DNA of 64,000 bases, taken from positions 62,001 through 126,000 of the IMG/VR virus record IMGVR_UViG_3300025913_000022. One strand, written 5' to 3'. Shown piece by piece: positions 1 to 64,000 of this stretch (position 1 is the first letter of the stretch; each line of letters begins with the position of its first letter). Both the position numbers and the translations under genes were made by a program. This stretch comes from a virus. The notes beneath the pieces were generated by a model, which made no database searches, was not told where the DNA came from, and saw only the letters and a program-made list of their open reading frames with translations.

Positions 1-1
1 A

Positions 2-310
2 TCTTTTATTTCAGCGATAACAAATAGAGCACAAACGCAAGCATTAAACAGCATGTATCCACAGTATCAGGTGGATCCTTCTTCAGGAGGTTTAGTTCAT
101 TTTACTAAAGGTAAAAAGTTAAGTCCGAATGCTGGTAAACCAACAGACGTAATGGATGTGGCTCAAGAGTATCTTAAAAAATATCCTTCGTTTTCTCCAC
201 AGCAAGCTTTTGAAGCAGCTAAGGTGAGTATGGGTGTTCATTCTGCAGCTAATCCTCAAGATGAGTGGATGAAAAATTATCAGGCAACAAGTGCTGCAGC
301 TGGTCAATAA
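2..310 (+). CDS. C-terminal part of a virion-region protein (partial)
   Basis: The reading frame is open to the left edge, so the gene probably starts outside the window; the first ATG, at 53, is probably internal. The visible part is hydrophilic, with a segment rich in Lys, Pro and Ser and an Ala/Gln-rich end. I recognise no domain. It lies on the same strand just before the giant virion genes and ends 74 bases before the next start, so a small structural or virion-associated protein is a reasonable guess from position only. Confidence 0.6.
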   Translation, partial: SFISAITNRAQTQALNSMYPQYQVDPSSGGLVHFTKGKKLSPNAGKPTDVMDVAQEYLKKYPSFSPQQAFEAAKVSMGVHSAANPQDEWMKNYQATSAAAGQ

Positions 311-337
311 ATAGTATTATCACCCAATAAACTATTT

Positions 338-369
338 TTTGTATCTCAAATAACTTTAAAATAGTTTTG
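338..369 (+). promoter_or_regulatory. Bacteroidota-type sigma promoter before the giant virion genes
   Basis: TTTG at 338-341, a 20-base spacer and TAGTTTTG at 362-369 match the Bacteroidota -33/-7 consensus TTTG-N19/21-TAnnTTTG exactly. The ATG at 385 follows by 15 bases, which leaves a leader of only about ten bases. It suggests that host RNA polymerase transcribes the virion and RNA polymerase genes. Confidence 0.7.
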
Positions 370-384
370 TATAATTAAAATGAT

Positions 385-3240
385 ATGAGTACATATATTG
401 CTGGCATAACAGACTACATCCCCCAGATTCAAGACTTTCATCCGGACTTGAATCTTTATTCGAACGTTTTACAAAGTAAGCAATCGCAATATGATACTGC
501 CCATAAACAATTAAATAGTATTTATGGTACCGCTTTGAATTCTCCGATGATAAGAGATTCTAACATTGAGCGCCGCGATAAATTTTTTAAAATGATAGAT
601 CAGGATGTTAAGAAAATATCCGGTTTAGATTTATCTAAAGAAGAAAATGTAGATGCTGCCATGCAGGTTTTTAAACCGCTTTATGATGATCAGTATATCG
701 CTAAAGATATGACTTTCACAAAGCAGTTGCAAGGAGAAATGAATCGTGCCGAAAACTTTAGAACTTGTGTCGATCCTGATAAGTGTGGAGGTCAGTACTG
801 GGAGGGTGGTGTTAGAGCTTTGAAATATAAAGCAGAAGAATTTAGAAATTCCAGTGATGCTGAGTCGTTAAATGTTAGTGCACCTAGGTATACACCACAT
901 GTGGATGTTATTGGTAAAGCTTTTAAAACAGCAAAAGATATGGGATTCAATATAACCAAAACTGATACAAAAGGTGGTTATATTGTTACTCATAAAAATG
1001 GTGAGGCATTGAGTGGTCCTTTATATAATTATTTTGTAAGTAAGTTTCAAGAAGATCCTGCAGTTCAGGATATGTATAAAACACAAGCTTATTTAGATAG
1101 AAAAGATTTTGCTAAATCAAATGCTTTCCAATACGGAGATGAAAATGCAGCTGAGCAAGCTTATTTAAGAGAAGCTTATTCTCAAATTGAAAAGGCTACA
1201 CAAAACGAATTAAAGCAATCTCAAAAAAATTCAAAATTACTTGATTCTAAAAAAAGTATTATTAGTGATAAAATAAACAACAGTGGTGGTGTAAATGAAG
1301 ATGATGCTTTAGTAAATGCTTATATGGCATTACAAGATGAGCAAGGACAAAATGAAGCTACTGTTCAATATCACGATAAAACATTAAACATTTTAGATAA
1401 GAATTCTCTTGCGGGAATGGATATTAAAGGATTAAGACAACGTGTAGATGGTGCTGTAGCTAATCATAAGTTTTTTCTTGATATGAAGGGTGCTGCAGAT
1501 AGCTACTCTCAATTAAATAGTGAAGAAAAATATGAAGCTGATCCTTTTGCTTTGAATGCTCAACAACATAAATATGCTGTTGAATTAAAACATATAGATC
1601 AAGGTTTCCAAGCAGAAAAATTAAGAGCAGAACAAGAATTTAGTTGGAAAATGGCTGTTGCTAAAGGTCAAATTGTTTCTCCGGTAAATAGACAAGCAGA
1701 CTATGTTGCTTCAGGTAATCAGGCGGGTACATCAACAAGTGCTGCAGCTTACGATGAATTGCAAGCATATCAACAAAAGAAAGCAGAACTTGGTTCTAAA
1801 GTTACAGGTGCAGCAGGTGAATATCTTAAACAAGTTTTCAATTACTATACGGAGAAAATAAAAAATGAACCGAATGGTGCTTTGCATTATAAAGAACAAT
1901 TCAAAAAAATATTTGGAGAAGCTTATGATCAAACAAAACATACGGAAATTGAAAAATTAAAATCATATAATAATCCGGGAGATTTGTATTCTAAAGCAAG
2001 TGCAACTACTTTGGAAGATAAAAAAAGTAATATAATTAGTAATCAGGATTATGTACAGTGGGAACCTTTGAGAAAACAGATCAAAGATAATTCTGAAGTT
2101 TATAGCACTTTTGCAGAATTGGGTAAAGAAAATAATCAATCAATTAAAAACTATCAAGAAAACAAATTAACCGGTGATGATAAAAAATCTTGGAATTTAT
2201 TTTGGAAAGAAGATGGAAGTTATGTTTCTCAACCTGAATATGAAAAACGATTAAGAGAAGCTATTTCTTATGGTGCAATTGCGAATCATGGACAGGATCC
2301 TGCAAACCTTTATAATAAACAGTTAGAGCTTTATAAAAATACTTATAGAGAAGGTTATAAAAAAGGAACTACTGGTGGTGCAGATGTACCGCTAGTTAAA
2401 AGTTGGCAAACTGCTCCGGGTATGGCTGCTTATGCTGAAGGTTTATCTTCAAGATTAATGTCTGGACACATAGATGCCGCTGATAAAGCAGATCCTATGT
2501 TTAAAGATTTTTCTAATGCTACAGATGCATTTTTACAAAATGGCTCTGTATTGGTTTCTCCGGGACCCGTGGGTACATCTGAGCAGGTAGCAACAATAGC
2601 AAAGCTTCCTGAAGAGACGAAAGACAAGATGAGTCAAATTGCAAGAACGTTTATAGAGGATGCGCGTAACGTTAGTTATAAAGCAAGTGATCCTAATAGA
2701 CCTATTGCGAAATGGGAGCATGCAGCTGTAGCAGGAAACGACCCTAACATGGTTGCCATTACTGTTTATCCGAATGAAGGATGGGCTAAAAAATATGAAG
2801 GTAATTCGAAAAACCCGGGTATTACGTGGGATAAGAGTTTGTACCAAAACGGTATAACTATTTACATGAATAAGGATGCCGTGAAGGGGAATGCTTTCTT
2901 TGGGAAGCTAGAGCAGGGGAATTATAAAACAATGCTTAACATTAAACCGTACACTGTTAATCAGTATCCGGAAGGTGGTCAACTACAAGTTAAATCTACA
3001 AGCGGTGGTTATGAAGTACAAGGGCATTTGAAAACATTTGATAATGGTAAACAAGTTGTTAAACCAATTAGATATGCCTTACCTTTAGATGCTGATCCTG
3101 ATCAATTTATTCCTGTTTATGAAAAGAAATTAAAAGAGGTACAAGATGTGAATTTTAATATGGAGCGTATGTGGAAGAGTTCGTTCCCCGGACCAGTTAA
3201 AGATGTTAAACAAGTGGATGCTCTTTCTCAAGCTCAATAA
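385..3240 (+). CDS. Large crAss-like virion (cargo) protein, 951 aa
   Basis: A large hydrophilic, alpha-helix-rich protein. Its N-terminus has the pattern that I recall from a conserved crAss-like virion protein: YIPQIQ near residue 12, then DxNLYSNVLQ, then RDxNIxRRDKFFKxID and KKISGLDLS in the first 100 residues. Several Gln/Lys-rich coiled-coil-like stretches follow (about residues 270-430 and 460-560). No enzymatic motif, signal peptide or clear membrane segment is visible. It opens the co-directional run of giant genes and ends two bases before the next start. In crAss-like phages such proteins are packed in the capsid or tail and ejected. The link to that group is from memory of motifs; the exact role is unknown. 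Confidence 0.7.
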   Translation: MSTYIAGITDYIPQIQDFHPDLNLYSNVLQSKQSQYDTAHKQLNSIYGTALNSPMIRDSNIERRDKFFKMIDQDVKKISGLDLSKEENVDAAMQVFKPLYDDQYIAKDMTFTKQLQGEMNRAENFRTCVDPDKCGGQYWEGGVRALKYKAEEFRNSSDAESLNVSAPRYTPHVDVIGKAFKTAKDMGFNITKTDTKGGYIVTHKNGEALSGPLYNYFVSKFQEDPAVQDMYKTQAYLDRKDFAKSNAFQYGDENAAEQAYLREAYSQIEKATQNELKQSQKNSKLLDSKKSIISDKINNSGGVNEDDALVNAYMALQDEQGQNEATVQYHDKTLNILDKNSLAGMDIKGLRQRVDGAVANHKFFLDMKGAADSYSQLNSEEKYEADPFALNAQQHKYAVELKHIDQGFQAEKLRAEQEFSWKMAVAKGQIVSPVNRQADYVASGNQAGTSTSAAAYDELQAYQQKKAELGSKVTGAAGEYLKQVFNYYTEKIKNEPNGALHYKEQFKKIFGEAYDQTKHTEIEKLKSYNNPGDLYSKASATTLEDKKSNIISNQDYVQWEPLRKQIKDNSEVYSTFAELGKENNQSIKNYQENKLTGDDKKSWNLFWKEDGSYVSQPEYEKRLREAISYGAIANHGQDPANLYNKQLELYKNTYREGYKKGTTGGADVPLVKSWQTAPGMAAYAEGLSSRLMSGHIDAADKADPMFKDFSNATDAFLQNGSVLVSPGPVGTSEQVATIAKLPEETKDKMSQIARTFIEDARNVSYKASDPNRPIAKWEHAAVAGNDPNMVAITVYPNEGWAKKYEGNSKNPGITWDKSLYQNGITIYMNKDAVKGNAFFGKLEQGNYKTMLNIKPYTVNQYPEGGQLQVKSTSGGYEVQGHLKTFDNGKQVVKPIRYALPLDADPDQFIPVYEKKLKEVQDVNFNMERMWKSSFPGPVKDVKQVDALSQAQ

Positions 3241-3242
3241 TT

Positions 3243-6200
3243 ATGGCAGAACCAGTAGAAGAGAATACACCCGACAATAAAAACCCTTTGTCACAGGAAA
3301 AAATACCCGTTCCTGCAGACAATCTTGTTAATTATGTTAAGACCCAACAAACAACCACTCCGGTAAACGAAAGGGTTAATTCTGAAGTAGCAGGTGATTA
3401 TCAGAAAGGAGCTAAACCTGCCCCGGCAGATTTTTCTACAGAAGCTCATGTAAATGCGGTTTCTGATTTTTTTAAAAATACTGCTGATTGGGCACCTGAT
3501 AAATTAGCTTACTCGAAACCATTTACGTATGGTGCGGGTTGGCGTAATATGAATTTTGACAGGTATTATGCATCGTCTGGTTTTAAAAAACTAGGTTTTG
3601 ATCCTTATGCTGATAATGAAGCCGTTTACAATAAAAATACTTCTTCTTGGGCTGATATGAATCGCGCGCTTCCGCAAATTGCAAAAGGCGCGTGGTTAGG
3701 TTTTAAAGGTATGCTTACACCATGGTCTACGGATGAAGATGCTGATAAGCAACAAAAGATGTTTGCTATTGGTTCTTCTAGTCGTGGAGGTGTGTCAGGG
3801 TTTGTAACTAATTTGGGTTTGAATGCCGGTTACACGTTAGGTATAATTGGTGAGGCTGTAGGTGAAGAAGCTTTGTTAACTGCTGCTACTATAGGTTCAT
3901 TGGGTACGGCTAGTGAAGCTACACTCCCTCTTATGGGTGCTGAGGCTGCTCGTGCTGGTTCCAGAATCTATGAAGGATGGAAAGGGTTAAACTCGGTGAA
4001 GAAAGCATTTGATGCTGTTAAAACAGCTAATGATGCTAGAAAATTATATGAATTAGCTAAGACAGGAACAAAATCTGTTGCTAAATGGTTACTGCCTGCA
4101 GAAACTGCAACTTTTACTTATGATGCACTGAAGGGGTTAAATGGTATAGATAAACTAAGCACCTATGCAAAAATTCACAAAGGAGTTGGTAGTTTTGTTA
4201 GAGATTTAAGAGAAATAAAAGCTGTAGCTTCTGAATCGGAATTAGAAGGTGGTTCAGTTCAAACAGAAAGAAATGAAGAGTTGATTCACAAGTTTTTCGA
4301 AAAAAACGGTAGACTTCCTGATGAGGATGAGTCTCAGAAAATATTTGAAAGTGCAAAAGAGTCAGGGCAATTAACAGCATGGTCAAACATGCCTCTTATT
4401 TATTTATCCAACAAATTTGTTTTAGATAATGCGCTTAAAGGTTTCAAACCCCTAAAAGCTTTGTTTAGAGAAGAGGGTGAACTTCCGGGAACCATTATCA
4501 AGGACCAAGCAGCGAAAGCAGCCGGAGAGAGTCCATATAAAGCTGTGAGTGGTTTTTCATTGGCAGCAATTAAATCTGGAATCAAACCTTATAGTTTATT
4601 GAAAGGTTCTTTGCGTTATGGTACAGCAAATTTAGCTGAAGCATTACAAGAAAGTGCACAGGAAGTTGTTTCTTCTGCATATAAAAATTATTACGATAAA
4701 ATTTATGAAGATCCTGAGCTGGCTGGTTCACGTTCATTAGCTTCTTCGTTTGCTAAAGGGATGAATGATCAATTTACATCTCAAGGGTTTGATACATTTG
4801 CTTCTGGTTTTTTTATGGGAGGATTAATACAAGGTCCTCAAAAAGTTCTATTTGAAAAAATTCCACAGGCTTTTCATAAAATAACAAATCCACAACAATA
4901 TCAGGAATACAAACAGGCTAAGGAAAAGTATATCAACAGTGTTCTTGAAGCAATGAATGATGTTGAATTGCATCCTTCAAAATATGTTAACGCTATACAC
5001 GAAAATTTTGTTAATCAAAAAAGAGCAGCTACTTCATTAACTGAAACAGAACAAGATGCAGATCGTAAGGCACATAAAGATGCACAGGATGAAGCTATTT
5101 TTGATCATGTATACACTTTATTAAGATCGGGTCACGAACATGTTCTTACTGATCAAATTAAAAATTTAAAAGAATTAAAACCAAACGAATTAGCTGAGGC
5201 ATTTAATAGAGATGTAGATGACCATGATTCTGAAAATAAACCTTTAAATGATAAACTGCAGTCATTTGAAGATAAAATTGGTTATCTTAAAAAAAGATAT
5301 GAAACTATTGAAAAGCAATTTCCTAATCCTTTTGATCCTAAAAAAATAAATCAAGAAAGGGATCCCGCTGCTTATGAAAACGAAGCAAGAAATAAAAATG
5401 TATTCGATTTTTATAAAAAACAGATTCTTTTCTCTCACTATACTTTTGATCGCACTTTAGAAAGAATGAGGGATATTACAGCAGACATTTCTGCTAGTAA
5501 ACCTTTAGAGAAAGCTTCGCTAACAGATGTAAGTTTACTTTTTGATTTACCTTCAATGGGTGAAGAAATAAAAAGTCTTAAAACAGAACTTTCTGCATAC
5601 AATCAAAGTCCTGAGATTTCTACTAAAAAAATAGCAAATCAAAAAAGAGAAAAATTAGAATCTTTACAAGATTTGCAGGATAGTATTCATGGTTATATAA
5701 CTGCTTTAAAATTACGTTCTTCTGCTGAAGTAAAAGCAAGCGCAAAAGATCAAGCTGAACTTAAAGCTAAGATGACTCCGGGCACAAGAGTTATTACAAA
5801 AAAAGGAGAAAATTTAAAAATTAAAGGTGTTCACAAAGATGGTCAAAGATTAATTCTTGAAAATAAAAAACTTTACAATTTTAAAAGTTTAACGTTAGCT
5901 AAAGAATCTAAAGTTGAAAATTTTAATATGGATGGGTTTGTATCTGAACATCTATCAATATTAAAAGATTCTTTTGATGGTTACATGCGCCACTTAGCTA
6001 GTGCTTCGAATGATCATATAATTGATTCGAAAATAAACAGTGCTTTTGATAAGCTTAAAGATTATTATGCGTTGCAACATGAATCGTTTCAAATGGCAAG
6101 TGCTATAAATGCATTAACTAATCCCGAGAGAAGTCGTGAGATATTTGGTAGATATGTTGAAGCTAAAAAAATTCTGGATGCTCAGCGTCTTGAAAAATTA

Positions 6201-7742
6201 AAAAAAGCTTTAGAAGTATTTATGCAAAAAATGGAGCATAATGATTTACTTAATGCTTTATATAAAATTGGTGTTTATTTTGATCCTTCAGAAATAGATT
6301 CTTTTATCAATGATAATAAAATACCGGACGCTTTTTATGATGCAGTAACTTCTGGAAAAATTGAAAAATCTTCTGATAAATTTAAGGAGATAGAAAAGGT
6401 TCTTGAAAAATATAATAAAGTAGTTCGTCCGGACGTTGTTGATAAAATAGAAAAAGAAAAAATTCAAAAAGAAAAAGAGTTATTAAAATCTAAACAAACT
6501 CCTACAGGTATTATTTACATTAGCAGACATGGTTCTAATAGTGATGATGCAGCGGGTGTTGTTTCTGGAAGCACAGCTCCTCCTTTATCTGAAGAAGGTA
6601 AAGCAGAGGTAAGAAAAGAACTTAAAGCTATTACGGATGAAAATGTACAAAAAGTAGTTTCTTCACCAGTAGTACGTGCAAAAGAGTCTGGAGAAATTAT
6701 TGCTAAAAATAAAAAAGCAGAATTAACTACAGATGATAGGTTATCTCCTTGGAATGTTGGAGATGAGCAGACAGGTTTTGCTAAAACACCGGATGAAGAC
6801 TGGGATAAATTATCTGCTTGGTTTGCTAATAATCCAACTGAAAAAGTTTATGCTGGAGTTGATGTGGATAGTGAAGGTGTTAAGTTATCTGAAAAATATG
6901 CTGGTCACTCGATGTTAGAATCATTCGATGAACTTAAAGATCGTGTAATACCTGCAATTAAGGATATTGTTAATAACTCGCCAGATGACACAGCTGTAGT
7001 TACACACTCTAATATAACTCAATTAATAAAAGCTTATGCAGAGAATGGTAAAGTAAATAATGATAATTTAAACCAATTGTTTATAACAAGCCCTCCACTT
7101 AGAAATGGAGAATTGTTACCATTAGAACGTAATGAGATATCTCCACTACCGGCAGCAGTGGTTGTAACTACAGAGCAAAGCAAAGAGGTTCCTTTTGATT
7201 TGGTGAATAAGTTAGAAAATATCACCAATGGTGAAGAACTTAAAAACTTTGAAAAAGAAATTATATCTAAATTGGCTAACTATAAAGAAGCAAATAAATT
7301 AGGTTTAGATGCTGATGCTATAGGACTTTTAATCGAAAGAAAAAAACAAGAGTTAGCAACCTTGTTTAGTTATGATGATGTAAAAGTTGGAAATGTTTTA
7401 ACCATGGTAGATCCTAGATATGATTTAATGATTGTTCTTTCTAAAACAGCTAAAGAAATAAAATTAAGAAAAGTAGGAGAAGAAACAGGACCTGTTTTGG
7501 TAGTTAGAAAATCAACTTTGCATAGAGATGTTAAATATAAATATAGTGGAGAAATGGATGCTACAAAAGGAGGACCTTCTACAGTGAGTGCGGAAGAAAG
7601 TAAAATTTCTGATGTTAGTATTGATAATATCAAAGATTTATCTGAAGATGAAGAAGCTTTGAAAGAAGCTGAAACTAATGCTGTGAATAAAACTCCAGAC
7701 CAATTAAAACAAGATTTAATCGATAAATTAGGATGTAAATGA
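3243..7742 (+). CDS. Giant virion protein with embedded histidine-phosphatase domain, 1499 aa
   Basis: Residues about 190-240 form a Gly/Ala-rich hydrophobic stretch that could insert in a membrane; most of the rest is charged and helical. A small beta domain of SH3/KOW appearance lies near 840-885. Residues about 1088-1290 are a histidine phosphatase (phosphoglycerate-mutase-like) domain: R1095-H1096-G1097 begins the domain, SSPVVRAKES holds R1145, and VVTHSNI holds the second catalytic His, H1255. A further beta-rich segment ends the protein. The stop overlaps the next start (ATGA). The neighbours suggest a virion-borne protein made in step with the RNA polymerase. The substrate of the phosphatase domain cannot be read from sequence. 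Confidence 0.8.
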   Translation: MAEPVEENTPDNKNPLSQEKIPVPADNLVNYVKTQQTTTPVNERVNSEVAGDYQKGAKPAPADFSTEAHVNAVSDFFKNTADWAPDKLAYSKPFTYGAGWRNMNFDRYYASSGFKKLGFDPYADNEAVYNKNTSSWADMNRALPQIAKGAWLGFKGMLTPWSTDEDADKQQKMFAIGSSSRGGVSGFVTNLGLNAGYTLGIIGEAVGEEALLTAATIGSLGTASEATLPLMGAEAARAGSRIYEGWKGLNSVKKAFDAVKTANDARKLYELAKTGTKSVAKWLLPAETATFTYDALKGLNGIDKLSTYAKIHKGVGSFVRDLREIKAVASESELEGGSVQTERNEELIHKFFEKNGRLPDEDESQKIFESAKESGQLTAWSNMPLIYLSNKFVLDNALKGFKPLKALFREEGELPGTIIKDQAAKAAGESPYKAVSGFSLAAIKSGIKPYSLLKGSLRYGTANLAEALQESAQEVVSSAYKNYYDKIYEDPELAGSRSLASSFAKGMNDQFTSQGFDTFASGFFMGGLIQGPQKVLFEKIPQAFHKITNPQQYQEYKQAKEKYINSVLEAMNDVELHPSKYVNAIHENFVNQKRAATSLTETEQDADRKAHKDAQDEAIFDHVYTLLRSGHEHVLTDQIKNLKELKPNELAEAFNRDVDDHDSENKPLNDKLQSFEDKIGYLKKRYETIEKQFPNPFDPKKINQERDPAAYENEARNKNVFDFYKKQILFSHYTFDRTLERMRDITADISASKPLEKASLTDVSLLFDLPSMGEEIKSLKTELSAYNQSPEISTKKIANQKREKLESLQDLQDSIHGYITALKLRSSAEVKASAKDQAELKAKMTPGTRVITKKGENLKIKGVHKDGQRLILENKKLYNFKSLTLAKESKVENFNMDGFVSEHLSILKDSFDGYMRHLASASNDHIIDSKINSAFDKLKDYYALQHESFQMASAINALTNPERSREIFGRYVEAKKILDAQRLEKLKKALEVFMQKMEHNDLLNALYKIGVYFDPSEIDSFINDNKIPDAFYDAVTSGKIEKSSDKFKEIEKVLEKYNKVVRPDVVDKIEKEKIQKEKELLKSKQTPTGIIYISRHGSNSDDAAGVVSGSTAPPLSEEGKAEVRKELKAITDENVQKVVSSPVVRAKESGEIIAKNKKAELTTDDRLSPWNVGDEQTGFAKTPDEDWDKLSAWFANNPTEKVYAGVDVDSEGVKLSEKYAGHSMLESFDELKDRVIPAIKDIVNNSPDDTAVVTHSNITQLIKAYAENGKVNNDNLNQLFITSPPLRNGELLPLERNEISPLPAAVVVTTEQSKEVPFDLVNKLENITNGEELKNFEKEIISKLANYKEANKLGLDADAIGLLIERKKQELATLFSYDDVKVGNVLTMVDPRYDLMIVLSKTAKEIKLRKVGEETGPVLVVRKSTLHRDVKYKYSGEMDATKGGPSTVSAEESKISDVSIDNIKDLSEDEEALKEAETNAVNKTPDQLKQDLIDKLGCK

Positions 7743-10700
7743 TAAACTGTGCAATTTCTAAAGAGCAACAACAAGCTCTTTACTCAATAATATACGGAGA
7801 CCTATTAAAAAATCCTGAATCCTTTTCAGTAGAAAATTATATCCGTGGTATATACAGTATGATTAATGCTGCTAGTAACAATAGCAACATGGCACTGGAT
7901 TATGCTCGTTTGGTCCCTCATTATTTAAAAATTGCAGCAAGTAGAAATTTTGATATTGATGACTTTTTATTAGATAAAGTAGATCCTAAAATTTTAAATA
8001 ATCTTCGTCGTGAATTCAATGATGATATAAAAAATGTAGAAAAATACATTACCGGAGAAAAAGATGTTTTACAAGATTTAAAAGAAATTGAGCAGGAAGT
8101 TCAAAATGAATCTCTATCTACAGTTAAACAAGAAGAAATTCCTGAACCTTTACCAGCGGCAACTCCTATAGAAACAAGCTTATTATTATCTGATAATTCA
8201 TATGAAACTCCGTACAAAGAAGCAGAGGAAATATCTCCTGATTTGAAGATGTATTCAGATTTAAAACGTCGTATTATCAATAACGTTCAGGAAGATGGAA
8301 GTGCCGTTATTCCGGAAGTAGGAAGAGTTTGGTTACGAGTTATGTCTACAACTTCTATTGAAGAAAAACACATGACACCAGATACTGTAAAATTAATACA
8401 GCAAGCTACAGAAAAAAGAAAAGCTGAAATTTTAGATGCCCATAATAAAGGGGCTGCAGTATTTGTAACAAGAGGTGATGGAGAATTAATTTATTTTGAT
8501 AAAGAAGGTAAAGCTACCTTTTCTGATAATGGTAAACCGGCTTACTACACTTTTATCAACCCTAAAGTAGATGATAAGGGAGAAATAATTGTTCAGAATT
8601 GGCAAAAAGAAATTATTGATAATATTTCAAAAAATCAAAGAATATCTAAGGAAGAAGCGCGCGCGGTTTTTGTACGTCAGCTTAAAACTTTTAAAGCTAT
8701 TCGTGAATATGTAAATAAAAATCCAAAAGATAATTCAGTTAAACTTAATTTGACTGGAGGTTACTTAGGAAGATTAGCAAAACCACTTGGAGATCAGAAA
8801 AATAATTTATCTGCTTTTAATTTTAAAGATACTATATTTTTTCCAAGACAAGGTGTAGAAGCAAAAGGAGAAAAAAATAATCGTTATTATTTTGATTTTC
8901 AAGGTGTGAGTGGTGTTCCGATCGAAAGACCTCAATTCACTCCTGATTTAGCTACCAAGTTATCTTCTGTTTTATTTGATCCATTAAAAATTGAAACACC
9001 AATGGGATTGGTTAATATTTCAATTCCAGAAAGAATCCAATTATTTAAACAATTTGTTTTAACAGGTGCAGATAGAATAGGAATCTTTCCGGATAACTCA
9101 GGCACAGGTATCACCTTAAAAAAATTCGGTCGTAAGATTGAAGGTAAAACGCAGGATGAACTTAAACAAATAGTTACAGATTATTTAACCAGATTAGTTC
9201 CTACAAGAGAAATTACTTCAGAACAAGCTAAAGGTAAAACTATTGTAGATAACTTAGACAATCCTGTTTTAGGTCAGGTTTATAAGCACACCAATGATAA
9301 AAATGCAGAAAGATTTTTTGTTATTGAACCTGTGAGACAAAATATTGTGAATGATTTATTAAAATCAAATGAGTATACAGATTTTGATATAAAAGATGGA
9401 ATTATAAAATCAACAAAAAAACCTTATTCAGAATATATTCGAAATAATTTCTTTATAAATTATCCTTTACATTTAGATGGTGATGGTAATTTACAAACGT
9501 TGAACGCTTATTTTAATTTTCAAGTATCAAACGAAGAAAAAAATAAAGCGGAAGGTAAGGATATTCGAAAAGAAATTGTTGAAAAAGCAAAAACCGAAAC
9601 TCCTAAAGAAAGCGGTGTGTTAGCTCCGGTAACTACTGCACAGAAAACAGTAGAGGTTATGAAAGCAATGAGCGCGCGCGATAAGCTTATAAAACTAAAA
9701 CGAGATAATCCGGATAAGTTCAATAAATTATTTGGGCAGAAAACTTTAGAAGCTACTTTAGAACAGATTGATGAAGCTAAAAATTGGTATGAAGCACACC
9801 CACTTAGTTCTCATTTTCCATTTGAGCAAGCATTCAATATGGTTAATATTGATAATCCTAATTCGATAGCCACATGGCAGATGAACGGAATTACTTTATT
9901 TAAAGGTGCAGACTATTCTGATTTGTATCATGAAGCTTGGCATGGATTTACACAATCGTTTTTAACTCAAGATCAGAAATCTGATTTGTATAATGAGGTA
10001 AGAAGAAAATCAGGTTCTTTCACTGATTATAATGGTAATCGCGTTTTATTCTCTAATGCAAAAGATTTACAGGTAGAAGAATACTTAGCGGAAGATTTTC
10101 GTGAGTATATGTTGAAAGGTCAGAAATCAGAAAAAGGTGCATCATCTCGCAATAACATATTTCAAAAAATATGGAATTTCTTGAAAACACTTTTTGGAGT
10201 AAACAATGTATCTGAAATTGCTCTGGATGAAAAAGCAAATAAAACCATTAAAGATCTTTATGAAAAGTTAAGAGTAGGTGATTTGAATGATTTTACATTT
10301 GCTGTAGAGAATAGAAATTACGATACATTAAATAAAGGCATTCAACGAATAAATAGAGAAGAGCCGGAAGCTTCTTTAAATTATGAAAATTCAAAATTAA
10401 TTTTTGATACTGTTGATTCTTTATTTTCTGAAGCCGCTGATATTTTTAATAGTGGATTGACTGAATCTGAATCTTTAGAAAAAGCTTCTCTTGAAAGTAA
10501 GGTTGATAAATCACCAGCAGAAAACGGTCGTTTACAAGAATTAAAAGGTCAGCAAACGTACAAATATGCTTCTACGCTATTTAATACTGTAGGTGGTTTA
10601 CAAGCAGCTTATTCGCATGCTCAATTAAGATTAGCAGAGCAAAGAAATCAATTAGCTGAAAAAGAAGTTACTCCTGAAATTCAATCTAAGATTGATTTGT

Positions 10701-13700
10701 TAGATTATGCTTTACGAAATTTTGGTGACGTTGAAAATATTTCAAAAAATAAAGAAGATGCTGGAGTAATCGGTTATCACTTGTTCAAATCAGAATTTTT
10801 AGGTGAAGATTTACGTGATGAAATAAAAGAAGATCAGGAGTCAGAAAATCGTGAAGAAGAAGGTAAAAACTTTTATGATCGTGGAGGTAATGAATTATCA
10901 ATTTTTGATTTAGCTGCCCGTGAAATTCTTTATATGATTAAAGGTTTGCATAAAACAGACCCACAAGGAAAAATTGAATATAATAAATTAGGTTTACCGG
11001 AACTGGTTCCTTTCCGTGAAACAACTGCACATATCGCGAGAACTGTTCAAAATATTTCTACAGCTGAAAAAATGTATGATGCTTTGAAGAAAGAAGGTGA
11101 AAGCTTCCATCCAATAAATCAATTGTTAGGAAAGTTAGGTCCTGTTTCTTATCAGGGTCAAAGTGATGCTGAGGTAGATAACTGGACTAAATTCTGGCAA
11201 ACATTTAATAAGTATCGAATTCCTCTTGTTCAAATGAATATGAATGAGGTTAGGAAAGATGAAGATGGTAAAGAAATTCCTGTTCGATATGAAGTTAAAA
11301 TTGGTAATGCAAATGCAGATTTCAGAAAGGTAGGTCAGAGATGGGAAGCGGAGTTTGCTATCGTTCAAAATAATCCCTATATCGCAAATGACGAACGTGG
11401 TAATTATCTGGACACCGAAAAGTTGTTGGGTAAATATCCTGATCGGAATTCGGTTAATGGTAAAGAGTTTGAATTCTTTAGAGACATGGGTATAAATTTA
11501 AAGAATACCAATGTAGTTAAAAAGGCTTTAGAGGATGCTGTAAGTAAAGGAGAAATTAAAGCTCAAGGATTCTATGATAATTTGAATAAACTTAAAGAGA
11601 AGGGCGTAACTATCCGTAATTTAGGTATTATATCGTCAAGTAACGATAAGCTTGGCATCAAGGGTGAGGGTGGTAACTATAAAAAGTTACAGGAGCTACA
11701 GGGAAGATACTCTGATGAGCAATCCGACTTTATGGTGACGAATGCTGCCGGTGATCCTCAATCTGAGTTTTCACAGAACACAACCTTGACACAGTTTGTT
11801 AAAAAAATGAACGAGGCTTCTGATTGGCAGGAATTAATGCAGGATCCGGCATCTCAACATTGGAACTTCATAAAGAGCGAAAGAATCAACGCTCCTTTTA
11901 ACCCTTTTACTAAACGATCTATATGGATTAATTCCATGTTTAATTTTGCTGTGCCCGGGGGCATGCGAAAAGGTCCTAAATTAAATATTCAAAATTTAAG
12001 TGGTGTTACCCTTTTAAAAGACGGTGAAGCACAAGGTGAGGGTGTTATCTCAACAGATGCGGATGAGTACACTAAAATGATTTTGGATTTGCATTTGATG
12101 GTTGAAAAAGGAATGCCCGAGCTACCACGACATGCAGGTAAAAAAACATCATTATCGGTATTTGTAGGAAATGGTGGATTATATGTAGATACTGATAAAT
12201 TTATTGATTTAGATAATCGTAATGTAGGGATGTCTGAAGCAGTTGATATGATATTTCCTTATTTAAAATCAGAACTTGAAAGGGTTAAAGAATGTCGTAC
12301 ATTAAGTAATTCGGTTCAACAGTATGATTTTGATTATTTAAAAAGAGGTTCGAAATTAGTTTACTTTGATTATTTAACTGATGAATTAAAAGATCAGTTG
12401 TATGGTTTCACCGGTGATGTTGATTCTTTTTTTGAAACTGAAGATGGTGTGGAATTAGCTAGAAGGGCTAAAAACCAAATGGCAGATTATTTCCAAAAGA
12501 AGTATGAAGAAAATAAATCAAAATTAAAACAAGCTCAGTATGTATCTTCAAGTTTGATAAATGATGTTAGAAATACTGCTGTTAAAAAAGGAGTGCCTGC
12601 TAAGTATATCACAGATATTGCTTTGATTGATGCAATTGTGCGATCATTTACATTGAATGCTTGGATACACAATATGGAATCAACAGTGGTGCTATATGGT
12701 GATATCGCTTTATATAAAGATTTTCATAAAAGAAATGCTGCTATAAATTCTACAGGAGATGTTTTAAGAACAGATAAAGAATTTATTGATTATCTGAATA
12801 AATCAAAAGAAGAAGGTGGATTTGGTGGAAAAATGTTTGCAGCTACGCGAGGAGTTTCTCAAGAAAATCGTTTGTATAATGGTATATTAAATACAGCGAT
12901 TATGGAAGATGTAGAAGTTGCTTCTGTATATCACGATGAATATAATAAAGCAATCAAGTCTCCTGTAATAGATGCAAAATATGGAGATAAAGGAGTTAAT
13001 GAAGCTGATGCTGCAGCATTTGTTGCATTTGATTCATATCGACTTTTTAGAAAATCTTTAAGTAAGTGGTCTAATGAGCAGGAAAGAATGTATCAGAAAA
13101 TCGTTAAAGGTGAATCTATAAATCCATCTGAAGTAACAGAAACTTTCCCTACAGTTAAAATGGGTTACGATGGTCCTATACAAAATGCTCACTTGCCATT
13201 AGTGGCTCTGCATAAATTCGCTTTATTCCCACTAATTCCAACAGTTATCAAGGGAACTAATTTGGAGAAGCTGCATGATAAAATGATGCGTGAGGGTATA
13301 GATTATGCAACTTTTAAATCAGGATCTAAAGTAGCTACAATAGTTACAAAAGATAAACCAGATAAACTTTATACAGATAATAAGCTTCGTACTTTTAATG
13401 AAACACCTTTTACTCCAAACAGAGTATTTGCAGATTACCTTAAAGATCAAGTTGAAGTTTCTTCTAAGTTTAAAAAGAAAATTTCTTTTTTCTCTCAGTT
13501 AAGAAAATTAATTGATAACGGTTTAATGGAATCAGGTGTTCCTACGGATTTCAAATTAGCTTTAGATGTAAATCAACGTCGTGAAGACTGGGATAAACTA
13601 AGCGAGGCTGATAAAGTAAAAACATCAAAAAACTATTACTTACGTCAAAACTTTGTAAATAAACTTAAAGAGCTGGGTGAAGTAAAGAAGAGAGAATTGT

Positions 13701-16700
13701 TTCATGAGATGGGTTGGAAAATGGATAAAAACGGTAAACCAACCGGTGATATCAAACCATTGATGGAAGTGGTTTCTCGTGAGTTAAGTAGACGTGATCT
13801 GGCAGAACATGAAATAGGTTTTATTCAAATATTACCTAATGGTAAATTAAAACACAGTTTAGATTTATCGCAGTCTTCAGATAAAATTGAAGCAGTGTTA
13901 ATGGCTATTGTAAACAAACGTTTAGTTCGTTATAAAGTTAACGGAGAGCAGCTTGCTCAAGTGTCGGCAGCAGGGTTTGAAAATCTTTCTTTTGCTTATG
14001 GTCCTGAACGTAAATTTGAAAAACCAACAGCTGAAGATTTAGCTAAATACGGAACAAATGATTTACCTACATATCATATAGGATCTAACGGTAAAATATC
14101 TGCAGCTAAAGTAAAAATAGCAATCCAAGGTGACTTTAAAAAACTGTTGGGTCTTCCTGAAGTCGAACAAAAGGCTTTTTCGAGTGGCATTTCACGTAGG
14201 GAAGCTTTAAACGATTTATTGAAGGACGAGAACTGGTTGAATACAGGAGATAACCGTAAGATGGTTACAATGACCGGGGCACGTATTCCTACACAGGGAA
14301 TCAACTCTATGGAGTTTTCGGAGGTATATGAATTCCTTCCGGAAGAAGCGGGTAACATAATTATAGCGCCTACTGAGATTACCTCAAAATCTGGTACCGA
14401 TTTTGACTATGACAAGTTACCGATGATGATGCCTAACATAGCAATTGTCAACAATAGAATAGCTTTAGCTAAACAGTATACTCAGAAGGAAGCTAGGGAG
14501 ATGTATGATACTTTGTTGAAGTATAAAATCAATGAGGCTACCCTTAATGGTTTAGACAAAAATGAAGTCTTTTCATTGATGAAACCGGGGGTTTTCTTTG
14601 AGTTTGAGCAGGCAATGATTAGGTTGTTTGGTGATTCTTATATGGAGGACCTTAAAGCAATTGTTAAAGAAGATTATAAAATTCCTGAATTTGAGGAATT
14701 CTTTGAGCGTTTAAACGGTACAAAAGCTATCGAGAATCAAATTATTACAGCTATACGTGAAATATTAGAGCAGCCTGAAAATCTAGGTAATTTAATAAGA
14801 CCTAACGATACAGATTTGGTTAAACCTTTAGCAGATCAAATGAAGCCTTTAGTTTCAGAATTTGACAGAAAACAGGGTGCAGGTTCGCATGTGCTGGAAT
14901 ACCTTTACAATTTAGCGGTCCATCAGGCAAATAGCGTTGGTAAAGATACTTTAGGTATAGGTGCGGTGGATAATACCTATAATACAATTTTTAATGGTGT
15001 AGGTGCTTATTTGAATCCGCAGTATAAAATCGGTAATGCTAAGCAATCATATAGAACAGAGTTATTGTTACCGCATAATAAATTAATGGTTAAAGGAAAA
15101 CCTGTGGTATCTCTTTCGGGTTTAAAAGATGCAGCTAATGAAAATAGTATTTCTGAAATTATATCTCAGCTAATAAATGGTTGGGTGGATGTAGAGAAAG
15201 ATGATTGGATTAGTAATATCCAAGGTAATAAACAATTGGCACCAATCATGTTGTATTTGATACAAGCAGGTGTTCCTTTGAAATCAGTTGTTTATTTTAT
15301 TTCACAACCATTGGTTAGGGAGTATGTAAAACAACAAAAACTTTCTAAAAGTACTTTCGCAAAACCTTTAGGAAAAGCGCCGGCTAATCCTTTATGGTAT
15401 AGAAGAAAAGCTTTAATGAGTGTATTGGAAAATCCTACTTTTGGTTTTGATATAGAAAAAAATAAAGATGGAAACATAACAAATAGCACTTTATATAAAA
15501 GCACTTTGCGTTATGCAGAAGGTATAAAAGATTTTTCTGAAAAAGAACTTTTTGATGGTATTAAAAATAAAACAGGAGAATATACAGATAGAGAAAAAGC
15601 GGCATTTCTTCATTTTATAGAAGTTGAAAATATTACCAAAAAGCTTCTGGAGTTAAAAATGGCAACTAACGTTGATACCAAACCGACTAGAACACTTCAC
15701 GAAGCACAAGCTAAAGTACTTCAGGTTAATAAATTAAAAGGTGATAACGCTGTTCCGGGAGAGCTTATAGATAAGATATTAAATAATTCAGCTGTAGGTG
15801 CTTTTTATACACAAGAATTTGCACTTGATTTATTTGGTAAATTATTTCCTATAAAAAACAACAATGAAGTAAATGAGTTTATTGCATCTGTGCCTTTCGG
15901 TGAAACATTATCTTCTTTATTTTCTACACAAGAACAATTTGTAGAAGCTTTTAGAAATGATTTGATGAGTTATATTTTTCAAAATCAGGTCCGTCAGTTT
16001 GATCTTGACAAGGTTGATAAGAAACAAATAACTAAAGATTTTGAAGATCGTATTTATACTACAGAAGAGTATGAGAAAAAAGGTTTAGCTAAACTTAATG
16101 ATAATACTTTTTTACTTGCTAAAGAGTATGGGCACTTTGTTTCAGAACGTGATTCTTTGCGTAGTTTAAATGATGAAAAATCTGTAGAAAATGATTTTGA
16201 CTATATAAACTTATTAAACAAAAACACCTTTAATCCTAAAAATAAAAAAGAAGGTGAAAGTATTCAGGATTTTGAAGTTCGCATTAAAAAACTTTCTTAT
16301 GAAGAATGGCTACGTGATAAAGCTCTTGATAATATATTGAACCCTTGGAAGTTATTTAAGTCTCATAGTAGCTATGCTGATCAATTTGTTCGCATAAGAA
16401 AACAGTATCCTAATTTAATTGATGATTACTCATTAATGAGAAATTTACAATTTAAAACAGGTCCTGCTGGCTACCGTAACTTAAAACTTAGTACAACAAA
16501 AATCGATGCTGATACAATAGAAGTATATCATGAAAACTTACAGAATTTATCTAACAAGTCTGTAATCAAAGTTAGTGATCCTGTAGCGAATGAATATATA
16601 AGTAACTTCTTTAGTAAGTTTCCTTTGGTTTCTTTTATGCAATCTGGGCAAAATATTAAATCTGCTTTCTCTTTGGGTCGTATAGTTCCTCAAGATACTT

Positions 16701-17008
16701 TTTTAAGAATCATGGAACAGCCTGTTAAAGAATGGATTGATAAAATAAGTCCTTCTGTATTGGTAGATTTCTACGATAAATTTTTAGTAGAAAATGCTAA
16801 CAAAGCTCAGAGAATAAGAAGTAAAGATTATCTTAGCGATGCGACATTAGATAAACCAAAAGTGTTGCATAAAGGTGATCAACTTAGTATTTTTGATGAA
16901 GAAAACCTGAGTGAAAGTACAGAGAGGAAGATAAAAATGGAAGCAGAAATTGTGAAACCGGTAACAGATGGTGATGTTCAAGATTTTTTAAACCAATGTA
17001 ATGTATAA
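7739..17008 (+). CDS. Virion RNA polymerase of crAss-like phage type, 3089 aa
   Basis: The key signature is DFDYD at residues 2221-2225, within SGTDFDYDKLP. It corresponds to the Mg-binding DxDxD motif of the crAss-like virion RNA polymerase (solved for Cellulophaga phage phi14:2), a single-chain enzyme with two double-psi beta barrels. Upstream, a segment around residues 1800-1870 (HLPLVALHKF, LIPTVIKGTN, ATFKSGSKVA) also looks like this family. The N-terminal third carries HEAWH at 731-735, followed by E780/E781 in VEEYLAEDF, the HExxH...E pattern of a zinc metallopeptidase. The size is well above that of the phi14:2 enzyme, and the extra length is mostly N- and C-terminal to the core. It shares ATGA with the upstream gene and overlaps the downstream one by eight bases. 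Likely role: packaged polymerase that transcribes early genes after injection. Confidence 0.85.
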   Translation: MINCAISKEQQQALYSIIYGDLLKNPESFSVENYIRGIYSMINAASNNSNMALDYARLVPHYLKIAASRNFDIDDFLLDKVDPKILNNLRREFNDDIKNVEKYITGEKDVLQDLKEIEQEVQNESLSTVKQEEIPEPLPAATPIETSLLLSDNSYETPYKEAEEISPDLKMYSDLKRRIINNVQEDGSAVIPEVGRVWLRVMSTTSIEEKHMTPDTVKLIQQATEKRKAEILDAHNKGAAVFVTRGDGELIYFDKEGKATFSDNGKPAYYTFINPKVDDKGEIIVQNWQKEIIDNISKNQRISKEEARAVFVRQLKTFKAIREYVNKNPKDNSVKLNLTGGYLGRLAKPLGDQKNNLSAFNFKDTIFFPRQGVEAKGEKNNRYYFDFQGVSGVPIERPQFTPDLATKLSSVLFDPLKIETPMGLVNISIPERIQLFKQFVLTGADRIGIFPDNSGTGITLKKFGRKIEGKTQDELKQIVTDYLTRLVPTREITSEQAKGKTIVDNLDNPVLGQVYKHTNDKNAERFFVIEPVRQNIVNDLLKSNEYTDFDIKDGIIKSTKKPYSEYIRNNFFINYPLHLDGDGNLQTLNAYFNFQVSNEEKNKAEGKDIRKEIVEKAKTETPKESGVLAPVTTAQKTVEVMKAMSARDKLIKLKRDNPDKFNKLFGQKTLEATLEQIDEAKNWYEAHPLSSHFPFEQAFNMVNIDNPNSIATWQMNGITLFKGADYSDLYHEAWHGFTQSFLTQDQKSDLYNEVRRKSGSFTDYNGNRVLFSNAKDLQVEEYLAEDFREYMLKGQKSEKGASSRNNIFQKIWNFLKTLFGVNNVSEIALDEKANKTIKDLYEKLRVGDLNDFTFAVENRNYDTLNKGIQRINREEPEASLNYENSKLIFDTVDSLFSEAADIFNSGLTESESLEKASLESKVDKSPAENGRLQELKGQQTYKYASTLFNTVGGLQAAYSHAQLRLAEQRNQLAEKEVTPEIQSKIDLLDYALRNFGDVENISKNKEDAGVIGYHLFKSEFLGEDLRDEIKEDQESENREEEGKNFYDRGGNELSIFDLAAREILYMIKGLHKTDPQGKIEYNKLGLPELVPFRETTAHIARTVQNISTAEKMYDALKKEGESFHPINQLLGKLGPVSYQGQSDAEVDNWTKFWQTFNKYRIPLVQMNMNEVRKDEDGKEIPVRYEVKIGNANADFRKVGQRWEAEFAIVQNNPYIANDERGNYLDTEKLLGKYPDRNSVNGKEFEFFRDMGINLKNTNVVKKALEDAVSKGEIKAQGFYDNLNKLKEKGVTIRNLGIISSSNDKLGIKGEGGNYKKLQELQGRYSDEQSDFMVTNAAGDPQSEFSQNTTLTQFVKKMNEASDWQELMQDPASQHWNFIKSERINAPFNPFTKRSIWINSMFNFAVPGGMRKGPKLNIQNLSGVTLLKDGEAQGEGVISTDADEYTKMILDLHLMVEKGMPELPRHAGKKTSLSVFVGNGGLYVDTDKFIDLDNRNVGMSEAVDMIFPYLKSELERVKECRTLSNSVQQYDFDYLKRGSKLVYFDYLTDELKDQLYGFTGDVDSFFETEDGVELARRAKNQMADYFQKKYEENKSKLKQAQYVSSSLINDVRNTAVKKGVPAKYITDIALIDAIVRSFTLNAWIHNMESTVVLYGDIALYKDFHKRNAAINSTGDVLRTDKEFIDYLNKSKEEGGFGGKMFAATRGVSQENRLYNGILNTAIMEDVEVASVYHDEYNKAIKSPVIDAKYGDKGVNEADAAAFVAFDSYRLFRKSLSKWSNEQERMYQKIVKGESINPSEVTETFPTVKMGYDGPIQNAHLPLVALHKFALFPLIPTVIKGTNLEKLHDKMMREGIDYATFKSGSKVATIVTKDKPDKLYTDNKLRTFNETPFTPNRVFADYLKDQVEVSSKFKKKISFFSQLRKLIDNGLMESGVPTDFKLALDVNQRREDWDKLSEADKVKTSKNYYLRQNFVNKLKELGEVKKRELFHEMGWKMDKNGKPTGDIKPLMEVVSRELSRRDLAEHEIGFIQILPNGKLKHSLDLSQSSDKIEAVLMAIVNKRLVRYKVNGEQLAQVSAAGFENLSFAYGPERKFEKPTAEDLAKYGTNDLPTYHIGSNGKISAAKVKIAIQGDFKKLLGLPEVEQKAFSSGISRREALNDLLKDENWLNTGDNRKMVTMTGARIPTQGINSMEFSEVYEFLPEEAGNIIIAPTEITSKSGTDFDYDKLPMMMPNIAIVNNRIALAKQYTQKEAREMYDTLLKYKINEATLNGLDKNEVFSLMKPGVFFEFEQAMIRLFGDSYMEDLKAIVKEDYKIPEFEEFFERLNGTKAIENQIITAIREILEQPENLGNLIRPNDTDLVKPLADQMKPLVSEFDRKQGAGSHVLEYLYNLAVHQANSVGKDTLGIGAVDNTYNTIFNGVGAYLNPQYKIGNAKQSYRTELLLPHNKLMVKGKPVVSLSGLKDAANENSISEIISQLINGWVDVEKDDWISNIQGNKQLAPIMLYLIQAGVPLKSVVYFISQPLVREYVKQQKLSKSTFAKPLGKAPANPLWYRRKALMSVLENPTFGFDIEKNKDGNITNSTLYKSTLRYAEGIKDFSEKELFDGIKNKTGEYTDREKAAFLHFIEVENITKKLLELKMATNVDTKPTRTLHEAQAKVLQVNKLKGDNAVPGELIDKILNNSAVGAFYTQEFALDLFGKLFPIKNNNEVNEFIASVPFGETLSSLFSTQEQFVEAFRNDLMSYIFQNQVRQFDLDKVDKKQITKDFEDRIYTTEEYEKKGLAKLNDNTFLLAKEYGHFVSERDSLRSLNDEKSVENDFDYINLLNKNTFNPKNKKEGESIQDFEVRIKKLSYEEWLRDKALDNILNPWKLFKSHSSYADQFVRIRKQYPNLIDDYSLMRNLQFKTGPAGYRNLKLSTTKIDADTIEVYHENLQNLSNKSVIKVSDPVANEYISNFFSKFPLVSFMQSGQNIKSAFSLGRIVPQDTFLRIMEQPVKEWIDKISPSVLVDFYDKFLVENANKAQRIRSKDYLSDATLDKPKVLHKGDQLSIFDEENLSESTERKIKMEAEIVKPVTDGDVQDFLNQCNV

Positions 17009-20000
17009 AAGTATTTGTGATATAAGAGAACATGAGCCAGCGTTTGTTACGTTGGAAGCTCAGTTAATAGATAAATTAGGTCCAGAAAAAGGAACCTATG
17101 AAGCTGCGCGAGATTATCTGGAATATCAAGAGGTTAGACCTTTTGATGATGTTTTAGATAAGCTGAAGGATGAAATTTTTTCACCTTATGCTGAAATCTT
17201 AAAACAATCAAATCCTGCAAAAGCACCAGTAACTGTTGATTCTAAAAAAGCAAGTGTTGTAGCTGAACCTATAAATAAAGAAGCTTTGGATCAATTTAAA
17301 GCTGAGGTAAAACTTAATAAAAAAGAAGTGAGTGGTTTGCAAAAAGCAATGATTAATAAGAGAGTTGTTAAAGCTAATGGTAAGTTGGCTACTTCTTTTT
17401 ACATTAAATATAAACAGGTAGGTCAAGCTGATTTATATACTTGGGAAGTTTTAGATTATGGTAAAAAGAACCAACAGGTTATCGCATTTAATCGTCAAGA
17501 GTTATTGGCAGCAAGACAAGTTGATTTTGATAATAAGGAGCTAACTTCAGCTGAAACAACCAATACGCGCGCGATTGAAATAGCTACTAAACTTGCAGAT
17601 ACTTTATCTGGGCAAACAGGAATTGCTTATAAAATTATAAATGAAAAGGAAGCAAAAGAAATAACTAAGGATGCTAAAAATCCTTGGGTGAATGAACCTG
17701 CCTTTTATGTGGGTTCTACTGTTTACTTTGTAGGAAATAATTTGACAACTAAAAATGCGCTACATGAATTTTCTCACCCTATTTTTAGAGCAATATCTGT
17801 AAGTAATCAGGAGTTATTTAAAAATCTATATAACGATCTTATAAAAACAAATGAGGGCGCTCGAATCGTGGAAAGCGTAAAGCAGAACTATCCTGATCTC
17901 GACATCAATGATAATTTGTTTGCAGAGGAGGTTTTAGTGCATGCTTTACAAAGTGTATCTGAAGATAAGAGACATGATGTGAAAGAGCCTAAAGGTTTTG
18001 CTAAAGCGATTCAGAATATATTATATTCTATCAAACAATTTTTACGTAAGGTATTTGGTCAACCGGTAAATGTAGCTAATCTCGATGTAGATACAACACT
18101 TGATCAGTTAGCTGATATGTTGGCTGCAGGTAAGAACTTTGATATTAAAACAGATTTAGTTAATCAGGATGATGTTACTGCTTATGTAAGAGATAATGAA
18201 ACTTATATAAATGATTTATTAAAAATTGATAAAGCAGAACTGGAAGCACTTACGAATAGTTTTTTTGATAAAGTTTCTAAACAAATTCAGAAAGTAAAAA
18301 ACAACGAGAATTATGCTGATATGTTGAACTTATTGGTTAATGAATATAAGACCGGTGAGCTTCAAAAAATGCGCGAAAATTTAAAACCTTATCAAACAAA
18401 GATATTGGAACGAATGGATGCATTAACAGATGAGGTAGAATATCAAAAAAGAAGTGCCTCTGCTTTATTAAATACCATGTTCCGTTTGCAAAATCTTACT
18501 GAAAAGGTAAGGGAGCAGCTTGTAGAAATTTCTAAAGATGTTGACAACAAAGATAATTTACAACGTGCTTTTTATTATAAACAACTTTTAGATTATTGGG
18601 ATGATTTTACCAAGGAGGCTGATGAAAATTTATCTAAAGTATTTATAGATGTGAATTCTCCTTTATCCAGATTAGTAGGTCAACTTGGTCAATCAATAAA
18701 ACGTTCTTATGATGTAATTGATTCTATTTATCAAAAAGGATCTAAAGATATTTTAATGGATGAACTTTCTTCATCTGCTAAAAAAATTGATGAAAAATAT
18801 ACAGAGATGCTTGCTACTTTAAGAACAAAGAATGCGCCTCAAAATATCATAGACAAATTAAATAAAGAATACGAAGAAGCTAAAATTACTCCGGATAAAA
18901 TTGAAAAAGCTTTGAAAGGTCAGTTGAAGGATGCTAATGCAATAAGTTCTTTCTTGGAGGGTTATGGTTACAATACAGATCCTGTAGTAGGAGGTTTAGC
19001 GTTGTATGTAAAAAACAACATGACCGATGTATTAATTAAGTCTCAAAGAAAATTCAATGATTTTGCTGATGAGATGAAACCTTTGTTAGAGGCTGTAGGT
19101 TATAATCCTAACAATGTGGGAGAGCTGGGTAAACAAATTGGTTACAAAGATAAAGTAGGTTACACCGACGAAAATGGTGATTTTAAAGTACGTGAGGTTT
19201 GGAGATTTTTAAATAAGTTTAAAGGAAGTGATTTAGTTGAAGATGAGTATCGTTATAAAATAAAAACAGCTTCAGATAAATATGCAGAATCAGGTAGCGA
19301 AGAAGATAAAAAAGCTTTATACGATTTGCAATCAGAATGGAAAAATCATCGTACCGATTACTGGCATCAAGAATACGTTCCGCAATTTTATGAAAGATAT
19401 AATCTTTTAGAAAAAGATGATATAGGTAAAGAGGCAGCGATGCTTCGTGATAATGTTTATGATGAAATGCGTCAGCTTACGGAATCTCCAACATCTGCGA
19501 TGGATGATTTACAAGTATCTGATCAATTGGAAGAATTACACCGTCAGTTACGTCATTTAAAAGATGTGCGTGATGAGGGTGGTAGAATGAAAACAGGAAA
19601 AGATTTAGCAATTGCAGAACGATTAAAAGAATTTGATGAAGCAACTAAAGACTTTTATGAATGGAAAGAAATTCCGGATGCTTTTAAAAATGCATTAAGT
19701 GATTTTGAGCAAAAGTTAGTTAGTGAAGGTTATGAAAAAGGTAGTGATCAATATAAACTTTTACGCGAAGCTTGGTTAGAAAAAAATACTCGTCGTGTGG
19801 CTAAACAAGAATTCTGGGATGAGATGGGATCTATATCTACTAAGATAAAAGATTTATTGTCAAAGCTCCCTGTTAACGAACAAGCGAATTTAGATATATC
19901 AGGTGCATTGCAGGAAATCAAAGAAGTGATGACTGGGTATAAGGATGGTGAGGGTCAACCGGTGGGTGATGAAATGGACCCTGAGCGTTTGGAAATTATA

Positions 20001-22730
20001 AAACGTAATCAGGAGAAAATTATGAATGCTCAAGATAAGTTAGCTAAACTTTCCGGTTTAACTAAGGCAGAGCAATTTGAATTAAATGAAATTTATGACC
20101 GTTTAGCTTTTGGTCAGGCAAACAATGCAGACCGTCAAAGACTTCAGGTATTGATGGACCGTAAGAGCGCTTTAAGTTTAGATAAATTTCAGCGCGCTGC
20201 GTTAGCTGGTTTGTTTGAACAAATGAATCAGTTACGTAAACGTGAAGCTACAGATAGTTATGTGGATACAATGAACAGTTGGTTATCTACATTGAAAACA
20301 GATCGTATTCATTTTATCACTCGTGGTAATGCAAATATAATTTTACAAGAACATAACATTAATGATTTATTAGCGCAGTCTGCTGAATTTGAAACTTGGT
20401 TTAAACAAAATCATATTCGTAAAAAAGGTTTTGATAAAGAAGCTGGTGAAGAAATTGAGAGATGGGAGCGTACTTATGCTTGGAATGTTATCCGACCTAA
20501 TGATGATGCTTATTATGAAAAAACAGCTATTACAGATGATGAAGGTAATGTTGTTGAAGAGGTGATTGGCATTCCGGCATCTAAATATTTTAAACGAATT
20601 GTAAAAGATGAATATCGTAATGATAAAATTGTAGGTAAGACTGTTGACAACCGTGGTAACTGGTTGCCTAAAGGTTTGGAAGATGGTGCAAAGGATGATC
20701 GTTACATAAATCAGGATTATTTTAAAATGCAACGTGATAATCCTAATTTGTTTAAGGTGCTTGAAAAAATGAAGCAGCATCACTTGGAAAATCAGGAAGG
20801 TGTTTCTAAAAAAGGAAGATTGTATCTTGACATGCCTCGTTTCCGTAAACAAACCGTTGAACGTTTACAGTCAACAAATTTGCTACAACGTTTAATTCAG
20901 CGTTTAAAAGATTTCTGGAATAAAGTAAAAGATGGTTATGAAAGTGGATTCAACTTTAAAGATGATTATCAGTTGGTGAAACTGGATATGTTTGATGATG
21001 ATACCACCGGTGTGCCTATTTCAGGTTTATCTAATCTTGATGTGGAAGAAGTTTCAACCGATATTGCATACAACATGATGCGTTATATGTTGTCTGCAGA
21101 GCGACAAAAAAAGCTGGTAGAAATATCACCGGCAGCGCGCGCTATCCAATCGGTGTTAAACAATAAAAAGAATTTTCCTTTTGCAGAGAAAGCTTTAAAC
21201 AACAATACAATTTTAGTTAGTGATAAAAAGAAAAATAAATATATCCGTGCACAAGCTGTAAATAATATGATTGAGCGTGACTTCGAAGGTCAGGCAAATA
21301 CAGGTTGGTTTTCGGATAGTGCTCCGGCACAGAATTTTTCAAACTTCCTGTTTAAGAAAGCATCGTTTGCTTACTTGGCATTCAACATACCTTCAGCGTT
21401 AAAAAATGCTATATCAGCTAAATTTCAGGGTATGGTGGAAGCGATTGCCGGTAAGTACATGACTCCACAAACTTATGCTAAGGGTGAAGGATGGGCAGTT
21501 AATGCGGCAGGTAAGATTTCGATGGAGGTCTATAAAAAGGGTTCGAAAAGTTTGGATTTACAGATTATAGAGATCTTTGATCCGGAGCAGGGCAGATATG
21601 AGCATAAGGTTGGTGAAGCGCTAAGCAGAACTCCGGGCAAGGACACCTTCCTGATGATTGAACGTTTATCCGATTTTAGAAAGTGGACACAGTTACAGTC
21701 TTCTTTACACATTTTCGCGGGCATGATGTATCACCAGAAGGTGAAGCAAGGGGAGAAGTATATTGACTATATGAGCGCATGGGAGTTAAAGGACGGTAAA
21801 ATTCAGCTTAAACCGGGGGTAGATCCAGAATGGGGTATTACCTACGATCAAGACGGAAAAGAGCTCATAGGGGCTAAATTCAAGGAAAAACGTAACGAAA
21901 TACACACTGTTATGGCTAACCTGAATGGTGCAATGTCAAGAGAAGAAAGTCCGGAAGCAAATCGATATCTGCTATTCCGTTACATTTCTTACCTAAGACG
22001 TTGGTTTACCACCATGTTCACAAACCGTTGGGCTTATTCCGGTTCGCTGTGGAGAGGCAGTTCGCGCGGTCGTGTTAATTACCAGCTGGGGGACACAAAA
22101 GAAGGTTGGTACATATCAACGCTAAAACTTATCGGTAAAGCAGCAATGACCGGTGGTAAATATCTTCCGTACATGAACCAAGATGAGAAACAAGCTTTTA
22201 TCCGTGTCATGACTGAGGTCGGTACTCTTATCCTGATGAGCTCACTATTACCTTTAATGTTTGACTGGGATCCTGATGATGAAGATCGTTATGCAAGGTT
22301 ACGTGCTAAATCAGGAGCATTACCTTTCTTTGGTTTAACAGCAGAGGATCCTAAGCGACCATTTAACATTGGAGGCTACCTAGAGAACCATGCACTATTG
22401 ATGATGATGAACATTAGAGGAGAGAATGAACAGTTTTTACCATTCCCGGGGTTTGGTCTTGATGATTATTCTTCGTACATGGACATAAAATCACTTGCCT
22501 TTGGTCCAACGACAAAATCATACGCTAAAGTAGCTCAGGATATGTACTACATCGCTTCAGGTGATGACAAGGCTTATTACAAACGTACAGTAGGTCCTTA
22601 CGAATTCCAGCAAGAGGGTGGAAGCAAAGCATGGGCGCATTTAGCTACAGCGATTGGGTTGACTGGGGGGTCTATTGATCCGGCAGTTGCTATTAAGAAT
22701 TTCCAAGCAAATCAAGCACGTTCTAAATAA
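17001..22730 (+). CDS. Giant virion protein with HExxH motif and hydrophobic C-terminus, 1909 aa
   Basis: The N-terminal part has HEFSH at residues 255-259 and an acidic helix FAEEVLVHAL with E309/E310, an HExxH...E arrangement like that in the upstream polymerase protein. Residues about 430-1150 are long charged helices with a coiled-coil look. The C-terminal third is richer in aromatic and hydrophobic residues, with potential membrane-associated helices (for example around VGTLILMSSLLPLMFDW, near residue 1745). It overlaps the polymerase gene by eight bases and abuts the next gene by one base, so the four giant genes look co-translated. A virion-internal, ejected protein is likely by position; whether the metallopeptidase motif is active is unknown. 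Confidence 0.72.
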   Translation: MYKSICDIREHEPAFVTLEAQLIDKLGPEKGTYEAARDYLEYQEVRPFDDVLDKLKDEIFSPYAEILKQSNPAKAPVTVDSKKASVVAEPINKEALDQFKAEVKLNKKEVSGLQKAMINKRVVKANGKLATSFYIKYKQVGQADLYTWEVLDYGKKNQQVIAFNRQELLAARQVDFDNKELTSAETTNTRAIEIATKLADTLSGQTGIAYKIINEKEAKEITKDAKNPWVNEPAFYVGSTVYFVGNNLTTKNALHEFSHPIFRAISVSNQELFKNLYNDLIKTNEGARIVESVKQNYPDLDINDNLFAEEVLVHALQSVSEDKRHDVKEPKGFAKAIQNILYSIKQFLRKVFGQPVNVANLDVDTTLDQLADMLAAGKNFDIKTDLVNQDDVTAYVRDNETYINDLLKIDKAELEALTNSFFDKVSKQIQKVKNNENYADMLNLLVNEYKTGELQKMRENLKPYQTKILERMDALTDEVEYQKRSASALLNTMFRLQNLTEKVREQLVEISKDVDNKDNLQRAFYYKQLLDYWDDFTKEADENLSKVFIDVNSPLSRLVGQLGQSIKRSYDVIDSIYQKGSKDILMDELSSSAKKIDEKYTEMLATLRTKNAPQNIIDKLNKEYEEAKITPDKIEKALKGQLKDANAISSFLEGYGYNTDPVVGGLALYVKNNMTDVLIKSQRKFNDFADEMKPLLEAVGYNPNNVGELGKQIGYKDKVGYTDENGDFKVREVWRFLNKFKGSDLVEDEYRYKIKTASDKYAESGSEEDKKALYDLQSEWKNHRTDYWHQEYVPQFYERYNLLEKDDIGKEAAMLRDNVYDEMRQLTESPTSAMDDLQVSDQLEELHRQLRHLKDVRDEGGRMKTGKDLAIAERLKEFDEATKDFYEWKEIPDAFKNALSDFEQKLVSEGYEKGSDQYKLLREAWLEKNTRRVAKQEFWDEMGSISTKIKDLLSKLPVNEQANLDISGALQEIKEVMTGYKDGEGQPVGDEMDPERLEIIKRNQEKIMNAQDKLAKLSGLTKAEQFELNEIYDRLAFGQANNADRQRLQVLMDRKSALSLDKFQRAALAGLFEQMNQLRKREATDSYVDTMNSWLSTLKTDRIHFITRGNANIILQEHNINDLLAQSAEFETWFKQNHIRKKGFDKEAGEEIERWERTYAWNVIRPNDDAYYEKTAITDDEGNVVEEVIGIPASKYFKRIVKDEYRNDKIVGKTVDNRGNWLPKGLEDGAKDDRYINQDYFKMQRDNPNLFKVLEKMKQHHLENQEGVSKKGRLYLDMPRFRKQTVERLQSTNLLQRLIQRLKDFWNKVKDGYESGFNFKDDYQLVKLDMFDDDTTGVPISGLSNLDVEEVSTDIAYNMMRYMLSAERQKKLVEISPAARAIQSVLNNKKNFPFAEKALNNNTILVSDKKKNKYIRAQAVNNMIERDFEGQANTGWFSDSAPAQNFSNFLFKKASFAYLAFNIPSALKNAISAKFQGMVEAIAGKYMTPQTYAKGEGWAVNAAGKISMEVYKKGSKSLDLQIIEIFDPEQGRYEHKVGEALSRTPGKDTFLMIERLSDFRKWTQLQSSLHIFAGMMYHQKVKQGEKYIDYMSAWELKDGKIQLKPGVDPEWGITYDQDGKELIGAKFKEKRNEIHTVMANLNGAMSREESPEANRYLLFRYISYLRRWFTTMFTNRWAYSGSLWRGSSRGRVNYQLGDTKEGWYISTLKLIGKAAMTGGKYLPYMNQDEKQAFIRVMTEVGTLILMSSLLPLMFDWDPDDEDRYARLRAKSGALPFFGLTAEDPKRPFNIGGYLENHALLMMMNIRGENEQFLPFPGFGLDDYSSYMDIKSLAFGPTTKSYAKVAQDMYYIASGDDKAYYKRTVGPYEFQQEGGSKAWAHLATAIGLTGGSIDPAVAIKNFQANQARSK

Positions 22731-23023
22731 TGAAAGCAAAAATTTATGAACATAAAGGGAAAAAATTACCACCCATAACCTGTGAGACAGATTACAGGGA
22801 TATACGAATCTATATAAACGGTATACTGCACATTATTATTCCTCGTCCGATAGTAGCTGAAGTAACAAAAGATAGTATTTGGTTACAATCATATTTGGTG
22901 GGCAGCAGAAAGAATAAATTTTATTATATAGAGGTAAAACATTCTGGAGGAGAAGATTATTATGGGTATGATAACCGAGAAATCTGGGTGGAAATTTTGA
23001 AGCTGCTAAATGATAATATTTAA
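22730..23023 (+). CDS. Small hypothetical protein, 97 aa
   Basis: A soluble, beta-rich small protein without a family I recognise. Its ATG shares one base with the stop of the giant upstream gene, so it is the last gene of the plus-strand block. It ends three bases before the end of the convergent minus-strand gene. I see no strong terminator hairpin between them. Confidence 0.65.
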   Translation: MKAKIYEHKGKKLPPITCETDYRDIRIYINGILHIIIPRPIVAEVTKDSIWLQSYLVGSRKNKFYYIEVKHSGGEDYYGYDNREIWVEILKLLNDNI

Positions 23024-23025
23024 AA

Positions 23026-23427
23026 TCATTTAACTAGAATAACTTCACCGTATTTATAGATAGTTTTTATACCAATTGATTTCATAAAAATGTGTAATTG
23101 TTTTCGGCTGTCCTTAAACTTTTTCATCAATACAGGATCTGAAGTTTTATCTTCCTCTTCTTCAAACTCTTCAACTACATCTTCTACCACTATAGAAGTT
23201 ATACACAACTTTGCAGCACTTATTCTTTCTTCTTCGTTAAGAGGAATTTTTAAAGCTTTTTTGTATAAGCGTAGAGCTATACCTTGTAGCTCCTGTTCTG
23301 ATGCTCCTAATTGTTTTGATATTGTGTGATAGCTTATCCTATTTTCTATTTCACAATTACGGGCATTAAAAATAATTCGTTCTTCGGGAGATAGTTCATC
23401 GACAAAATTTTTAATGTATTCGTTCAT
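23026..23427 (-). CDS. Sigma-70 region-4-like HTH protein, 133 aa
   Basis: Residues 12-60 read like sigma region 4: LSPEERIIFNAR, then a turn, then ISYHTISKQLGASEQELQGIALRLYKKAL cut into two helices by GAS, with a Lys-rich recognition end. After that comes a Glu-rich linker (about residues 83-92) and a basic C-terminus. No region 2 is present, so it cannot be a complete sigma factor. It could be an anti-sigma or co-activator type regulator that redirects host RNA polymerase, or another HTH protein of similar shape. It is the last gene of the long minus-strand block and overlaps the upstream gene by four bases. Confidence 0.6.
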   Translation of the reverse strand: MNEYIKNFVDELSPEERIIFNARNCEIENRISYHTISKQLGASEQELQGIALRLYKKALKIPLNEEERISAAKLCITSIVVEDVVEEFEEEEDKTSDPVLMKKFKDSRKQLHIFMKSIGIKTIYKYGEVILVK

Positions 23428-23846
23428 TTCTTTTTAACTAGAATAAAATTGTAAAACATATTAAAAAAGAAATTCCAAACGGTTCCTGCAATAAGGAGTA
23501 ATAATAAAAAAGCTAAATATCGATTTGATATAAAGCTCCATATTTTAAAATCAAAAACAATTAAACTTACTGAAGCGCAAATAAATAAAATCATTAATGA
23601 TTTGAATAAATGCCACCCATCGGTTAAGAAGGCAGGATAGTCCATAAACCATATTTTACGAAGACCTTTGGTATCATCACCACCAATATATTTATTTAAC
23701 CAAGATATTTCAGGGTTCCAGTATTGATTTCGTTTGGAGTGAGGCATATCATTCGTTTTACAGAAAATACTGTTTTCATAATGGAATTGTAGCACATCCA
23801 TAATAGCATTACAGATGGCAGCTAAAGCGATGAATATTAAAATCAT
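23424..23846 (-). CDS. Small integral membrane protein, 140 aa
   Basis: Hydrophobic segments at about residues 1-15, 80-103 and 108-132, with a polar loop holding several Trp and Tyr between the first two. Start and stop overlap both neighbours by four bases, which indicates translational coupling. No known family is evident. Pairing with the next small membrane protein suggests that the two act together at the inner membrane. Confidence 0.65.
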   Translation of the reverse strand: MILIFIALAAICNAIMDVLQFHYENSIFCKTNDMPHSKRNQYWNPEISWLNKYIGGDDTKGLRKIWFMDYPAFLTDGWHLFKSLMILFICASVSLIVFDFKIWSFISNRYLAFLLLLLIAGTVWNFFFNMFYNFILVKKK

Positions 23847-24100
23847 TTGCCTGTTTTTTGAGATTTATATTTAGAGATACCACCTGCGGTTGCCATTATT
23901 AAAACACCTATGGGAAAGAATATAATCCATAATTGTTGTCGTTGACCAAAGCAATTTAAACCAATTGATACAAACCAAACTATACACATCAGGTATAGAG
24001 GTATTACAAATATACCCCACATCAAGGCAAACCAGTATTTAAAACTTTTTTCGAAAGGCACATCGTTGCCTACGTAAAACCAAGTGAATTTTTTATCCAT
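23843..24100 (-). CDS. Small membrane protein, 85 aa
   Basis: Two hydrophobic segments (about residues 22-48 and 56-74) with a short polar loop and a Lys-rich tail, consistent with two transmembrane helices. It is coupled to the following membrane protein gene by a four-base overlap. A candidate promoter lies just upstream. Function unknown. Confidence 0.65.
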   Translation of the reverse strand: MDKKFTWFYVGNDVPFEKSFKYWFALMWGIFVIPLYLMCIVWFVSIGLNCFGQRQQLWIIFFPIGVLIMATAGGISKYKSQKTGK

Positions 24101-24110
24101 GTTTTTTTTA

Positions 24111-24141
24111 CAAATTTAGTAATTTATAATTAATGATCAGA
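24111..24141 (-). promoter_or_regulatory. Candidate Bacteroidota-type promoter
   Basis: On the minus strand TAAATTTG (complement of 24111-24118) fits the -7 consensus TAnnTTTG. At 19 bases upstream there is TCTG instead of TTTG. It would drive the two small membrane protein genes and the HTH gene. Confidence 0.4.
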
Positions 24142-24372
24142 ATCTTTAAAATCAGTTACAAGTATTTTAGCTGTTTCAACATTAATTTTATCAAAGTTTT
24201 TGTTCCTATCTTTTTCATTATCGTAACTTAAAGTAATTTGAAATTTTACTTTTTCAATAACGCTTTTAAGTAAAATTAAAAAAGGAGCGCTCTCTTCACC
24301 TTGATCACTTTTTTCAACTAACACCTGCTCTTCAGGTAACTCGATTATTTTACAAAAAACTTCTTTAATCAT
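24130..24372 (-). CDS. Hypothetical protein, 80 aa
   Basis: Small soluble protein with alternating beta-like segments and a central charged loop. No domain recognised. It overlaps the upstream gene by eight bases. Confidence 0.55.
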   Translation of the reverse strand: MIKEVFCKIIELPEEQVLVEKSDQGEESAPFLILLKSVIEKVKFQITLSYDNEKDRNKNFDKINVETAKILVTDFKDSDH

Positions 24373-24646
24373 CGTGAGGTTTATTTTTAGTTGCTAATAG
24401 TTCAGAATAATTTTCTTCTTCGTAACTTTTTAAGTCTACACGAATTTTAGAGAGCATACTGTTAAACGGTTCTAAAATTTTATTGATAATTCCTTTCTCA
24501 TTAACAATAATTTCAACAGGTGCTATTTTTATTATGTGATTAGCTTGTTCAATATAAGCTAAGCGGATAGGATCATTCATGTAAAGTTGTTTCTTTTGTT
24601 CAAGTAGGTTTTTCATTTTCTGCATGTTTATTACATTTTTGTACAT
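24365..24646 (-). CDS. Hypothetical protein, 93 aa
   Basis: Charged, mostly helical small protein of unknown function. It overlaps the preceding gene by 47 bases and the following one by eight, so one start may be further inside: MQKMKNLLEQ, eight codons in, is a possible later start. Confidence 0.55.
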   Translation of the reverse strand: MYKNVINMQKMKNLLEQKKQLYMNDPIRLAYIEQANHIIKIAPVEIIVNEKGIINKILEPFNSMLSKIRVDLKSYEEENYSELLATKNKPHDD

Positions 24647-24839
24647 CTGGAATGGCTCCGGTTATGATTTCATTATCTCCTTCTTTTTTCTTCATGTAAG
24701 CAGAAGGAGTAGGAACAGGAATACCATTTTTTGCAGCACCGCATATTACAGTGATATCTCTAGGTCCTTCCATGATGTGTGCATGTTTACAATTCTGTAA
24801 ACATTTGCAATTTTCTCTTGTGGTGGGTTTATTTTCCAT
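24600..24839 (-). CDS. Small cysteine-rich protein, 79 aa
   Basis: The N-terminal part has CKCLQNCKHAH, with another Cys in VICGAA and one near the end (QKCNKH). The spacing of Cys and His suggests a small metal-binding fold. Overlaps on both sides fit a compact phage operon. No family assigned. Confidence 0.55.
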   Translation of the reverse strand: MENKPTTRENCKCLQNCKHAHIMEGPRDITVICGAAKNGIPVPTPSAYMKKKEGDNEIITGAIPDVQKCNKHAENEKPT

Positions 24840-24990
24840 TTGGTTTTTGCTTTTTAAGTTTAGTAATCAATCTTGCGAAAAGGATAAATTCATTTATTTT
24901 TTTACAATCGTTTTCAGTAAGAGATTGTGCACTTATACTGAATATCTCTCCCGGGAGAGGTTGTATGATTCTATGATCTTGTTTACACAT
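24829..24990 (-). CDS. Very small hypothetical protein, 53 aa
   Basis: ATG at 24988-24990 and TAA at 24829-24831 give a 53-residue protein with a Lys-rich C-terminus. Its end overlaps the start of the next gene by 11 bases, the packing seen throughout this operon. Support is from position and packing only. Confidence 0.45.
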   Translation of the reverse strand: MCKQDHRIIQPLPGEIFSISAQSLTENDCKKINEFILFARLITKLKKQKPNGK

Positions 24991-25007
24991 TACATTTTAC
25001 TAATTAA

Positions 25008-25148
25008 TCATTCCATCTCTTCAAAACTCATCGGTCTGTTTCTCTCATTTTTAGCTTTTAGATCAGCTAATTGTTTATTTATCGATTCGATGTTTTTACG
25101 ATCTCGAATTGCTTTGTTGTTGGCTTTTTTCCTTGAGGATTTGCTCAT
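25008..25148 (-). CDS. Very small basic protein, 46 aa
   Basis: ATG at 25146-25148 and TGA at 25008-25010. The product begins with a run of basic residues (SKSSRKKANNKAIRDRK) and then forms a short charged helix. The start comes two bases after the stop of the upstream gene. Function unknown; the basic start could bind nucleic acid. Confidence 0.5.
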   Translation of the reverse strand: MSKSSRKKANNKAIRDRKNIESINKQLADLKAKNERNRPMSFEEME

Positions 25149-25150
25149 GA

Positions 25151-25711
25151 TTATTTTTTTGAAAGTTTTTCAATTTTCTCTCTACAGATTTTTCCTAACT
25201 TATCATTTCTTGATTCCCATCCATGCAGACGAGCTAGTCCAACCATTGAATCCAACTCTTCGGTTAAAAGTTTTTCATATTCAACATGTACTGTACACAG
25301 GTTAGTTAGTCTCTTAATATTAATGTCCTTAGTATCCCTTACAAAAGGTTTACCCATGCGAACACCATCAACAATCTCGGATGTTTTATACCACTCCGCA
25401 TACTCATCAGGACTCATGTCTTCGGGCAGCCCATCTTCATATACCAACTTAACCGGTGCTAATTGTTTTGACACAACGGCTCTCATATCTTCTAATCCGG
25501 CTTGATAATAATGCTTAGGTGAATAAGAATAAGTTTTATACTTTTCTTCTACCATTGTTTTTAAAGCGACATCGTCTGGCAACACAATAACTATTGGTTT
25601 TGGTAGACAAGCAAATATTTTACTTGCGGCAAGTTTTACCCAATCAAGACCGCTGTCTTTGTGTTTAATATATTCAGCATTTATACGCTGCTCTATTGAT
25701 TGTAAATCCAT
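25151..25711 (-). CDS. Hypothetical protein, 186 aa
   Basis: Soluble alpha/beta protein. A beta strand (PIVIVLP) is followed by helices and an acidic PED/SPDEYAEWY segment. I do not recognise a family. It sits in the run of small minus-strand genes, three bases after the upstream gene. Confidence 0.6.
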   Translation of the reverse strand: MDLQSIEQRINAEYIKHKDSGLDWVKLAASKIFACLPKPIVIVLPDDVALKTMVEEKYKTYSYSPKHYYQAGLEDMRAVVSKQLAPVKLVYEDGLPEDMSPDEYAEWYKTSEIVDGVRMGKPFVRDTKDINIKRLTNLCTVHVEYEKLLTEELDSMVGLARLHGWESRNDKLGKICREKIEKLSKK

Positions 25712-25714
25712 AGT

Positions 25715-26518
25715 TTAATTTTGATTGAGGTTATTTAATTCGAATTGTTGTTGCGTTATAGGTAATTCTTGCCAATCTACAACAGGATCGTGTTGTAATT
25801 CTTTTGTTTCAGATTGTGCGCCGCGTGTATCATTAAAATAAACCATCCATCTGCCATTAATACATCTACCCATTAGTATTTCATCAGATGATCTACGCAC
25901 AAGAATCATACGGCTAGGTTTATCACCCTTCGGTGGTTCTGATATTGGAGTCCAATTTGGAAATAAGTAAGAGGATGGATTAAATTTCGCATTTAGGACT
26001 TCTTTTGCATTTGCCCAAGCTTTTGGCTTAGCCTCTAAATACTCTGGTGTTTCTCCCCAAGTATATTTCATCTCCTTTAAACGAATTAGTTCTTTTAATG
26101 CAGAGTAAAGTGATTTATTTCTTGGTCTTAATTTTTCAATAATACTCATTGCACCACGAAGAACGTTATTGATTCTGTTGACTGTTTTCTTATTTTGTTC
26201 AACGTAATCTTTCATTTGAGAAACGATATCACATAAGGAAGCTTGCTTGGCAGCACCTTCTTCACCATTGATGATAACGTCTAATTCTCGAACTAAACGT
26301 TTATGATCAGTAAGCACTTCTTCATAATCTTTGGGAGTAACTTCTCCCGGAGCAATAATCCAAGAACCGGGCAATACCTTGATTGTAACCCATCCTTCTT
26401 TATCAGGCTCTAGCTCCTTCAGGGCTTCTTTAAATTCATTATAAGAATGTTTTGATCTGGCTTTTCCTTCATCAACCTTCTTAATAAAATTCTGTGCAGC
26501 TACGATTAATTTATTCAT
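25715..26518 (-). CDS. Hypothetical protein with DUF551-like C-terminus, 267 aa
   Basis: The N-terminal two thirds are helical and charged. The end (about residues 190-255) reads NWTPISEPPKGD, then VRRSSDEILMGRCINGRWMV, then HDPVVDWQELP. This is the layout of DUF551-type phage domains, which begin with W-x-P-I-S-x-x-P and end with a W-x-x-L-P motif. The molecular role of that domain is not known. It overlaps the upstream gene by four bases. Confidence 0.6.
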   Translation of the reverse strand: MNKLIVAAQNFIKKVDEGKARSKHSYNEFKEALKELEPDKEGWVTIKVLPGSWIIAPGEVTPKDYEEVLTDHKRLVRELDVIINGEEGAAKQASLCDIVSQMKDYVEQNKKTVNRINNVLRGAMSIIEKLRPRNKSLYSALKELIRLKEMKYTWGETPEYLEAKPKAWANAKEVLNAKFNPSSYLFPNWTPISEPPKGDKPSRMILVRRSSDEILMGRCINGRWMVYFNDTRGAQSETKELQHDPVVDWQELPITQQQFELNNLNQN

Positions 26519-26787
26519 TGTTTTTCCATTATTTTTATTCCTAATACAACATAGTCCTTATCCACTGCAGGAAAGTTTTTCAAAATGTAACTTACATATA
26601 CTTGTATCTTTCTCCCAGTAAATTTTTGTTCTTCCACTTTATACTCTTCTAAAATAAGAACGTCACCTTCTTTAAAATCTCGATCATTCTTTCTTACTTC
26701 AAAAGTTTTATTCTCCCACCAAACTTCATTAAAATAAGGTTGGACTGTTTTTAAAACATGTACTCTTCCTGTTAACTGACTACTCAT
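26515..26787 (-). CDS. DUF3850 (ASCH/PUA-like) protein, 90 aa
   Basis: The sequence follows DUF3850 along its whole length: HVLKTVQPYFNEVW, then KTFEVRKNDRDFKEGD, then LILEEY and a final hydrophobic strand YVVLGIKI. The ELRKNDR-type motif is the family hallmark. Members have the ASCH/PUA-like beta-barrel fold, thought to bind RNA or modified nucleotides, and are common in phages. Confidence 0.8.
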   Translation of the reverse strand: MSSQLTGRVHVLKTVQPYFNEVWWENKTFEVRKNDRDFKEGDVLILEEYKVEEQKFTGRKIQVYVSYILKNFPAVDKDYVVLGIKIMEKQ

Positions 26788-26788
26788 G

Positions 26789-26965
26789 TTATTTCAAATC
26801 TTCAAGGTTTAGTTTAAACTTTTTACTTCCATCCTCATTATAAGAAACCAAGGCGTATGTTTCAGTCCGATAAAAAACAAATACTTTTTGTTCGTTATAT
26901 ACAGCAGTCATCTTTTTATCCTGTCTGTCACCACCCATTAATTTACTAATCCAACCTATTATCAT
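26789..26965 (-). CDS. Very small hypothetical protein, 58 aa
   Basis: ATG at 26963-26965, TAA at 26789-26791. It has a short hydrophobic start (MIIGWISKLM), then beta-rich segments (VYNEQKVFVFYRTETYALV). It fits exactly between two genes with one and six bases to spare, which supports it being real. Function unknown. Confidence 0.55.
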   Translation of the reverse strand: MIIGWISKLMGGDRQDKKMTAVYNEQKVFVFYRTETYALVSYNEDGSKKFKLNLEDLK

Positions 26966-26971
26966 CTTTGT

Positions 26972-27193
26972 TTAATTAAATTTTTCAATGCTATAAATTT
27001 CAGGCATCGGGTATTCTTTTGTTTCATTTAATAAAAATTCTTCTTCAGATACAATGTCATAATTTCTAAAGTGACTTTCTGGAAAACTTTCCAATATATC
27101 CGATATTACATCATCAGATGCTTCTTGCAATTTACTACTAATAATTTCCAATGCAAGTTGTCTGGTAATTATATGTGTTGTTTTTATACCCAT
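26972..27193 (-). CDS. Hypothetical protein, 73 aa
   Basis: Small acidic, helical protein with no recognised domain. It lies ten bases after the HNH-like gene and is co-oriented with it. Confidence 0.5.
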   Translation of the reverse strand: MGIKTTHIITRQLALEIISSKLQEASDDVISDILESFPESHFRNYDIVSEEEFLLNETKEYPMPEIYSIEKFN

Positions 27194-27203
27194 GTTATTT
27201 TAA

Positions 27204-27620
27204 TTAAAAGTTTGGTTCTTCTCCTACAATGATATCGCCTTCAACTGGCTGTCCTTTTTGTTCTCTATACCACTGCACATAATTTTCACGATTCACTTTA
27301 TTGGTTACAACTCTCAAATTACCTTCAACATATCCTAACTCATTTTTAATTCTATCAATGCTCAGCGATTCGTCAAATCTACCTTTGCGTTCAATGTAAT
27401 TAGATTCATTGCACAATTTAGTAAACGCTTCTAATGATATGGTAAAAACCTTATCTCTTCTTTTAGCACTTTTCTTGAGCATATCCCAAGCATATTTGAT
27501 TGGGTTTCTAGCTCTGACTTTTCTGCTCTGGCACTTATTACAATAATTCCCATGCTTCTTATCATTTTTGCAATAAGGCGTGTGGCACTTAACCTTTTTC
27601 TTTTTTACTGATTTCGTCAT
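27204..27620 (-). CDS. Zinc-finger HNH-like endonuclease, 138 aa
   Basis: The N-terminus carries Cys pairs (CHTPYC, then YCNKC) that fit a zinc site. The second half has SIDRIKNELGYVEGNLRVVTNKVN (a span of about 24 residues), the pattern of phage HNH-related nucleases in which the usual His pair is partly replaced and LDRIDN..GY..GNLR is kept. Its place just downstream of the DNA polymerase gene is typical of mobile endonuclease genes in phages. Activity is uncertain. Confidence 0.6.
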   Translation of the reverse strand: MTKSVKKKKVKCHTPYCKNDKKHGNYCNKCQSRKVRARNPIKYAWDMLKKSAKRRDKVFTISLEAFTKLCNESNYIERKGRFDESLSIDRIKNELGYVEGNLRVVTNKVNRENYVQWYREQKGQPVEGDIIVGEEPNF

Positions 27621-27840
27621 GGATTTTTAATTGACCACTGTTATTAATAGCTTCTCTTTCGATATTTTGTTGAACTTTTTTTATTTCATTTTCAATACTT
27701 GACTTTAATCTTTTAAGAAGATCGAGTCTATGAAAGTTGTCATTTTTATCGCAAATTTCTTTGTCAATCTCTGCTGGATAATGAATACAAATTTTTGCAT
27801 TCACTGTGTTTTTTATTTTAGTTTTCTCAAACTTTATCAT
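27589..27840 (-). CDS. Hypothetical protein, 83 aa
   Basis: Small charged helical protein between the polymerase and the HNH-like gene. It overlaps the polymerase by four bases and the HNH-like gene by 32 bases. No family recognised. Confidence 0.5.
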   Translation of the reverse strand: MIKFEKTKIKNTVNAKICIHYPAEIDKEICDKNDNFHRLDLLKRLKSSIENEIKKVQQNIEREAINNSGQLKIHDEISKKEKG

Positions 27841-29774
27841 GCTGGAAAATTTAGTTCAACTTGTGCTTTTGGTTTCGGGTAAATAATATCTAATTCGCGA
27901 TAAATCTTTTTAAGATAGAACGCATAATTAATATCGTAATCTTCCCACTTTTTGTCTGGTCTGTGCACATTATATTTAGTACACATAGATAAACCCGCTT
28001 CAATTTGTATCATGCGTCCATCTGCCTTATTCACTTTCATTATTTTATTTCCTTTATTAGAAATATAATAACGCAGAGTCTTTTGAATATCCTCTGTTTG
28101 TATCCCATTTCCCTGATTAGTGATATATTCGGTTAATTGCCAGTTGCTTTTAGCGCGAACACCACCACAGAAGTTAAATATGTTTTTCTCTTCTTTTAGG
28201 GTTTCTGCAGGGTCCTTACCGTGAATCAAATAATTGAATATAGCTTTTGGTACTACTAAGAATGATTTATTTTTATGCAGCACTTGTATCTCATATTTTT
28301 CAAATGGTTCAAATTCAAAGCGACCTTTGGCTTTTGTTTTACCATTTTTAAATAATCCAATGTAGTTGTTTACATCCCATAAATAGAGCTTCTCGTATTC
28401 GTCATGTTCCAGCTGAAGCTTAGTTGTAGTTTCCCACTCTTTACAAATCTGATTATATTTCTCTTCGTAGCTTTTAGGTATCATGATTTCCAAACCATCC
28501 GTATTAATCATTAACAAGGATGCATCCGGAATGTTCTCTGCAAGCATTTCACTAAGTAAGCATATAAGGAGTTGCCCGTTGATTGTAATTTGCATACCGA
28601 ACTGTGGATCGTATAGGAAGCTGTTTGGTTCGATACTTAAACCATATGAACTGTTCAATATAATTTTAAATACATAGTTCTTCGGGTCCTTCTTTGGAAT
28701 TTTTTTACGTTCATCAAAAAACCACTCGTATTGCTCTACAAAAGCTTTTTTAGGAAGATGCGCTGGATACCATCCATTACGAATCGCAAGGTTTGGATAA
28801 AATGAAGTTACATCAACTGTTTTTATCACGAACCCTTCAGGAGCAACATGCATTCCCGGTTTACTAAAACCATGGATACCACCAAGACCTAAATCAATTT
28901 TAACTCCTCTATACTTTATAGAATATTTAAAAGAGCCTTTGATATTTTTAGGATCAATAATGAGTTTTCTCAAATTATTTAACAGCATCGTAAATTCCTG
29001 TCTTTTGAAATTCACATATGGCAGGATAATTTTATCTACTCTGATCTCAGTACGTAAAGTGCTTGTTTTTTTTAATTCGTATTGGCTTATACCCGTTTTC
29101 TTTTCCAAGAAGTATAAGAACAGCTTTTTAGCTATACTAGGCTCAGATGCGCTGTAAAGGTTTATACCGTACTCTTTTGTAAGTTTGGCTCTCAAGTTGA
29201 TTTGCTCCTTGGAGAGCTTCATTATATTTTTGGTGGATTTTACATCATTCTTACAATAATAAACAATATCGTCTATTTCTTCTTTAGTTGTAATTACTGC
29301 TGTATGATGTATGGGCATCTCCTGAATGTTATACCAATCCATCGTGTATTGTATCCATTTTAATGCTGAGCTTTTTGCCGCATTATTCCAATGATTTAAA
29401 GCGAATACATCTACATTTTTGATTTGGAGTTCCCATTCCGGATATTGCTGCCATTCCCTTGCTTGACTTCTGGCAATAACTTCTTGCGCTTTATCGTAAA
29501 TAAGTTGAGCTATTCTGTGTCCGGGAAGTGTAAATAAATTTTTTTCATTTCTTAAAATATATTCGACAATTTGAGCATCAAATCCTAATCCATTATAAGA
29601 TACATGCCATTCCTCTTTATCTCGATTGCGTTTTAAGAACGCACATAATTTATTAAAATCATTGCGTAATTCATGAATAACAAAATCACACTCTTCATCT
29701 GAGGAATGACTTTCAAAACAAAATACAGAACAATTTGTAATTGTTTCTGCATCCATCACCCAGTGGTTTTTCAT
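27837..29774 (-). CDS. Family B DNA polymerase, 645 aa
   Basis: The replicative polymerase of the phage. The proofreading domain has Exo I D8-A-E10, Exo II Y60-N61...F65-D66 and Exo III Y173-C-K-N-D177. The polymerase domain has motif A at D321 (DVTSFYP), motif B from K370 (KIILNSSYG) and motif C as INTDG with D426. In motif C the first Asp of the usual DTD is Asn, a variant that I believe occurs in other phage B polymerases. A GGIHGF segment (299-303) precedes motif A, as in this group. At 645 residues it is shorter than cellular B polymerases. It overlaps both neighbours by four bases. Confidence 0.93.
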   Translation of the reverse strand: MKNHWVMDAETITNCSVFCFESHSSDEECDFVIHELRNDFNKLCAFLKRNRDKEEWHVSYNGLGFDAQIVEYILRNEKNLFTLPGHRIAQLIYDKAQEVIARSQAREWQQYPEWELQIKNVDVFALNHWNNAAKSSALKWIQYTMDWYNIQEMPIHHTAVITTKEEIDDIVYYCKNDVKSTKNIMKLSKEQINLRAKLTKEYGINLYSASEPSIAKKLFLYFLEKKTGISQYELKKTSTLRTEIRVDKIILPYVNFKRQEFTMLLNNLRKLIIDPKNIKGSFKYSIKYRGVKIDLGLGGIHGFSKPGMHVAPEGFVIKTVDVTSFYPNLAIRNGWYPAHLPKKAFVEQYEWFFDERKKIPKKDPKNYVFKIILNSSYGLSIEPNSFLYDPQFGMQITINGQLLICLLSEMLAENIPDASLLMINTDGLEIMIPKSYEEKYNQICKEWETTTKLQLEHDEYEKLYLWDVNNYIGLFKNGKTKAKGRFEFEPFEKYEIQVLHKNKSFLVVPKAIFNYLIHGKDPAETLKEEKNIFNFCGGVRAKSNWQLTEYITNQGNGIQTEDIQKTLRYYISNKGNKIMKVNKADGRMIQIEAGLSMCTKYNVHRPDKKWEDYDINYAFYLKKIYRELDIIYPKPKAQVELNFPA

Positions 29775-30325
29775 TTGTGTTTTATTAAATAATTTATTGC
29801 TATTTCTAAGTTAGGGGTAGAATCTTTAAAATAACCTAAAGCTCTATTACAAGAATCACATAATAATCCTCTTGATTTACCGTTTTTGTGATTATGGTCA
29901 ACATTCAATTTTCTTTTTAATTTCTTTTGATGAATTTTGCAAATAGCACACCTGTTTTTTTGAATTTTTAATAATTCTGAATATCTCTTAATACTCATGT
30001 CTTTAATCCCAGCATTTTTCCAACTTCTCTCTTTGTATAAATTTTTATTTAAACTGTAGTGAATTTTTCTTTTTTGTGATATTTTATCTTTGTCTCTTAC
30101 TCTTGCTATTTTTCTTCTTGCTTTTATCTTTTTGGAATTTTTATGATAAAAGTTATTTGCATTTTTTCTTGCCCTCAACATATTTTTATGATACCATTCT
30201 CTCTGAGCATTTTTATTACAACAATTACAATAAGAATGTTTACCGTCTTTTTTAGAAACGTCTTTTCTAAATTCGGAAATGCTTTTTACTTTTCCGCATT
30301 TTATACATTTTTTATTTGTAATCAT
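29771..30325 (-). CDS. Recombination endonuclease VII-like HNH protein, 184 aa
   Basis: The C-terminal domain has C126xxC129, then D143-H144-N145-H146, then C156-D-S-C159 with RALGYF after it: the treble-clef zinc/HNH arrangement of endonuclease VII. The N-terminus has two further Cys pairs (C7xxC10 and C33xxC36), and the middle is very Lys/Arg-rich. Such proteins cut branched DNA or act as homing-type nucleases. The gene overlaps the polymerase by four bases and has a strong promoter ending only five bases before the ATG, so the mRNA may be almost leaderless. Confidence 0.85.
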   Translation of the reverse strand: MITNKKCIKCGKVKSISEFRKDVSKKDGKHSYCNCCNKNAQREWYHKNMLRARKNANNFYHKNSKKIKARRKIARVRDKDKISQKRKIHYSLNKNLYKERSWKNAGIKDMSIKRYSELLKIQKNRCAICKIHQKKLKRKLNVDHNHKNGKSRGLLCDSCNRALGYFKDSTPNLEIAINYLIKHK

Positions 30326-30330
30326 TTTTA

Positions 30331-30361
30331 CAAATGTATAAAAGGATTATGAGACTGCAAA
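30331..30361 (-). promoter_or_regulatory. Strong Bacteroidota-type promoter for the endonuclease/DNA polymerase operon
   Basis: On the minus strand TTTG (complement of 30358-30361), a 19-base spacer and TACATTTG (complement of 30331-30338) match the consensus at every fixed position. The ATG begins five bases downstream, so transcription should start at or within a base or two of the start codon. Confidence 0.72.
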
Positions 30362-30373
30362 ATTGTACTAAAT

Positions 30374-30409
30374 GAAAAAAGGAGCACCTAATCTAATAGA
30401 TGCCCCTTT
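30374..30409 (-). terminator. Rho-independent terminator
   Basis: Read on the minus strand, AAGGGGCA and TGCTCCTT form an eight-pair stem (one G-T) around a 14-base loop, extended by A-T pairs and followed by a run of T. It lies between the stop of the 188-residue gene and the promoter of the endonuclease/polymerase operon, so it separates two transcription units. Confidence 0.75.
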
Positions 30410-30431
30410 GTATTTAATAACTGGATAAAAT

Positions 30432-30998
30432 TTATTCTTTTTTCTTTGCTGTTGCAGCTTCAGGTGCTTTTGCAGGTTGTTCACTGTTAGTGTGCACAAC
30501 TTTTAAACCTTCTTCTTTTGCCATATTTTCAATGGCTGCACTTCCAGCTTCCGGAGTCATTACCTTTCCTTCTGTATCAACATGCTCAACTTTAAATTTA
30601 CTACCTACGGCTTGTAATTTTGGATCTGTAGAAGGAGCGTCCAAGAATTTTTTAAAATCAAACTCGTTGTGATTTAAAGCAAACATTTTAATGAATTCTT
30701 CTATCTCATTATCTTTTATGATAAAAGATTTTTGAAAAATTTCAGCAAGAATTCTTTGTTTTTTGAAAGGATTTTCTCCCTCTTTACGATGTTTACGCAA
30801 TTCAAAATCCCCGTTGTCATCCACTTTATAAAACATCTGAGGAATGTTTATTTTAGTAGGATTAAAAACAGCAAGTATTTTTGTATCCGGTTCATAAAAT
30901 GCTTCAACAAAAGCACAATCTTTAGATATCGGAATCATTTTGAACGTTTCGTGTCCATCGTTAAGAGCTGTTATCAGCAGCATTGTTTTTTGAATCAT
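30432..30998 (-). CDS. Hypothetical protein with Ala/Lys-rich tail, 188 aa
   Basis: Residues 1-120 look like a compact alpha/beta domain. The last 30 residues are low-complexity, rich in Ala, Pro and Lys. I recognise no family. A terminator follows directly, so this is the last gene of the operon that contains the NAD-related genes. A 57-base gap separates it from the NAMPT-like gene. Confidence 0.6.
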   Translation of the reverse strand: MIQKTMLLITALNDGHETFKMIPISKDCAFVEAFYEPDTKILAVFNPTKINIPQMFYKVDDNGDFELRKHRKEGENPFKKQRILAEIFQKSFIIKDNEIEEFIKMFALNHNEFDFKKFLDAPSTDPKLQAVGSKFKVEHVDTEGKVMTPEAGSAAIENMAKEEGLKVVHTNSEQPAKAPEAATAKKKE

Positions 30999-31055
30999 AG
31001 TTTTAGGTTTTAGTTGGTTTTTATTAGTGAATTACAAATTAAAGAAATTAAGAAG

Positions 31056-32660
31056 TTATTTCCAAGAATTGTTTTTAACTCTTTCTCTAATTTCGGCTAA
31101 AGATTGTTGAACCACTAAATTTCCATCTTTAAAAATAGTTTTCAACTCGCCTTGTTTTTCTTTATCCCAACTTAATTGATCTTCAAGGTATAAAGCACCG
31201 CTGTGATCATCTTTAAATACACCTAATAAGCCACGGGCAGATTTCTTAGTTCCATCATCAGTAATAGGATCCTTGAAAATTTCTATACCTGCTCTTTCAT
31301 TTTCGATTTCTACCTCAGCATAAGTGGCTTTCATCGCAAAACCATACGTATCACGAGTTACATACTGGTAGGTATATGAACCAATACCAGCTACCCAATT
31401 GATTGACGCAAAACCTTTAGCTTCTAGTTTTTCACAAATTGTATCTGCGCGTTTAGTAGTGATAGAATCACCATAAATAGCACCGATATGTGGATCAAGC
31501 AATTTGTAACCTTTTTCTGTCATGGTTCCACCAAAAATATCCCAAAGAAGTTCAACTACTCCTTTAAATATAGGCTCATCACCTTTCACTTCGACCATTT
31601 CCTGTCCCGGAAATTCTTTTCGTTTAACTTCTCTATAGTTTCGACCCTCTTGTTTAAATAACATTTCACCACACATGATATCAATAGGATCTCCCGAGTC
31701 AGGACGTATAACTACTTTACCATTACGTGCAAGAATAATCTCTTTTAATCGAGGTAAATAATCAGTAAGTACTTTCCAAAGATCCCACGTATCAGAAACT
31801 ATACTGATGATACCGTTAGGGTACACTTCTGTAATTAATCGTTTGAAAACTTCAAATTCAGCATCTCCATAACGTTCCCATGTAAGGTTGCCCTTTTTGA
31901 TATAGAAACCGGTTCCTACACACATTACGGCATGCTCGGTAGCAAACACACTGCAACCCACCAATTCCTTATCAGAATCAGCTTTATAATAGTCCTCTAA
32001 TAATCCAATAGCGGGAATGGTGTCGGTACCCACAAATGATGTTAAATGAGCTGCTCCTGATACTTTAGCGGCTTCCCTTCCAAACATACCACGGTAAGAG
32101 AAGTCATGTCCTTGGAATGGCACAAAATCGATATTTCCAACAGTTTTCATTGCCCATTTGCTGAATATCTTATAATATTCAAAAGCAGTGGTAGCTGAGG
32201 TCATTGGTCCCCAAGTCTCGCAACTCATATCCGTCTCAATATAATTGGTTAACCAGTAGAACTGATCCATGGTGCTTACAACCGTATAGGCAGGCACACG
32301 GATAGGAATAGCTACCCCTTCCGGAATTGCTTTTATTTCTAGGGGCATGTAACCAAGGTCGTGCAGCAATCTAACGTGCTCTATACCGATGGCATCTGCT
32401 GCTTCCGGGCTGGTATAATTTTTTATTCTGCGATAAAAAGCTTTCCCAACTTCCTCAAAAGGCTTGCTAAAGAATTCTTTGTTCCACAGTTCAATTAAAG
32501 TGCTGATCACGTAGTATTGGATACCAAATACAACTACTTGGTTTACGCCTTCTACGCGGCTTTTTCTGGGGGTAAAGTTAGAGTAAACTAACTTTGTTTC
32601 TTTTGGGTACTGGCGACGGTGATCTATTTTGTAACCGTCTGTGTTTAAAATTGGTGTCAT
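31056..32660 (-). CDS. NAMPT-like nicotinamide transferase (candidate Namat of NARP1), 534 aa
   Basis: Full-length nicotinamide phosphoribosyltransferase fold. Active-site positions line up with human NAMPT: D8-G-Y (human D16/Y18), H185-D-F187-S-Y-R (F193/R196), D213 (D219), H243 in ATEH (catalytic H247), D290 in SDTW (D279), and R319-P-D321 in IRPDSGDP (R311/D313). A NAMPT would make NMN from nicotinamide and PRPP. The closest known phage setting, beside a PRPP-synthetase homologue with no NMN adenylyltransferase, is NARP1. There this enzyme (Namat) joins nicotinamide to ADP-ribose pyrophosphate to give NAD+ directly. Sequence alone does not separate the two substrates. Confidence 0.85.
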   Translation of the reverse strand: MTPILNTDGYKIDHRRQYPKETKLVYSNFTPRKSRVEGVNQVVVFGIQYYVISTLIELWNKEFFSKPFEEVGKAFYRRIKNYTSPEAADAIGIEHVRLLHDLGYMPLEIKAIPEGVAIPIRVPAYTVVSTMDQFYWLTNYIETDMSCETWGPMTSATTAFEYYKIFSKWAMKTVGNIDFVPFQGHDFSYRGMFGREAAKVSGAAHLTSFVGTDTIPAIGLLEDYYKADSDKELVGCSVFATEHAVMCVGTGFYIKKGNLTWERYGDAEFEVFKRLITEVYPNGIISIVSDTWDLWKVLTDYLPRLKEIILARNGKVVIRPDSGDPIDIMCGEMLFKQEGRNYREVKRKEFPGQEMVEVKGDEPIFKGVVELLWDIFGGTMTEKGYKLLDPHIGAIYGDSITTKRADTICEKLEAKGFASINWVAGIGSYTYQYVTRDTYGFAMKATYAEVEIENERAGIEIFKDPITDDGTKKSARGLLGVFKDDHSGALYLEDQLSWDKEKQGELKTIFKDGNLVVQQSLAEIRERVKNNSWK

Positions 32661-32672
32661 ATTGTTGGTTTT

Positions 32673-32975
32673 TTAGTTTTGATTAACAGTTACTCTTTTT
32701 GAATATTTTCCACCTGTGTCCCAAGATATAGATTTTATATTTTTACCTTTTGTAAAATATATGTGGCTAAAATTCCAATTTATACTATCAAGAGAAGTAT
32801 GTACAAATAGACTATCATTTCCTATAATTTTAAGAAAATGATCTTCTTCTCCATAATTTATATTGAGCTTAACACCTTGAAACACATTATTTCCAGAACT
32901 ATTGTATACTTCTTTTACAGTCGGAACATGACATTGAAAAAAGATCAATGGAAGTAATAAAATTATTTTTTTCAT
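32673..32975 (-). CDS. Small lipoprotein, 100 aa
   Basis: The N-terminus is a lipoprotein signal peptide (MKKIILLLPLIFFQC) with the lipid-carrying Cys at 15. The mature part is beta-rich. It overlaps the neighbouring lipoprotein gene by four bases, inside the candidate NAD+ operon. Function unknown; surface or periplasmic location expected. Confidence 0.6.
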   Translation of the reverse strand: MKKIILLLPLIFFQCHVPTVKEVYNSSGNNVFQGVKLNINYGEEDHFLKIIGNDSLFVHTSLDSINWNFSHIYFTKGKNIKSISWDTGGKYSKRVTVNQN

Positions 32976-33247
32976 TTATTATAATTAGGGTTAAAAGGAA
33001 CTACTTGGATTTCATCATATATTTTGAATAATCCTCTTTTGGCTATGAAGGTTGACCTATGCATTCTGTTACCTGCACTTCTTCCAGAACCCATACTACT
33101 GATTCCAGATAAAACAGTGTATCTATCTGTGGAATCCTTATATGTTTCTATTGCAATAACAAAAGGTGCTCTTGGTTCAAATTCTATTTCTTCATTTTCA
33201 CAAGCATTCAGAATAATTAAAGCTACTATTATTATAACTTTTTTCAT
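32972..33247 (-). CDS. Small lipoprotein, 91 aa
   Basis: Lipoprotein signal peptide (MKKVIIIVALIILNAC) with Cys at 16, then an acidic segment and a beta-rich mature part with a Ser/Gly/Arg-rich loop. Coupled by four-base overlaps to the HAD gene upstream and the other lipoprotein downstream. It may act in superinfection exclusion, but that is only a guess from the type of protein. Confidence 0.6.
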   Translation of the reverse strand: MKKVIIIVALIILNACENEEIEFEPRAPFVIAIETYKDSTDRYTVLSGISSMGSGRSAGNRMHRSTFIAKRGLFKIYDEIQVVPFNPNYNK

Positions 33248-33690
33248 GCTGCGTCGTCTAAATTGATTTTTGATTGTTTATAAGCTCTCACTTTGTACAC
33301 TGTTACTTCTAACATATCCAAAGCTTCATCAATACCTGCACGATCATCCAAGAAGATATTAGCGTATATTTTACCGTTCTTACCATAAGGCACATCAATA
33401 GGTGTAATATTAATACCATCTATATCTAAACCTTTGTCTGCACAGTATTTTTTAATCTCTTCATAACGGTCCTCATTACAGGCTGTGAATACAACTAACC
33501 ATATACCTGTCTGCTTACAAACTTTCAGGAGATTTATTGTTTTATCCAGCTTGATAAGATCCTCTTGATCTTTGAACTTCCATGGAGAAATTGTGTCATC
33601 GAAATCAACAGCGGCAACAATTTTACCGTGCTGTACCCACTCTTCGTAAAGACGTTGGTAATATTTGTTTTTGTGGTTTATCGGTGTCAT
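33244..33690 (-). CDS. HAD-superfamily phosphatase-like protein, 148 aa
   Basis: HAD motifs in order: D-F-D-D-T (motif I, about residues 21-25), VVFTACN (motif II Thr) and FLDDRAG (motif IV Asp pair), with a short cap. The start chosen is the ATG at 33688-33690, one base after the stop of the PRPP-synthetase-like gene. The 36 extra upstream codons lie inside that gene and do not look like protein. It lies between the two NAD+-pathway candidates, so a nucleotide-sugar or phospho-ribose substrate is possible; this is inference. Confidence 0.78.
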   Translation of the reverse strand: MTPINHKNKYYQRLYEEWVQHGKIVAAVDFDDTISPWKFKDQEDLIKLDKTINLLKVCKQTGIWLVVFTACNEDRYEEIKKYCADKGLDIDGINITPIDVPYGKNGKIYANIFLDDRAGIDEALDMLEVTVYKVRAYKQSKINLDDAA

Positions 33691-33691
33691 T

Positions 33692-34624
33692 TTAAAATAG
33701 ATTACGTTGTTTAACAAAACTGTTAGGATGAATTTCACCTTCAAATACAATGATGTCTGATAAATCTTTATAGCTATTTGTAGTATAAATGTTATCAAAA
33801 TATTGAGCTAGTTCTTGAAATCCTTTACTAAATATTCCGTGAGTTACAACAAGTGAAATTTTACTTTTACAAATCTCGTTTTCACAAGCAACATTATATT
33901 TATGTATTTTGTTTTTTATTTCTTTAGCAATTTCAATAAAAGTTTTACCTCCATCGCATATGTCATCTATTATAACAAAATTCTTTTTTTCGTGATGTGC
34001 TATGTTTAAAGGAACATCTGTTTTGGTTAGTTTACCTTCTTCATTTCTGTGTTTACTACAAACAATAATTTCTCCATTGTAATTTATTTTCTCAGCTATT
34101 TTGTAAATCTTTTTTAAAGAACCTCCATCAGGAGAAACTAAAACAAAATCATTTAATTTTGCGTTAGTATCAGAAATAAAAGATTCAACCACAGTTAAAT
34201 TATCTATTTTCTGAAAATTATTTAAACAAGCTTCCAAAACATCCGAGTGAGGGTCCATAACGGTTACTGAATTAAAATTCAAATCATTTATTGGTGGACA
34301 ACTTACTTCCTTCAAATAATTATTTGATCCTTCCTCAAATTTTCTATCTGACCTTGAACCTAAAAAGTATGGTGTATACAAATGGATTTCTTTAACTCCT
34401 AAATCTCTTAACGATCTGGTTGCACATGTAATAAGCTCCAAATCCATAAAATTATTATATCGAGATTTAATTTGTACGGCTTTATCACAGAAACTGCTTC
34501 CCCATTCTTTACTTTCATGAGTTCTCCATCCAATGATGTTAACCTGTTGTTGCCCATCGGGAAACTTAATGATTTTGTATTTAAGGTCTGATTTTTCCAG
34601 ACTTGTTAAATTTAGTGTTATCAT
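33692..34624 (-). CDS. PRPP-synthetase-like enzyme (candidate Adps of NARP1), 310 aa
   Basis: Ribose-phosphate pyrophosphokinase fold. The FPDG motif is at 21-24, SRSDRKFEEG at 90-99 (ATP-binding flap region), DPHSD at 124-128, SPDGG at 164-168, and the PP-ribose loop IIDDICDGGKTF at 218-229. A standard Prs makes PRPP from ribose 5-phosphate and ATP. In the phage NARP1 pathway a homologue (Adps) instead pyrophosphorylates ADP-ribose. The partner NAMPT-like gene lies in the same operon, so Adps is the favoured reading, but substrate choice needs biochemistry. Confidence 0.85.
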   Translation of the reverse strand: MITLNLTSLEKSDLKYKIIKFPDGQQQVNIIGWRTHESKEWGSSFCDKAVQIKSRYNNFMDLELITCATRSLRDLGVKEIHLYTPYFLGSRSDRKFEEGSNNYLKEVSCPPINDLNFNSVTVMDPHSDVLEACLNNFQKIDNLTVVESFISDTNAKLNDFVLVSPDGGSLKKIYKIAEKINYNGEIIVCSKHRNEEGKLTKTDVPLNIAHHEKKNFVIIDDICDGGKTFIEIAKEIKNKIHKYNVACENEICKSKISLVVTHGIFSKGFQELAQYFDNIYTTNSYKDLSDIIVFEGEIHPNSFVKQRNLF

Positions 34625-34635
34625 GATTTATGTTT

Positions 34636-35088
34636 TTAAAATTTTCTACGACAATATTCTGCGATTAAAAATGCATCGGAATTCCAAAGGACAACTTCAC
34701 TTTTAGGAAATAACTCTTGAGCTTTTCTTTTCAATCTGTTTTTCCAAGAAGTAGAGGTTTCTCCCTTTTCCTTTTTCAACATATAAGATTTCATCCATGT
34801 TTGCGGTGTAATTTCCTGATAGGATATCTTACACAATTCTAAGGTGTACAATAATCTTTCGACATTTACTCCAAAGGTAAAATTGGCTTTAGCTCCGTTC
34901 GTTGGTCTGCAGCCTACCTTTTCTAGTAAACAGAAACAGTGTTTATCTGTATACTTACCCAAACGCTCTCTGAAAGCATCTCTGGTTTCAGGTGTTTTGA
35001 ATACTTCAAGCACTCTACCATCTCCAGATAGAACTACAAACCCTCCGGACTGTCCGGGATCGCATCCGATGAAAATCTTCTCGCTCAT
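34636..35088 (-). CDS. RuvC-like Holliday junction resolvase, 150 aa
   Basis: RNase H-fold resolvase with acidic residues in the expected places: D10 in GCDPGQSGG, E56 in LLEKVG and D138 in NSDAFLIAEYC. The Lys/Arg-rich helix near 115-122 fits DNA contact. It would resolve branched replication or recombination intermediates before packaging. The length is normal for phage RuvC-type enzymes. It sits with primase and dNMP kinase genes. Confidence 0.88.
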   Translation of the reverse strand: MSEKIFIGCDPGQSGGFVVLSGDGRVLEVFKTPETRDAFRERLGKYTDKHCFCLLEKVGCRPTNGAKANFTFGVNVERLLYTLELCKISYQEITPQTWMKSYMLKKEKGETSTSWKNRLKRKAQELFPKSEVVLWNSDAFLIAEYCRRKF

Positions 35089-35089
35089 A

Positions 35090-35896
35090 TTATATGTTAT
35101 TTGATTGTGTTTCTTTTTGTGCCCTTCTTACGTATCCCTCTTTCTTAAAAGGTTCAATAAAAATAATTTTTGTTTTACTGAAGTTTTCTCCGCAAGGTTG
35201 TAAACGAAAATGACCACTAACATCAAACCCTTCATTTCGAATTGAAGTAGTGTTCCATCTGCTGTTTACAATTGTTATTGGAAATCTTGAGCAGTTCAGT
35301 AAATTGTCCGGAGATTTTTTACTTCCGTGCTTTGTTCCGGGAGCTACTATAATCTCATCATTCTCAGTAAGAAACATAAAGCAAAATAAAGAATAATAAA
35401 ACTTCTCTATCGCTTTTACATCTGAATGCTCGAAGTGTTCGCAAAGCTCACCTGTTTTACGATTTAAGTGAAACATCACCCATTTCATATTACCGGTGCC
35501 TTTCTTTTTATCCTCAACTTTAAACTCCGTATGTATAAAAGCAATTCTGTCTTCATGAAATCTAACACGAAGTAAAAAGTTATCTGGGCAAATAAAAGTT
35601 AGTTTTTGATCTTGGATATCGCTGAAAACAGTCCAGTCGTAATGACCTGCTTCAGTCGGCTTTACCTTTAACATGTCAAGCTTTTCTAATACAGTATTTG
35701 TTACGTAATAAGCTTTTTGATCTTTACTATGTAACAAGTGGTATAAAGAATATACTTGATCAGGTAATTGTAACTCTTCTGTTTTTTCGGTACGATATGC
35801 TTTTTTAAATTCTTCCGGATGTGTGGATTCTAAAATTTCAAACCACAATGTATCATCGGTAAGGAATCTATAAGCTATGTGATTTTCTAAAACCAT
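35090..35896 (-). CDS. Conserved phage protein of unknown function, 268 aa
   Basis: The C-terminus (about residues 226-260) has GHFRLQPCGENFSKTK and IFIEPFKKEGYVRRAQ, a motif that I recall at the end of many otherwise unrelated phage proteins of this size. The rest is a mixed alpha/beta domain without catalytic motifs. Position between primase and resolvase suggests a replication or recombination role. One base separates it from both neighbours. Confidence 0.65.
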   Translation of the reverse strand: MVLENHIAYRFLTDDTLWFEILESTHPEEFKKAYRTEKTEELQLPDQVYSLYHLLHSKDQKAYYVTNTVLEKLDMLKVKPTEAGHYDWTVFSDIQDQKLTFICPDNFLLRVRFHEDRIAFIHTEFKVEDKKKGTGNMKWVMFHLNRKTGELCEHFEHSDVKAIEKFYYSLFCFMFLTENDEIIVAPGTKHGSKKSPDNLLNCSRFPITIVNSRWNTTSIRNEGFDVSGHFRLQPCGENFSKTKIIFIEPFKKEGYVRRAQKETQSNNI

Positions 35897-35897
35897 G

Positions 35898-36872
35898 TTA
35901 GTTTAATAATTTAATTAGTTCTTTTTTAACTGGTGCCTGCCCTAATGCTTCTATTGAATCAGATGCATCTTTGTGACCAAGATCTAAAGTAATGTAAGGA
36001 ATACCATATCGCTCCTTATACACCTCTCTCGATGTGTAACCTGCTTTATCATTATCAAACAGTGTCACAATGTTATTGTACTTCAATCTGACATTATTTA
36101 TATAACGCTGCGATATGATTGTATTCTCGCTATCAGGAGAGATGATTTCCCAATTAGGTATCTCAAGAGCATGGATGGCACAAATGTCCTTCATTGCCTT
36201 TGTAATGAGTAAATTCGGCACACTACCTGTTAATTGATCAGTACCTTGTATATACTCTTTTACCTTAATGAATTTGCATTCTTTAACCATCGGTTGATAT
36301 ATCTTGCACAAATCACCATTTTTCCTAAAATAACCGTACACATTGTTTCTTACTATTTTTAAGGTTTTGGGCACACCATTCTCTTCTTTTGTAAGGCAGT
36401 AATGGTCCAAAGGAGCTATGTTGTAATTCTCTAAAAGCTTTGAGCTGATGTGGTATTTATCAAACCAAAATTGTTTATCTAAAACGTTCCAGCGTCGTAA
36501 TTCAAATGAGCTTACTTTGTACTTAGATAGAATTTTGTATTCGCGATCTGTAGAACCACTATTACCGGCAAGATGTTTTTCATAGTCCTTTTGAATTTTG
36601 CTCAGCACTTGTGCGCGTTTTAAATCAGGAAATAATAAAGCAACAAGGTCCGTCGCAGAACCACCTCTTCCTGATGAGAAGTCTTTGAAGAAGTAGCGTT
36701 TGTTTTTTTCGTAGAAAATTGTGAAGCTTGGGTTTTTTTCCGCAGAGTTCATCGGAGATTTTATTTTGAGTTCCTGCCCGTATAATCTTTCGGATAGATT
36801 CAAATAAAATTCGAAGATCCATTCTTCAGGAATCTCTCTTACACCAGTTACAACACATTTAGTATTGATCAT
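35898..36872 (-). CDS. DnaG-type primase with TOPRIM domain, 324 aa
   Basis: A TOPRIM core is visible: LLITKAMKDICAIHAL (222-236), where the usual Glu of the first motif appears to be replaced as in other phage primases with ITKSxKD, then LFDNDKAG with D273/D275. The N-terminal half (FKDFSSGRGGSATDLVALLF, about 62-81) matches the region after the zinc finger in DnaG, but no Cys-rich zinc finger is present. It would prime DNA synthesis together with the DnaB-like helicase at 44.6-45.7 kb. It overlaps the kinase gene by four bases. Confidence 0.85.
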   Translation of the reverse strand: MINTKCVVTGVREIPEEWIFEFYLNLSERLYGQELKIKSPMNSAEKNPSFTIFYEKNKRYFFKDFSSGRGGSATDLVALLFPDLKRAQVLSKIQKDYEKHLAGNSGSTDREYKILSKYKVSSFELRRWNVLDKQFWFDKYHISSKLLENYNIAPLDHYCLTKEENGVPKTLKIVRNNVYGYFRKNGDLCKIYQPMVKECKFIKVKEYIQGTDQLTGSVPNLLITKAMKDICAIHALEIPNWEIISPDSENTIISQRYINNVRLKYNNIVTLFDNDKAGYTSREVYKERYGIPYITLDLGHKDASDSIEALGQAPVKKELIKLLN

Positions 36873-37699
36873 ATGATTTGTTCGTGAATTAAAAGAGTTC
36901 TTACGTTTTCGATAAGCTGTTCGATAGTTCCATTGTTTTCGATTATATATCTAAAGCTGGCATTATCCAAAGCGGTTTCAGAAGGGTGTTGCAGGTTAAG
37001 AGGTATGTTGTTGTTTACTGTTTTTAAACCTTCTACAAATTTCCAATTTCTATTAACTCTAATGGTAATTCCACCTCTTTCTTCAACAGCTTTTAATTCA
37101 TTAGGAAAACGCATATCTGTGATGATCCATTTAGATTCAGGATAAACACCTTGTTCTTCCCATTCTTTAGATTTATATTCGCTAAACAAAGCATTCACCC
37201 ATACATTTTCTCCAACCACTTCTCTCATTGCCTCGGTTCCTATTAATTGAAGTAAAAGTCTATACGTAGGTTTGGTTATTCTACCTGTATTATCAAGGGA
37301 TTTAAAATCTTCCGGAGACAAATCACTTATGGGTCTTTTGCTGTACTTTAAACAAGGTTCTAATGATGTTCCAGTATAAAGATGTTTATAAGTCCACCAC
37401 TCTTCTGAAAGTTGTAGGCTTTTAAATTCTTGGTCTTCTAAATCATCAAGAGAGCAACCTGTTAACAAAGCAACTATCTCTTTTAATTTTCCAGCAAACT
37501 TTTTTATTTCCCAACCTGATTCAAGATTAGCTGGTACAGGCATATAACCTATTTCTACAAAGTTTTTCATTAGACGTTTAAATTCCTCCCCATTAGGTTG
37601 GTAATTAAGTTCTGCTCCTTTATGTAAAGTAAGATATTGAATTATATTTCCAATTGTATCCTTACCACTACCTATTTTACCTGAAATTCCTATAAGCAT
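36869..37699 (-). CDS. Deoxynucleoside monophosphate kinase-like P-loop enzyme, 276 aa
   Basis: Walker A at residues 4-15 (GISGKIGSGKDT) starts a P-loop kinase. GSGKDT is typical of phage dNMP kinases such as T4 gp1. A later segment, WIITDMRFPNELKAVEERGG, matches the conserved IxDxRFxNE motif of this family. It would supply dNDPs for phage DNA synthesis and sits next to the primase. The length is normal. Confidence 0.85.
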   Translation of the reverse strand: MLIGISGKIGSGKDTIGNIIQYLTLHKGAELNYQPNGEEFKRLMKNFVEIGYMPVPANLESGWEIKKFAGKLKEIVALLTGCSLDDLEDQEFKSLQLSEEWWTYKHLYTGTSLEPCLKYSKRPISDLSPEDFKSLDNTGRITKPTYRLLLQLIGTEAMREVVGENVWVNALFSEYKSKEWEEQGVYPESKWIITDMRFPNELKAVEERGGITIRVNRNWKFVEGLKTVNNNIPLNLQHPSETALDNASFRYIIENNGTIEQLIENVRTLLIHEQII

Positions 37700-37702
37700 G
37701 TT

Positions 37703-38197
37703 TTATTTATTAATTTGTTTGAAATATAATATATGTGTATTTTTAGTATCCAAAAGAATTCCATCTAAGGTTCTGTACATCATTCTTTCTTGATCATAAA
37801 TAATATATCTATGCAATAAAGCATGTTCACTTTTAGAAAGTTCTATTACATCTTTAGCGTGTTCTTCTTTATAACTCCAGTGATGTAATTCATTTCCTTT
37901 TTTACAAGGTAATCTTTGAGATAACATTTTGGCTCTACGTTTTTCAGGATATTTTTCATTATACCTTTTTATTATATCCTTCTTTTTATCTGCTGTTGGT
38001 TTATGTTGATCTTTGTAATTGAGTCTGTAATATTTTGCTCTTAATCTTTCTTTTTCTTTTTCAAGCCATTCTGGATTTTCGCGCAATTTAGCTTCCCTTT
38101 TTTTTACCTTATCTATCCAACATTTTTTACAAATGTTTTTTATAGTTTGATAAAAATCTTCTTTTGATTTTAAGGTATTACATTTTTTACAAAACAT
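37703..38197 (-). CDS. HNH-like endonuclease with zinc motif, 164 aa
   Basis: The N-terminus has two Cys pairs (CKKC at 3-6, CKKC about 22-25) as a zinc knuckle. A Lys-rich helical middle follows, then ELHHWSYKEEHAKDVIELSK with EHALLHRY: the HH...DVIxLSxxEHxxLHR pattern of phage HNH-related nucleases. Likely a mobile endonuclease gene between kinase and SSB genes. Confidence 0.7.
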   Translation of the reverse strand: MFCKKCNTLKSKEDFYQTIKNICKKCWIDKVKKREAKLRENPEWLEKEKERLRAKYYRLNYKDQHKPTADKKKDIIKRYNEKYPEKRRAKMLSQRLPCKKGNELHHWSYKEEHAKDVIELSKSEHALLHRYIIYDQERMMYRTLDGILLDTKNTHILYFKQINK

Positions 38198-38226
38198 TTT
38201 ATTTAAAAATTTTAAATAAAGGTAAT

Positions 38227-38254
38227 AAAAGGTAGTATTTTATTACTACCTTTT
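38227..38254 (-). terminator. Perfect hairpin, probable terminator
   Basis: AAAAGGTAGTA and its exact reverse complement TACTACCTTTT form an 11-pair stem with a six-base loop in the gap after the SSB-like gene. The stem ends in A-T pairs on both sides, so it could act in either direction. The following T-run is interrupted. Confidence 0.6.
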
Positions 38255-38262
38255 ATAAACAA

Positions 38263-39063
38263 TTAATTAACAGTAAAGGGAAGATCGTCGTCATTACTAT
38301 TGTTATTTCCGGTTGCAGCATTTTGTTGCTGGCTTTGGAAATCTTTGTGTACACCCTCTGTATGTTCACCACCTTTAGGAGGGTTATTTGTTGCTTGATT
38401 TGTTTTGGCTGCACCTTCTCCAAAAGAAGCTATATCTTTAGGCTTAGGTTCAATGGTGTGAACTGCTTTATTAAATGTTTGAACTTTCGCGGCATCTTTA
38501 CAAAACGCACGACCTAACGAACTTGGTTTAGCTAAAAACAATTCGTAAGCAGGGAAGTTATTTTGTTTCATGTATTTTTTACCACAAATACAGAAAGTAA
38601 ACCATTGATCTTTAAATAACTGTTCTTTCTCGAACTGAACAAATAAATCTTCAATTTTTGCAAAGTTGTGTTTATCATTAGTCTCATCCACCCAATTAGG
38701 AAATCCTAATTCAATACACAATACTTTAAGCCATCTGATCATTTCTTTGTCGCGTTCAATCAAATCACCGTTTGCAGGTTGGAAGTCTCTGTAGGACCAT
38801 TGTGAAGCTTTTACGGTACCCACCTGACCTTTGTATCTACCCAACTCAGGTTTGTCTTTATCGATTAAATAACCTTCAAAAGAAGCGCCTAAATCTTCTC
38901 CTTCAAGTTCAAGTACAATGTGTAAGTCATTACCCGGCTTACCACCAAATACAGCTGGAATGGTTTTTATATGATTTATTTTACATATAACGTTTCCGGG
39001 CTGCAGGTTTTTTGGAATGAATCCTCCTGTTGGTTTAGCGTCTACTTCTTTCGTGTTTAGCAT
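38263..39063 (-). CDS. Single-stranded DNA-binding-like protein, 266 aa
   Basis: The clearest sign is the end: a low-complexity Gln/Asn/Gly-rich linker (about 225-256), then DDDLPFTVN. This resembles the acidic, Phe-containing tip by which SSBs recruit partner proteins (DDDIPF in E. coli), here with three extra residues. Residues 1-190 form a beta-rich domain of OB-fold-like length with several aromatic residues. Gene position beside replication genes agrees. The fold itself is inferred. Confidence 0.72.
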   Translation of the reverse strand: MLNTKEVDAKPTGGFIPKNLQPGNVICKINHIKTIPAVFGGKPGNDLHIVLELEGEDLGASFEGYLIDKDKPELGRYKGQVGTVKASQWSYRDFQPANGDLIERDKEMIRWLKVLCIELGFPNWVDETNDKHNFAKIEDLFVQFEKEQLFKDQWFTFCICGKKYMKQNNFPAYELFLAKPSSLGRAFCKDAAKVQTFNKAVHTIEPKPKDIASFGEGAAKTNQATNNPPKGGEHTEGVHKDFQSQQQNAATGNNNSNDDDLPFTVN

Positions 39064-39760
39064 GTGTTTTTCGTTTTAGATTTATTTGTTTTAAATACTG
39101 ATTGTCTCTTTTCTTTTTTGCCGCTTGGTATACATTTGAGGCTTCTATGATATCATCAAAACGACCTAGATATTTTGTTTTATCATTAAATGTTATACTG
39201 GCTATCCATTTGTTACCTGATTTACTAACTCCAGTATATCCTGAAGTATTTGTTTTCATAATTGATTTATTAACATTTTGTACTTCAGAAGTTACCCATC
39301 TACAATTATCAGGAGAATAATTTCCATTACTATCTTTCCTATCAATAGTTAGATGTTTTTTATATCCATTATTAAGCGCCCAATCACGAAATGGTTCAAA
39401 GGTTTTCCATTCATTACAAACTATTATTCCTTTTTCTTTATAGTAAATTTTGGTGTTTTTTAAATTCCTGTAACAACGATTATGTAATCCTCTCCATATA
39501 GCTAAAAGTCTTGCATGTTTATTACATCTTCCGTCTTTATAAGCAATATTAGATAATTTAGCAGCTCTATAACATCCGCAACTTTTTGTGCTACCTGTTT
39601 TTACTTTATTTATTTGTGCTATAAATACAGAACCACAAAAACATTTGTATTTACCCATAAAACGATACTGATATTTTCTTTTACAAGAAGGAGTACTTAC
39701 TTTAACAGTAGGTAACTTTTCAATTAAAGTTAAAACTCCTAAAACAACTTTATCCTTCAT
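39035..39760 (-). CDS. HNH homing endonuclease with AP2 domain, 241 aa
   Basis: A Cys-rich front (C-F-C-G and SCGCY) is followed by an HNH-type core (HLTIDRKDSNGNYSPDNCRWV, about 136-156). A C-terminal AP2 DNA-binding domain runs at about 173-218 (SGYTGVSKSGNKW, YLGRFDDIIEASNVY). This is the architecture of AP2/HNH homing endonucleases. The start chosen is the ATG at 39758-39760, four bases after the stop of the preceding gene. It overlaps the start of the SSB-like gene by 29 bases. Confidence 0.85.
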   Translation of the reverse strand: MKDKVVLGVLTLIEKLPTVKVSTPSCKRKYQYRFMGKYKCFCGSVFIAQINKVKTGSTKSCGCYRAAKLSNIAYKDGRCNKHARLLAIWRGLHNRCYRNLKNTKIYYKEKGIIVCNEWKTFEPFRDWALNNGYKKHLTIDRKDSNGNYSPDNCRWVTSEVQNVNKSIMKTNTSGYTGVSKSGNKWIASITFNDKTKYLGRFDDIIEASNVYQAAKKKRDNQYLKQINLKRKTHAKHERSRR

Positions 39761-39764
39761 AATA

Positions 39765-39974
39765 TTAAGGTTTATATCTGTCTTTGTTAATGAATAAAAT
39801 TTTCTCGTCATCGTATGAGTAACAAGGGTCACAATAATGTTTGTCACCCTTTGTTAACCATTCTTTTTCAGCCATTTTATCTTCCACTTCCTGAAGTACT
39901 GCAGAAGTAAAATCAAATTCGGTTTTGCAGTTATCACAAATTGCAACAACCATTTGTGTCCTTTTGGTTAACAT
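39765..39974 (-). CDS. Small zinc-ribbon-like protein, 69 aa
   Basis: Two Cys pairs, CDNC near 14-17 and CDPC near 48-51, spaced as in a zinc ribbon, with an acidic loop between. Its ATG shares a base with the preceding stop. Function unknown. Confidence 0.6.
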   Translation of the reverse strand: MLTKRTQMVVAICDNCKTEFDFTSAVLQEVEDKMAEKEWLTKGDKHYCDPCYSYDDEKILFINKDRYKP

Positions 39975-40357
39975 TACTTAGTTACCTTAGACATGATTTT
40001 AGTGTGGATATGCTCAAAAAGCTCATCGAATTTTTCTTTGCCTGCATCTTTAGTTAAAGACAACATTTGTCCTGTTGCATGAGCAGCAGCGATGGCAGCA
40101 TCATAAGATTTATCTTTAGGTGCGAATTTTTTAGCATCACCCGCTGCAGTAGCTTTAGGAAAACTTGCAAATATTTTTTTAATATCTGTTCCGGGTTTAA
40201 TCCAGTCTTTAAATTCAAGCTCTACAGTTTCGCCTGCTTTTAGATCTTTAAATTTTGGTTCGCTTTCTGAGTTACCACTAACTTCGCGACCATCTGTTAA
40301 TTTAATGTTCGCATATTTTCCATTATGTGCGATCGATTCAATTGTTACTTTTTCCAT
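39974..40357 (-). CDS. Hypothetical protein, possible OB-fold, 127 aa
   Basis: Residues 1-60 are a run of short beta strands with turns (IAHNGKYANIKLTDGREVSG, then ETVELEFKDW), consistent with a small beta barrel. An Ala/Lys-rich linker and a helical end follow. Its place beside the SSB-like gene suggests a nucleic-acid role, but there is no specific motif. Confidence 0.5.
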   Translation of the reverse strand: MEKVTIESIAHNGKYANIKLTDGREVSGNSESEPKFKDLKAGETVELEFKDWIKPGTDIKKIFASFPKATAAGDAKKFAPKDKSYDAAIAAAHATGQMLSLTKDAGKEKFDELFEHIHTKIMSKVTK

Positions 40358-40366
40358 TATGTGTTT

Positions 40367-40549
40367 TTATTTAAAAGTTGATATAAATTTTTTACCATAA
40401 AAGTACCACCAGTAAAAAGGTATAAAATACACCTTTAAAGCTTCCTTTTTCGTAAATAAAGGTTTTTCATCAATACTCACTTGTAAACAATGTATAATTG
40501 TTATTACAATGCGAAATATAAATCCTAATATAAGTACTGCCACTAACAT
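40367..40549 (-). CDS. Small membrane protein, 60 aa
   Basis: One strong hydrophobic segment at the N-terminus (about 1-22) and an aromatic-rich second segment (FIPFYWWYFYG). It abuts the SPFH lipoprotein gene by one shared base, so the two may work together at the membrane. Confidence 0.55.
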   Translation of the reverse strand: MLVAVLILGFIFRIVITIIHCLQVSIDEKPLFTKKEALKVYFIPFYWWYFYGKKFISTFK

Positions 40550-41400
40550 TATTTTACGTCTTTAAACATTAAAGGTACTGTTCCATAAACAGGTAATTTA
40601 CCATCCCATTTGTCAAGCATTTGCTGACGGATTATATTTTCGGTTAAACTGGATTGGAGTAATTGATTAGCTTTTGCATCACCAGCAGCTCGTATAACTT
40701 TAGCGGCACTATCACCCTTTGCTTCTGCGATATCTTTTTGAGCTTGGGCTATAGACTGTCTAACTTCGTTCTCTTTTTGTATAGCTACTTGAGTTGCTTT
40801 TAACTTGTCGTTGATGGCTGTTACAATATCATCCGGTGGACGCGGAGCACCAATAAAACCAAATTGCTCTATATGAACGCCGATAGGTTCTAATTTATCT
40901 TGTACTTTCTTTCTGACTTTATCTAAAAATTCAGCGTTGTTACCCATAACGTGATCAATATCATACGAACCACCTGTTTCATTAAACGCATCGCGTGTTA
41001 CATTTCGTAAGAAGCCGTGTGTAAAACCATTTATGTCATCATTTCTAAACTTAACATAAAAATAAGGTACTTTCTCATAAAGTAAAGAATATGATACAGA
41101 CACATCTGCAGATATAACCATATTATCTTTATTTGTAAAAGTTATCTCTTCGTTATTTGGTGCACCCTCATTTGGGTCCCTTGTCCATTTTGCGGTTTGC
41201 ACGTTGGTCGGGTACTCGTAAATAGTTGTACTCATAGGATTATACCAAGTAAATCCTGTTTTAATTGCTACATCATCAACTCCCTTGTTATCACCAAAAT
41301 TATGTACTACAATACCCACTGACCCGGGTGGAACTGTTTTGCAACTTGCAAGAAACATTACTACGATCGCCAATGCGATTACTTTGATTGATTTTTTCAT
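40549..41400 (-). CDS. SPFH/prohibitin-family lipoprotein, 283 aa
   Basis: Signal peptide with lipobox FLASC (Cys 20), followed at once by PPGSVGIVVHNFG, the start of the SPFH (stomatin/prohibitin/flotillin/HflKC) domain, which runs to about residue 215. The C-terminal part is an Ala/Lys/Gln-rich helix (about 215-265) as in prohibitins. Cellular relatives form membrane ring assemblies and, in the case of HflKC, control the FtsH protease. Being lipid-anchored rather than having an N-terminal transmembrane helix would place it on the periplasmic face. Role in the phage unknown; membrane stabilisation or interference with host proteolysis are guesses. Confidence 0.82.
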   Translation of the reverse strand: MKKSIKVIALAIVVMFLASCKTVPPGSVGIVVHNFGDNKGVDDVAIKTGFTWYNPMSTTIYEYPTNVQTAKWTRDPNEGAPNNEEITFTNKDNMVISADVSVSYSLLYEKVPYFYVKFRNDDINGFTHGFLRNVTRDAFNETGGSYDIDHVMGNNAEFLDKVRKKVQDKLEPIGVHIEQFGFIGAPRPPDDIVTAINDKLKATQVAIQKENEVRQSIAQAQKDIAEAKGDSAAKVIRAAGDAKANQLLQSSLTENIIRQQMLDKWDGKLPVYGTVPLMFKDVK

Positions 41401-41411
41401 TTGTCTTTTTT

Positions 41412-41621
41412 TTATTTGGTTTTTGATTTATTTATTTTTGATACTAAATAGTTATATGGTTTTAATCCGAATCTTGTTTTAACAGTGATAACTAACAAGA
41501 TTACTAATAAAATTAAACCCATTATATTTTCGAATGTGTTACGCGCAGACATCATTTCTAAAAAGAAATCTGACAACAACCATCCTATACAGAAAAAAAT
41601 AGTTACAATTATTACTTTCAT
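41412..41621 (-). CDS. Small membrane protein, 69 aa
   Basis: Two hydrophobic segments (about 3-20 and 33-50) and a basic tail, consistent with two transmembrane helices. It lies between the exonuclease and the SPFH genes. Function unknown. Confidence 0.55.
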   Translation of the reverse strand: MKVIIVTIFFCIGWLLSDFFLEMMSARNTFENIMGLILLVILLVITVKTRFGLKPYNYLVSKINKSKTK

Positions 41622-41627
41622 TTTTTT

Positions 41628-42380
41628 TTATTTAACGATTACTTCACAATATATACCCTTCATTTGTAAATAAATTCTTGCTAAAGCAACAATATCTTTT
41701 TCGCAATAAATTACAATACGAGGCAAATCTTTTTCTATCCAATAGATATTTTTAACTTCTGATCCGTCAATATCATCTTTACTGGATGGTATATCGAATA
41801 AAGCAGTAAGTGTGTCAAGACTTGTTGCATTATCTTTTACACCAAAACACCAAACCTCCTTCGTATCAATGATGTAATTTAATTCCCATGGTTTAAGATG
41901 AGCAAAATCAAACATTCTCGGAAGAGGTAGTTTGTTTATGATGATGCGTTTAGTTATAAAAGGTACATCAAAAACTTTAGCGTTGTGGGCACACCAATGT
42001 TGAAGAGGAGTTGTAGAATCTGTCATCTTCTCTGTACCTTTAAGAAACTTCTGAAGTAAAACCTTTTCATCGTCATCATAATAGGTTACTTTTTTCATCT
42101 CATAATCAGGACTATCAGGAATTTTAACCAACATACCCATTGATATACAAAGGATACGTCCCCATTCTGAAAATAAAGGTGCCTTGGTGTTGTAAATTTC
42201 CTCATATGCAAGTTGTACCTCATATGAAGGTGCATTCATATCAACATCGGAAAAATCTTTCTTAAATCGCTTTTTAAACAGTTTTTGAAATCTTTCCGGC
42301 ATTGCTGCAAATGTAGGATATTGAGATGTTGTTTCAATATCAAAAAATACAATTTTGTCTACTGGTTTGGTATCTAACAT
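41628..42380 (-). CDS. DEDD-type 3'-5' exonuclease, 250 aa
   Basis: DnaQ/RNase D-like fold: Exo I is D14-I-E16 in FFDIETT, Exo II is in HNAKVFDVPFI (about 132-142), and Exo III is in YCEKDIVALARIY near the end, with a Tyr two-to-four residues before the last Asp (DEDDy type). The polymerase already has its own exonuclease domain, so this separate enzyme may act in recombination, repair or host DNA breakdown. Confidence 0.82.
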   Translation of the reverse strand: MLDTKPVDKIVFFDIETTSQYPTFAAMPERFQKLFKKRFKKDFSDVDMNAPSYEVQLAYEEIYNTKAPLFSEWGRILCISMGMLVKIPDSPDYEMKKVTYYDDDEKVLLQKFLKGTEKMTDSTTPLQHWCAHNAKVFDVPFITKRIIINKLPLPRMFDFAHLKPWELNYIIDTKEVWCFGVKDNATSLDTLTALFDIPSSKDDIDGSEVKNIYWIEKDLPRIVIYCEKDIVALARIYLQMKGIYCEVIVK

Positions 42381-42386
42381 GTTATT

Positions 42387-43604
42387 TTATTTTAATGATT
42401 CTGCTTGTTTATTCAACCAAGTTGAGTAAGCAGTATGTTGTTTAGAAATAGTTTCTAATAGAAGTTTGCCGGCTTCTGTTGTTAATTCAGGAAGCTTTAA
42501 CGCTTGCAAAGTATTTGCAAAAGCAACTATCTTTTCTTTATCCGGTTTTAATTGCTCCAGACGCTCTGCTTCTTCTTTTGCTTTTTTATCTGCGGCGGCT
42601 TTATCATCTGCTGCTTTTTTAACAGCAGCATCTTCAGCAATTTTAAGATCAGTAAGACGTTTCTTTTCTAACTCTTCTTTTTTAGCACCGATAATTTTAG
42701 TTGTTTTTTCAACTGTAGTTTGAAAATCTTCATCAGAAGAATCTTTTAAAGCAGCTTCAGTAATAGCTATATCATGAAAAGCATACTTATCTACAGTTAG
42801 TGCCATTCCTAAACTAAACAACACAGAAGCTCTTTGTTTATTTCTAGCTTCAATTTGTTGTAATTTTTCTGCTTGTAAAGCATCACGTTCTTCTTTAAGT
42901 TTCTTGGCAGCAGCTTCTGCAGCTAATTTATTTGCTTTTTCTGTAGCTTCTAATGCAAGTTGTTTTTCCTGAATTTCTTTTTGTTTAGCTGCTAAATCTA
43001 ATTGTTCTTGTTTAAGTTTTTCAGCAGCTTGCTTTCTTTCAAGCTCTTCCTGATCTTTACGAGCTTTTTCTTTTTCAAATTCTACCTTAGCTTTTTCTGC
43101 AAAAATATTAAAGGTAAAATCATCCCACACTTTCATCTCAGCAAGACTGATAGCAATATCAGCGATAGAATATTTATCACCATTAAAAGCTAATCCATAT
43201 CCAATTAAAAGATTCGTACGCTCATGCATTACAGCCTGCTGTTTTTGCTCTCTTTCTTCCTTGATGCGCTTCTTTTCATTTTCAATTTTATCTTCTTCAG
43301 CACTAAGGTAAGTTTCAATTGGTTCAAGCAATGCTGTTAATCTTTTAGCTTCGTTGTCAACCATTTTACCGAATTTCAAAGAATCTTCTTTTAAATCCTT
43401 ACGAGTTTTTTCAATTTCAATGCGTTTGTTTTTTACAACAATTCTGGCATCATGCACTTGTTTTAAACCTTCTCGGTCATTCACATCTGCAACGGTTAAT
43501 TGCCCGAATTCCTCCTTCATTTTTTCAATGACAGAATCTGCAATATTAAATTTAGCAAGTTCTGCTTTGTAAGGGTTTTCTGTTTTTTCTAAAGCTCTGT
43601 TCAT
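42387..43604 (-). CDS. Long coiled-coil protein with an internal duplication, 405 aa
   Basis: A highly charged helical protein with long stretches of Lys/Glu/Ala/Gln. Two related segments stand out: LLIGYGLAFNGDKYSIADIAI (about 132-152) and VLFSLGMALTVDKYAFHDIAI (about 260-280). Both share xGxAxxxDKYxxxDIAI and are separated by coiled coil, so the domain has been duplicated. No enzymatic motif. Its location in the replication operon suggests a scaffolding or DNA-associated role. Confidence 0.65.
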   Translation of the reverse strand: MNRALEKTENPYKAELAKFNIADSVIEKMKEEFGQLTVADVNDREGLKQVHDARIVVKNKRIEIEKTRKDLKEDSLKFGKMVDNEAKRLTALLEPIETYLSAEEDKIENEKKRIKEEREQKQQAVMHERTNLLIGYGLAFNGDKYSIADIAISLAEMKVWDDFTFNIFAEKAKVEFEKEKARKDQEELERKQAAEKLKQEQLDLAAKQKEIQEKQLALEATEKANKLAAEAAAKKLKEERDALQAEKLQQIEARNKQRASVLFSLGMALTVDKYAFHDIAITEAALKDSSDEDFQTTVEKTTKIIGAKKEELEKKRLTDLKIAEDAAVKKAADDKAAADKKAKEEAERLEQLKPDKEKIVAFANTLQALKLPELTTEAGKLLLETISKQHTAYSTWLNKQAESLK

Positions 43605-43607
43605 GTT

Positions 43608-44189
43608 TTAGTGTTTTAAATATTTGAAAAATTTTATCATAGTTTGCAAGGGTAAACCACTAGCAATAAAGTCTACATTTTCTTTGTTTGCTAATTGTTG
43701 AGTGTAAACATCAGGAATATCATTTTTAAAAGTGATTGAATGCTTTGTTCCTTCTTTATCTAAATAATGTTCTGTTCTATAAACATTGATTTCTGTTTCT
43801 ATTTTCTTATACGAAAATTCAACATGCACACTGGCTTCTGTTGTTGCAGGATAAGTTTTAACCATTTTTAATTCCATAACTGGAATCATAAACTGGTCCT
43901 TCTTTACCTGATACAATTCTTTATAGTTAGACTTACGTTCCCATTTATAAAGAGCTCTTTCTGCACTAACAACAGAATAATCCATATTAACAAACTCCAA
44001 ATAAACATCGTCACCTTTACTTACTTCACTCTCATATAGACCTATATATTTGCTTTGATCAGTGCTTCCGGGAAGAGTGTGGGCATGTTTAGCTGCGAAA
44101 TATGGATTAACCAAATTCAATTCTGCAAACGTTCCCTCATGGAATTTACGCAAATCTCCTATCTTGGTTTTTCTTTCGTTGGAATCCAT
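43608..44189 (-). CDS. Hypothetical protein, 193 aa
   Basis: Soluble alpha/beta protein with many aromatic and charged residues; no recognisable motif. It shares one base with the preceding gene and lies three bases before the coiled-coil gene. Confidence 0.6.
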   Translation of the reverse strand: MDSNERKTKIGDLRKFHEGTFAELNLVNPYFAAKHAHTLPGSTDQSKYIGLYESEVSKGDDVYLEFVNMDYSVVSAERALYKWERKSNYKELYQVKKDQFMIPVMELKMVKTYPATTEASVHVEFSYKKIETEINVYRTEHYLDKEGTKHSITFKNDIPDVYTQQLANKENVDFIASGLPLQTMIKFFKYLKH

Positions 44190-44611
44190 TATTGTTTGAT
44201 TTCATTTGTGCGTAAAACTTCAGCCCATCCTTTTTTCCAAGTGTATTCCGCTGGAGAAAATAATTGTTCACCTTCTTTTTCCAGTTTCACCATCAATACA
44301 CCACGCTCAATAATAACAGGTTCTGCTCCTTCTTTTTTATCGGTGCATTCGCAAACCATGATATCTTGATGGCAATTTTTCTTTTCATTTTTAACTGCAA
44401 ATTTATAAAGAACTTTTCCTTTATCTTTAATGTAGGTCACAATTGATGAACCGGGAGCACCTGTTTCTTCGCGTTCAAATTCAATTACATCTCCTTCTTT
44501 GATGTTTAAGGTTTCCGCTGGAAAACCTTTGGCTTCACAGGCTGTCGCTAACACTTCACTGTCATGTACAGTTCGGCAGATGTCGCATAGATATTTTGTT
44601 ATTGTTTTCAT
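44189..44611 (-). CDS. Hypothetical protein with N-terminal Cys motif, 140 aa
   Basis: The start has CDICRTVHDSEVLATAC, resembling the small zinc-binding heads of phage proteins; the remainder is beta-rich (VIEFEREETGAP, ILMVKLEKEGE-like strands). Metal binding is possible. It lies eleven bases after the helicase gene. Confidence 0.5.
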   Translation of the reverse strand: MKTITKYLCDICRTVHDSEVLATACEAKGFPAETLNIKEGDVIEFEREETGAPGSSIVTYIKDKGKVLYKFAVKNEKKNCHQDIMVCECTDKKEGAEPVIIERGVLMVKLEKEGEQLFSPAEYTWKKGWAEVLRTNEIKQ

Positions 44612-44622
44612 ATGATTGGGTT

Positions 44623-45654
44623 TTAATTGTTTCTGTCTTCACCTTTTTTCTGAGCCATTGGAGGATGCTCTACTTCGTGTATATTCATTTTCTCATCAGC
44701 TCTAAAAAAACTTAATCTGGAATCACCATTACGAGCTTTCAAAAAATGTAGAGCTAATAAGAATGGATCTTCCTGAACGATATAGCGATTAGGTCCATAA
44801 AAACGGATGTTTTTCAAACTAGGTCGATTAATGATAGCTACAATGTCTCCATGTTGATACATGGCATCGCTACCGAATAAATCAGAACTGGTTGGGTAGT
44901 TACCGATTTTTGCATCTTCATTACGCTCAGGGCGATCTATATCCCTGTTAAGCTGACTAAGCACAATAAATATACAGTAATATTTCCTTTTAAGATAAGT
45001 TACGGCTTTTCCTAAATTGGAAATCATTTCTTCTTCACTACCTTCAAAAGGTGAACGTTTAAATAAACGAGTGTGGTCTATACCAATCATCACTTTTGGA
45101 TAAACTGTAATCATTATATCATTACCTTTTTCATCCTTACCCGGAACTTCTTTTTTATGAAACTCCATATATTCTTCAACGATTTCTATAAACTCGTTTA
45201 TTGTGCAGGCATCTTCAACTACATCAATATTATTTTCTTTATCTTTTGCTTTTTGATTAAGATAATTATAACACCTGTTTAAAATATCTATAGCTAATGG
45301 ATTACCGGCACTACATAATTCTTTATAGGTTTTACCTGTCTCTGCACAAAGCTCACGAATCAAAGTAACGATCATCAACATCTCAAAACTAAAATCAAGA
45401 ACCCTGAATTCTTCTATAGGATTTAATGCTCTAGCACTGTTAACGATTTTATCTTTAAATGTGGTTTTATATGCACCCGGTCTTCCACCAATGATTAATG
45501 TAGTGCCCCATTCTATACCATCGGTACCAGCATCATTAAAACGCTCCCATGGTGTTTTCATAGAACGGATTGAACCATTCATTCTACCTTTAAGATACTC
45601 AAGTGTTTTAACGTAATAGGCACTACGAGGCTTCCACCTTTTTACTTCTTGCAT
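44623..45654 (-). CDS. DnaB-like replicative helicase, 343 aa
   Basis: RecA-type core of superfamily 4 helicases. Walker A is GGRPGAYKT at 56-64, Walker B is in VMIGIDHTRLF, then the FIVLSQLNRDID sensor motif and SSDLFGSDAMYQHGDIVAIINRP. The N-terminal primase-interaction domain of full DnaB is missing, as in many phage versions, so it starts near residue 20 of the linker region. It would form the replication fork with the primase and family B polymerase. A host-type promoter lies about 45-75 bases upstream. Confidence 0.85.
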   Translation of the reverse strand: MQEVKRWKPRSAYYVKTLEYLKGRMNGSIRSMKTPWERFNDAGTDGIEWGTTLIIGGRPGAYKTTFKDKIVNSARALNPIEEFRVLDFSFEMLMIVTLIRELCAETGKTYKELCSAGNPLAIDILNRCYNYLNQKAKDKENNIDVVEDACTINEFIEIVEEYMEFHKKEVPGKDEKGNDIMITVYPKVMIGIDHTRLFKRSPFEGSEEEMISNLGKAVTYLKRKYYCIFIVLSQLNRDIDRPERNEDAKIGNYPTSSDLFGSDAMYQHGDIVAIINRPSLKNIRFYGPNRYIVQEDPFLLALHFLKARNGDSRLSFFRADEKMNIHEVEHPPMAQKKGEDRNN

Positions 45655-45698
45655 ACAGAATCTATTGAATTTACTGTTGTATTTGGTTCCTTCCGATG

Positions 45699-45729
45699 CG
45701 AATATATGAAGAATAATTTATTCGACAAA
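45699..45729 (-). promoter_or_regulatory. Bacteroidota-type promoter for the helicase operon
   Basis: On the minus strand TTTG (complement of 45726-45729), 19 bases, then TATATTCG (complement of 45699-45706), one mismatch to TAnnTTTG. The predicted leader before the helicase ATG is about 40 bases. Confidence 0.55.
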
Positions 45730-45736
45730 TAAAAAA

Positions 45737-45907
45737 TCAACCTCGTCGAGCTGCTGTATCGATGATAACAGTGGCTACCATAAAGATGCCCTCTATTATC
45801 AGGTATTTCCAAATAGGCATCGGTATCAAAAACTTATCAACCAGCGCGTAAGAAACCAGAGTTAATAAAATACTTAGAATTATAACCTTTATTGCTGTTT
45901 TTTTCAT
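45737..45907 (-). CDS. Small membrane protein, 56 aa
   Basis: ATG at 45905-45907 overlaps the previous stop by one base (TAATG). Two hydrophobic segments (about 5-20 and 33-50) end in a basic AARRG tail. It fills most of the gap before the helicase promoter. Function unknown. Confidence 0.55.
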   Translation of the reverse strand: MKKTAIKVIILSILLTLVSYALVDKFLIPMPIWKYLIIEGIFMVATVIIDTAARRG

Positions 45908-46512
45908 TATACTACTTTTTCTTTAAAGTGAGTTGATTCCTGAGAGTTGTCACCATTTTTTAGTTGATTGCAATAAGTCGCTAAATCTGATGTCCAAGAT
46001 CTATCAGTTAACTGCTTACGAACGAAATATTGAGAGGTACGCATATACAACCAATCTTTTACTTCATACTCGTAAATGTAATTCGCTGTCGCTTTCAGGA
46101 TAGTATCCCAATCGAATTGCGGATGGGTTTGAAAGAACCACTTAAACGCTGATACCAATTCACCTTCATTGCTGCGGGCATACTTCCCGGTTGGAAGTTT
46201 TATGGCAGGAAATAAAGTCACGAATTCTTTTACCTTGTTTAAATCAATAATAATTTCTTCCTTTTTAACTTTAGCTAGTTTGAATAAAGCGTCTACCTTT
46301 TTTGCAAGCTCTTTGAATTTTTGGGTAGGTTTAAATTCATCATCCAGCCATCCTGCTTTTTGATAGATGATTACGTAATCTGAGGTTTGATCAGTATGTG
46401 CTTTACCTTCTTCTATAGAGTAAAATTGATAGAACCCATATAGGTTAAAATTACTTTCAGAAATTATATCACACATCAATTGAAAACCTGTTTTTTTAAG
46501 TTGCTTTTTCAT
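45907..46512 (-). CDS. Phage replication-region protein, 201 aa
   Basis: A helical, aromatic-rich protein. Residues about 100-170 carry LPTGKYARSNEGELVSAFKWFF and then DWDTILKATANYI and DWLYMRTSQYFVRKQ, a block that I recall from phage proteins found near replicative helicases. Proteins at this position are often helicase loaders or initiators, but nothing here proves that. Confidence 0.6.
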   Translation of the reverse strand: MKKQLKKTGFQLMCDIISESNFNLYGFYQFYSIEEGKAHTDQTSDYVIIYQKAGWLDDEFKPTQKFKELAKKVDALFKLAKVKKEEIIIDLNKVKEFVTLFPAIKLPTGKYARSNEGELVSAFKWFFQTHPQFDWDTILKATANYIYEYEVKDWLYMRTSQYFVRKQLTDRSWTSDLATYCNQLKNGDNSQESTHFKEKVV

Positions 46513-46518
46513 TTTTAG

Positions 46519-46690
46519 TTATTTATATTTTAAACTAGCTATATCTTTAAATTCAAGAAAATCATTAGTTAGTCCTGCTTCCATCGCTGGAGTTACTCTT
46601 ATTTTAGAATGTATTCTATAAAAATTATAATATATGAAATAGAGTGCTAAAGCGCAGTGATGATTTTTTATTTTCTTCATATAATCTTTT
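46519..46690 (-). pseudogene. Decayed 3' end of an IS1-family transposase
   Basis: Translated on the minus strand in the frame ending at TAA 46519-46521, this stretch reads KIKNHH.ALALYFIYYNF, then RIHSKIRVTPAMEAGLT and DFLEFKDIA. It aligns residue for residue with the last 50 residues of the intact transposase at 46969-47805. DNA identity is clear but far from complete, so it is an older copy. The 5' part is gone, and its first bases are read in another frame by the DUF3307 gene. Confidence 0.8.
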
Positions 46691-46942
46691 GTTTAATCTA
46701 CTGGTTATATAATCTGTAATTGTATGTGCTATAAATGTTACCAATGTAAACGTTATAGCTCCATCCAAACCAATCAGAAAAACCATTAATATAAAAAAGC
46801 ATAAGCTATATTCACTTGTATGAATAAGTAATGCTTGCATACTTGTGCTTTTCTTTTCTCCTAGATTTCCAATTTGTTGTAATACAAAATCAGCTATCCA
46901 ATGAACTATTACGAATAATAGTATTTCCGTTAGTGTTATCAT
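46625..46942 (-). CDS. DUF3307 membrane protein, C-terminus replaced, 105 aa
   Basis: HWIADFVLQ near residues 14-22 is the DUF3307 signature, followed by hydrophobic segments (about 48-62 and 62-82) and HTITDYITSRLN, also typical. After KRLYEENKK the family normally continues with one more hydrophobic helix. Here the frame runs into the decayed transposase sequence and stops after SLRFSTLFHIL. The gene therefore looks truncated by an old insertion. Whether the shortened protein works is unknown. Confidence 0.72.
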   Translation of the reverse strand: MITLTEILLFVIVHWIADFVLQQIGNLGEKKSTSMQALLIHTSEYSLCFFILMVFLIGLDGAITFTLVTFIAHTITDYITSRLNKRLYEENKKSSLRFSTLFHIL

Positions 46943-46968
46943 TTTTGGGTCCTTTGATACTTTGAATG

Positions 46969-47805
46969 TTAAAAATTAGTAGACAAATCTACAATATCCT
47001 TTAACTCTAAAAAATCTTTTGTTAAACCCGCTTCCATGGCAGGAGTGACGCGGATAGTAGAGTGTATTCTACAAAAGTTATAGTAAACAAAATGCAGGGC
47101 TATCGCAAAAATATGGTTTTCTATTTTTCTTGAGAATGCATCCGTTCGGCGCGTAAATCTTCTCATGCACATCCGCATGGTCAGGTTTTGGCGCTCTATT
47201 AGACTGGTAGAAATATGTTGTGGATCAGGTTTACCAAAGCGTACCCTTGTGTATATGCCCACTTTCGTTCCCATATTATATTTTCTAGTGGTCTTACGCT
47301 TACCATAATTTTCCTTGTAGTCTTTGACTATTTGCCCATAGTCTGCTCTACCATCAAAATACCTCTCAACGGCTTCAGGATAAGATTTAAACCCATCGGT
47401 AGTAATTTGTACATGACTATCAATTCTGCTTGCCATATCCCTTATAAACCTATCTGCTGAGCGGTCATCCCTAGTTCCAACGAACCAAGAAACAACTAAC
47501 TTAGTATCTGGGTCCATGGCAACCCATACCCAGACATCACCCATTATATCTCGCTGATTAGTTGAAGTTCTGCTCTTACTGTAAACAAAACTCCATATTT
47601 CATCGCATTGCACCCTTTTACACTGTAGGTTTTTTACGGTTTTGTTGTGGTAATTCATACACGCTAATCCTGTTTTTACAAGTAATCTCATAACTGTAGT
47701 TATGGATACGTCAGCAATTCTGGAAGTAGAACTTAAACTGTTTCCTTCCACCAGCAGATTGATTATCTGCGCTCTCTTCTCCATCGGTAAACGATTCATT
47801 TTCAT
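46969..47805 (-). CDS. IS1-family DDE transposase, 278 aa
   Basis: An N-terminal helix-turn-helix (about 10-46) is followed by a DDE catalytic domain: D68 in CDEIWSF, D137 in TTDGFKSY and E204 in LIERQNLTMRM, with the conserved ERQNLT and RIHSTIRVTPAMEAG end of this group. All catalytic residues are present, so it may be active. I could not define terminal inverted repeats or a target duplication with confidence. A related decayed end lies just downstream. It sits in the accessory part of the genome, next to non-core genes. Confidence 0.88.
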   Translation of the reverse strand: MKMNRLPMEKRAQIINLLVEGNSLSSTSRIADVSITTVMRLLVKTGLACMNYHNKTVKNLQCKRVQCDEIWSFVYSKSRTSTNQRDIMGDVWVWVAMDPDTKLVVSWFVGTRDDRSADRFIRDMASRIDSHVQITTDGFKSYPEAVERYFDGRADYGQIVKDYKENYGKRKTTRKYNMGTKVGIYTRVRFGKPDPQHISTSLIERQNLTMRMCMRRFTRRTDAFSRKIENHIFAIALHFVYYNFCRIHSTIRVTPAMEAGLTKDFLELKDIVDLSTNF

Positions 47806-47888
47806 GAATGGTGCAAGGGAAAAGGAGTTGCCGGTTTAGCTTGGTATTATACGTGAGAACCTTAAAAAAGTTGCAAAAATTTCATATA

Positions 47889-47920
47889 TTTGTTATAGTA
47901 TTTTACAGGCGTTAGTTGTG
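47889..47920 (+). promoter_or_regulatory. Promoter of the structured element
   Basis: TTTG at 47889-47892, 20 bases, then TAGTTGTG at 47913-47920 (one mismatch to TAnnTTTG). Transcription would start near 47925-47927, where the outermost stem of the structured element begins. Confidence 0.6.
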
Positions 47921-47924
47921 CTTG

Positions 47925-48120
47925 GTGATGAAAACTGCGAATCTTCACACACCCAAAGTAAACCCGACTAGCTTTCTGTCCTGTGCCCGAACGGGCGTGG
48001 ACGTTAGTTTATTTGGTTTACGGGTTCTTCGCAGTACCCCATCACGAGTAAAGCTATTGGTTCCACGCCCTAGTCATTCATAACCGCTTCATTGGAACTC
48101 GAAGCATAAAAAACCTCGAG
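47925..48120 (+). ncRNA. Structured RNA or structured leader of the lipoprotein gene
   Basis: Positions 47925-48045 fold into one long interrupted hairpin. The paired segments are 47925-47930/48040-48045, ACTGCGAA 47934-47941/48028-48035, GTAAACC 47958-47964/48015-48021, 47967-47972/48003-48008, 47978-47981/47999-48002 and 47985-47988/47993-47996 with a GAAC loop. GGGCGTGGA (47993-48001) also matches TCCACGCCC (48062-48070) exactly, which excludes the apical stem and the 48060-48065/48093-48098 pairing. A last hairpin (48098-48102/48116-48120) ends four bases before the lipoprotein ATG. This suggests a switch-like leader or an independent RNA; a DNA-level recombination site is an alternative. 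No known family recognised. Confidence 0.55.
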
Positions 48121-48124
48121 CCCA

Positions 48125-48685
48125 ATGAAAAAGTATGCAACACTTATCGGTTTGGTTTTCCTGATCGGATGTACCAAATCAAATCAAAAAACAACGAGCA
48201 CAACTCCACCAAACACAAACAGTAACACACCGGCAGCAGTAACTGCTTTATGCGGTGTGTGGCATCTCGATTCCATGAGACAATTTCGAGCTAACGTAAG
48301 CGGATATCCTCTAACGGATACTCTTCTAGGCGCATCTCAATATTATACTGTAGCTACATCAACTTTATCTTTTCAGAGTACTACGACTTCTTACACTACA
48401 GGAGGGCAAACAATTTCAGGATATGCTTATGCTGCAGGCAACACAGGTTCTCCGTCTCAATACTACACTTCCGGAATAACTGAAGTGTGGAACATATCAG
48501 GAGATACTTTGTATTTACCTACCACAAATCATCCGAATACATGCACAGAATACTGGACTGTGCTATCACAGACTCCGCATTTTCTTTGCATCACGAATCG
48601 GGTTTGGGGAGCGCATTGTGCATCCGGTGCACAGGGTCCTAGCTATTACGAATGGGATTTCCAAAAGTGGTATTATCATAAATAG
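48125..48685 (+). CDS. Secreted lipoprotein, 186 aa
   Basis: Signal peptide MKKYATLIGLVFLIGC with the lipid-carrying Cys at 16. A Thr/Asn/Pro-rich linker (about 20-38) leads to a beta-rich domain starting LCGVWHLDSM, like the lipocalin-type domains of Bacteroidota lipoproteins. Four or more Cys residues in the mature part suggest disulfides. It reads more like a host gene than a phage gene, and its strand and surroundings (transposase, structured leader) fit a recently acquired cargo gene. Confidence 0.75.
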   Translation: MKKYATLIGLVFLIGCTKSNQKTTSTTPPNTNSNTPAAVTALCGVWHLDSMRQFRANVSGYPLTDTLLGASQYYTVATSTLSFQSTTTSYTTGGQTISGYAYAAGNTGSPSQYYTSGITEVWNISGDTLYLPTTNHPNTCTEYWTVLSQTPHFLCITNRVWGAHCASGAQGPSYYEWDFQKWYYHK

Positions 48686-48687
48686 TT

Positions 48688-49035
48688 GTGTATCGTTTAT
48701 ATAAACTCACAACTGTACTTGAATTTGGCAAATACAAGGATTATGAGATACAAGAAGTTCTTAAAGAAGAACCTTGGTATATTGAGTGGTGTGTATCCAA
48801 TATTCCTGAATTCATTATAGATTCGGAGTTAATCAGAACATTTAAAAATTTTCATCCGCTGTATAAATTAAACAAAGACTTTATACAAAAATTAGATGAT
48901 AAATTTGAAAATTTTACAGATTGGGAAGAACAATGGATGGATGCTCAAATTGATTTTGAGGCTGATAAATTTTATCGCGATAGTTATGGAGATGCTTTCG
49001 AAAATGATCCTGAAAATTATTGGAATGTAGACTGA
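48688..49035 (+). CDS. Small protein with exonuclease-associated GKYK-like domain, 115 aa
   Basis: The start is a GTG two bases after the stop of the lipoprotein gene. Residues 10-38 read LEFGKYKDYEIQEVLKEEP then WYIEWCVSNI, close to the small domain found at the end of some DnaQ-type exonucleases and in DUF3820 proteins (FGKYKGKTI...DPxYLxWL). The C-terminal half is very acidic and aromatic. Function unknown. Confidence 0.6.
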   Translation: MYRLYKLTTVLEFGKYKDYEIQEVLKEEPWYIEWCVSNIPEFIIDSELIRTFKNFHPLYKLNKDFIQKLDDKFENFTDWEEQWMDAQIDFEADKFYRDSYGDAFENDPENYWNVD

Positions 49036-49050
49036 TTTAAGTAATTAATT

Positions 49051-49082
49051 TTTGTTGATTTTGTTTCTCTGTATTACTTTAG
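49051..49082 (+). promoter_or_regulatory. Candidate Bacteroidota-type promoter
   Basis: TTTG at 49051-49054, 20 bases, TACTTTAG at 49075-49082 (one mismatch to TAnnTTTG). The next ATG is 18 bases downstream. Confidence 0.5.
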
Positions 49083-49100
49083 CATACTAAGTAATAGTGT

Positions 49101-49439
49101 ATGCAAAGTTTAAAGGAGAGGTTTATTTTATTTATAGAGAACAAACATGGTAAGTTAAATTTACCATATTACCTTGATGCTTGTTTGGATGCAGCTATTG
49201 TTCAGCCTCAGTTCCAACTATCAACTCAAACTTCAGATGAGGAGAAAATATTTCCTTATATTTTTCAAAAATGGCAGGACAACTTAGAAATGCTGCGAAA
49301 ATCGCACCACGAAAATGACTCTGTAGTTGCCTCTCGATATCTAACAGTTCATTTTCAAGAAAATTACAAGATTCCGTATTCCGACATTCTGAAGTATCAA
49401 AAACTATTGGAATCTCTAAAGATTTTATGTGAATTTTAA
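49101..49439 (+). CDS. Hypothetical protein, 112 aa
   Basis: Helical, soluble small protein with its own candidate promoter. No family recognised. It stands alone between two gaps on the plus strand. Confidence 0.55.
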   Translation: MQSLKERFILFIENKHGKLNLPYYLDACLDAAIVQPQFQLSTQTSDEEKIFPYIFQKWQDNLEMLRKSHHENDSVVASRYLTVHFQENYKIPYSDILKYQKLLESLKILCEF

Positions 49440-49470
49440 TTATTATTGGATGCATTATATTAAAAAGTAA

Positions 49471-49493
49471 AAAATCCCCAGAGCGAGGATTTT
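49471..49493 (-). terminator. Terminator after the 36-residue gene
   Basis: AAAATCC and GGATTTT form a seven-pair stem with a nine-base loop. On the minus strand it is followed by TTTTTTACTTTTT-like T-runs, so it would terminate transcription from the small minus-strand gene at 49517-49627. Confidence 0.65.
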
Positions 49494-49516
49494 GGTTAAA
49501 CGATAAGTTAATTGAT

Positions 49517-49627
49517 TTATTTCTTCTTTTTATCAGAAGGAGCTTTGATACCAGTAGCAATATCTACGATTAGCTTGGCTAACTGGTTAGCATCCTTTGG
49601 ACGTTTTGTAGGTTTTTTCTTGCCCAT
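49517..49627 (-). CDS. Microprotein with RPxDxNQLAKxIVDIATG motif, 36 aa
   Basis: ATG at 49625-49627, TAA at 49517-49519. The product is Lys-rich at both ends with a core RPKDANQLAKLIVDIATG. I recall very similar short ORFs scattered widely in bacterial genomes as unnamed small proteins. It has its own terminator and is opposite in strand to its neighbours, so it looks like an independent unit. Function unknown. Confidence 0.6.
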   Translation of the reverse strand: MGKKKPTKRPKDANQLAKLIVDIATGIKAPSDKKKK

Positions 49628-49706
49628 ATATAAATTTAAGTATTTTTAGGGTTGTAATTAATTTTTAACATTGAAAGTGGCAAAGCGCCCATTTTTGTGT
49701 TTTTTA

Positions 49707-49738
49707 TTTGCTAAATTATTAAATATTGACTATATTAT
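49707..49738 (+). promoter_or_regulatory. Candidate promoter of the lysis cassette
   Basis: TTTG at 49707-49710, 20 bases, TATATTAT at 49731-49738. The -7 box is a partial match. The first lysis-type gene begins four bases later, which would make its mRNA leaderless. Confidence 0.4.
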
Positions 49739-49741
49739 ATT

Positions 49742-50005
49742 ATGATAGAAAAGATCAGAAGCTACATCGGACAATCCCCTAACCATAAACTACTGGGTAT
49801 AGGACTTTTTTGGTTGATATCTTATATCACTATAAAACATACAGATGCTACTAACCTACCTTATATTTTAACTATCTTGATGCCCGGACTAATTGCTTCA
49901 GCTGGAGTGCATGGGTACTTTAACATGAAACAGAATCAACTCGATAACCAAAACCAACCTGATAATGCTACAAACAATTCATCTTCTACTAACAAAACTC
50001 AGTAA
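49742..50005 (+). CDS. Holin-like membrane protein, 87 aa
   Basis: Two hydrophobic segments (about 15-31 and 39-58) with a short loop and a hydrophilic Asn/Gln-rich tail, the size and layout of a class II holin. It is the first of three overlapping plus-strand genes, the next two of which look like spanins. No lysozyme gene is visible beside them. Holin is the best guess but small membrane proteins are hard to assign. Confidence 0.55.
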   Translation: MIEKIRSYIGQSPNHKLLGIGLFWLISYITIKHTDATNLPYILTILMPGLIASAGVHGYFNMKQNQLDNQNQPDNATNNSSSTNKTQ

Positions 50006-50321
50006 GTATCCGTGGCTCTTAGCAGTCATCGACACAATCATCATAATTGCACTTTGTGCTTTTATTATTTTTCGTAAACCAGCACCCACAATTCCTGTAA
50101 AGGATAATGAAAAAGAGTGGCGAGATTCAATAAAAATACTAAGTGCAAAATATGACAGTGTACAAGTTAAAATAAATAAACTTAACTTGCTGAACGATTC
50201 CTTAGTTAACGTAAAAACCAACATCAAAATAGTATATGAAAAAAAGATTCAATATATCGATCACGCACCTATCGATACTGTTTATGCTTTTGTTCTCAAA
50301 GAACTTAACAGCACAAAATAA
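49965..50321 (+). CDS. Rz-like inner-membrane spanin candidate, 118 aa
   Basis: One transmembrane helix near the N-terminus (about 18-40) is followed by a polar coiled coil (about 45-85) and ends in ILHAP-like loop and short helix (YIDHAPIDTVYAF). The start lies 41 bases inside the holin-like gene, in another frame. This arrangement is that of an i-spanin (Rz). Confidence 0.55.
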   Translation: MLQTIHLLLTKLSKYPWLLAVIDTIIIIALCAFIIFRKPAPTIPVKDNEKEWRDSIKILSAKYDSVQVKINKLNLLNDSLVNVKTNIKIVYEKKIQYIDHAPIDTVYAFVLKELNSTK

Positions 50322-50652
50322 AGTAGACTCACTCAAAAAATTCACACCTACCCAAGTTCGAAAAATGGGAGATGTGATTGTTAAACTTCATGAGTGTGAT
50401 ACTCTTTTATCAACAACCAATCAACAGTTGAACGTGTGTCAAGATAAAGTACAGGATCAACAAGAGCAGCTGGTCTTCCTGAAACGAGAGAATTCAGATA
50501 GAGATACCATTATCGCTAACAAGAATGTACAGATTCAAGATTTCAATAAACTGTTAAAAAAATTAGATAGACGAGTTAAGTGGACCAAGTTCGGTTGGAT
50601 TAGTACCACAGCTATACTAGGGGGGCTTCTGATCTATTCTGTAGCTCATTAG
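50236..50652 (+). CDS. Secreted coiled-coil protein, spanin partner candidate, 138 aa
   Basis: An N-terminal signal peptide (MKKRFNISITHLSILFMLLF, cleaved near TAQ) is followed by a long coiled coil (about 45-110) and a C-terminal transmembrane segment (about 115-137). It begins 86 bases inside the previous gene in another frame, like Rz1 in Rz. The C-terminal anchor and absence of a lipobox differ from classical Rz1, so it may be a distinct spanin type. Confidence 0.55.
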   Translation: MKKRFNISITHLSILFMLLFSKNLTAQNKVDSLKKFTPTQVRKMGDVIVKLHECDTLLSTTNQQLNVCQDKVQDQQEQLVFLKRENSDRDTIIANKNVQIQDFNKLLKKLDRRVKWTKFGWISTTAILGGLLIYSVAH

Positions 50653-50951
50653 CTTTCTTCTTTAGTTTCAGGTTTCCCACTGTAAAATAGCTCCTTTATA
50701 AGTCCTTGATCATGAAACAGGGGATTTGTCATACCAACCTTCCTTATGACTTCGATCGCTTGTTCTAGGGGGAATTTACCACCAAATAAGGCAATATATT
50801 CAATGTCCTTTTCCTCACCATGCTTTAATGCTGGTGCAATTCGCGCTTTCATCTCCTGAATGCTATTTTGGGTAACTACGATACCAGTACTGTGTTCGTG
50901 GGCAGATGTGAACCATACCCACCCAACGACTCGTGTTTTGTTATATTCCAT
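50649..50951 (-). CDS. Hypothetical protein, 100 aa
   Basis: Small alpha/beta protein. It ends four bases inside the convergent lysis gene, and overlaps the preceding cysteine-cluster gene by eleven bases. No family recognised. Confidence 0.55.
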   Translation of the reverse strand: MEYNKTRVVGWVWFTSAHEHSTGIVVTQNSIQEMKARIAPALKHGEEKDIEYIALFGGKFPLEQAIEVIRKVGMTNPLFHDQGLIKELFYSGKPETKEES

Positions 50952-51318
50952 AGTGTGTTTTGATTAAGGTTAACTGTTTTTGTTCTATTTTTCGGGTTTC
51001 CTTTTCCGAGCGGGCTTTACCGTCTTTAGTTTGAAAGCTGCAGGTCATATGAGGGTGTACCTCGCTACCAAATTCTTTACAAACATCCGGGCGATCGTTA
51101 TAGATTTGACATTTAAAGTCACTGGATAAGAAAGGACAGGTTAAATCAGCTGTTTTAGCGATAACTGTTTCATCTACAAAATCCATCAGGTCTTCCACCG
51201 GTCTTTGAACAAGGTGAAAATTAGCGTTAAATACGCTCCTTTTTATAGGGACAGGTCCACAGCATTTAGCAGCACACTTATTATAAAATAAGCTGCAATT
51301 CGGGCAATTTTTTGACAT
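50941..51318 (-). CDS. YkgJ-like cysteine-cluster protein, 125 aa
   Basis: C5xxC8, C14, C18-C19, then TCPFLSSDFKCQIYNDRPDVCKEFG and a final HMTC. This is the CxxxCxxCC...CPFL...C.IY..RP..C pattern of the YkgJ/UPF0153 cysteine-cluster family, which is predicted to bind zinc or an iron-sulfur cluster. Biochemical role unknown. A second member lies at 62.5-62.9 kb. Confidence 0.72.
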   Translation of the reverse strand: MSKNCPNCSLFYNKCAAKCCGPVPIKRSVFNANFHLVQRPVEDLMDFVDETVIAKTADLTCPFLSSDFKCQIYNDRPDVCKEFGSEVHPHMTCSFQTKDGKARSEKETRKIEQKQLTLIKTHYGI

Positions 51319-51337
51319 TTTTGATTATTTTTGTTGT

Positions 51338-51631
51338 ATGAGTAATGAAAAAGAAGTAAGTAAAGTTGAAGCAATCGCTAACGATTCAATTATTGATATA
51401 AAAATTAGTGGTTTATTTTACGGTAGAATACATCAGATGCTACTTTACCATGCGGGTCAAAAACCCTTCGATGAATTTATAAAAGAAGTTAAAGCGGTGA
51501 GATCTGGTCCACCTCAAAATCAATATCAAGAACATCTTCTTAGTTTACTTACACTTATTCATGAAATAGAAACTAAAGCTAAAGCGCAAGGCAAAATAAA
51601 TTTTGTTGCTCCAGATCAAAAGAAGGGATAA
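51338..51631 (+). CDS. Hypothetical protein, 97 aa
   Basis: Helical, soluble small protein on the plus strand, divergent from the cysteine-cluster gene. A -7-like box, TATTTTTG (51326-51333), lies four bases before the ATG, but no TTTG is found at the right distance upstream. Its end overlaps a convergent gene by 53 bases. Unknown function. Confidence 0.5.
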   Translation: MSNEKEVSKVEAIANDSIIDIKISGLFYGRIHQMLLYHAGQKPFDEFIKEVKAVRSGPPQNQYQEHLLSLLTLIHEIETKAKAQGKINFVAPDQKKG

Positions 51632-52040
51632 TCCTACTAATAATTACTTTAGCTTTCAGCAGTTTTAATTTATTGCTCAAAAAACTTCTCATTTTAAAAC
51701 AATAGCTTTTAAGCTCATCACCTGAAGTTGTCACTTTCGATTTGAGTTTTAATTGATGCCTTCTCAATACATCAATGTTTTTCTTTTTCTTCTTACCATT
51801 AATCTTTACGTAGTCGTACGGATCTTCTTCTTCCTTAAACGTTGGTGAATTCATCCAAGTTGGAAGGTAAGTAGAAATAGGTTGCGTTCTATAAACATCA
51901 GGATTTACCATGTCGTTTTGTTTTGCTGTTTTTAAATCTGTAAAAAATAACACAGGATGCTCTTGTTTACTTGATAGTAAAAGTTCAAGTGCTGCCCTGC
52001 TTACGGCTTCACCTATTAATAAAAGTTTAATGTTTTTCAT
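51579..52040 (-). CDS. Hypothetical protein, 153 aa
   Basis: An alpha/beta start (IKLLLIGEAVSRAALELLL) and a Lys-rich middle. No domain assigned. Its 3' end overlaps the convergent plus-strand gene, an arrangement unusual for this otherwise neatly packed region, so the C-terminus may be shorter in reality. Confidence 0.5.
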   Translation of the reverse strand: MKNIKLLLIGEAVSRAALELLLSSKQEHPVLFFTDLKTAKQNDMVNPDVYRTQPISTYLPTWMNSPTFKEEEDPYDYVKINGKKKKKNIDVLRRHQLKLKSKVTTSGDELKSYCFKMRSFLSNKLKLLKAKVIISRIIPSFDLEQQNLFCLAL

Positions 52041-52042
52041 TG

Positions 52043-52180
52043 TTATGGTTTAACAGGTTCAACATATCCATCCGGATTTATTTCAATTACCGGAGAAGTA
52101 TCAATAACTTTTCCTACTCCATCACAAACAATACAACCTGTACCATTACAATTTTTACAATCAGTCGCTTTATTTTCCAT
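52043..52180 (-). CDS. Small DnaJ-type zinc-finger protein, 45 aa
   Basis: The core CKNCNGTGCIVCDGVG is a CxxCxGxG-type zinc finger as in the cysteine-rich domain of DnaJ. The start chosen is the ATG at 52178-52180, two bases past the upstream stop; an ATG 15 codons further upstream lies inside that gene. Confidence 0.55.
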   Translation of the reverse strand: MENKATDCKNCNGTGCIVCDGVGKVIDTSPVIEINPDGYVEPVKP

Positions 52181-52181
52181 T

Positions 52182-52475
52182 TTAATTTGTATTTCTTTTA
52201 CATCTATCACAAGACCAATGTCCATTTATTTTACTTTGTTGTGTATAAATCTGACAACTATCGCACATATCAAATCCGTGAGCTTCTCCTTTAACCGGAG
52301 GTTTATACTTCACATCTTTTATTTTGAAATGTTTTACAAGTTTTTGAGCAAATTTTTGAATATCTAATGCAGATCTATAACCTTGTCTTATTTGCTCCAG
52401 ATTTGCAGCTAATTCCATTGTAACATTAGCTGTTTTTTCATCCATTTTAAAAGGTGGTTTTATATTTTCATCCAT
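52182..52475 (-). CDS. Hypothetical protein with C-terminal zinc ribbon, 97 aa
   Basis: The N-terminal two thirds are helical. The end has MCDSCQIYTQQSK then WSCDRCKRN, two CxxC pairs that fit a zinc ribbon. Position next to another small zinc-finger gene. Function unknown. Confidence 0.6.
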   Translation of the reverse strand: MDENIKPPFKMDEKTANVTMELAANLEQIRQGYRSALDIQKFAQKLVKHFKIKDVKYKPPVKGEAHGFDMCDSCQIYTQQSKINGHWSCDRCKRNTN

Positions 52476-52483
52476 GTTTTATT

Positions 52484-52855
52484 TTATCTAAGATTTATAC
52501 CTACTAATTCTCCTTTTTGAATGATGGTTTCCATAACCATATCAAGTTCTTCTTTACCCATATCACCAAAGGATTTACATTCTCCTTGTATACAAAATCC
52601 GGTATCATGTTTAATAGCTAATTTTATTGCTTCAAAACTGGCACCTGTAAAGGCAGCAAGTTTTCTAATGCATATATTCACTTTAGCTAATTGCGTTAAA
52701 GCACCATGTGTACCAGAGGCATCAAAAATAACGTAAACCCTTTCACCCTCTTTAATCAAATCGCAAAATTGCTTGAATAAAATCTCATCAGATTTTTTTT
52801 CATAAACAACTTTGCCTCCTCGTTTTATGAATCCGGTTAAGAAAACACCATTCAT
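52484..52855 (-). CDS. Conserved phage-type protein of unknown function, 123 aa
   Basis: Residues about 55-95 read LAKVNICIRKLAAFTGASFEA then IKLAIKHDTGFC. This helical block (LAKx..IRxLAxxTGxSFExxK) resembles phage recombination/NinB-type proteins, but the match is from memory and weak. The N-terminus is beta-rich. It lies one base before the methyltransferase gene's stop. Confidence 0.5.
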   Translation of the reverse strand: MNGVFLTGFIKRGGKVVYEKKSDEILFKQFCDLIKEGERVYVIFDASGTHGALTQLAKVNICIRKLAAFTGASFEAIKLAIKHDTGFCIQGECKSFGDMGKEELDMVMETIIQKGELVGINLR

Positions 52856-52856
52856 A

Positions 52857-53426
52857 TTATTTCTTTTTAAAACAAGCTGTCTGGCTATTCAAATAATTCC
52901 AGTTAACAACATTGATAGGATCAACTATTTTATTGTGGACCATCCAATCCTTTTCAAAAAATTCTCTTTCAAAATCATGAGCAATAATTACAGAATGCTC
53001 AGGAAGATGTGGAACAAATATTTTGAATTCTTCCGGTTTATTACCACCATCAACAATTAACAAAGTTGGTGCTACTTTAATGATGTCAATTACCATGTTA
53101 GGATACTGAAATACATCACAAAAATGTGTACGAACATCCAAGCGTTTAAGTAATCTATCAGTCTCTACAGAAGTTTGTTTGGTTATTTCGTAACTGTGGC
53201 AATCTAAACCACGAGCAACTGCTTCCATACCTAAATACAAACTCATGCTTCCTGTAAACTGTCCTATCTCAACCACCTGTTTAATAAGAGGGTTTTCATT
53301 AAGCATTTTACTAATCGTATGAAAAGTATAATAGTTTAATGGGGCATCCTTAATTGTTGTAAAGTTTAATCCCCACTCTAATGTATCTCCTGATTGACTT
53401 TTAAGCCACTCGTAATCCTTAGCCAT
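52857..53426 (-). CDS. Class I SAM methyltransferase-like protein (CmcI-like), 189 aa
   Basis: Rossmann-fold methyltransferase with VVEIGQFTGSMS (motif I, about 50-61), an acidic end to the second strand (SYEITK) and LLIVDGGNKPEE and VIIAHDFERE near the expected motif IV and V places. The latter pattern (hDxxHD-like) is that of the CmcI/Methyltransf_24 type. It overlaps the adjacent glycosyltransferase gene by eight bases, so it belongs to the glycan cassette. Substrate unknown. Confidence 0.68.
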   Translation of the reverse strand: MAKDYEWLKSQSGDTLEWGLNFTTIKDAPLNYYTFHTISKMLNENPLIKQVVEIGQFTGSMSLYLGMEAVARGLDCHSYEITKQTSVETDRLLKRLDVRTHFCDVFQYPNMVIDIIKVAPTLLIVDGGNKPEEFKIFVPHLPEHSVIIAHDFEREFFEKDWMVHNKIVDPINVVNWNYLNSQTACFKKK

Positions 53427-54138
53427 GTTGTTTTAATTTTTGAATTGTTTGTTGTAATCGTTCTTTACCTAAAGTTTCCCAAGCTTGTTTATCTTGCTCT
53501 AATAATTTATCTCTTAATGGAAGACGTTCCAACGTGGTGCTCCAATGATGAAAAGCTAAAAAATTAATTGGTGCTAATACATGATAACCATCTGCGCGCA
53601 GCAAATCATAAATGTAAGTATCACCAAACCATATCTTAACTATATCAAAAGGCAAAGGATAAACTAATTTGGCTTGCATTCTGTTTAAAGTTATGAAAAC
53701 ACCCGGAGGTCCAGTTTCAAGCACATCTGCTTTAGTAGGTTCTTTTCCTATTGGTTTTTCCATCATTGTTTTATCGTCAATGATATGAGGTGATAACACT
53801 TCATTAGAATCAATAGTCCATCGCTTTTGCAATATATCTGCCCAATCTTCCTGAAGATATAAATCGGAATTCATAATACACAAATGATCATAATGTGTTG
53901 AATTCAAAAAATGACGTATAAAATCATTCCAAGGTCGATTAACAAATTCATTAGTCATGCTGTGCCAAACTTTTATTCCATATTTTATTTCATAATTATG
54001 AAGGACTAATTTGACATCACCATCTGCACCATTATCCAAGATAAGAATATCTACATTAGGTCGGTTAACCAGATGTGATAAGCATTCTTCTAAAACTACC
54101 CCATTATATAATGCAGGTATACACACTAATATTTTCAT
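53419..54138 (-). CDS. Glycosyltransferase family 2-like (GT-A), 239 aa
   Basis: GT-A fold features: an N-terminal strand-helix (ILVCIPALYNG), ILDNGADGD (about 32-40) and IMNSDLYLQED (about 87-97), where the usual DxD is NSD. The C-terminal part has WFGDTYIYDLLRA and HHWSTT, as in many short glycosyltransferases with a conserved acidic pair and His. It forms part of the glycan cassette. Confidence 0.75.
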   Translation of the reverse strand: MKILVCIPALYNGVVLEECLSHLVNRPNVDILILDNGADGDVKLVLHNYEIKYGIKVWHSMTNEFVNRPWNDFIRHFLNSTHYDHLCIMNSDLYLQEDWADILQKRWTIDSNEVLSPHIIDDKTMMEKPIGKEPTKADVLETGPPGVFITLNRMQAKLVYPLPFDIVKIWFGDTYIYDLLRADGYHVLAPINFLAFHHWSTTLERLPLRDKLLEQDKQAWETLGKERLQQTIQKLKQHG

Positions 54139-54168
54139 TTATAATAAAATTTTTATATTAAACATTCT

Positions 54169-54321
54169 TTAAATAGATTTCCACCATCTACCACAAATTA
54201 AACATTTATATGGACCATAAGCTTTAAACATTTTATGTTTGTCTAATAAAAAACCATGTATAAACAAACACCAAATAGTACCGAACACTCTCCTCCAAAT
54301 CCATTTAATTATTTTTAACAT
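54169..54321 (-). CDS. Very small protein with Cys pair, 50 aa
   Basis: ATG at 54319-54321, TAA at 54169-54171. The product has a basic, Trp-rich start (IIKWIWRRVFG), a short hydrophobic stretch and an end with CLICGRWW. It fills an otherwise empty 190-base gap between two cassette genes. Support is modest. Confidence 0.45.
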   Translation of the reverse strand: MLKIIKWIWRRVFGTIWCLFIHGFLLDKHKMFKAYGPYKCLICGRWWKSI

Positions 54322-54326
54322 ATTGT

Positions 54327-54911
54327 TTATTTTAAATAAAAGTTAATAAACCAATCCACAGTGCGTCTGTTCATCCACACATCACGATTGCGTAAGAAAT
54401 TGGCATAAGTTAAATCCTGACCTTGTAAGTCTAATTTTTCTTGTTTGCCTTTTGTAATTATACCACAACCCCAATCAGTATCTACCACAAACATTTCAAC
54501 ATCTTCTTTTTCGGCACGTTTTCTTACGAAAGCTTTCCAAGTATCACCGGTCCATTCGTTTTGACTTGTTAATGGAATAAGTTGCATGAACTCTGTAGTA
54601 GGTAAACAATCATGCATCACAATAGTTCCTCCTTCCGCTAAAGCATTTAATGAGTTTTCAATATCTTTTTCTACCTGATCTGAATGATGAAGACCGTCGA
54701 TAAAAATAATATCAAACTTGTAAGGATTTTTACTAAAGAACTCATCTGATGTTTCGAAAATAGTAGCAGCACTTCCTTTATCAGGATCTACTCCAACTTT
54801 TACATCACAATTAATTGCATTGATGCAAGAGCCGTCTCTTACTCCAATTTCTAAATATTTTTTGTAACCGTGCTTTTGTATCAAAGCATTAATGATTCCG
54901 ATTCTATTCAT
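54327..54911 (-). CDS. Class I SAM methyltransferase (Methyltransf_24-like), 194 aa
   Basis: Motif I is YLEIGVRDGS (about 19-28), with GVDPDKG at the end of the second strand and FIDGLHHSDQVEKDI plus TIVMHDCLP later. FIDGxHxYxxVxxDI...IxxHD is the hallmark of Methyltransf_24 enzymes, many of which act on sugars or natural products. It overlaps the acetyltransferase gene by eight bases, so both may act on the same glycan. Confidence 0.8.
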   Translation of the reverse strand: MNRIGIINALIQKHGYKKYLEIGVRDGSCINAINCDVKVGVDPDKGSAATIFETSDEFFSKNPYKFDIIFIDGLHHSDQVEKDIENSLNALAEGGTIVMHDCLPTTEFMQLIPLTSQNEWTGDTWKAFVRKRAEKEDVEMFVVDTDWGCGIITKGKQEKLDLQGQDLTYANFLRNRDVWMNRRTVDWFINFYLK

Positions 54912-55434
54912 GATTTTTATTTTTTATGTTTGTTAAGTAATATTCCCAAATTATTTCAGTGTCATCATCCATTAAAATAGCAGCTGCTTTTTTGATTTCC
55001 TTTTCTCCCCAATCCCACCAAGACATTTCTAAAAATCTTTTTATATCATCCCTAGAAAATCTATGTTGAATGTATTTAGCAGGCACACCACCTACAATTG
55101 CATAAGGAGGTATACTTTTAGTTACAACAGCATGGGCAGCTATTACAGCTCCTGAACCAATTGTAACTCCTCCCATTATCAAAGCTCCCTCACCTATCCA
55201 AACATCATTTCCAATCAGGATGTCTCCGCGTGTAACAGGGTGTTTAGCTTTTATTTCTTCTACATCTAGGAATAACTGATTTAAAGGAAAAGTTGTTATG
55301 TTGTGTGTATTGTGTTGCATGCCTGCATCAAAAACAACGTTCTCTGCTATACTACAGTATTTACCTATTGTAACTTTACTCAGTCCACCTTTTACGGTGG
55401 CAGCAGAATAACTATTTTCTCCTAATGTGATCAC
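54904..55434 (-). CDS. Hexapeptide-repeat acetyltransferase, 176 aa
   Basis: Left-handed beta-helix repeats (VTIGKYCSIAENV, ILIGNDVWIGEGALI, VTIGSGAVIAAHAVV) with the His in MQHNTHN expected for catalysis, and a C-terminal IVGGVPAKYI motif. This is the CatB/Vat/WecH type of O-acetyltransferase that modifies sugars or drugs. Its place among glycosyltransferases favours sugar O- or N-acetylation. Confidence 0.85.
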   Translation of the reverse strand: MITLGENSYSAATVKGGLSKVTIGKYCSIAENVVFDAGMQHNTHNITTFPLNQLFLDVEEIKAKHPVTRGDILIGNDVWIGEGALIMGGVTIGSGAVIAAHAVVTKSIPPYAIVGGVPAKYIQHRFSRDDIKRFLEMSWWDWGEKEIKKAAAILMDDDTEIIWEYYLTNIKNKNHE

Positions 55435-56057
55435 TTATACTGGTTTTTAATTTGTTCACACTCTTCTTTGGTTAACCATTTTTCGATTCCATGATAACCC
55501 AATGTGCCTAATCTGAATAATGCTTCCGTAGAAAACTTTTCTGCTACTTCTATTGGAGCTAATTTACCCACCTGATGATCATGCATGTGCATACAAATCC
55601 AATGGTCTTCATTTAGTGAACCATTCCATTTGAATCGCTGACATACCTCAAGCATTACTTTTGGGTTGCGTAAACTAAGACCACCATTTCCTGCATAGTC
55701 AGTGTTCCATTTCCATGGTGCACCTACATAATCATATTCATAAAAGTCTTCAATACCTCGTTTAAGGAGCATGCTGTCGCTTTGGAATATAACTACGCGA
55801 TCGTATTTGGTAAAGAACTCCCAGAAGCGTGTTGATGTCAACAAACCATTGTATTCACCAATAGAGCTCATATCATTAACTCTATTGATAAAAATCTTTC
55901 CTTCCTGTTTAGATTTCTCTAAATCTTTGGTTGGCGCATTAGGATGTGTATACCAATGTAAATCCGTTTCGGGAGGTAATTTATCCATGTGTTTTTTGAT
56001 AATGTCATCAATATTCCAAATGGACCTTGTTTCTATAATAATAGCGGCTAGTTTCAT
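55431..56057 (-). CDS. DUF5672 glycosyltransferase-like protein, 208 aa
   Basis: The layout follows DUF5672: N-terminal AAIIIETR, then VIFQSDSMLL, then YVGAPW, and GNGGLSLRNPKVML, then NEDHWICMH. The QSD in place of DxD and the NGGLSLR motif are typical. Such proteins occur in polysaccharide loci and are predicted glycosyltransferases. Four-base overlaps join it to both neighbours. Confidence 0.82.
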   Translation of the reverse strand: MKLAAIIIETRSIWNIDDIIKKHMDKLPPETDLHWYTHPNAPTKDLEKSKQEGKIFINRVNDMSSIGEYNGLLTSTRFWEFFTKYDRVVIFQSDSMLLKRGIEDFYEYDYVGAPWKWNTDYAGNGGLSLRNPKVMLEVCQRFKWNGSLNEDHWICMHMHDHQVGKLAPIEVAEKFSTEALFRLGTLGYHGIEKWLTKEECEQIKNQYK

Positions 56058-56806
56058 ATCAATTCTTTATCGTAATTAGGATGTTGTTTTAAAATGTCAG
56101 GTAAAGTTGTTTTATCAAAAGGTACAGCATTCCATAAGTTGATACTAACCGGGTGCAAATCACCAAAATTATTTTCAGGAGACCATTTATAAAAAATCTC
56201 ATCTAACCAGTTAGGTTTTATTTCACTGGAGTGTCCAAATATTTTGTATTTGTAGCGCATAATTTCTTCACGCTGAGCGACACTAAAATGATAAACACGT
56301 AAAGGGCAATTTATATTTTGAAGTTGGTTTGGTGCATGTAAATTTTCAATTCGGAAAGGTCTGAAACCATCTTTGCAAACCCAAGAGAAAGAGCGGAAAA
56401 AGTTTATATACCCATCTAAACCATAATACCGCTCTCTTCCTTTTAAGGCAAATTCTAAAGCATTTGGTAAATCTTTTTCTTCGTATACTTCATCAGCATC
56501 AATCGTAAGAATTAAATCATACTCACCTGAATATTTATACCTAACGTCTCGGTGTAAAGCTTCGTAACCATACATATCAGCTTCATCCCAAATCAATTTA
56601 TTACCTAATACATCCAGACAGATTTTGTATATCTGTTCTTTTGTATCCGGACAAATTTGCTCAGTTCGAAATCCATGTGAAGGACTTCTTGTATAAGCAA
56701 CAACCATTTTATCTACATGATTGTAAACAGATTTAAGGCATGCCTCTAAGTATTCCACTCCATAGTGAATAGTTAGGAATCCGAGAACTTTAGGTTTATT
56801 TTCCAT
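56054..56806 (-). CDS. Glycosyltransferase family 2-like (GT-A), 250 aa
   Basis: An N-terminal strand and helix (GFLTIHYGVEYLEACLKSVY) and LTIDADEVYEEKDL (about 100-113) with the metal-binding DxD give a GT-A enzyme. RVYHFSVAQREE downstream fits the acceptor half with its His. It is part of the glycan cassette and overlaps the next gene by four bases. Confidence 0.78.
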   Translation of the reverse strand: MENKPKVLGFLTIHYGVEYLEACLKSVYNHVDKMVVAYTRSPSHGFRTEQICPDTKEQIYKICLDVLGNKLIWDEADMYGYEALHRDVRYKYSGEYDLILTIDADEVYEEKDLPNALEFALKGRERYYGLDGYINFFRSFSWVCKDGFRPFRIENLHAPNQLQNINCPLRVYHFSVAQREEIMRYKYKIFGHSSEIKPNWLDEIFYKWSPENNFGDLHPVSINLWNAVPFDKTTLPDILKQHPNYDKELI

Positions 56807-57212
56807 TTTCTTTGTATAATTTTTCGATTTCTTTAGCTGCTTTTGTTATTGTATCGCAAAGTTCCATTAACTTTTTATTCATGCTTTCATCGAGGAAATT
56901 AGTTTGTATTCCATGATGAGATTCCCAAGGAGAACAATATCTAAAACCATATTCTTCAGATTCAACTTCCACCATTCCTTTTAATTTCTCGTGATTATGA
57001 ATTGTAACAATTAAATCATAAGAAAAAGGTGTTTTTAAATCTAAAGTATCTTCTATCCAGTCTTCTTCAACAATGGTTGTAATAGATTTAAAATTTAATG
57101 GAATGTCATTTGGATTATTTGTTATCCTACGAAGACACCCATCATTGTGAATAAAAGTAGCATCTACTCCGTATATTGATCTTCTGTGTTTATAACGAGT
57201 GTTGTTTTTCAT
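56796..57212 (-). CDS. Hypothetical protein in the glycan cassette, 138 aa
   Basis: Charged protein with a beta-rich centre (VEVESEEYGFRYCS) and a helical end. No family recognised. It overlaps the glycosyltransferase gene by eleven bases. Confidence 0.55.
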   Translation of the reverse strand: MKNNTRYKHRRSIYGVDATFIHNDGCLRRITNNPNDIPLNFKSITTIVEEDWIEDTLDLKTPFSYDLIVTIHNHEKLKGMVEVESEEYGFRYCSPWESHHGIQTNFLDESMNKKLMELCDTITKAAKEIEKLYKENGK

Positions 57213-57217
57213 TAAAA

Positions 57218-57532
57218 CTATTTTTTCTTTTTAATAGGTTTCTTCTCTTCGACAACTAAACTCTCAATCAAATTTTTAATTGCTGGTGCTAATAGTGCAA
57301 AGGCTTCTCTTTTTCTTGGAGTTACATCTTTATCTTCAAGCGAATAAAGTGCAATGACACTTGCAGGCATTTCCAGTGTTTTACAAATATTTTTTATTTC
57401 TTCTTTTGTAGGTTCTCTTTTTCCTTTACAAATATCTGCAACATCTGTAATTTTTGTTTTTTCAGCTAAAGTTGCTACTGTTAGTTTTTTCAACTTTCTG
57501 AATTTTTCAATTGATGGTCCGATTTTTTTCAT
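57218..57532 (-). CDS. XRE-type HTH protein, 104 aa
   Basis: Residues about 5-55 form an XRE-like helix-turn-helix (IEKFRKLKKLTVATLAEKTKI then ADICKGKREPTKEEIKNICKTL). A hydrophobic helix and Lys-rich tail follow. A DNA-binding regulator of the cassette or of lifestyle is likely, target unknown. It overlaps the GT-B gene by four bases. Confidence 0.7.
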   Translation of the reverse strand: MKKIGPSIEKFRKLKKLTVATLAEKTKITDVADICKGKREPTKEEIKNICKTLEMPASVIALYSLEDKDVTPRKREAFALLAPAIKNLIESLVVEEKKPIKKKK

Positions 57533-58467
57533 TTTTTATGTTGGTTATAAAGTTTAATAATATTCATTGCCATGTGATCAAATGTAAAGTTATTAAGGCA
57601 ATGTTGTTGTCCCTGTAAAGCAATTTTTTCTCGTGCTTCTGGGTAAGTTAAATAATATTTGCATTTTTGAATCATTTCATCCAAGTTATGAAAAGTATCT
57701 AAATGCACACCGGGCGTATAATCCATTTCAATTCCATCATAATGATGACTGAGACAGAATATACCTGAAGCAAGGATACGCAGCATTCGATCGCTGGCAT
57801 ACCGCTTATAATTGAAATGAGATATGTTTATGGCAATCTTAGCATTGTTATAGTACTTAGCTTCCAAAACCTGATCTCCATTCAAATTACCTGTTTCAGA
57901 ATGATTCCATCCATGTCCATATAAACCAAATCTTGTACCAAATTCTTTTTTCAATTTATCTACAGCTTCTATTCTTTCAGCAGATAAATCAAAATGACCC
58001 GCACCATAGTTATTAAACATAGCTACGATATCTGGTGTTGGAAAAAATTCACCATGTTTTTTGTAACGCTCAGGATCTACGCCTATCTCTAAATAATCAG
58101 CTTTTACACCTGCTTTCAAAGAACGCTCTACATCTACCATGTTAGTGTATGTAGATAGTTGTATGTGTCTGCCGATGTGTAAATACCAATTAGGTAATTC
58201 ATGTCTTACATCACCTGAAAAATTCATTACAAAAGCTACTCTACCGATTTGCTCAGCTGTATGTGGGTAAAGAATGTTTGGCGCTTGTATTTGTATAAAA
58301 ATCAAATCAGGTTTAAAATCATAAGTTAGATTTAAAAGATTCTGATTAAACTCAGCAGGTGGTCCACCGCAATTAAGTTCTCTGTATTCTGTGCAGACTT
58401 TTTTCATGGCTTTTTGAAAACCATTTTCTACTGCATCAATCATTAAGCCTACGTTTAATAATTTCAT
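57529..58467 (-). CDS. GT-B glycosyltransferase (CgeB-like, group 1), 312 aa
   Basis: The C-terminal half has YYNNAKIAINISHF, RMLRILASGIFCLSH and GVHLDTFHNLDEM, the pattern of Glyco_trans_1_2/CgeB-type glycosyltransferases (nucleotide-sugar site with an ASG-type turn and an acidic residue). The N-terminal Rossmann domain has a short start without a signal peptide. Largest glycosyltransferase of the cassette. Confidence 0.85.
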   Translation of the reverse strand: MKLLNVGLMIDAVENGFQKAMKKVCTEYRELNCGGPPAEFNQNLLNLTYDFKPDLIFIQIQAPNILYPHTAEQIGRVAFVMNFSGDVRHELPNWYLHIGRHIQLSTYTNMVDVERSLKAGVKADYLEIGVDPERYKKHGEFFPTPDIVAMFNNYGAGHFDLSAERIEAVDKLKKEFGTRFGLYGHGWNHSETGNLNGDQVLEAKYYNNAKIAINISHFNYKRYASDRMLRILASGIFCLSHHYDGIEMDYTPGVHLDTFHNLDEMIQKCKYYLTYPEAREKIALQGQQHCLNNFTFDHMAMNIIKLYNQHKK

Positions 58468-58847
58468 ATATCCTTTTTAATTGGTGTTTGATAATAAGCT
58501 ATAAGGTAAGATAAAAAATCAGAATATTTTGTTTTTTCAAATTCTTTAAAAATATCTTCCCAAATTTCTCTTTCCTTTTGCTCATCAATCTCTTCATAAA
58601 TTGGTTCAAACCACAAATCTAAAACTCCTGCTTTTTTAATAGCATCTAAACCAGAATTACCCACATATATGTAAAAACCTTTCTCTGTTATTGAAGTTTC
58701 TTTTAAACTTTTTCCAATATCTTCTAAACGTATATGTTGGTATTTTGTAAGATAGCCTGTAAAAATTTCATCCTTCATTAATATACCTATCACAGCATGA
58801 GTGTATTCTTCCTTAATTAATTTATAAAGTTTAATTTTTTTTGTCAT
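58464..58847 (-). CDS. Hypothetical protein, 127 aa
   Basis: Alpha/beta protein rich in Lys, Glu and Tyr, without a recognised motif. Joined by four-base overlaps to the glycosyltransferases on both sides. Confidence 0.55.
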   Translation of the reverse strand: MTKKIKLYKLIKEEYTHAVIGILMKDEIFTGYLTKYQHIRLEDIGKSLKETSITEKGFYIYVGNSGLDAIKKAGVLDLWFEPIYEEIDEQKEREIWEDIFKEFEKTKYSDFLSYLIAYYQTPIKKDI

Positions 58848-59509
58848 GGATTAATTGTTTGTGTGTTAACGCGCATTGAATTTAAAAAGGATGGTTCTAT
58901 CAAATGATATGGAGACTGAATACTGTTTGATGGATTATAATGACGAATGTTGGTAAGATGCAAATGATGAAACTTAATTGTTCGCGAAGGGTTTGTAACA
59001 ATATAACCAGACTGCATTATATCAAAAGCAATTCTGTTATCACACCCAGCTCTACCCATAGTAAAATCTCCACCACGTATTGTAGTCATCTTGGCTCTAA
59101 AACACCACACATCCTGCGAGTCCCTTCGATTAAAATGGACGGATGAACCATCTTCCTGAACATCCCAACGAGACAGAGCATAACATTCGTTTGGTTTAAT
59201 GCTTTGCAGAAAGGGTCTTACTCCCGCATCAGGAAATATGTCAGTATTAGCAAGCACTATAACATCTCCTATCTCAGCATGCTGGTTAGCTAGTTCAAAC
59301 ATCTCTACATATTTAGGTCGGCTATTCATGTGAATAAGTTTTAGCTTATCACTTTTTATGGGAGCTTCTGTAACAGTGGGCTCCACAAATAGAATAACCT
59401 GATCTATATCTTCAGATTCTAGCGTTTTAAGCAGGCAGTGCTCCAGCTCTAACCTTCTTGTAGGGTATGGGTCAGCATACCAGCATGTGAAATAAAGGAT
59501 TTTACTCAT
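58844..59509 (-). CDS. Glycosyltransferase-like protein (GT-A), 221 aa
   Basis: VIVLANTDIFPDAG (about 83-96) has an NTD in place of DxD, followed by ALSRWDV, QDVWCFRAK, and later GRAGCDNRIAFDIMQSG and TIKFHHLH. This D-N-R-I...HxH pattern is seen in predicted glycosyltransferases of phage and polysaccharide loci. It shares one base with the nucleotidyltransferase gene. Confidence 0.72.
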   Translation of the reverse strand: MSKILYFTCWYADPYPTRRLELEHCLLKTLESEDIDQVILFVEPTVTEAPIKSDKLKLIHMNSRPKYVEMFELANQHAEIGDVIVLANTDIFPDAGVRPFLQSIKPNECYALSRWDVQEDGSSVHFNRRDSQDVWCFRAKMTTIRGGDFTMGRAGCDNRIAFDIMQSGYIVTNPSRTIKFHHLHLTNIRHYNPSNSIQSPYHLIEPSFLNSMRVNTQTINP

Positions 59510-60246
59510 TACTCTTCAGTTGTTTCGTTCTTTTGTGCGGGTAGATGTGATTCGTGTGTAGGGTCGATATTAGGGTCAACCTCTCTTAATAATCCGGTTA
59601 ACACCTTAGCTACCTGTGCTTCGTCTTTAAGCATGCTGGTAGCTTGAGGGTCTACTGCTTTAACTAACCTCGCCATAACAGCTCCGAGCGAGTCTAGGGG
59701 GATTCTGTAGCCTCTTTGGTAGTATTTTAACACTCTCAGCATCGAACCACCTGCATCCTCATTACGAACTGGGGAACGGTAAACTAACCTTTTTGATGCT
59801 AAATCGATATAAAACCGCTCATCACAATAAGATTCCCAAATAGGTTTTGGTTCCTTTTCTCCATTTTTTATACCAAACTGGCAAGCAATTACCGCACAAC
59901 AAACTGTAAAATCAAAGCTATTCGCAACATCTTCCTTTTTCTCAAATAACCAACGATAGATTATTTGGATAGGAAGCTTTCCTTTAACGGTAAAAGCATT
60001 GTCCGTTTTAACAATATCACGTTTGTTGTTTGTTAATTTGTGAGCAAGCAATTCAGCTTCTTTTGCACTTTTAACGAAAACGTCCACATCGTTTATTTTT
60101 TCACCACCTACAATAGCTCGGATATAACCACCACCCACAAAGATGGCATTACTCCACTCAGGCTCCTTCATGATTGCTTTTAGATTAGTAGGTAGTCTTT
60201 TTACTGCCCAGCTTAAATCTTGATTGTCTAATTCGTTTTTATTCAT
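59509..60246 (-). CDS. Nucleotidyltransferase of the polymerase-beta superfamily, 245 aa
   Basis: FVGGGYIRAIVGGEKINDVDVFV (about 36-58) is the active-site signature: GG near the first strand and D53-V-D55 for metal binding, as in poly(A) polymerase/CCA-adding enzymes. A C-terminal helical region (SMLRVLKYYQRGY) resembles the RNA-binding head. A tRNA- or sugar-nucleotide-directed role is possible; the neighbours are glycan genes. Length is short for a CCA-adding enzyme. Confidence 0.68.
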   Translation of the reverse strand: MNKNELDNQDLSWAVKRLPTNLKAIMKEPEWSNAIFVGGGYIRAIVGGEKINDVDVFVKSAKEAELLAHKLTNNKRDIVKTDNAFTVKGKLPIQIIYRWLFEKKEDVANSFDFTVCCAVIACQFGIKNGEKEPKPIWESYCDERFYIDLASKRLVYRSPVRNEDAGGSMLRVLKYYQRGYRIPLDSLGAVMARLVKAVDPQATSMLKDEAQVAKVLTGLLREVDPNIDPTHESHLPAQKNETTEE

Positions 60247-60253
60247 TGTTGGT

Positions 60254-60721
60254 TTAAATAAATGAGCACATTACTACTGTGGAACTTTTCTTCACCGGAG
60301 GATAGATTGTGTACACTTCACCCGTATCCTCATTGACATTTTCATGAACAGGACTGTCAAGTGTTTGCAATACTTCCTGACGTTGCTTTACAGCAAGCTG
60401 GGCAAGCTCTAGCTCTTTGTTTAATTTGGTTAATTCAGGGTCATTACAGTTGCTATAATCCCAACGGATACCAGCTTCTTTAGTACTGAATTCAGCTCCA
60501 AATAATTCAAAAGATTTTCCCGGATACTTTTTTGCTTCAATTAAAGCTAACTCGGTTATTTTAGGCTTTAGTGTTTCAAAGCTTTTTTCAATTGCTTTAA
60601 AAGCTTTAAGAACACCTAACGGATTACTGTTACCTTCTTCTAGTGCATTTTTTACATGATCCACGAACATGTTTATTTCTATCTTACTGCCCGGTAAATT
60701 ATCTAAAACTGACAATTCCAT
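60254..60721 (-). CDS. Hypothetical protein, 155 aa
   Basis: A helical protein with a coiled-coil stretch (about 95-120) and a polar end with YTIYPP. I have seen similar proteins in Bacteroidota phages but know no function. It overlaps the upstream gene by 19 bases. Confidence 0.55.
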   Translation of the reverse strand: MELSVLDNLPGSKIEINMFVDHVKNALEEGNSNPLGVLKAFKAIEKSFETLKPKITELALIEAKKYPGKSFELFGAEFSTKEAGIRWDYSNCNDPELTKLNKELELAQLAVKQRQEVLQTLDSPVHENVNEDTGEVYTIYPPVKKSSTVVMCSFI

Positions 60722-61314
60722 ACTTTAAATCTCCTTCCTATATGTTGGTTATACTTAGTTACTGTTTTTGTGTTGTCCGAATATCCATCATGTTGAAGAG
60801 CTACAAATGGATAAGTGCAATAAGATTTAGCGTTTCCAAAATTAGGTACTGTCAACCAAAAATCCAAGTTATATGTTTCATCCGCTGATAAAAATTTATC
60901 ATAAAACTTTTCTTTTACAATGTAACAGTGTAGCCCGCTTAATTTTTCTGTAGCATGTGCAAGAGTATCTGTTATTGGTTGAAACACTCCGTCATAACAA
61001 CCTGCAAAAAACAGATCACCATCGGCAGGCATGTTCTCGTATTCTGTTAAAAAGCGCTTAAAACTTTTATCACATACAAACCAAACATCATCTTCAAGTA
61101 TACATACTTCTTTTGCACCGGCATCCTTAGCTTTTTGCACACACATTTTATGTGATTGTGAGATGCCACGTTGAGGGAATTTAGGGACCATGATTGCTTT
61201 TACTATCTCAGCATCAAGCATCTCTTCGCAATGTTGCGTTTGAACTTCCAACTCTTTCATTAGTCGTTCTCTGCGCGCTGTATTTTCTATATTATGAATT
61301 ATGTATGTCAGCAT
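60703..61314 (-). CDS. Glycosyltransferase family 25 (LPS-type), 203 aa
   Basis: The start YIIHNIENTARRERLMKEL and the EVCILEDDVWF box (about 67-77) are characteristic of GT25. HKMCVQKAKDAG and HCYIVKEKFYDKFL fit later conserved regions. These enzymes decorate LPS or other glycans with galactose or related sugars. Overlaps the next gene by 19 bases. Confidence 0.82.
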   Translation of the reverse strand: MLTYIIHNIENTARRERLMKELEVQTQHCEEMLDAEIVKAIMVPKFPQRGISQSHKMCVQKAKDAGAKEVCILEDDVWFVCDKSFKRFLTEYENMPADGDLFFAGCYDGVFQPITDTLAHATEKLSGLHCYIVKEKFYDKFLSADETYNLDFWLTVPNFGNAKSYCTYPFVALQHDGYSDNTKTVTKYNQHIGRRFKVWNCQF

Positions 61315-61317
61315 AGT

Positions 61318-61641
61318 TTATTCTTTAATCATTTTTATACCACCTAGCGGCTTTAAACAATCCATAATTAGTTTTCTCACAAAAATTTCGAAATTTTCTC
61401 GTGAGTTTAATTCCATTTCTTTTTCAACAGGAATATTTTCATAGTGTTGTTCTGCTTCTGAGGACCATAATCTCATTCCTAAAAATAAGATGGTATGATT
61501 ATTACCTGTAGAAGTTAAAACTAAACAACGAATGCAATTCTCAGGTGGTATACCTGTTATTTCACCCATTTGTTTTGCCATTTCCAAGTTGAGGTCTTCA
61601 ACCATCATGGATGCCATATTTAAGTCTAATAAACTACTCAT
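61318..61641 (-). CDS. Hypothetical protein, 107 aa
   Basis: Soluble alpha/beta protein without a recognised motif. It overlaps the preceding gene by eight bases. Confidence 0.5.
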   Translation of the reverse strand: MSSLLDLNMASMMVEDLNLEMAKQMGEITGIPPENCIRCLVLTSTGNNHTILFLGMRLWSSEAEQHYENIPVEKEMELNSRENFEIFVRKLIMDCLKPLGGIKMIKE

Positions 61642-61930
61642 CTTTAAGTTTTTTAATTAATTGATCTGCTACCTCCAAAGCATAATCAGCAGCTAACTCT
61701 GCTGTGACGCGCGCATCTGCGGTTTTGATTATTACTCCTGATGCGATTTCCATTCGCAATTTTTCGTAATCAATTTTTGATTCTGTTGGGTTGTTTTCTT
61801 TTTTACCTGTTTGGTGTTCAGCCCACTTTTTAAGTTGTTCAGGTAATTCACCTAAATACTTTACCGGGCATTTTCTGATACTCTTAATGAGCTCTTCCGC
61901 TGTAAATTCTAAATACTCTTCGCCTTTCAT
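61634..61930 (-). CDS. Hypothetical protein, 98 aa
   Basis: Charged, helical small protein with an amphipathic end (VTAELAADYALEVADQLIKKL). No family recognised. Eight bases overlap with the next gene. Confidence 0.5.
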   Translation of the reverse strand: MKGEEYLEFTAEELIKSIRKCPVKYLGELPEQLKKWAEHQTGKKENNPTESKIDYEKLRMEIASGVIIKTADARVTAELAADYALEVADQLIKKLKDE

Positions 61931-61937
61931 CTTTTTT

Positions 61938-62414
61938 TTAAATTAATTTATAAATTCCTAACTCTACGAGTTGTTTGACTGTATATGTGACTAACTCATC
62001 CTTTGCCATTACTGTTTGGTTAACCCCGTAACCAAGTTGAATTAACAATTGATGTTGTTTATCTAACATACCTTTTGTTGGAATATGATCTGTATAAGGC
62101 TGTCCACCGAAAGAATGTCTAATGACTAAAATATCATTTGAAATTTTTATTTCTTCTATGTGAGTAGGATGAGCATGAAATCCTAAATTAGTAACCGATA
62201 ATAATTTTTTAGCATCTTCTTGGGTTAATTTAGATAAATCTTTCACATTTATAAAACAACCATCGTATGCTTTTTCATCCATTCTTAAAGCACCACAATC
62301 ACCATAATCTAATGTTGTAGAAGAATAGCCGCTTAATTCAAAATCATCTTTTAAAGTGATTTTAACTACTCCTACATAAGGAGCATATATAATTGCTTTT
62401 AATTCGTTTTTCAT
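61938..62414 (-). CDS. Hypothetical protein, 158 aa
   Basis: Beta-rich protein with a conserved-looking GFHAHPTHIEEI segment (about 98-109). Its ATG (62412-62414) overlaps the TGA at 62411-62413 that closes the alternative frame of the preceding cysteine-cluster gene, which shows where that gene really ended. Confidence 0.55.
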   Translation of the reverse strand: MKNELKAIIYAPYVGVVKITLKDDFELSGYSSTTLDYGDCGALRMDEKAYDGCFINVKDLSKLTQEDAKKLLSVTNLGFHAHPTHIEEIKISNDILVIRHSFGGQPYTDHIPTKGMLDKQHQLLIQLGYGVNQTVMAKDELVTYTVKQLVELGIYKLI

Positions 62415-62520
62415 TTCTTTGAAAGTTTACTTGCGATTCTTAAAACAGTTTCTGCGTTGTCTGGATTTAACCATTCTTTTGCTACAGCCCACCCTAATGA
62501 TTTCTTAGGAACAAAATTCC
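62411..62520 (-). pseudogene. Out-of-frame C-terminal end of the YkgJ-like gene
   Basis: In the other frame this stretch reads FVPKKSLGWAVAKEWLNPD and then ETVLRIASKL, a natural-looking C-terminus that is closed by TGA at 62411-62413. It has no start of its own. Removing one T from the TTTT run on the coding strand (62513-62516 on the plus strand) would join it in frame to the upstream gene. Confidence 0.65.
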
Positions 62521-62861
62521 ACCTTAGTTGAATGATGCGATAGTTTACCTTCAGTGGGTTTTAATCCTAAGTCATGAAGTTTACATAAACCATTTTCGAA
62601 CAGAACACAATGACCTTTTTGTACATCATACTCTAATTGAAACATAGGTACAATGTCTTCAGTAACTCTCATCAGTATACCAGCTGCCCAATCTGTAGGG
62701 AAAACTTTATCTCCATAACCAGCATCAATTATCTTTTCGATGTCATCTGGTGTACCTAAACATGGAGAAACGGTGCATTGTTTTTTACAATCGTTACACT
62801 TGCACGATACTGGTTTCCTTCCTGTTTTTCTAATAATTTTTGCGAATGTCGATTCAGGCAT
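62505..62861 (-). CDS. YkgJ-like cysteine-cluster protein, probably frameshifted
   Basis: The start used is the ATG at 62859-62861, eight bases inside the upstream gene; an ATG further upstream (62931-62933) adds a Lys-rich extension. The protein has CKCNDCKKQCTVSPC, then CVLFENGLCKLHDLGLKPTEG, the cysteine-cluster layout of YkgJ relatives. The frame ends soon after the family core at STKVEFCS, and the expected rest lies in another frame. It is either a mutated gene or an assembly indel. Confidence 0.62.
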   Translation of the reverse strand: MPESTFAKIIRKTGRKPVSCKCNDCKKQCTVSPCLGTPDDIEKIIDAGYGDKVFPTDWAAGILMRVTEDIVPMFQLEYDVQKGHCVLFENGLCKLHDLGLKPTEGKLSHHSTKVEFCS

Positions 62862-63324
62862 GTTTTTTTCTATTTTGTTGGATTTGAATTTCTTTTCTAA
62901 CCTTTTGATAAAACTCAGTAATAAATTTATCACCGAGCTCTAACAAATTACTTATCTTTTTTGACGAATGAATAGTAAGAGCACTATCACCAATTCCTAA
63001 ATGGTCCACCATCATCTTTGCTGTGAAACCCATCTCTTTGGCTAAAGCAAAATACATCTGTCTACATAGCACAACCTCTTTGAGTTTAATCTTTTTTCCA
63101 ATGTGGTATTTCGCAAAGACTTCAGGATAATACACCTTACCTACTTCATTGCAGGCATCCTGCAACTCAACAAGTGAAACATCATTTAGTACATGTTTGT
63201 TTGGTGAATCTTTCCTGATGTCAAAAATTACGTGAGGTCTTATACCAAATTCTCTAAAAAACTCTTCTCTAAAGTTGTATGCTTTCTCGTTTGCTTTTTT
63301 TACTCTTTCCTGCTGCGCGTCCAT
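62854..63324 (-). CDS. Protein with DnaA domain IV-like DNA-binding region, 156 aa
   Basis: Residues about 81-124 read LKEVVLCRQMYFALAKEMGF, then MMVDHLGIGDSALTIHSSKKI. This matches the DnaA C-terminal domain: a VxxxRQxxxxLxRE helix, then the GxxDHSTVxHxxxKI recognition helix, here GDSALTIHSSKKI. The AAA+ domain of DnaA is absent. It may bind an origin or a phage operator. Confidence 0.7.
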   Translation of the reverse strand: MDAQQERVKKANEKAYNFREEFFREFGIRPHVIFDIRKDSPNKHVLNDVSLVELQDACNEVGKVYYPEVFAKYHIGKKIKLKEVVLCRQMYFALAKEMGFTAKMMVDHLGIGDSALTIHSSKKISNLLELGDKFITEFYQKVRKEIQIQQNRKKHA

Positions 63325-63327
63325 AGT

Positions 63328-64000
63328 TTATCCTAAGAATTTTTGTCCTGATTCTGCAATACGTTTAATTTGTTCTGGATCTGTAAAATCTTTAATTTTT
63401 TCATTAATTGTACAAATAGATTTAATCATATTTACAAATAATCGAGCAATGGCTTCTGTATATTCTATTTCTTTAACCTCACTTGAACTATTCGGAGCCA
63501 TGTGAACGACTGAACATAACCATTCTAATTCAGGTTTATTTTCACAATCATCTGCATCTACTAATTCCTTTTCTACTTTTATTTTACCACTTTTAAATTT
63601 ATATACTTTTTTAAAATAAGGTTTAACATATACTTCTAAACTATAGTTACCCATATTATTAGTATCTAATCTACTATTTCCAGAATACCATTTATAATTT
63701 TCCGTTTTTGTAAATTTATGTCTACCGTTTGGGACTATGTTTTTATCTGGATCTAAACAATAAGAACAAGCCGTGGATATTTGATATTCTATAATTACTG
63801 TATCACTAATTAATGTTTTAGTCATATAATCTTTACACATATCAAGAACCTTTTTGTTTAATTCAGGTAAACTACTTGCTTCAAAAAACCCATGTTTTCT
63901 TTGTAAATTATATCCCATTTTAAAACCAGCTGCGACGAATAAAGCTACTATATTATCAGGTAACATTGTAGTAAAACTACCATCAAAATTTACATATACC
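63328..64000 (-). CDS. Hypothetical protein, 5' part outside the window
   Basis: The first ATG in view is at 63964-63966, but the frame is open to the window edge and reads VYVNFDGSFTT just before it, so the gene probably starts further upstream. The protein is soluble with Cys pairs (SYC, DDCEN) and no recognised family. It is co-oriented with the following genes. Confidence 0.55.
   Translation of the reverse strand, partial: VYVNFDGSFTTMLPDNIVALFVAAGFKMGYNLQRKHGFFEASSLPELNKKVLDMCKDYMTKTLISDTVIIEYQISTACSYCLDPDKNIVPNGRHKFTKTENYKWYSGNSRLDTNNMGNYSLEVYVKPYFKKVYKFKSGKIKVEKELVDADDCENKPELEWLCSVVHMAPNSSSEVKEIEYTEAIARLFVNMIKSICTINEKIKDFTDPEQIKRIAESGQKFLG

Follow-up and report, generated by a model that had tools for sequence, protein, structure and literature searches.

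A predicted NARP1 operon in a phage genome, with a HAD phosphatase that recurs beside the pair

NARP1 has so far been described as a two-enzyme route that undoes NAD+-depleting immunity. In a 64,000-nucleotide window of the IMG/VR record IMGVR_UViG_3300025913_000022 (positions 62,001 to 126,000 of 129,321 bp), a PRPP-synthetase-like gene and a NAMPT-like gene share one operon with three further genes between them. Does this pair rebuild NAD+ as NARP1 does, or is it an ordinary salvage set? And do the genes in between belong to the same pathway?

The operon and its setting

Five genes form one minus-strand unit running from 34624 to 31056. The first encodes a 310-aa PRPP-synthetase homologue, predicted to be the ADP-ribose pyrophosphokinase Adps (33692-34624), and the last a 534-aa NAMPT homologue, predicted to be the nicotinamide ADP-ribose transferase Namat (31056-32660). 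Between them lie a 148-aa capless-type HAD phosphatase (33244-33690) and two small putative lipoproteins. Lipoprotein A (32972-33247; 91 aa) has a signal peptide and an LNAC lipobox, and its gene shares 4 nt with the end of the HAD gene. Lipoprotein B (32673-32975; 100 aa) has a hydrophobic N-terminus and a poor lipobox, FFQC, and its assignment is weak. Just upstream of Adps, at a distance of 11 nt, is a RuvC-like resolvase gene (34636-35088, minus strand; phrog_1770, E=4e-24). From this gene to Namat the successive gaps are +11, +1, -4, -4 and +12 nt; the tight spacing from Adps onwards makes co-transcription of the five genes very likely. The preliminary description had placed a PRPP-synthetase-like and a full-length NAMPT-like gene in one minus-strand operon, which is confirmed by the gaps and by matches to the ribose-phosphate pyrophosphokinase family phrog_619 (E=1e-60) and the NAMPT family phrog_448 (E=2.6e-192). 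A mechanical ORF call starts the HAD gene at TTG 33798, overlapping Adps; the ATG at 33690, 1 nt past the Adps stop, is the plausible start instead.

The unit reaches upstream through the RuvC-like, primase and dNMP-kinase genes. Two terminator-like hairpins, found by pattern scan as consensus matches only, bracket this wider unit: one at 38256-38225, and one with a 13-pair stem at 30378-30409 (minus strand), at the downstream end after 30432-30998. The primase (35898-36872) has matches in 67 phage records, named as uncultured (crAss-like) phages, Bacteroides phages, Cellulophaga phages and the like; these names suggest a crAss-like relative. The virion RNA polymerase motif DxDGD was not found in the giant ORFs. 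PF01467, the NMN adenylyltransferase-type domain, has no match across the whole record, which is possibly incomplete; the control search was positive in 14 of 14 genomes. This agrees with the earlier remark that no NMN adenylyltransferase (NMNAT) lies nearby.

Assignment of the NAMPT-like and PRPP-synthetase-like proteins

Namat is distinguished from Nampt by an adenine-selectivity clamp (Lan et al., PMC12774641), and carries the helix signature GSX(T/S)X(Q/N)X(N/V)TRD, in which positions 3 and 7 are aromatic (PMC12774641). The window protein matches this signature exactly (GSYTYQYVTRD). It is 50.6% identical to SPbetaL1 Namat and has the same residue at 18 of the 20 positions that contact NAD+ or nicotinamide there, including the adenine clamp; R40, Y396, T398, R399 and D400 are all retained. 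The two changed contacts are F392 to Y, at a stacking position, and A362 to S. At SPbetaL1 positions R40, F392 and Y396, the residues in human NAMPT are K, G and K. Among solved structures the top matches are 9w5x and 9w5w (518 bits, versus about 214 for human NAMPT), which we take to be SPbetaL1 Namat, as the aligned segments agree with its sequence where compared. In a maximum likelihood tree, one branch with 100% SH-aLRT support splits 54 Namat-type from 5 Nampt-type proteins and puts the window protein with SPbetaL1 on the Namat side. This was a quick tree with only five Nampts and flagged long branches, and we rely on its main split alone.

For the Adps-like protein we found no published signature to score; we base its assignment as Adps and not Prs on the family score, the tree and its pairing with Namat. 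It scores 78-80 bits against the Prs model TIGR01251, below the cut-off of 113. Five cellular Prs (partial sequences taken from PDB alignments) cluster together without it at 98% SH-aLRT, and its nearest relatives are NARP1-linked, the closest being the Adps of locus L054 (72% identity). At about 32% identity to SPbetaL1 Adps, it belongs to another sub-lineage. The closest relatives of the three enzymes come from different loci (L007 for Namat, at 63% identity in the tree; L054 for Adps; L032 for HAD), a hint that cassettes may exchange genes.

The preliminary description proposed the NARP1 reading and phylogenetic placement as a check on it. Neither protein grouped with housekeeping Prs or Nampts, and together with the signature, the clamp residues and the sub-threshold Prs score this supports the proposal; judged by sequence, we are highly confident that the operon is NARP1. 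Ordinary salvage, in which a true PRPP synthetase and a NAMPT (NadV) make NMN and the host completes NAD+, as a NARP2-like or metabolic set, is very unlikely. Curated models do label the pair as a nicotinate phosphoribosyltransferase and a ribose-phosphate pyrophosphokinase, and Namat itself keeps some PRPP-dependent NMN-forming activity (PMC12774641). Against salvage stand the Namat-type clamp signature and contact residues, the separation from Nampts in the tree, the Adps score under the Prs cut-offs, and the lack, anywhere in the 129-kb, possibly incomplete, record, of the NMNAT, NadM or NadR, expected alongside NadV in NARP2. The predicted NARP1 pair resembles that of SPbetaL1 and Bas63 in having both enzymes by homology, the signature, the clamp residues and a tight operon. 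It differs in that theirs is a two-gene system (PMC12774641), whereas the window adds a HAD phosphatase and two small lipoproteins in between.

The intervening genes across phages and bacterial chromosomes

In the preliminary description, the HAD gene and both lipoprotein genes counted as extras outside the known pair. This still describes the lipoproteins, which look private to this phage: lipoprotein A has no relatives in phages or IMG/VR, and searches with lipoprotein B found none. It does not describe the HAD: we rejected the view of it as a private insertion, as it repeatedly lies next to the pair, in phages as well as in bacterial chromosomes.

HAD relatives directly adjoin the pair in cr111_1, cr126_1, DAC15 and DAC17 (crAss-like), Vibrio phage VPT02, Aeromonas phage PhAER-3 and Phass-1. 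In Tenacibaculum phage PTm1 the neighbour is Namat, and in the Prevotella Lak phages that we examined it is Adps. The records of cr111_1, cr126_1 and Bacteroides phage DAC15 hold the same three families side by side without the NARP1 name; unlike in the window, the order is reversed (Namat-HAD-Adps) and the lipoproteins are lacking. Seeding on HAD in IMG/VR, we found Adps or Namat within 6 kb at 45 of 80 loci, and at 42 of 66 non-redundant members (collapsed at 90% identity, with the named phages and the window added); by comparison, any Namat occurs in 3.8% of phage records. Most of the non-redundant exceptions (17/24) come from one phage clade that carries this HAD family without NARP1 nearby, and of the 35 exception loci before collapsing, about 25 have neighbour genes in common. 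On the HAD tree, the NARP1-neighbour label changes 7 times, versus 20 when shuffled.

HAD-seeded sampling could itself produce such adjacency, so we countered it by seeding on Namat only, which gave 158 loci (107 non-redundant at 85%). Adps was present in 100 of the 107, a HAD in 20, an NDT-like gene in 17, a macro domain in 13 and a NADAR domain in 6. HAD is thus still the commonest extra family beside the pair, and we rejected an artefact of the HAD-seeded search; 18 of the 20 HADs share the strand and lie no more than 150 nt away. The pair can do without a HAD, which is missing from about 80% of the Namat-seeded loci. The gene orders seen were Adps-HAD-Namat, Namat-HAD-Adps, HAD-Namat-Adps, Adps-Namat-HAD and HAD-Adps-Namat. 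The RuvC-like neighbour, tried as a control family, had one relative only and was uninformative.

GTDB genomes contained 56 HAD loci. Among the 49 HADs above 90 bits, 37 have Adps or Namat alongside, and 32 an NrtR-type regulator; a tested example of the latter has NUDIX and NrtR winged-helix domains. The trio operons are mostly in Bacteroidota. The typical orders are NrtR-Adps-HAD-Namat (e.g. Flavobacterium, Saprospiraceae, Chitinophagaceae) and NrtR-Namat-HAD-Adps (Tamlana, Winogradskyella, Tenacibaculum). The trio is also found in two Paenibacillaceae, and one Paenibacillus chromosome (L292) has NrtR-HAD-Adps-Namat. Most chromosomal Namats carry the signature; exceptions to its simple pattern are the Namats of three Mucilaginibacter loci and of a few more. 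Prophages may account for some of the chromosomal loci. Regulators of the NrtR family have known roles in NAD metabolism. One Bacteroides member of the family is reported to govern arabinose use (PMC4666351), so the NrtR name alone is no proof of NAD regulation. A chromosomal Adps and Namat from Paenibacillus foliorum is active in vitro and in vivo; that study mentions neither HAD nor NrtR (PMC12774641), both of which the related Paenibacillus L292 has. The NARP1 literature that we searched contained no mention of HAD or NrtR beside NARP1; this search did not take in the founding NARP1 paper or the 2008 study of the NrtR regulon, and an earlier mention of the HAD is possible.

Possible roles of the HAD phosphatase

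HAD motifs I-IV (DxDxT, T, K, DD) are all present in the window protein, with D29xD31xT33, T69, K107 and D115 D116 complete. Across 41 relatives, D29, D31, T33, K107 and D115 are invariant, and T69 and D116 nearly so. An AlphaFold model built from the 41 sequences has a pLDDT of 92.7 (46 for the poor single-sequence fold) and, by its secondary structure, no large cap insertion. The best PDB match by Foldseek is 2obb (BT_0820), which comes from structural genomics and is annotated simply as conserved. Among named HAD families, the BT_0820 family (NF046079) is nearest in both profile and fold, but the window protein is no member: it scores 25 bits where the cut-off is 165. Weaker matches are the polynucleotide 3'-phosphatase domains of Pnkp1 and T4 PNKP and a phage arabinose-diphosphate phosphatase.

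According to gene context, the HAD family acts in NAD or ADP-ribose metabolism. Some relatives without NARP1 also adjoin PnuC and NadR genes, a PnuC-like and NMNAT-like pair (seen by eye) and, as a single case, NMNAT-like and NadE genes. A LigA-like gene beside a HAD relative is likewise a single case. The link of HAD to the pathway is well supported by this context; a functional tie to NARP1 is likely, and the enzyme is probably a third part of the NAD+-rebuilding pathway.

In the proposed mechanism, a host NADase defence would cleave NAD+ to nicotinamide and ADP-ribose. Adps would pyrophosphorylate the ADP-ribose using ATP, and Namat would couple the product with nicotinamide to remake NAD+, two steps in all. 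For this phage we infer the chemistry from homologues in which it has been shown elsewhere. HAD would most likely dephosphorylate a form of ADP-ribose that Adps cannot use and return ADP-ribose to Adps. One candidate substrate is ADP-ribose-1''-phosphate, which could come from RES-type NAD+ phosphorylases or from breakdown of the Adps product; another is 2'-phospho-ADP-ribose from NADP+. RES enzymes convert NAD+ to ADP-ribose-1''-phosphate (Iyer et al., PMC9503650), which would presumably need dephosphorylation before use by Adps. A precedent for a feeder enzyme is RyDEP, which makes ADP-ribose and is encoded within the NARP1 operon of mycobacteriophage DyoEdafos (PMC13232231). There too a third enzyme sits inside the operon, but RyDEP, a glycosidase with a RyR domain, acts on cyclic ADP-ribose, whereas the window HAD has an unrelated fold and is predicted to remove phosphate. 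That the substrate is a phosphorylated ADP-ribose is a guess. Equally tentative is the proposal that NARP1 has in HAD a dedicated third enzyme, which would rescue ADP-ribose from dead-end phosphorylated forms such as ADP-ribose-1''-phosphate and extend NARP1 to RES-type defences or toxins, with the trio common to NrtR-linked chromosomal operons and phages.

A feeder function of this kind could also be served by phage macro domains, which accompany HAD in some loci. We considered whether HAD and the macro domain are mutually exclusive stand-ins, and this was unsupported: HAD is present in 0 of the 13 Namat-seeded macro loci (Fisher p=0.12), and both occur together in six HAD-seeded loci. Other counterpoints to a feeder role are that ADP-ribose is no NAD+ precursor where HAD lies beside the PnuC/NadR salvage genes, and that the nearest folds include polynucleotide 3'-phosphatases, which would fit RNA repair.

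The same contexts and folds bear on two other roles. HAD may have a general clean-up function on the NAD side: as an NMN 5'-nucleotidase or as a pyrophosphatase, it would draw the reactions of Namat (and NMNAT) forward by removing their product. LigA releases NMN, and PPi is a product of both the Namat and the NMNAT reactions. The PnuC/NadR, NMNAT-like plus NadE and LigA-like neighbours of HAD relatives are consistent with this role, as are the NMN made from PRPP in the Namat side reaction and the PPi produced by Namat and NMNAT chemistry. However, the hosts already have pyrophosphatases, NMN removal would waste a precursor, and the LigA and NadE neighbourhoods were each seen only once; we regard clean-up as possible but doubtful. 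An RNA-end phosphatase for tRNA repair, co-located with NARP1 only as a fellow counter-defence gene, is unlikely. Foldseek ranks the Pnkp1 and T4 PNKP phosphatase domains after BT_0820, and RNA-end HADs do occur in phage sirtuin neighbourhoods (Iyer et al., PMC9503650), but the NARP1-linked HADs recur with NAD and ADP-ribose genes, and the chromosomal operons carry an NrtR-type regulator.

Taken overall, the likely reading is that the NARP1 pair remakes NAD+ and that HAD acts in the same metabolite pathway. A recurrent third enzyme family, in unrelated phages and NrtR-linked chromosomes, points to an unrecognised NAD+ repair step. The chromosomal trio suggests a regulated cellular repair system common to phages, rather than only a phage weapon.

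Surroundings of the HAD phosphatase family

Relatives of the window's HAD phosphatase (33244-33690, minus strand) were found in both phages and bacteria. In the 735 kb phage LR756501.1 the family member adjoins PnuC-like, NMNAT-like and nicotinamidase-like genes, all named by eye, and an Adps-like gene lies about 20 kb away. In two Prevotella Lak phage loci (L026 and L027), Adps adjoins the HAD gene and Namat is located more than 90 kb off in the same genome. One bacterial relative has a neighbour that, judged by eye, resembles an NAD+-dependent DNA ligase gene (locus L308, 504-2498); another adjoins NMNAT-like and NAD synthase genes (locus L317, 2706-4073).

Two crAss-like phage RefSeq records (NC_055880.1 and NC_055884.1) label HAD proteins of this family 'phosphoheptose isomerase', which looks like a mis-transferred name.

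Other genes of the window

Two overlapping genes for small putative lipoproteins (32972-33247 and 32673-32975) sit inside the cytosolic metabolic operon; homologue searches detected no relatives of either. Elsewhere, residues 1091-1272 of a 1499-aa ORF (3243-7742) make up a histidine phosphatase domain, an unusual domain for a large phage protein.

Genes recurring with Namat and NARP1

Among the 107 non-redundant loci sampled from Namat alone, NADAR genes cluster with Namat in 6 and macro-domain genes in 13 (genes of these two kinds include L013, 6517-6999; L093, 4829-5311; and L248, 6469-6942). NARP1 cassettes also repeatedly include a nucleoside-2-deoxyribosyltransferase-like gene (PF15891), present at 17 of the 107 loci (for example L098, 6416-6889; also L005, L008, L013, L063 and others). 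Among HAD loci, it is found in 15 of the 41 with NARP1 versus none of the 24 without. This gene could encode a further accessory enzyme on the ADP-ribose side.
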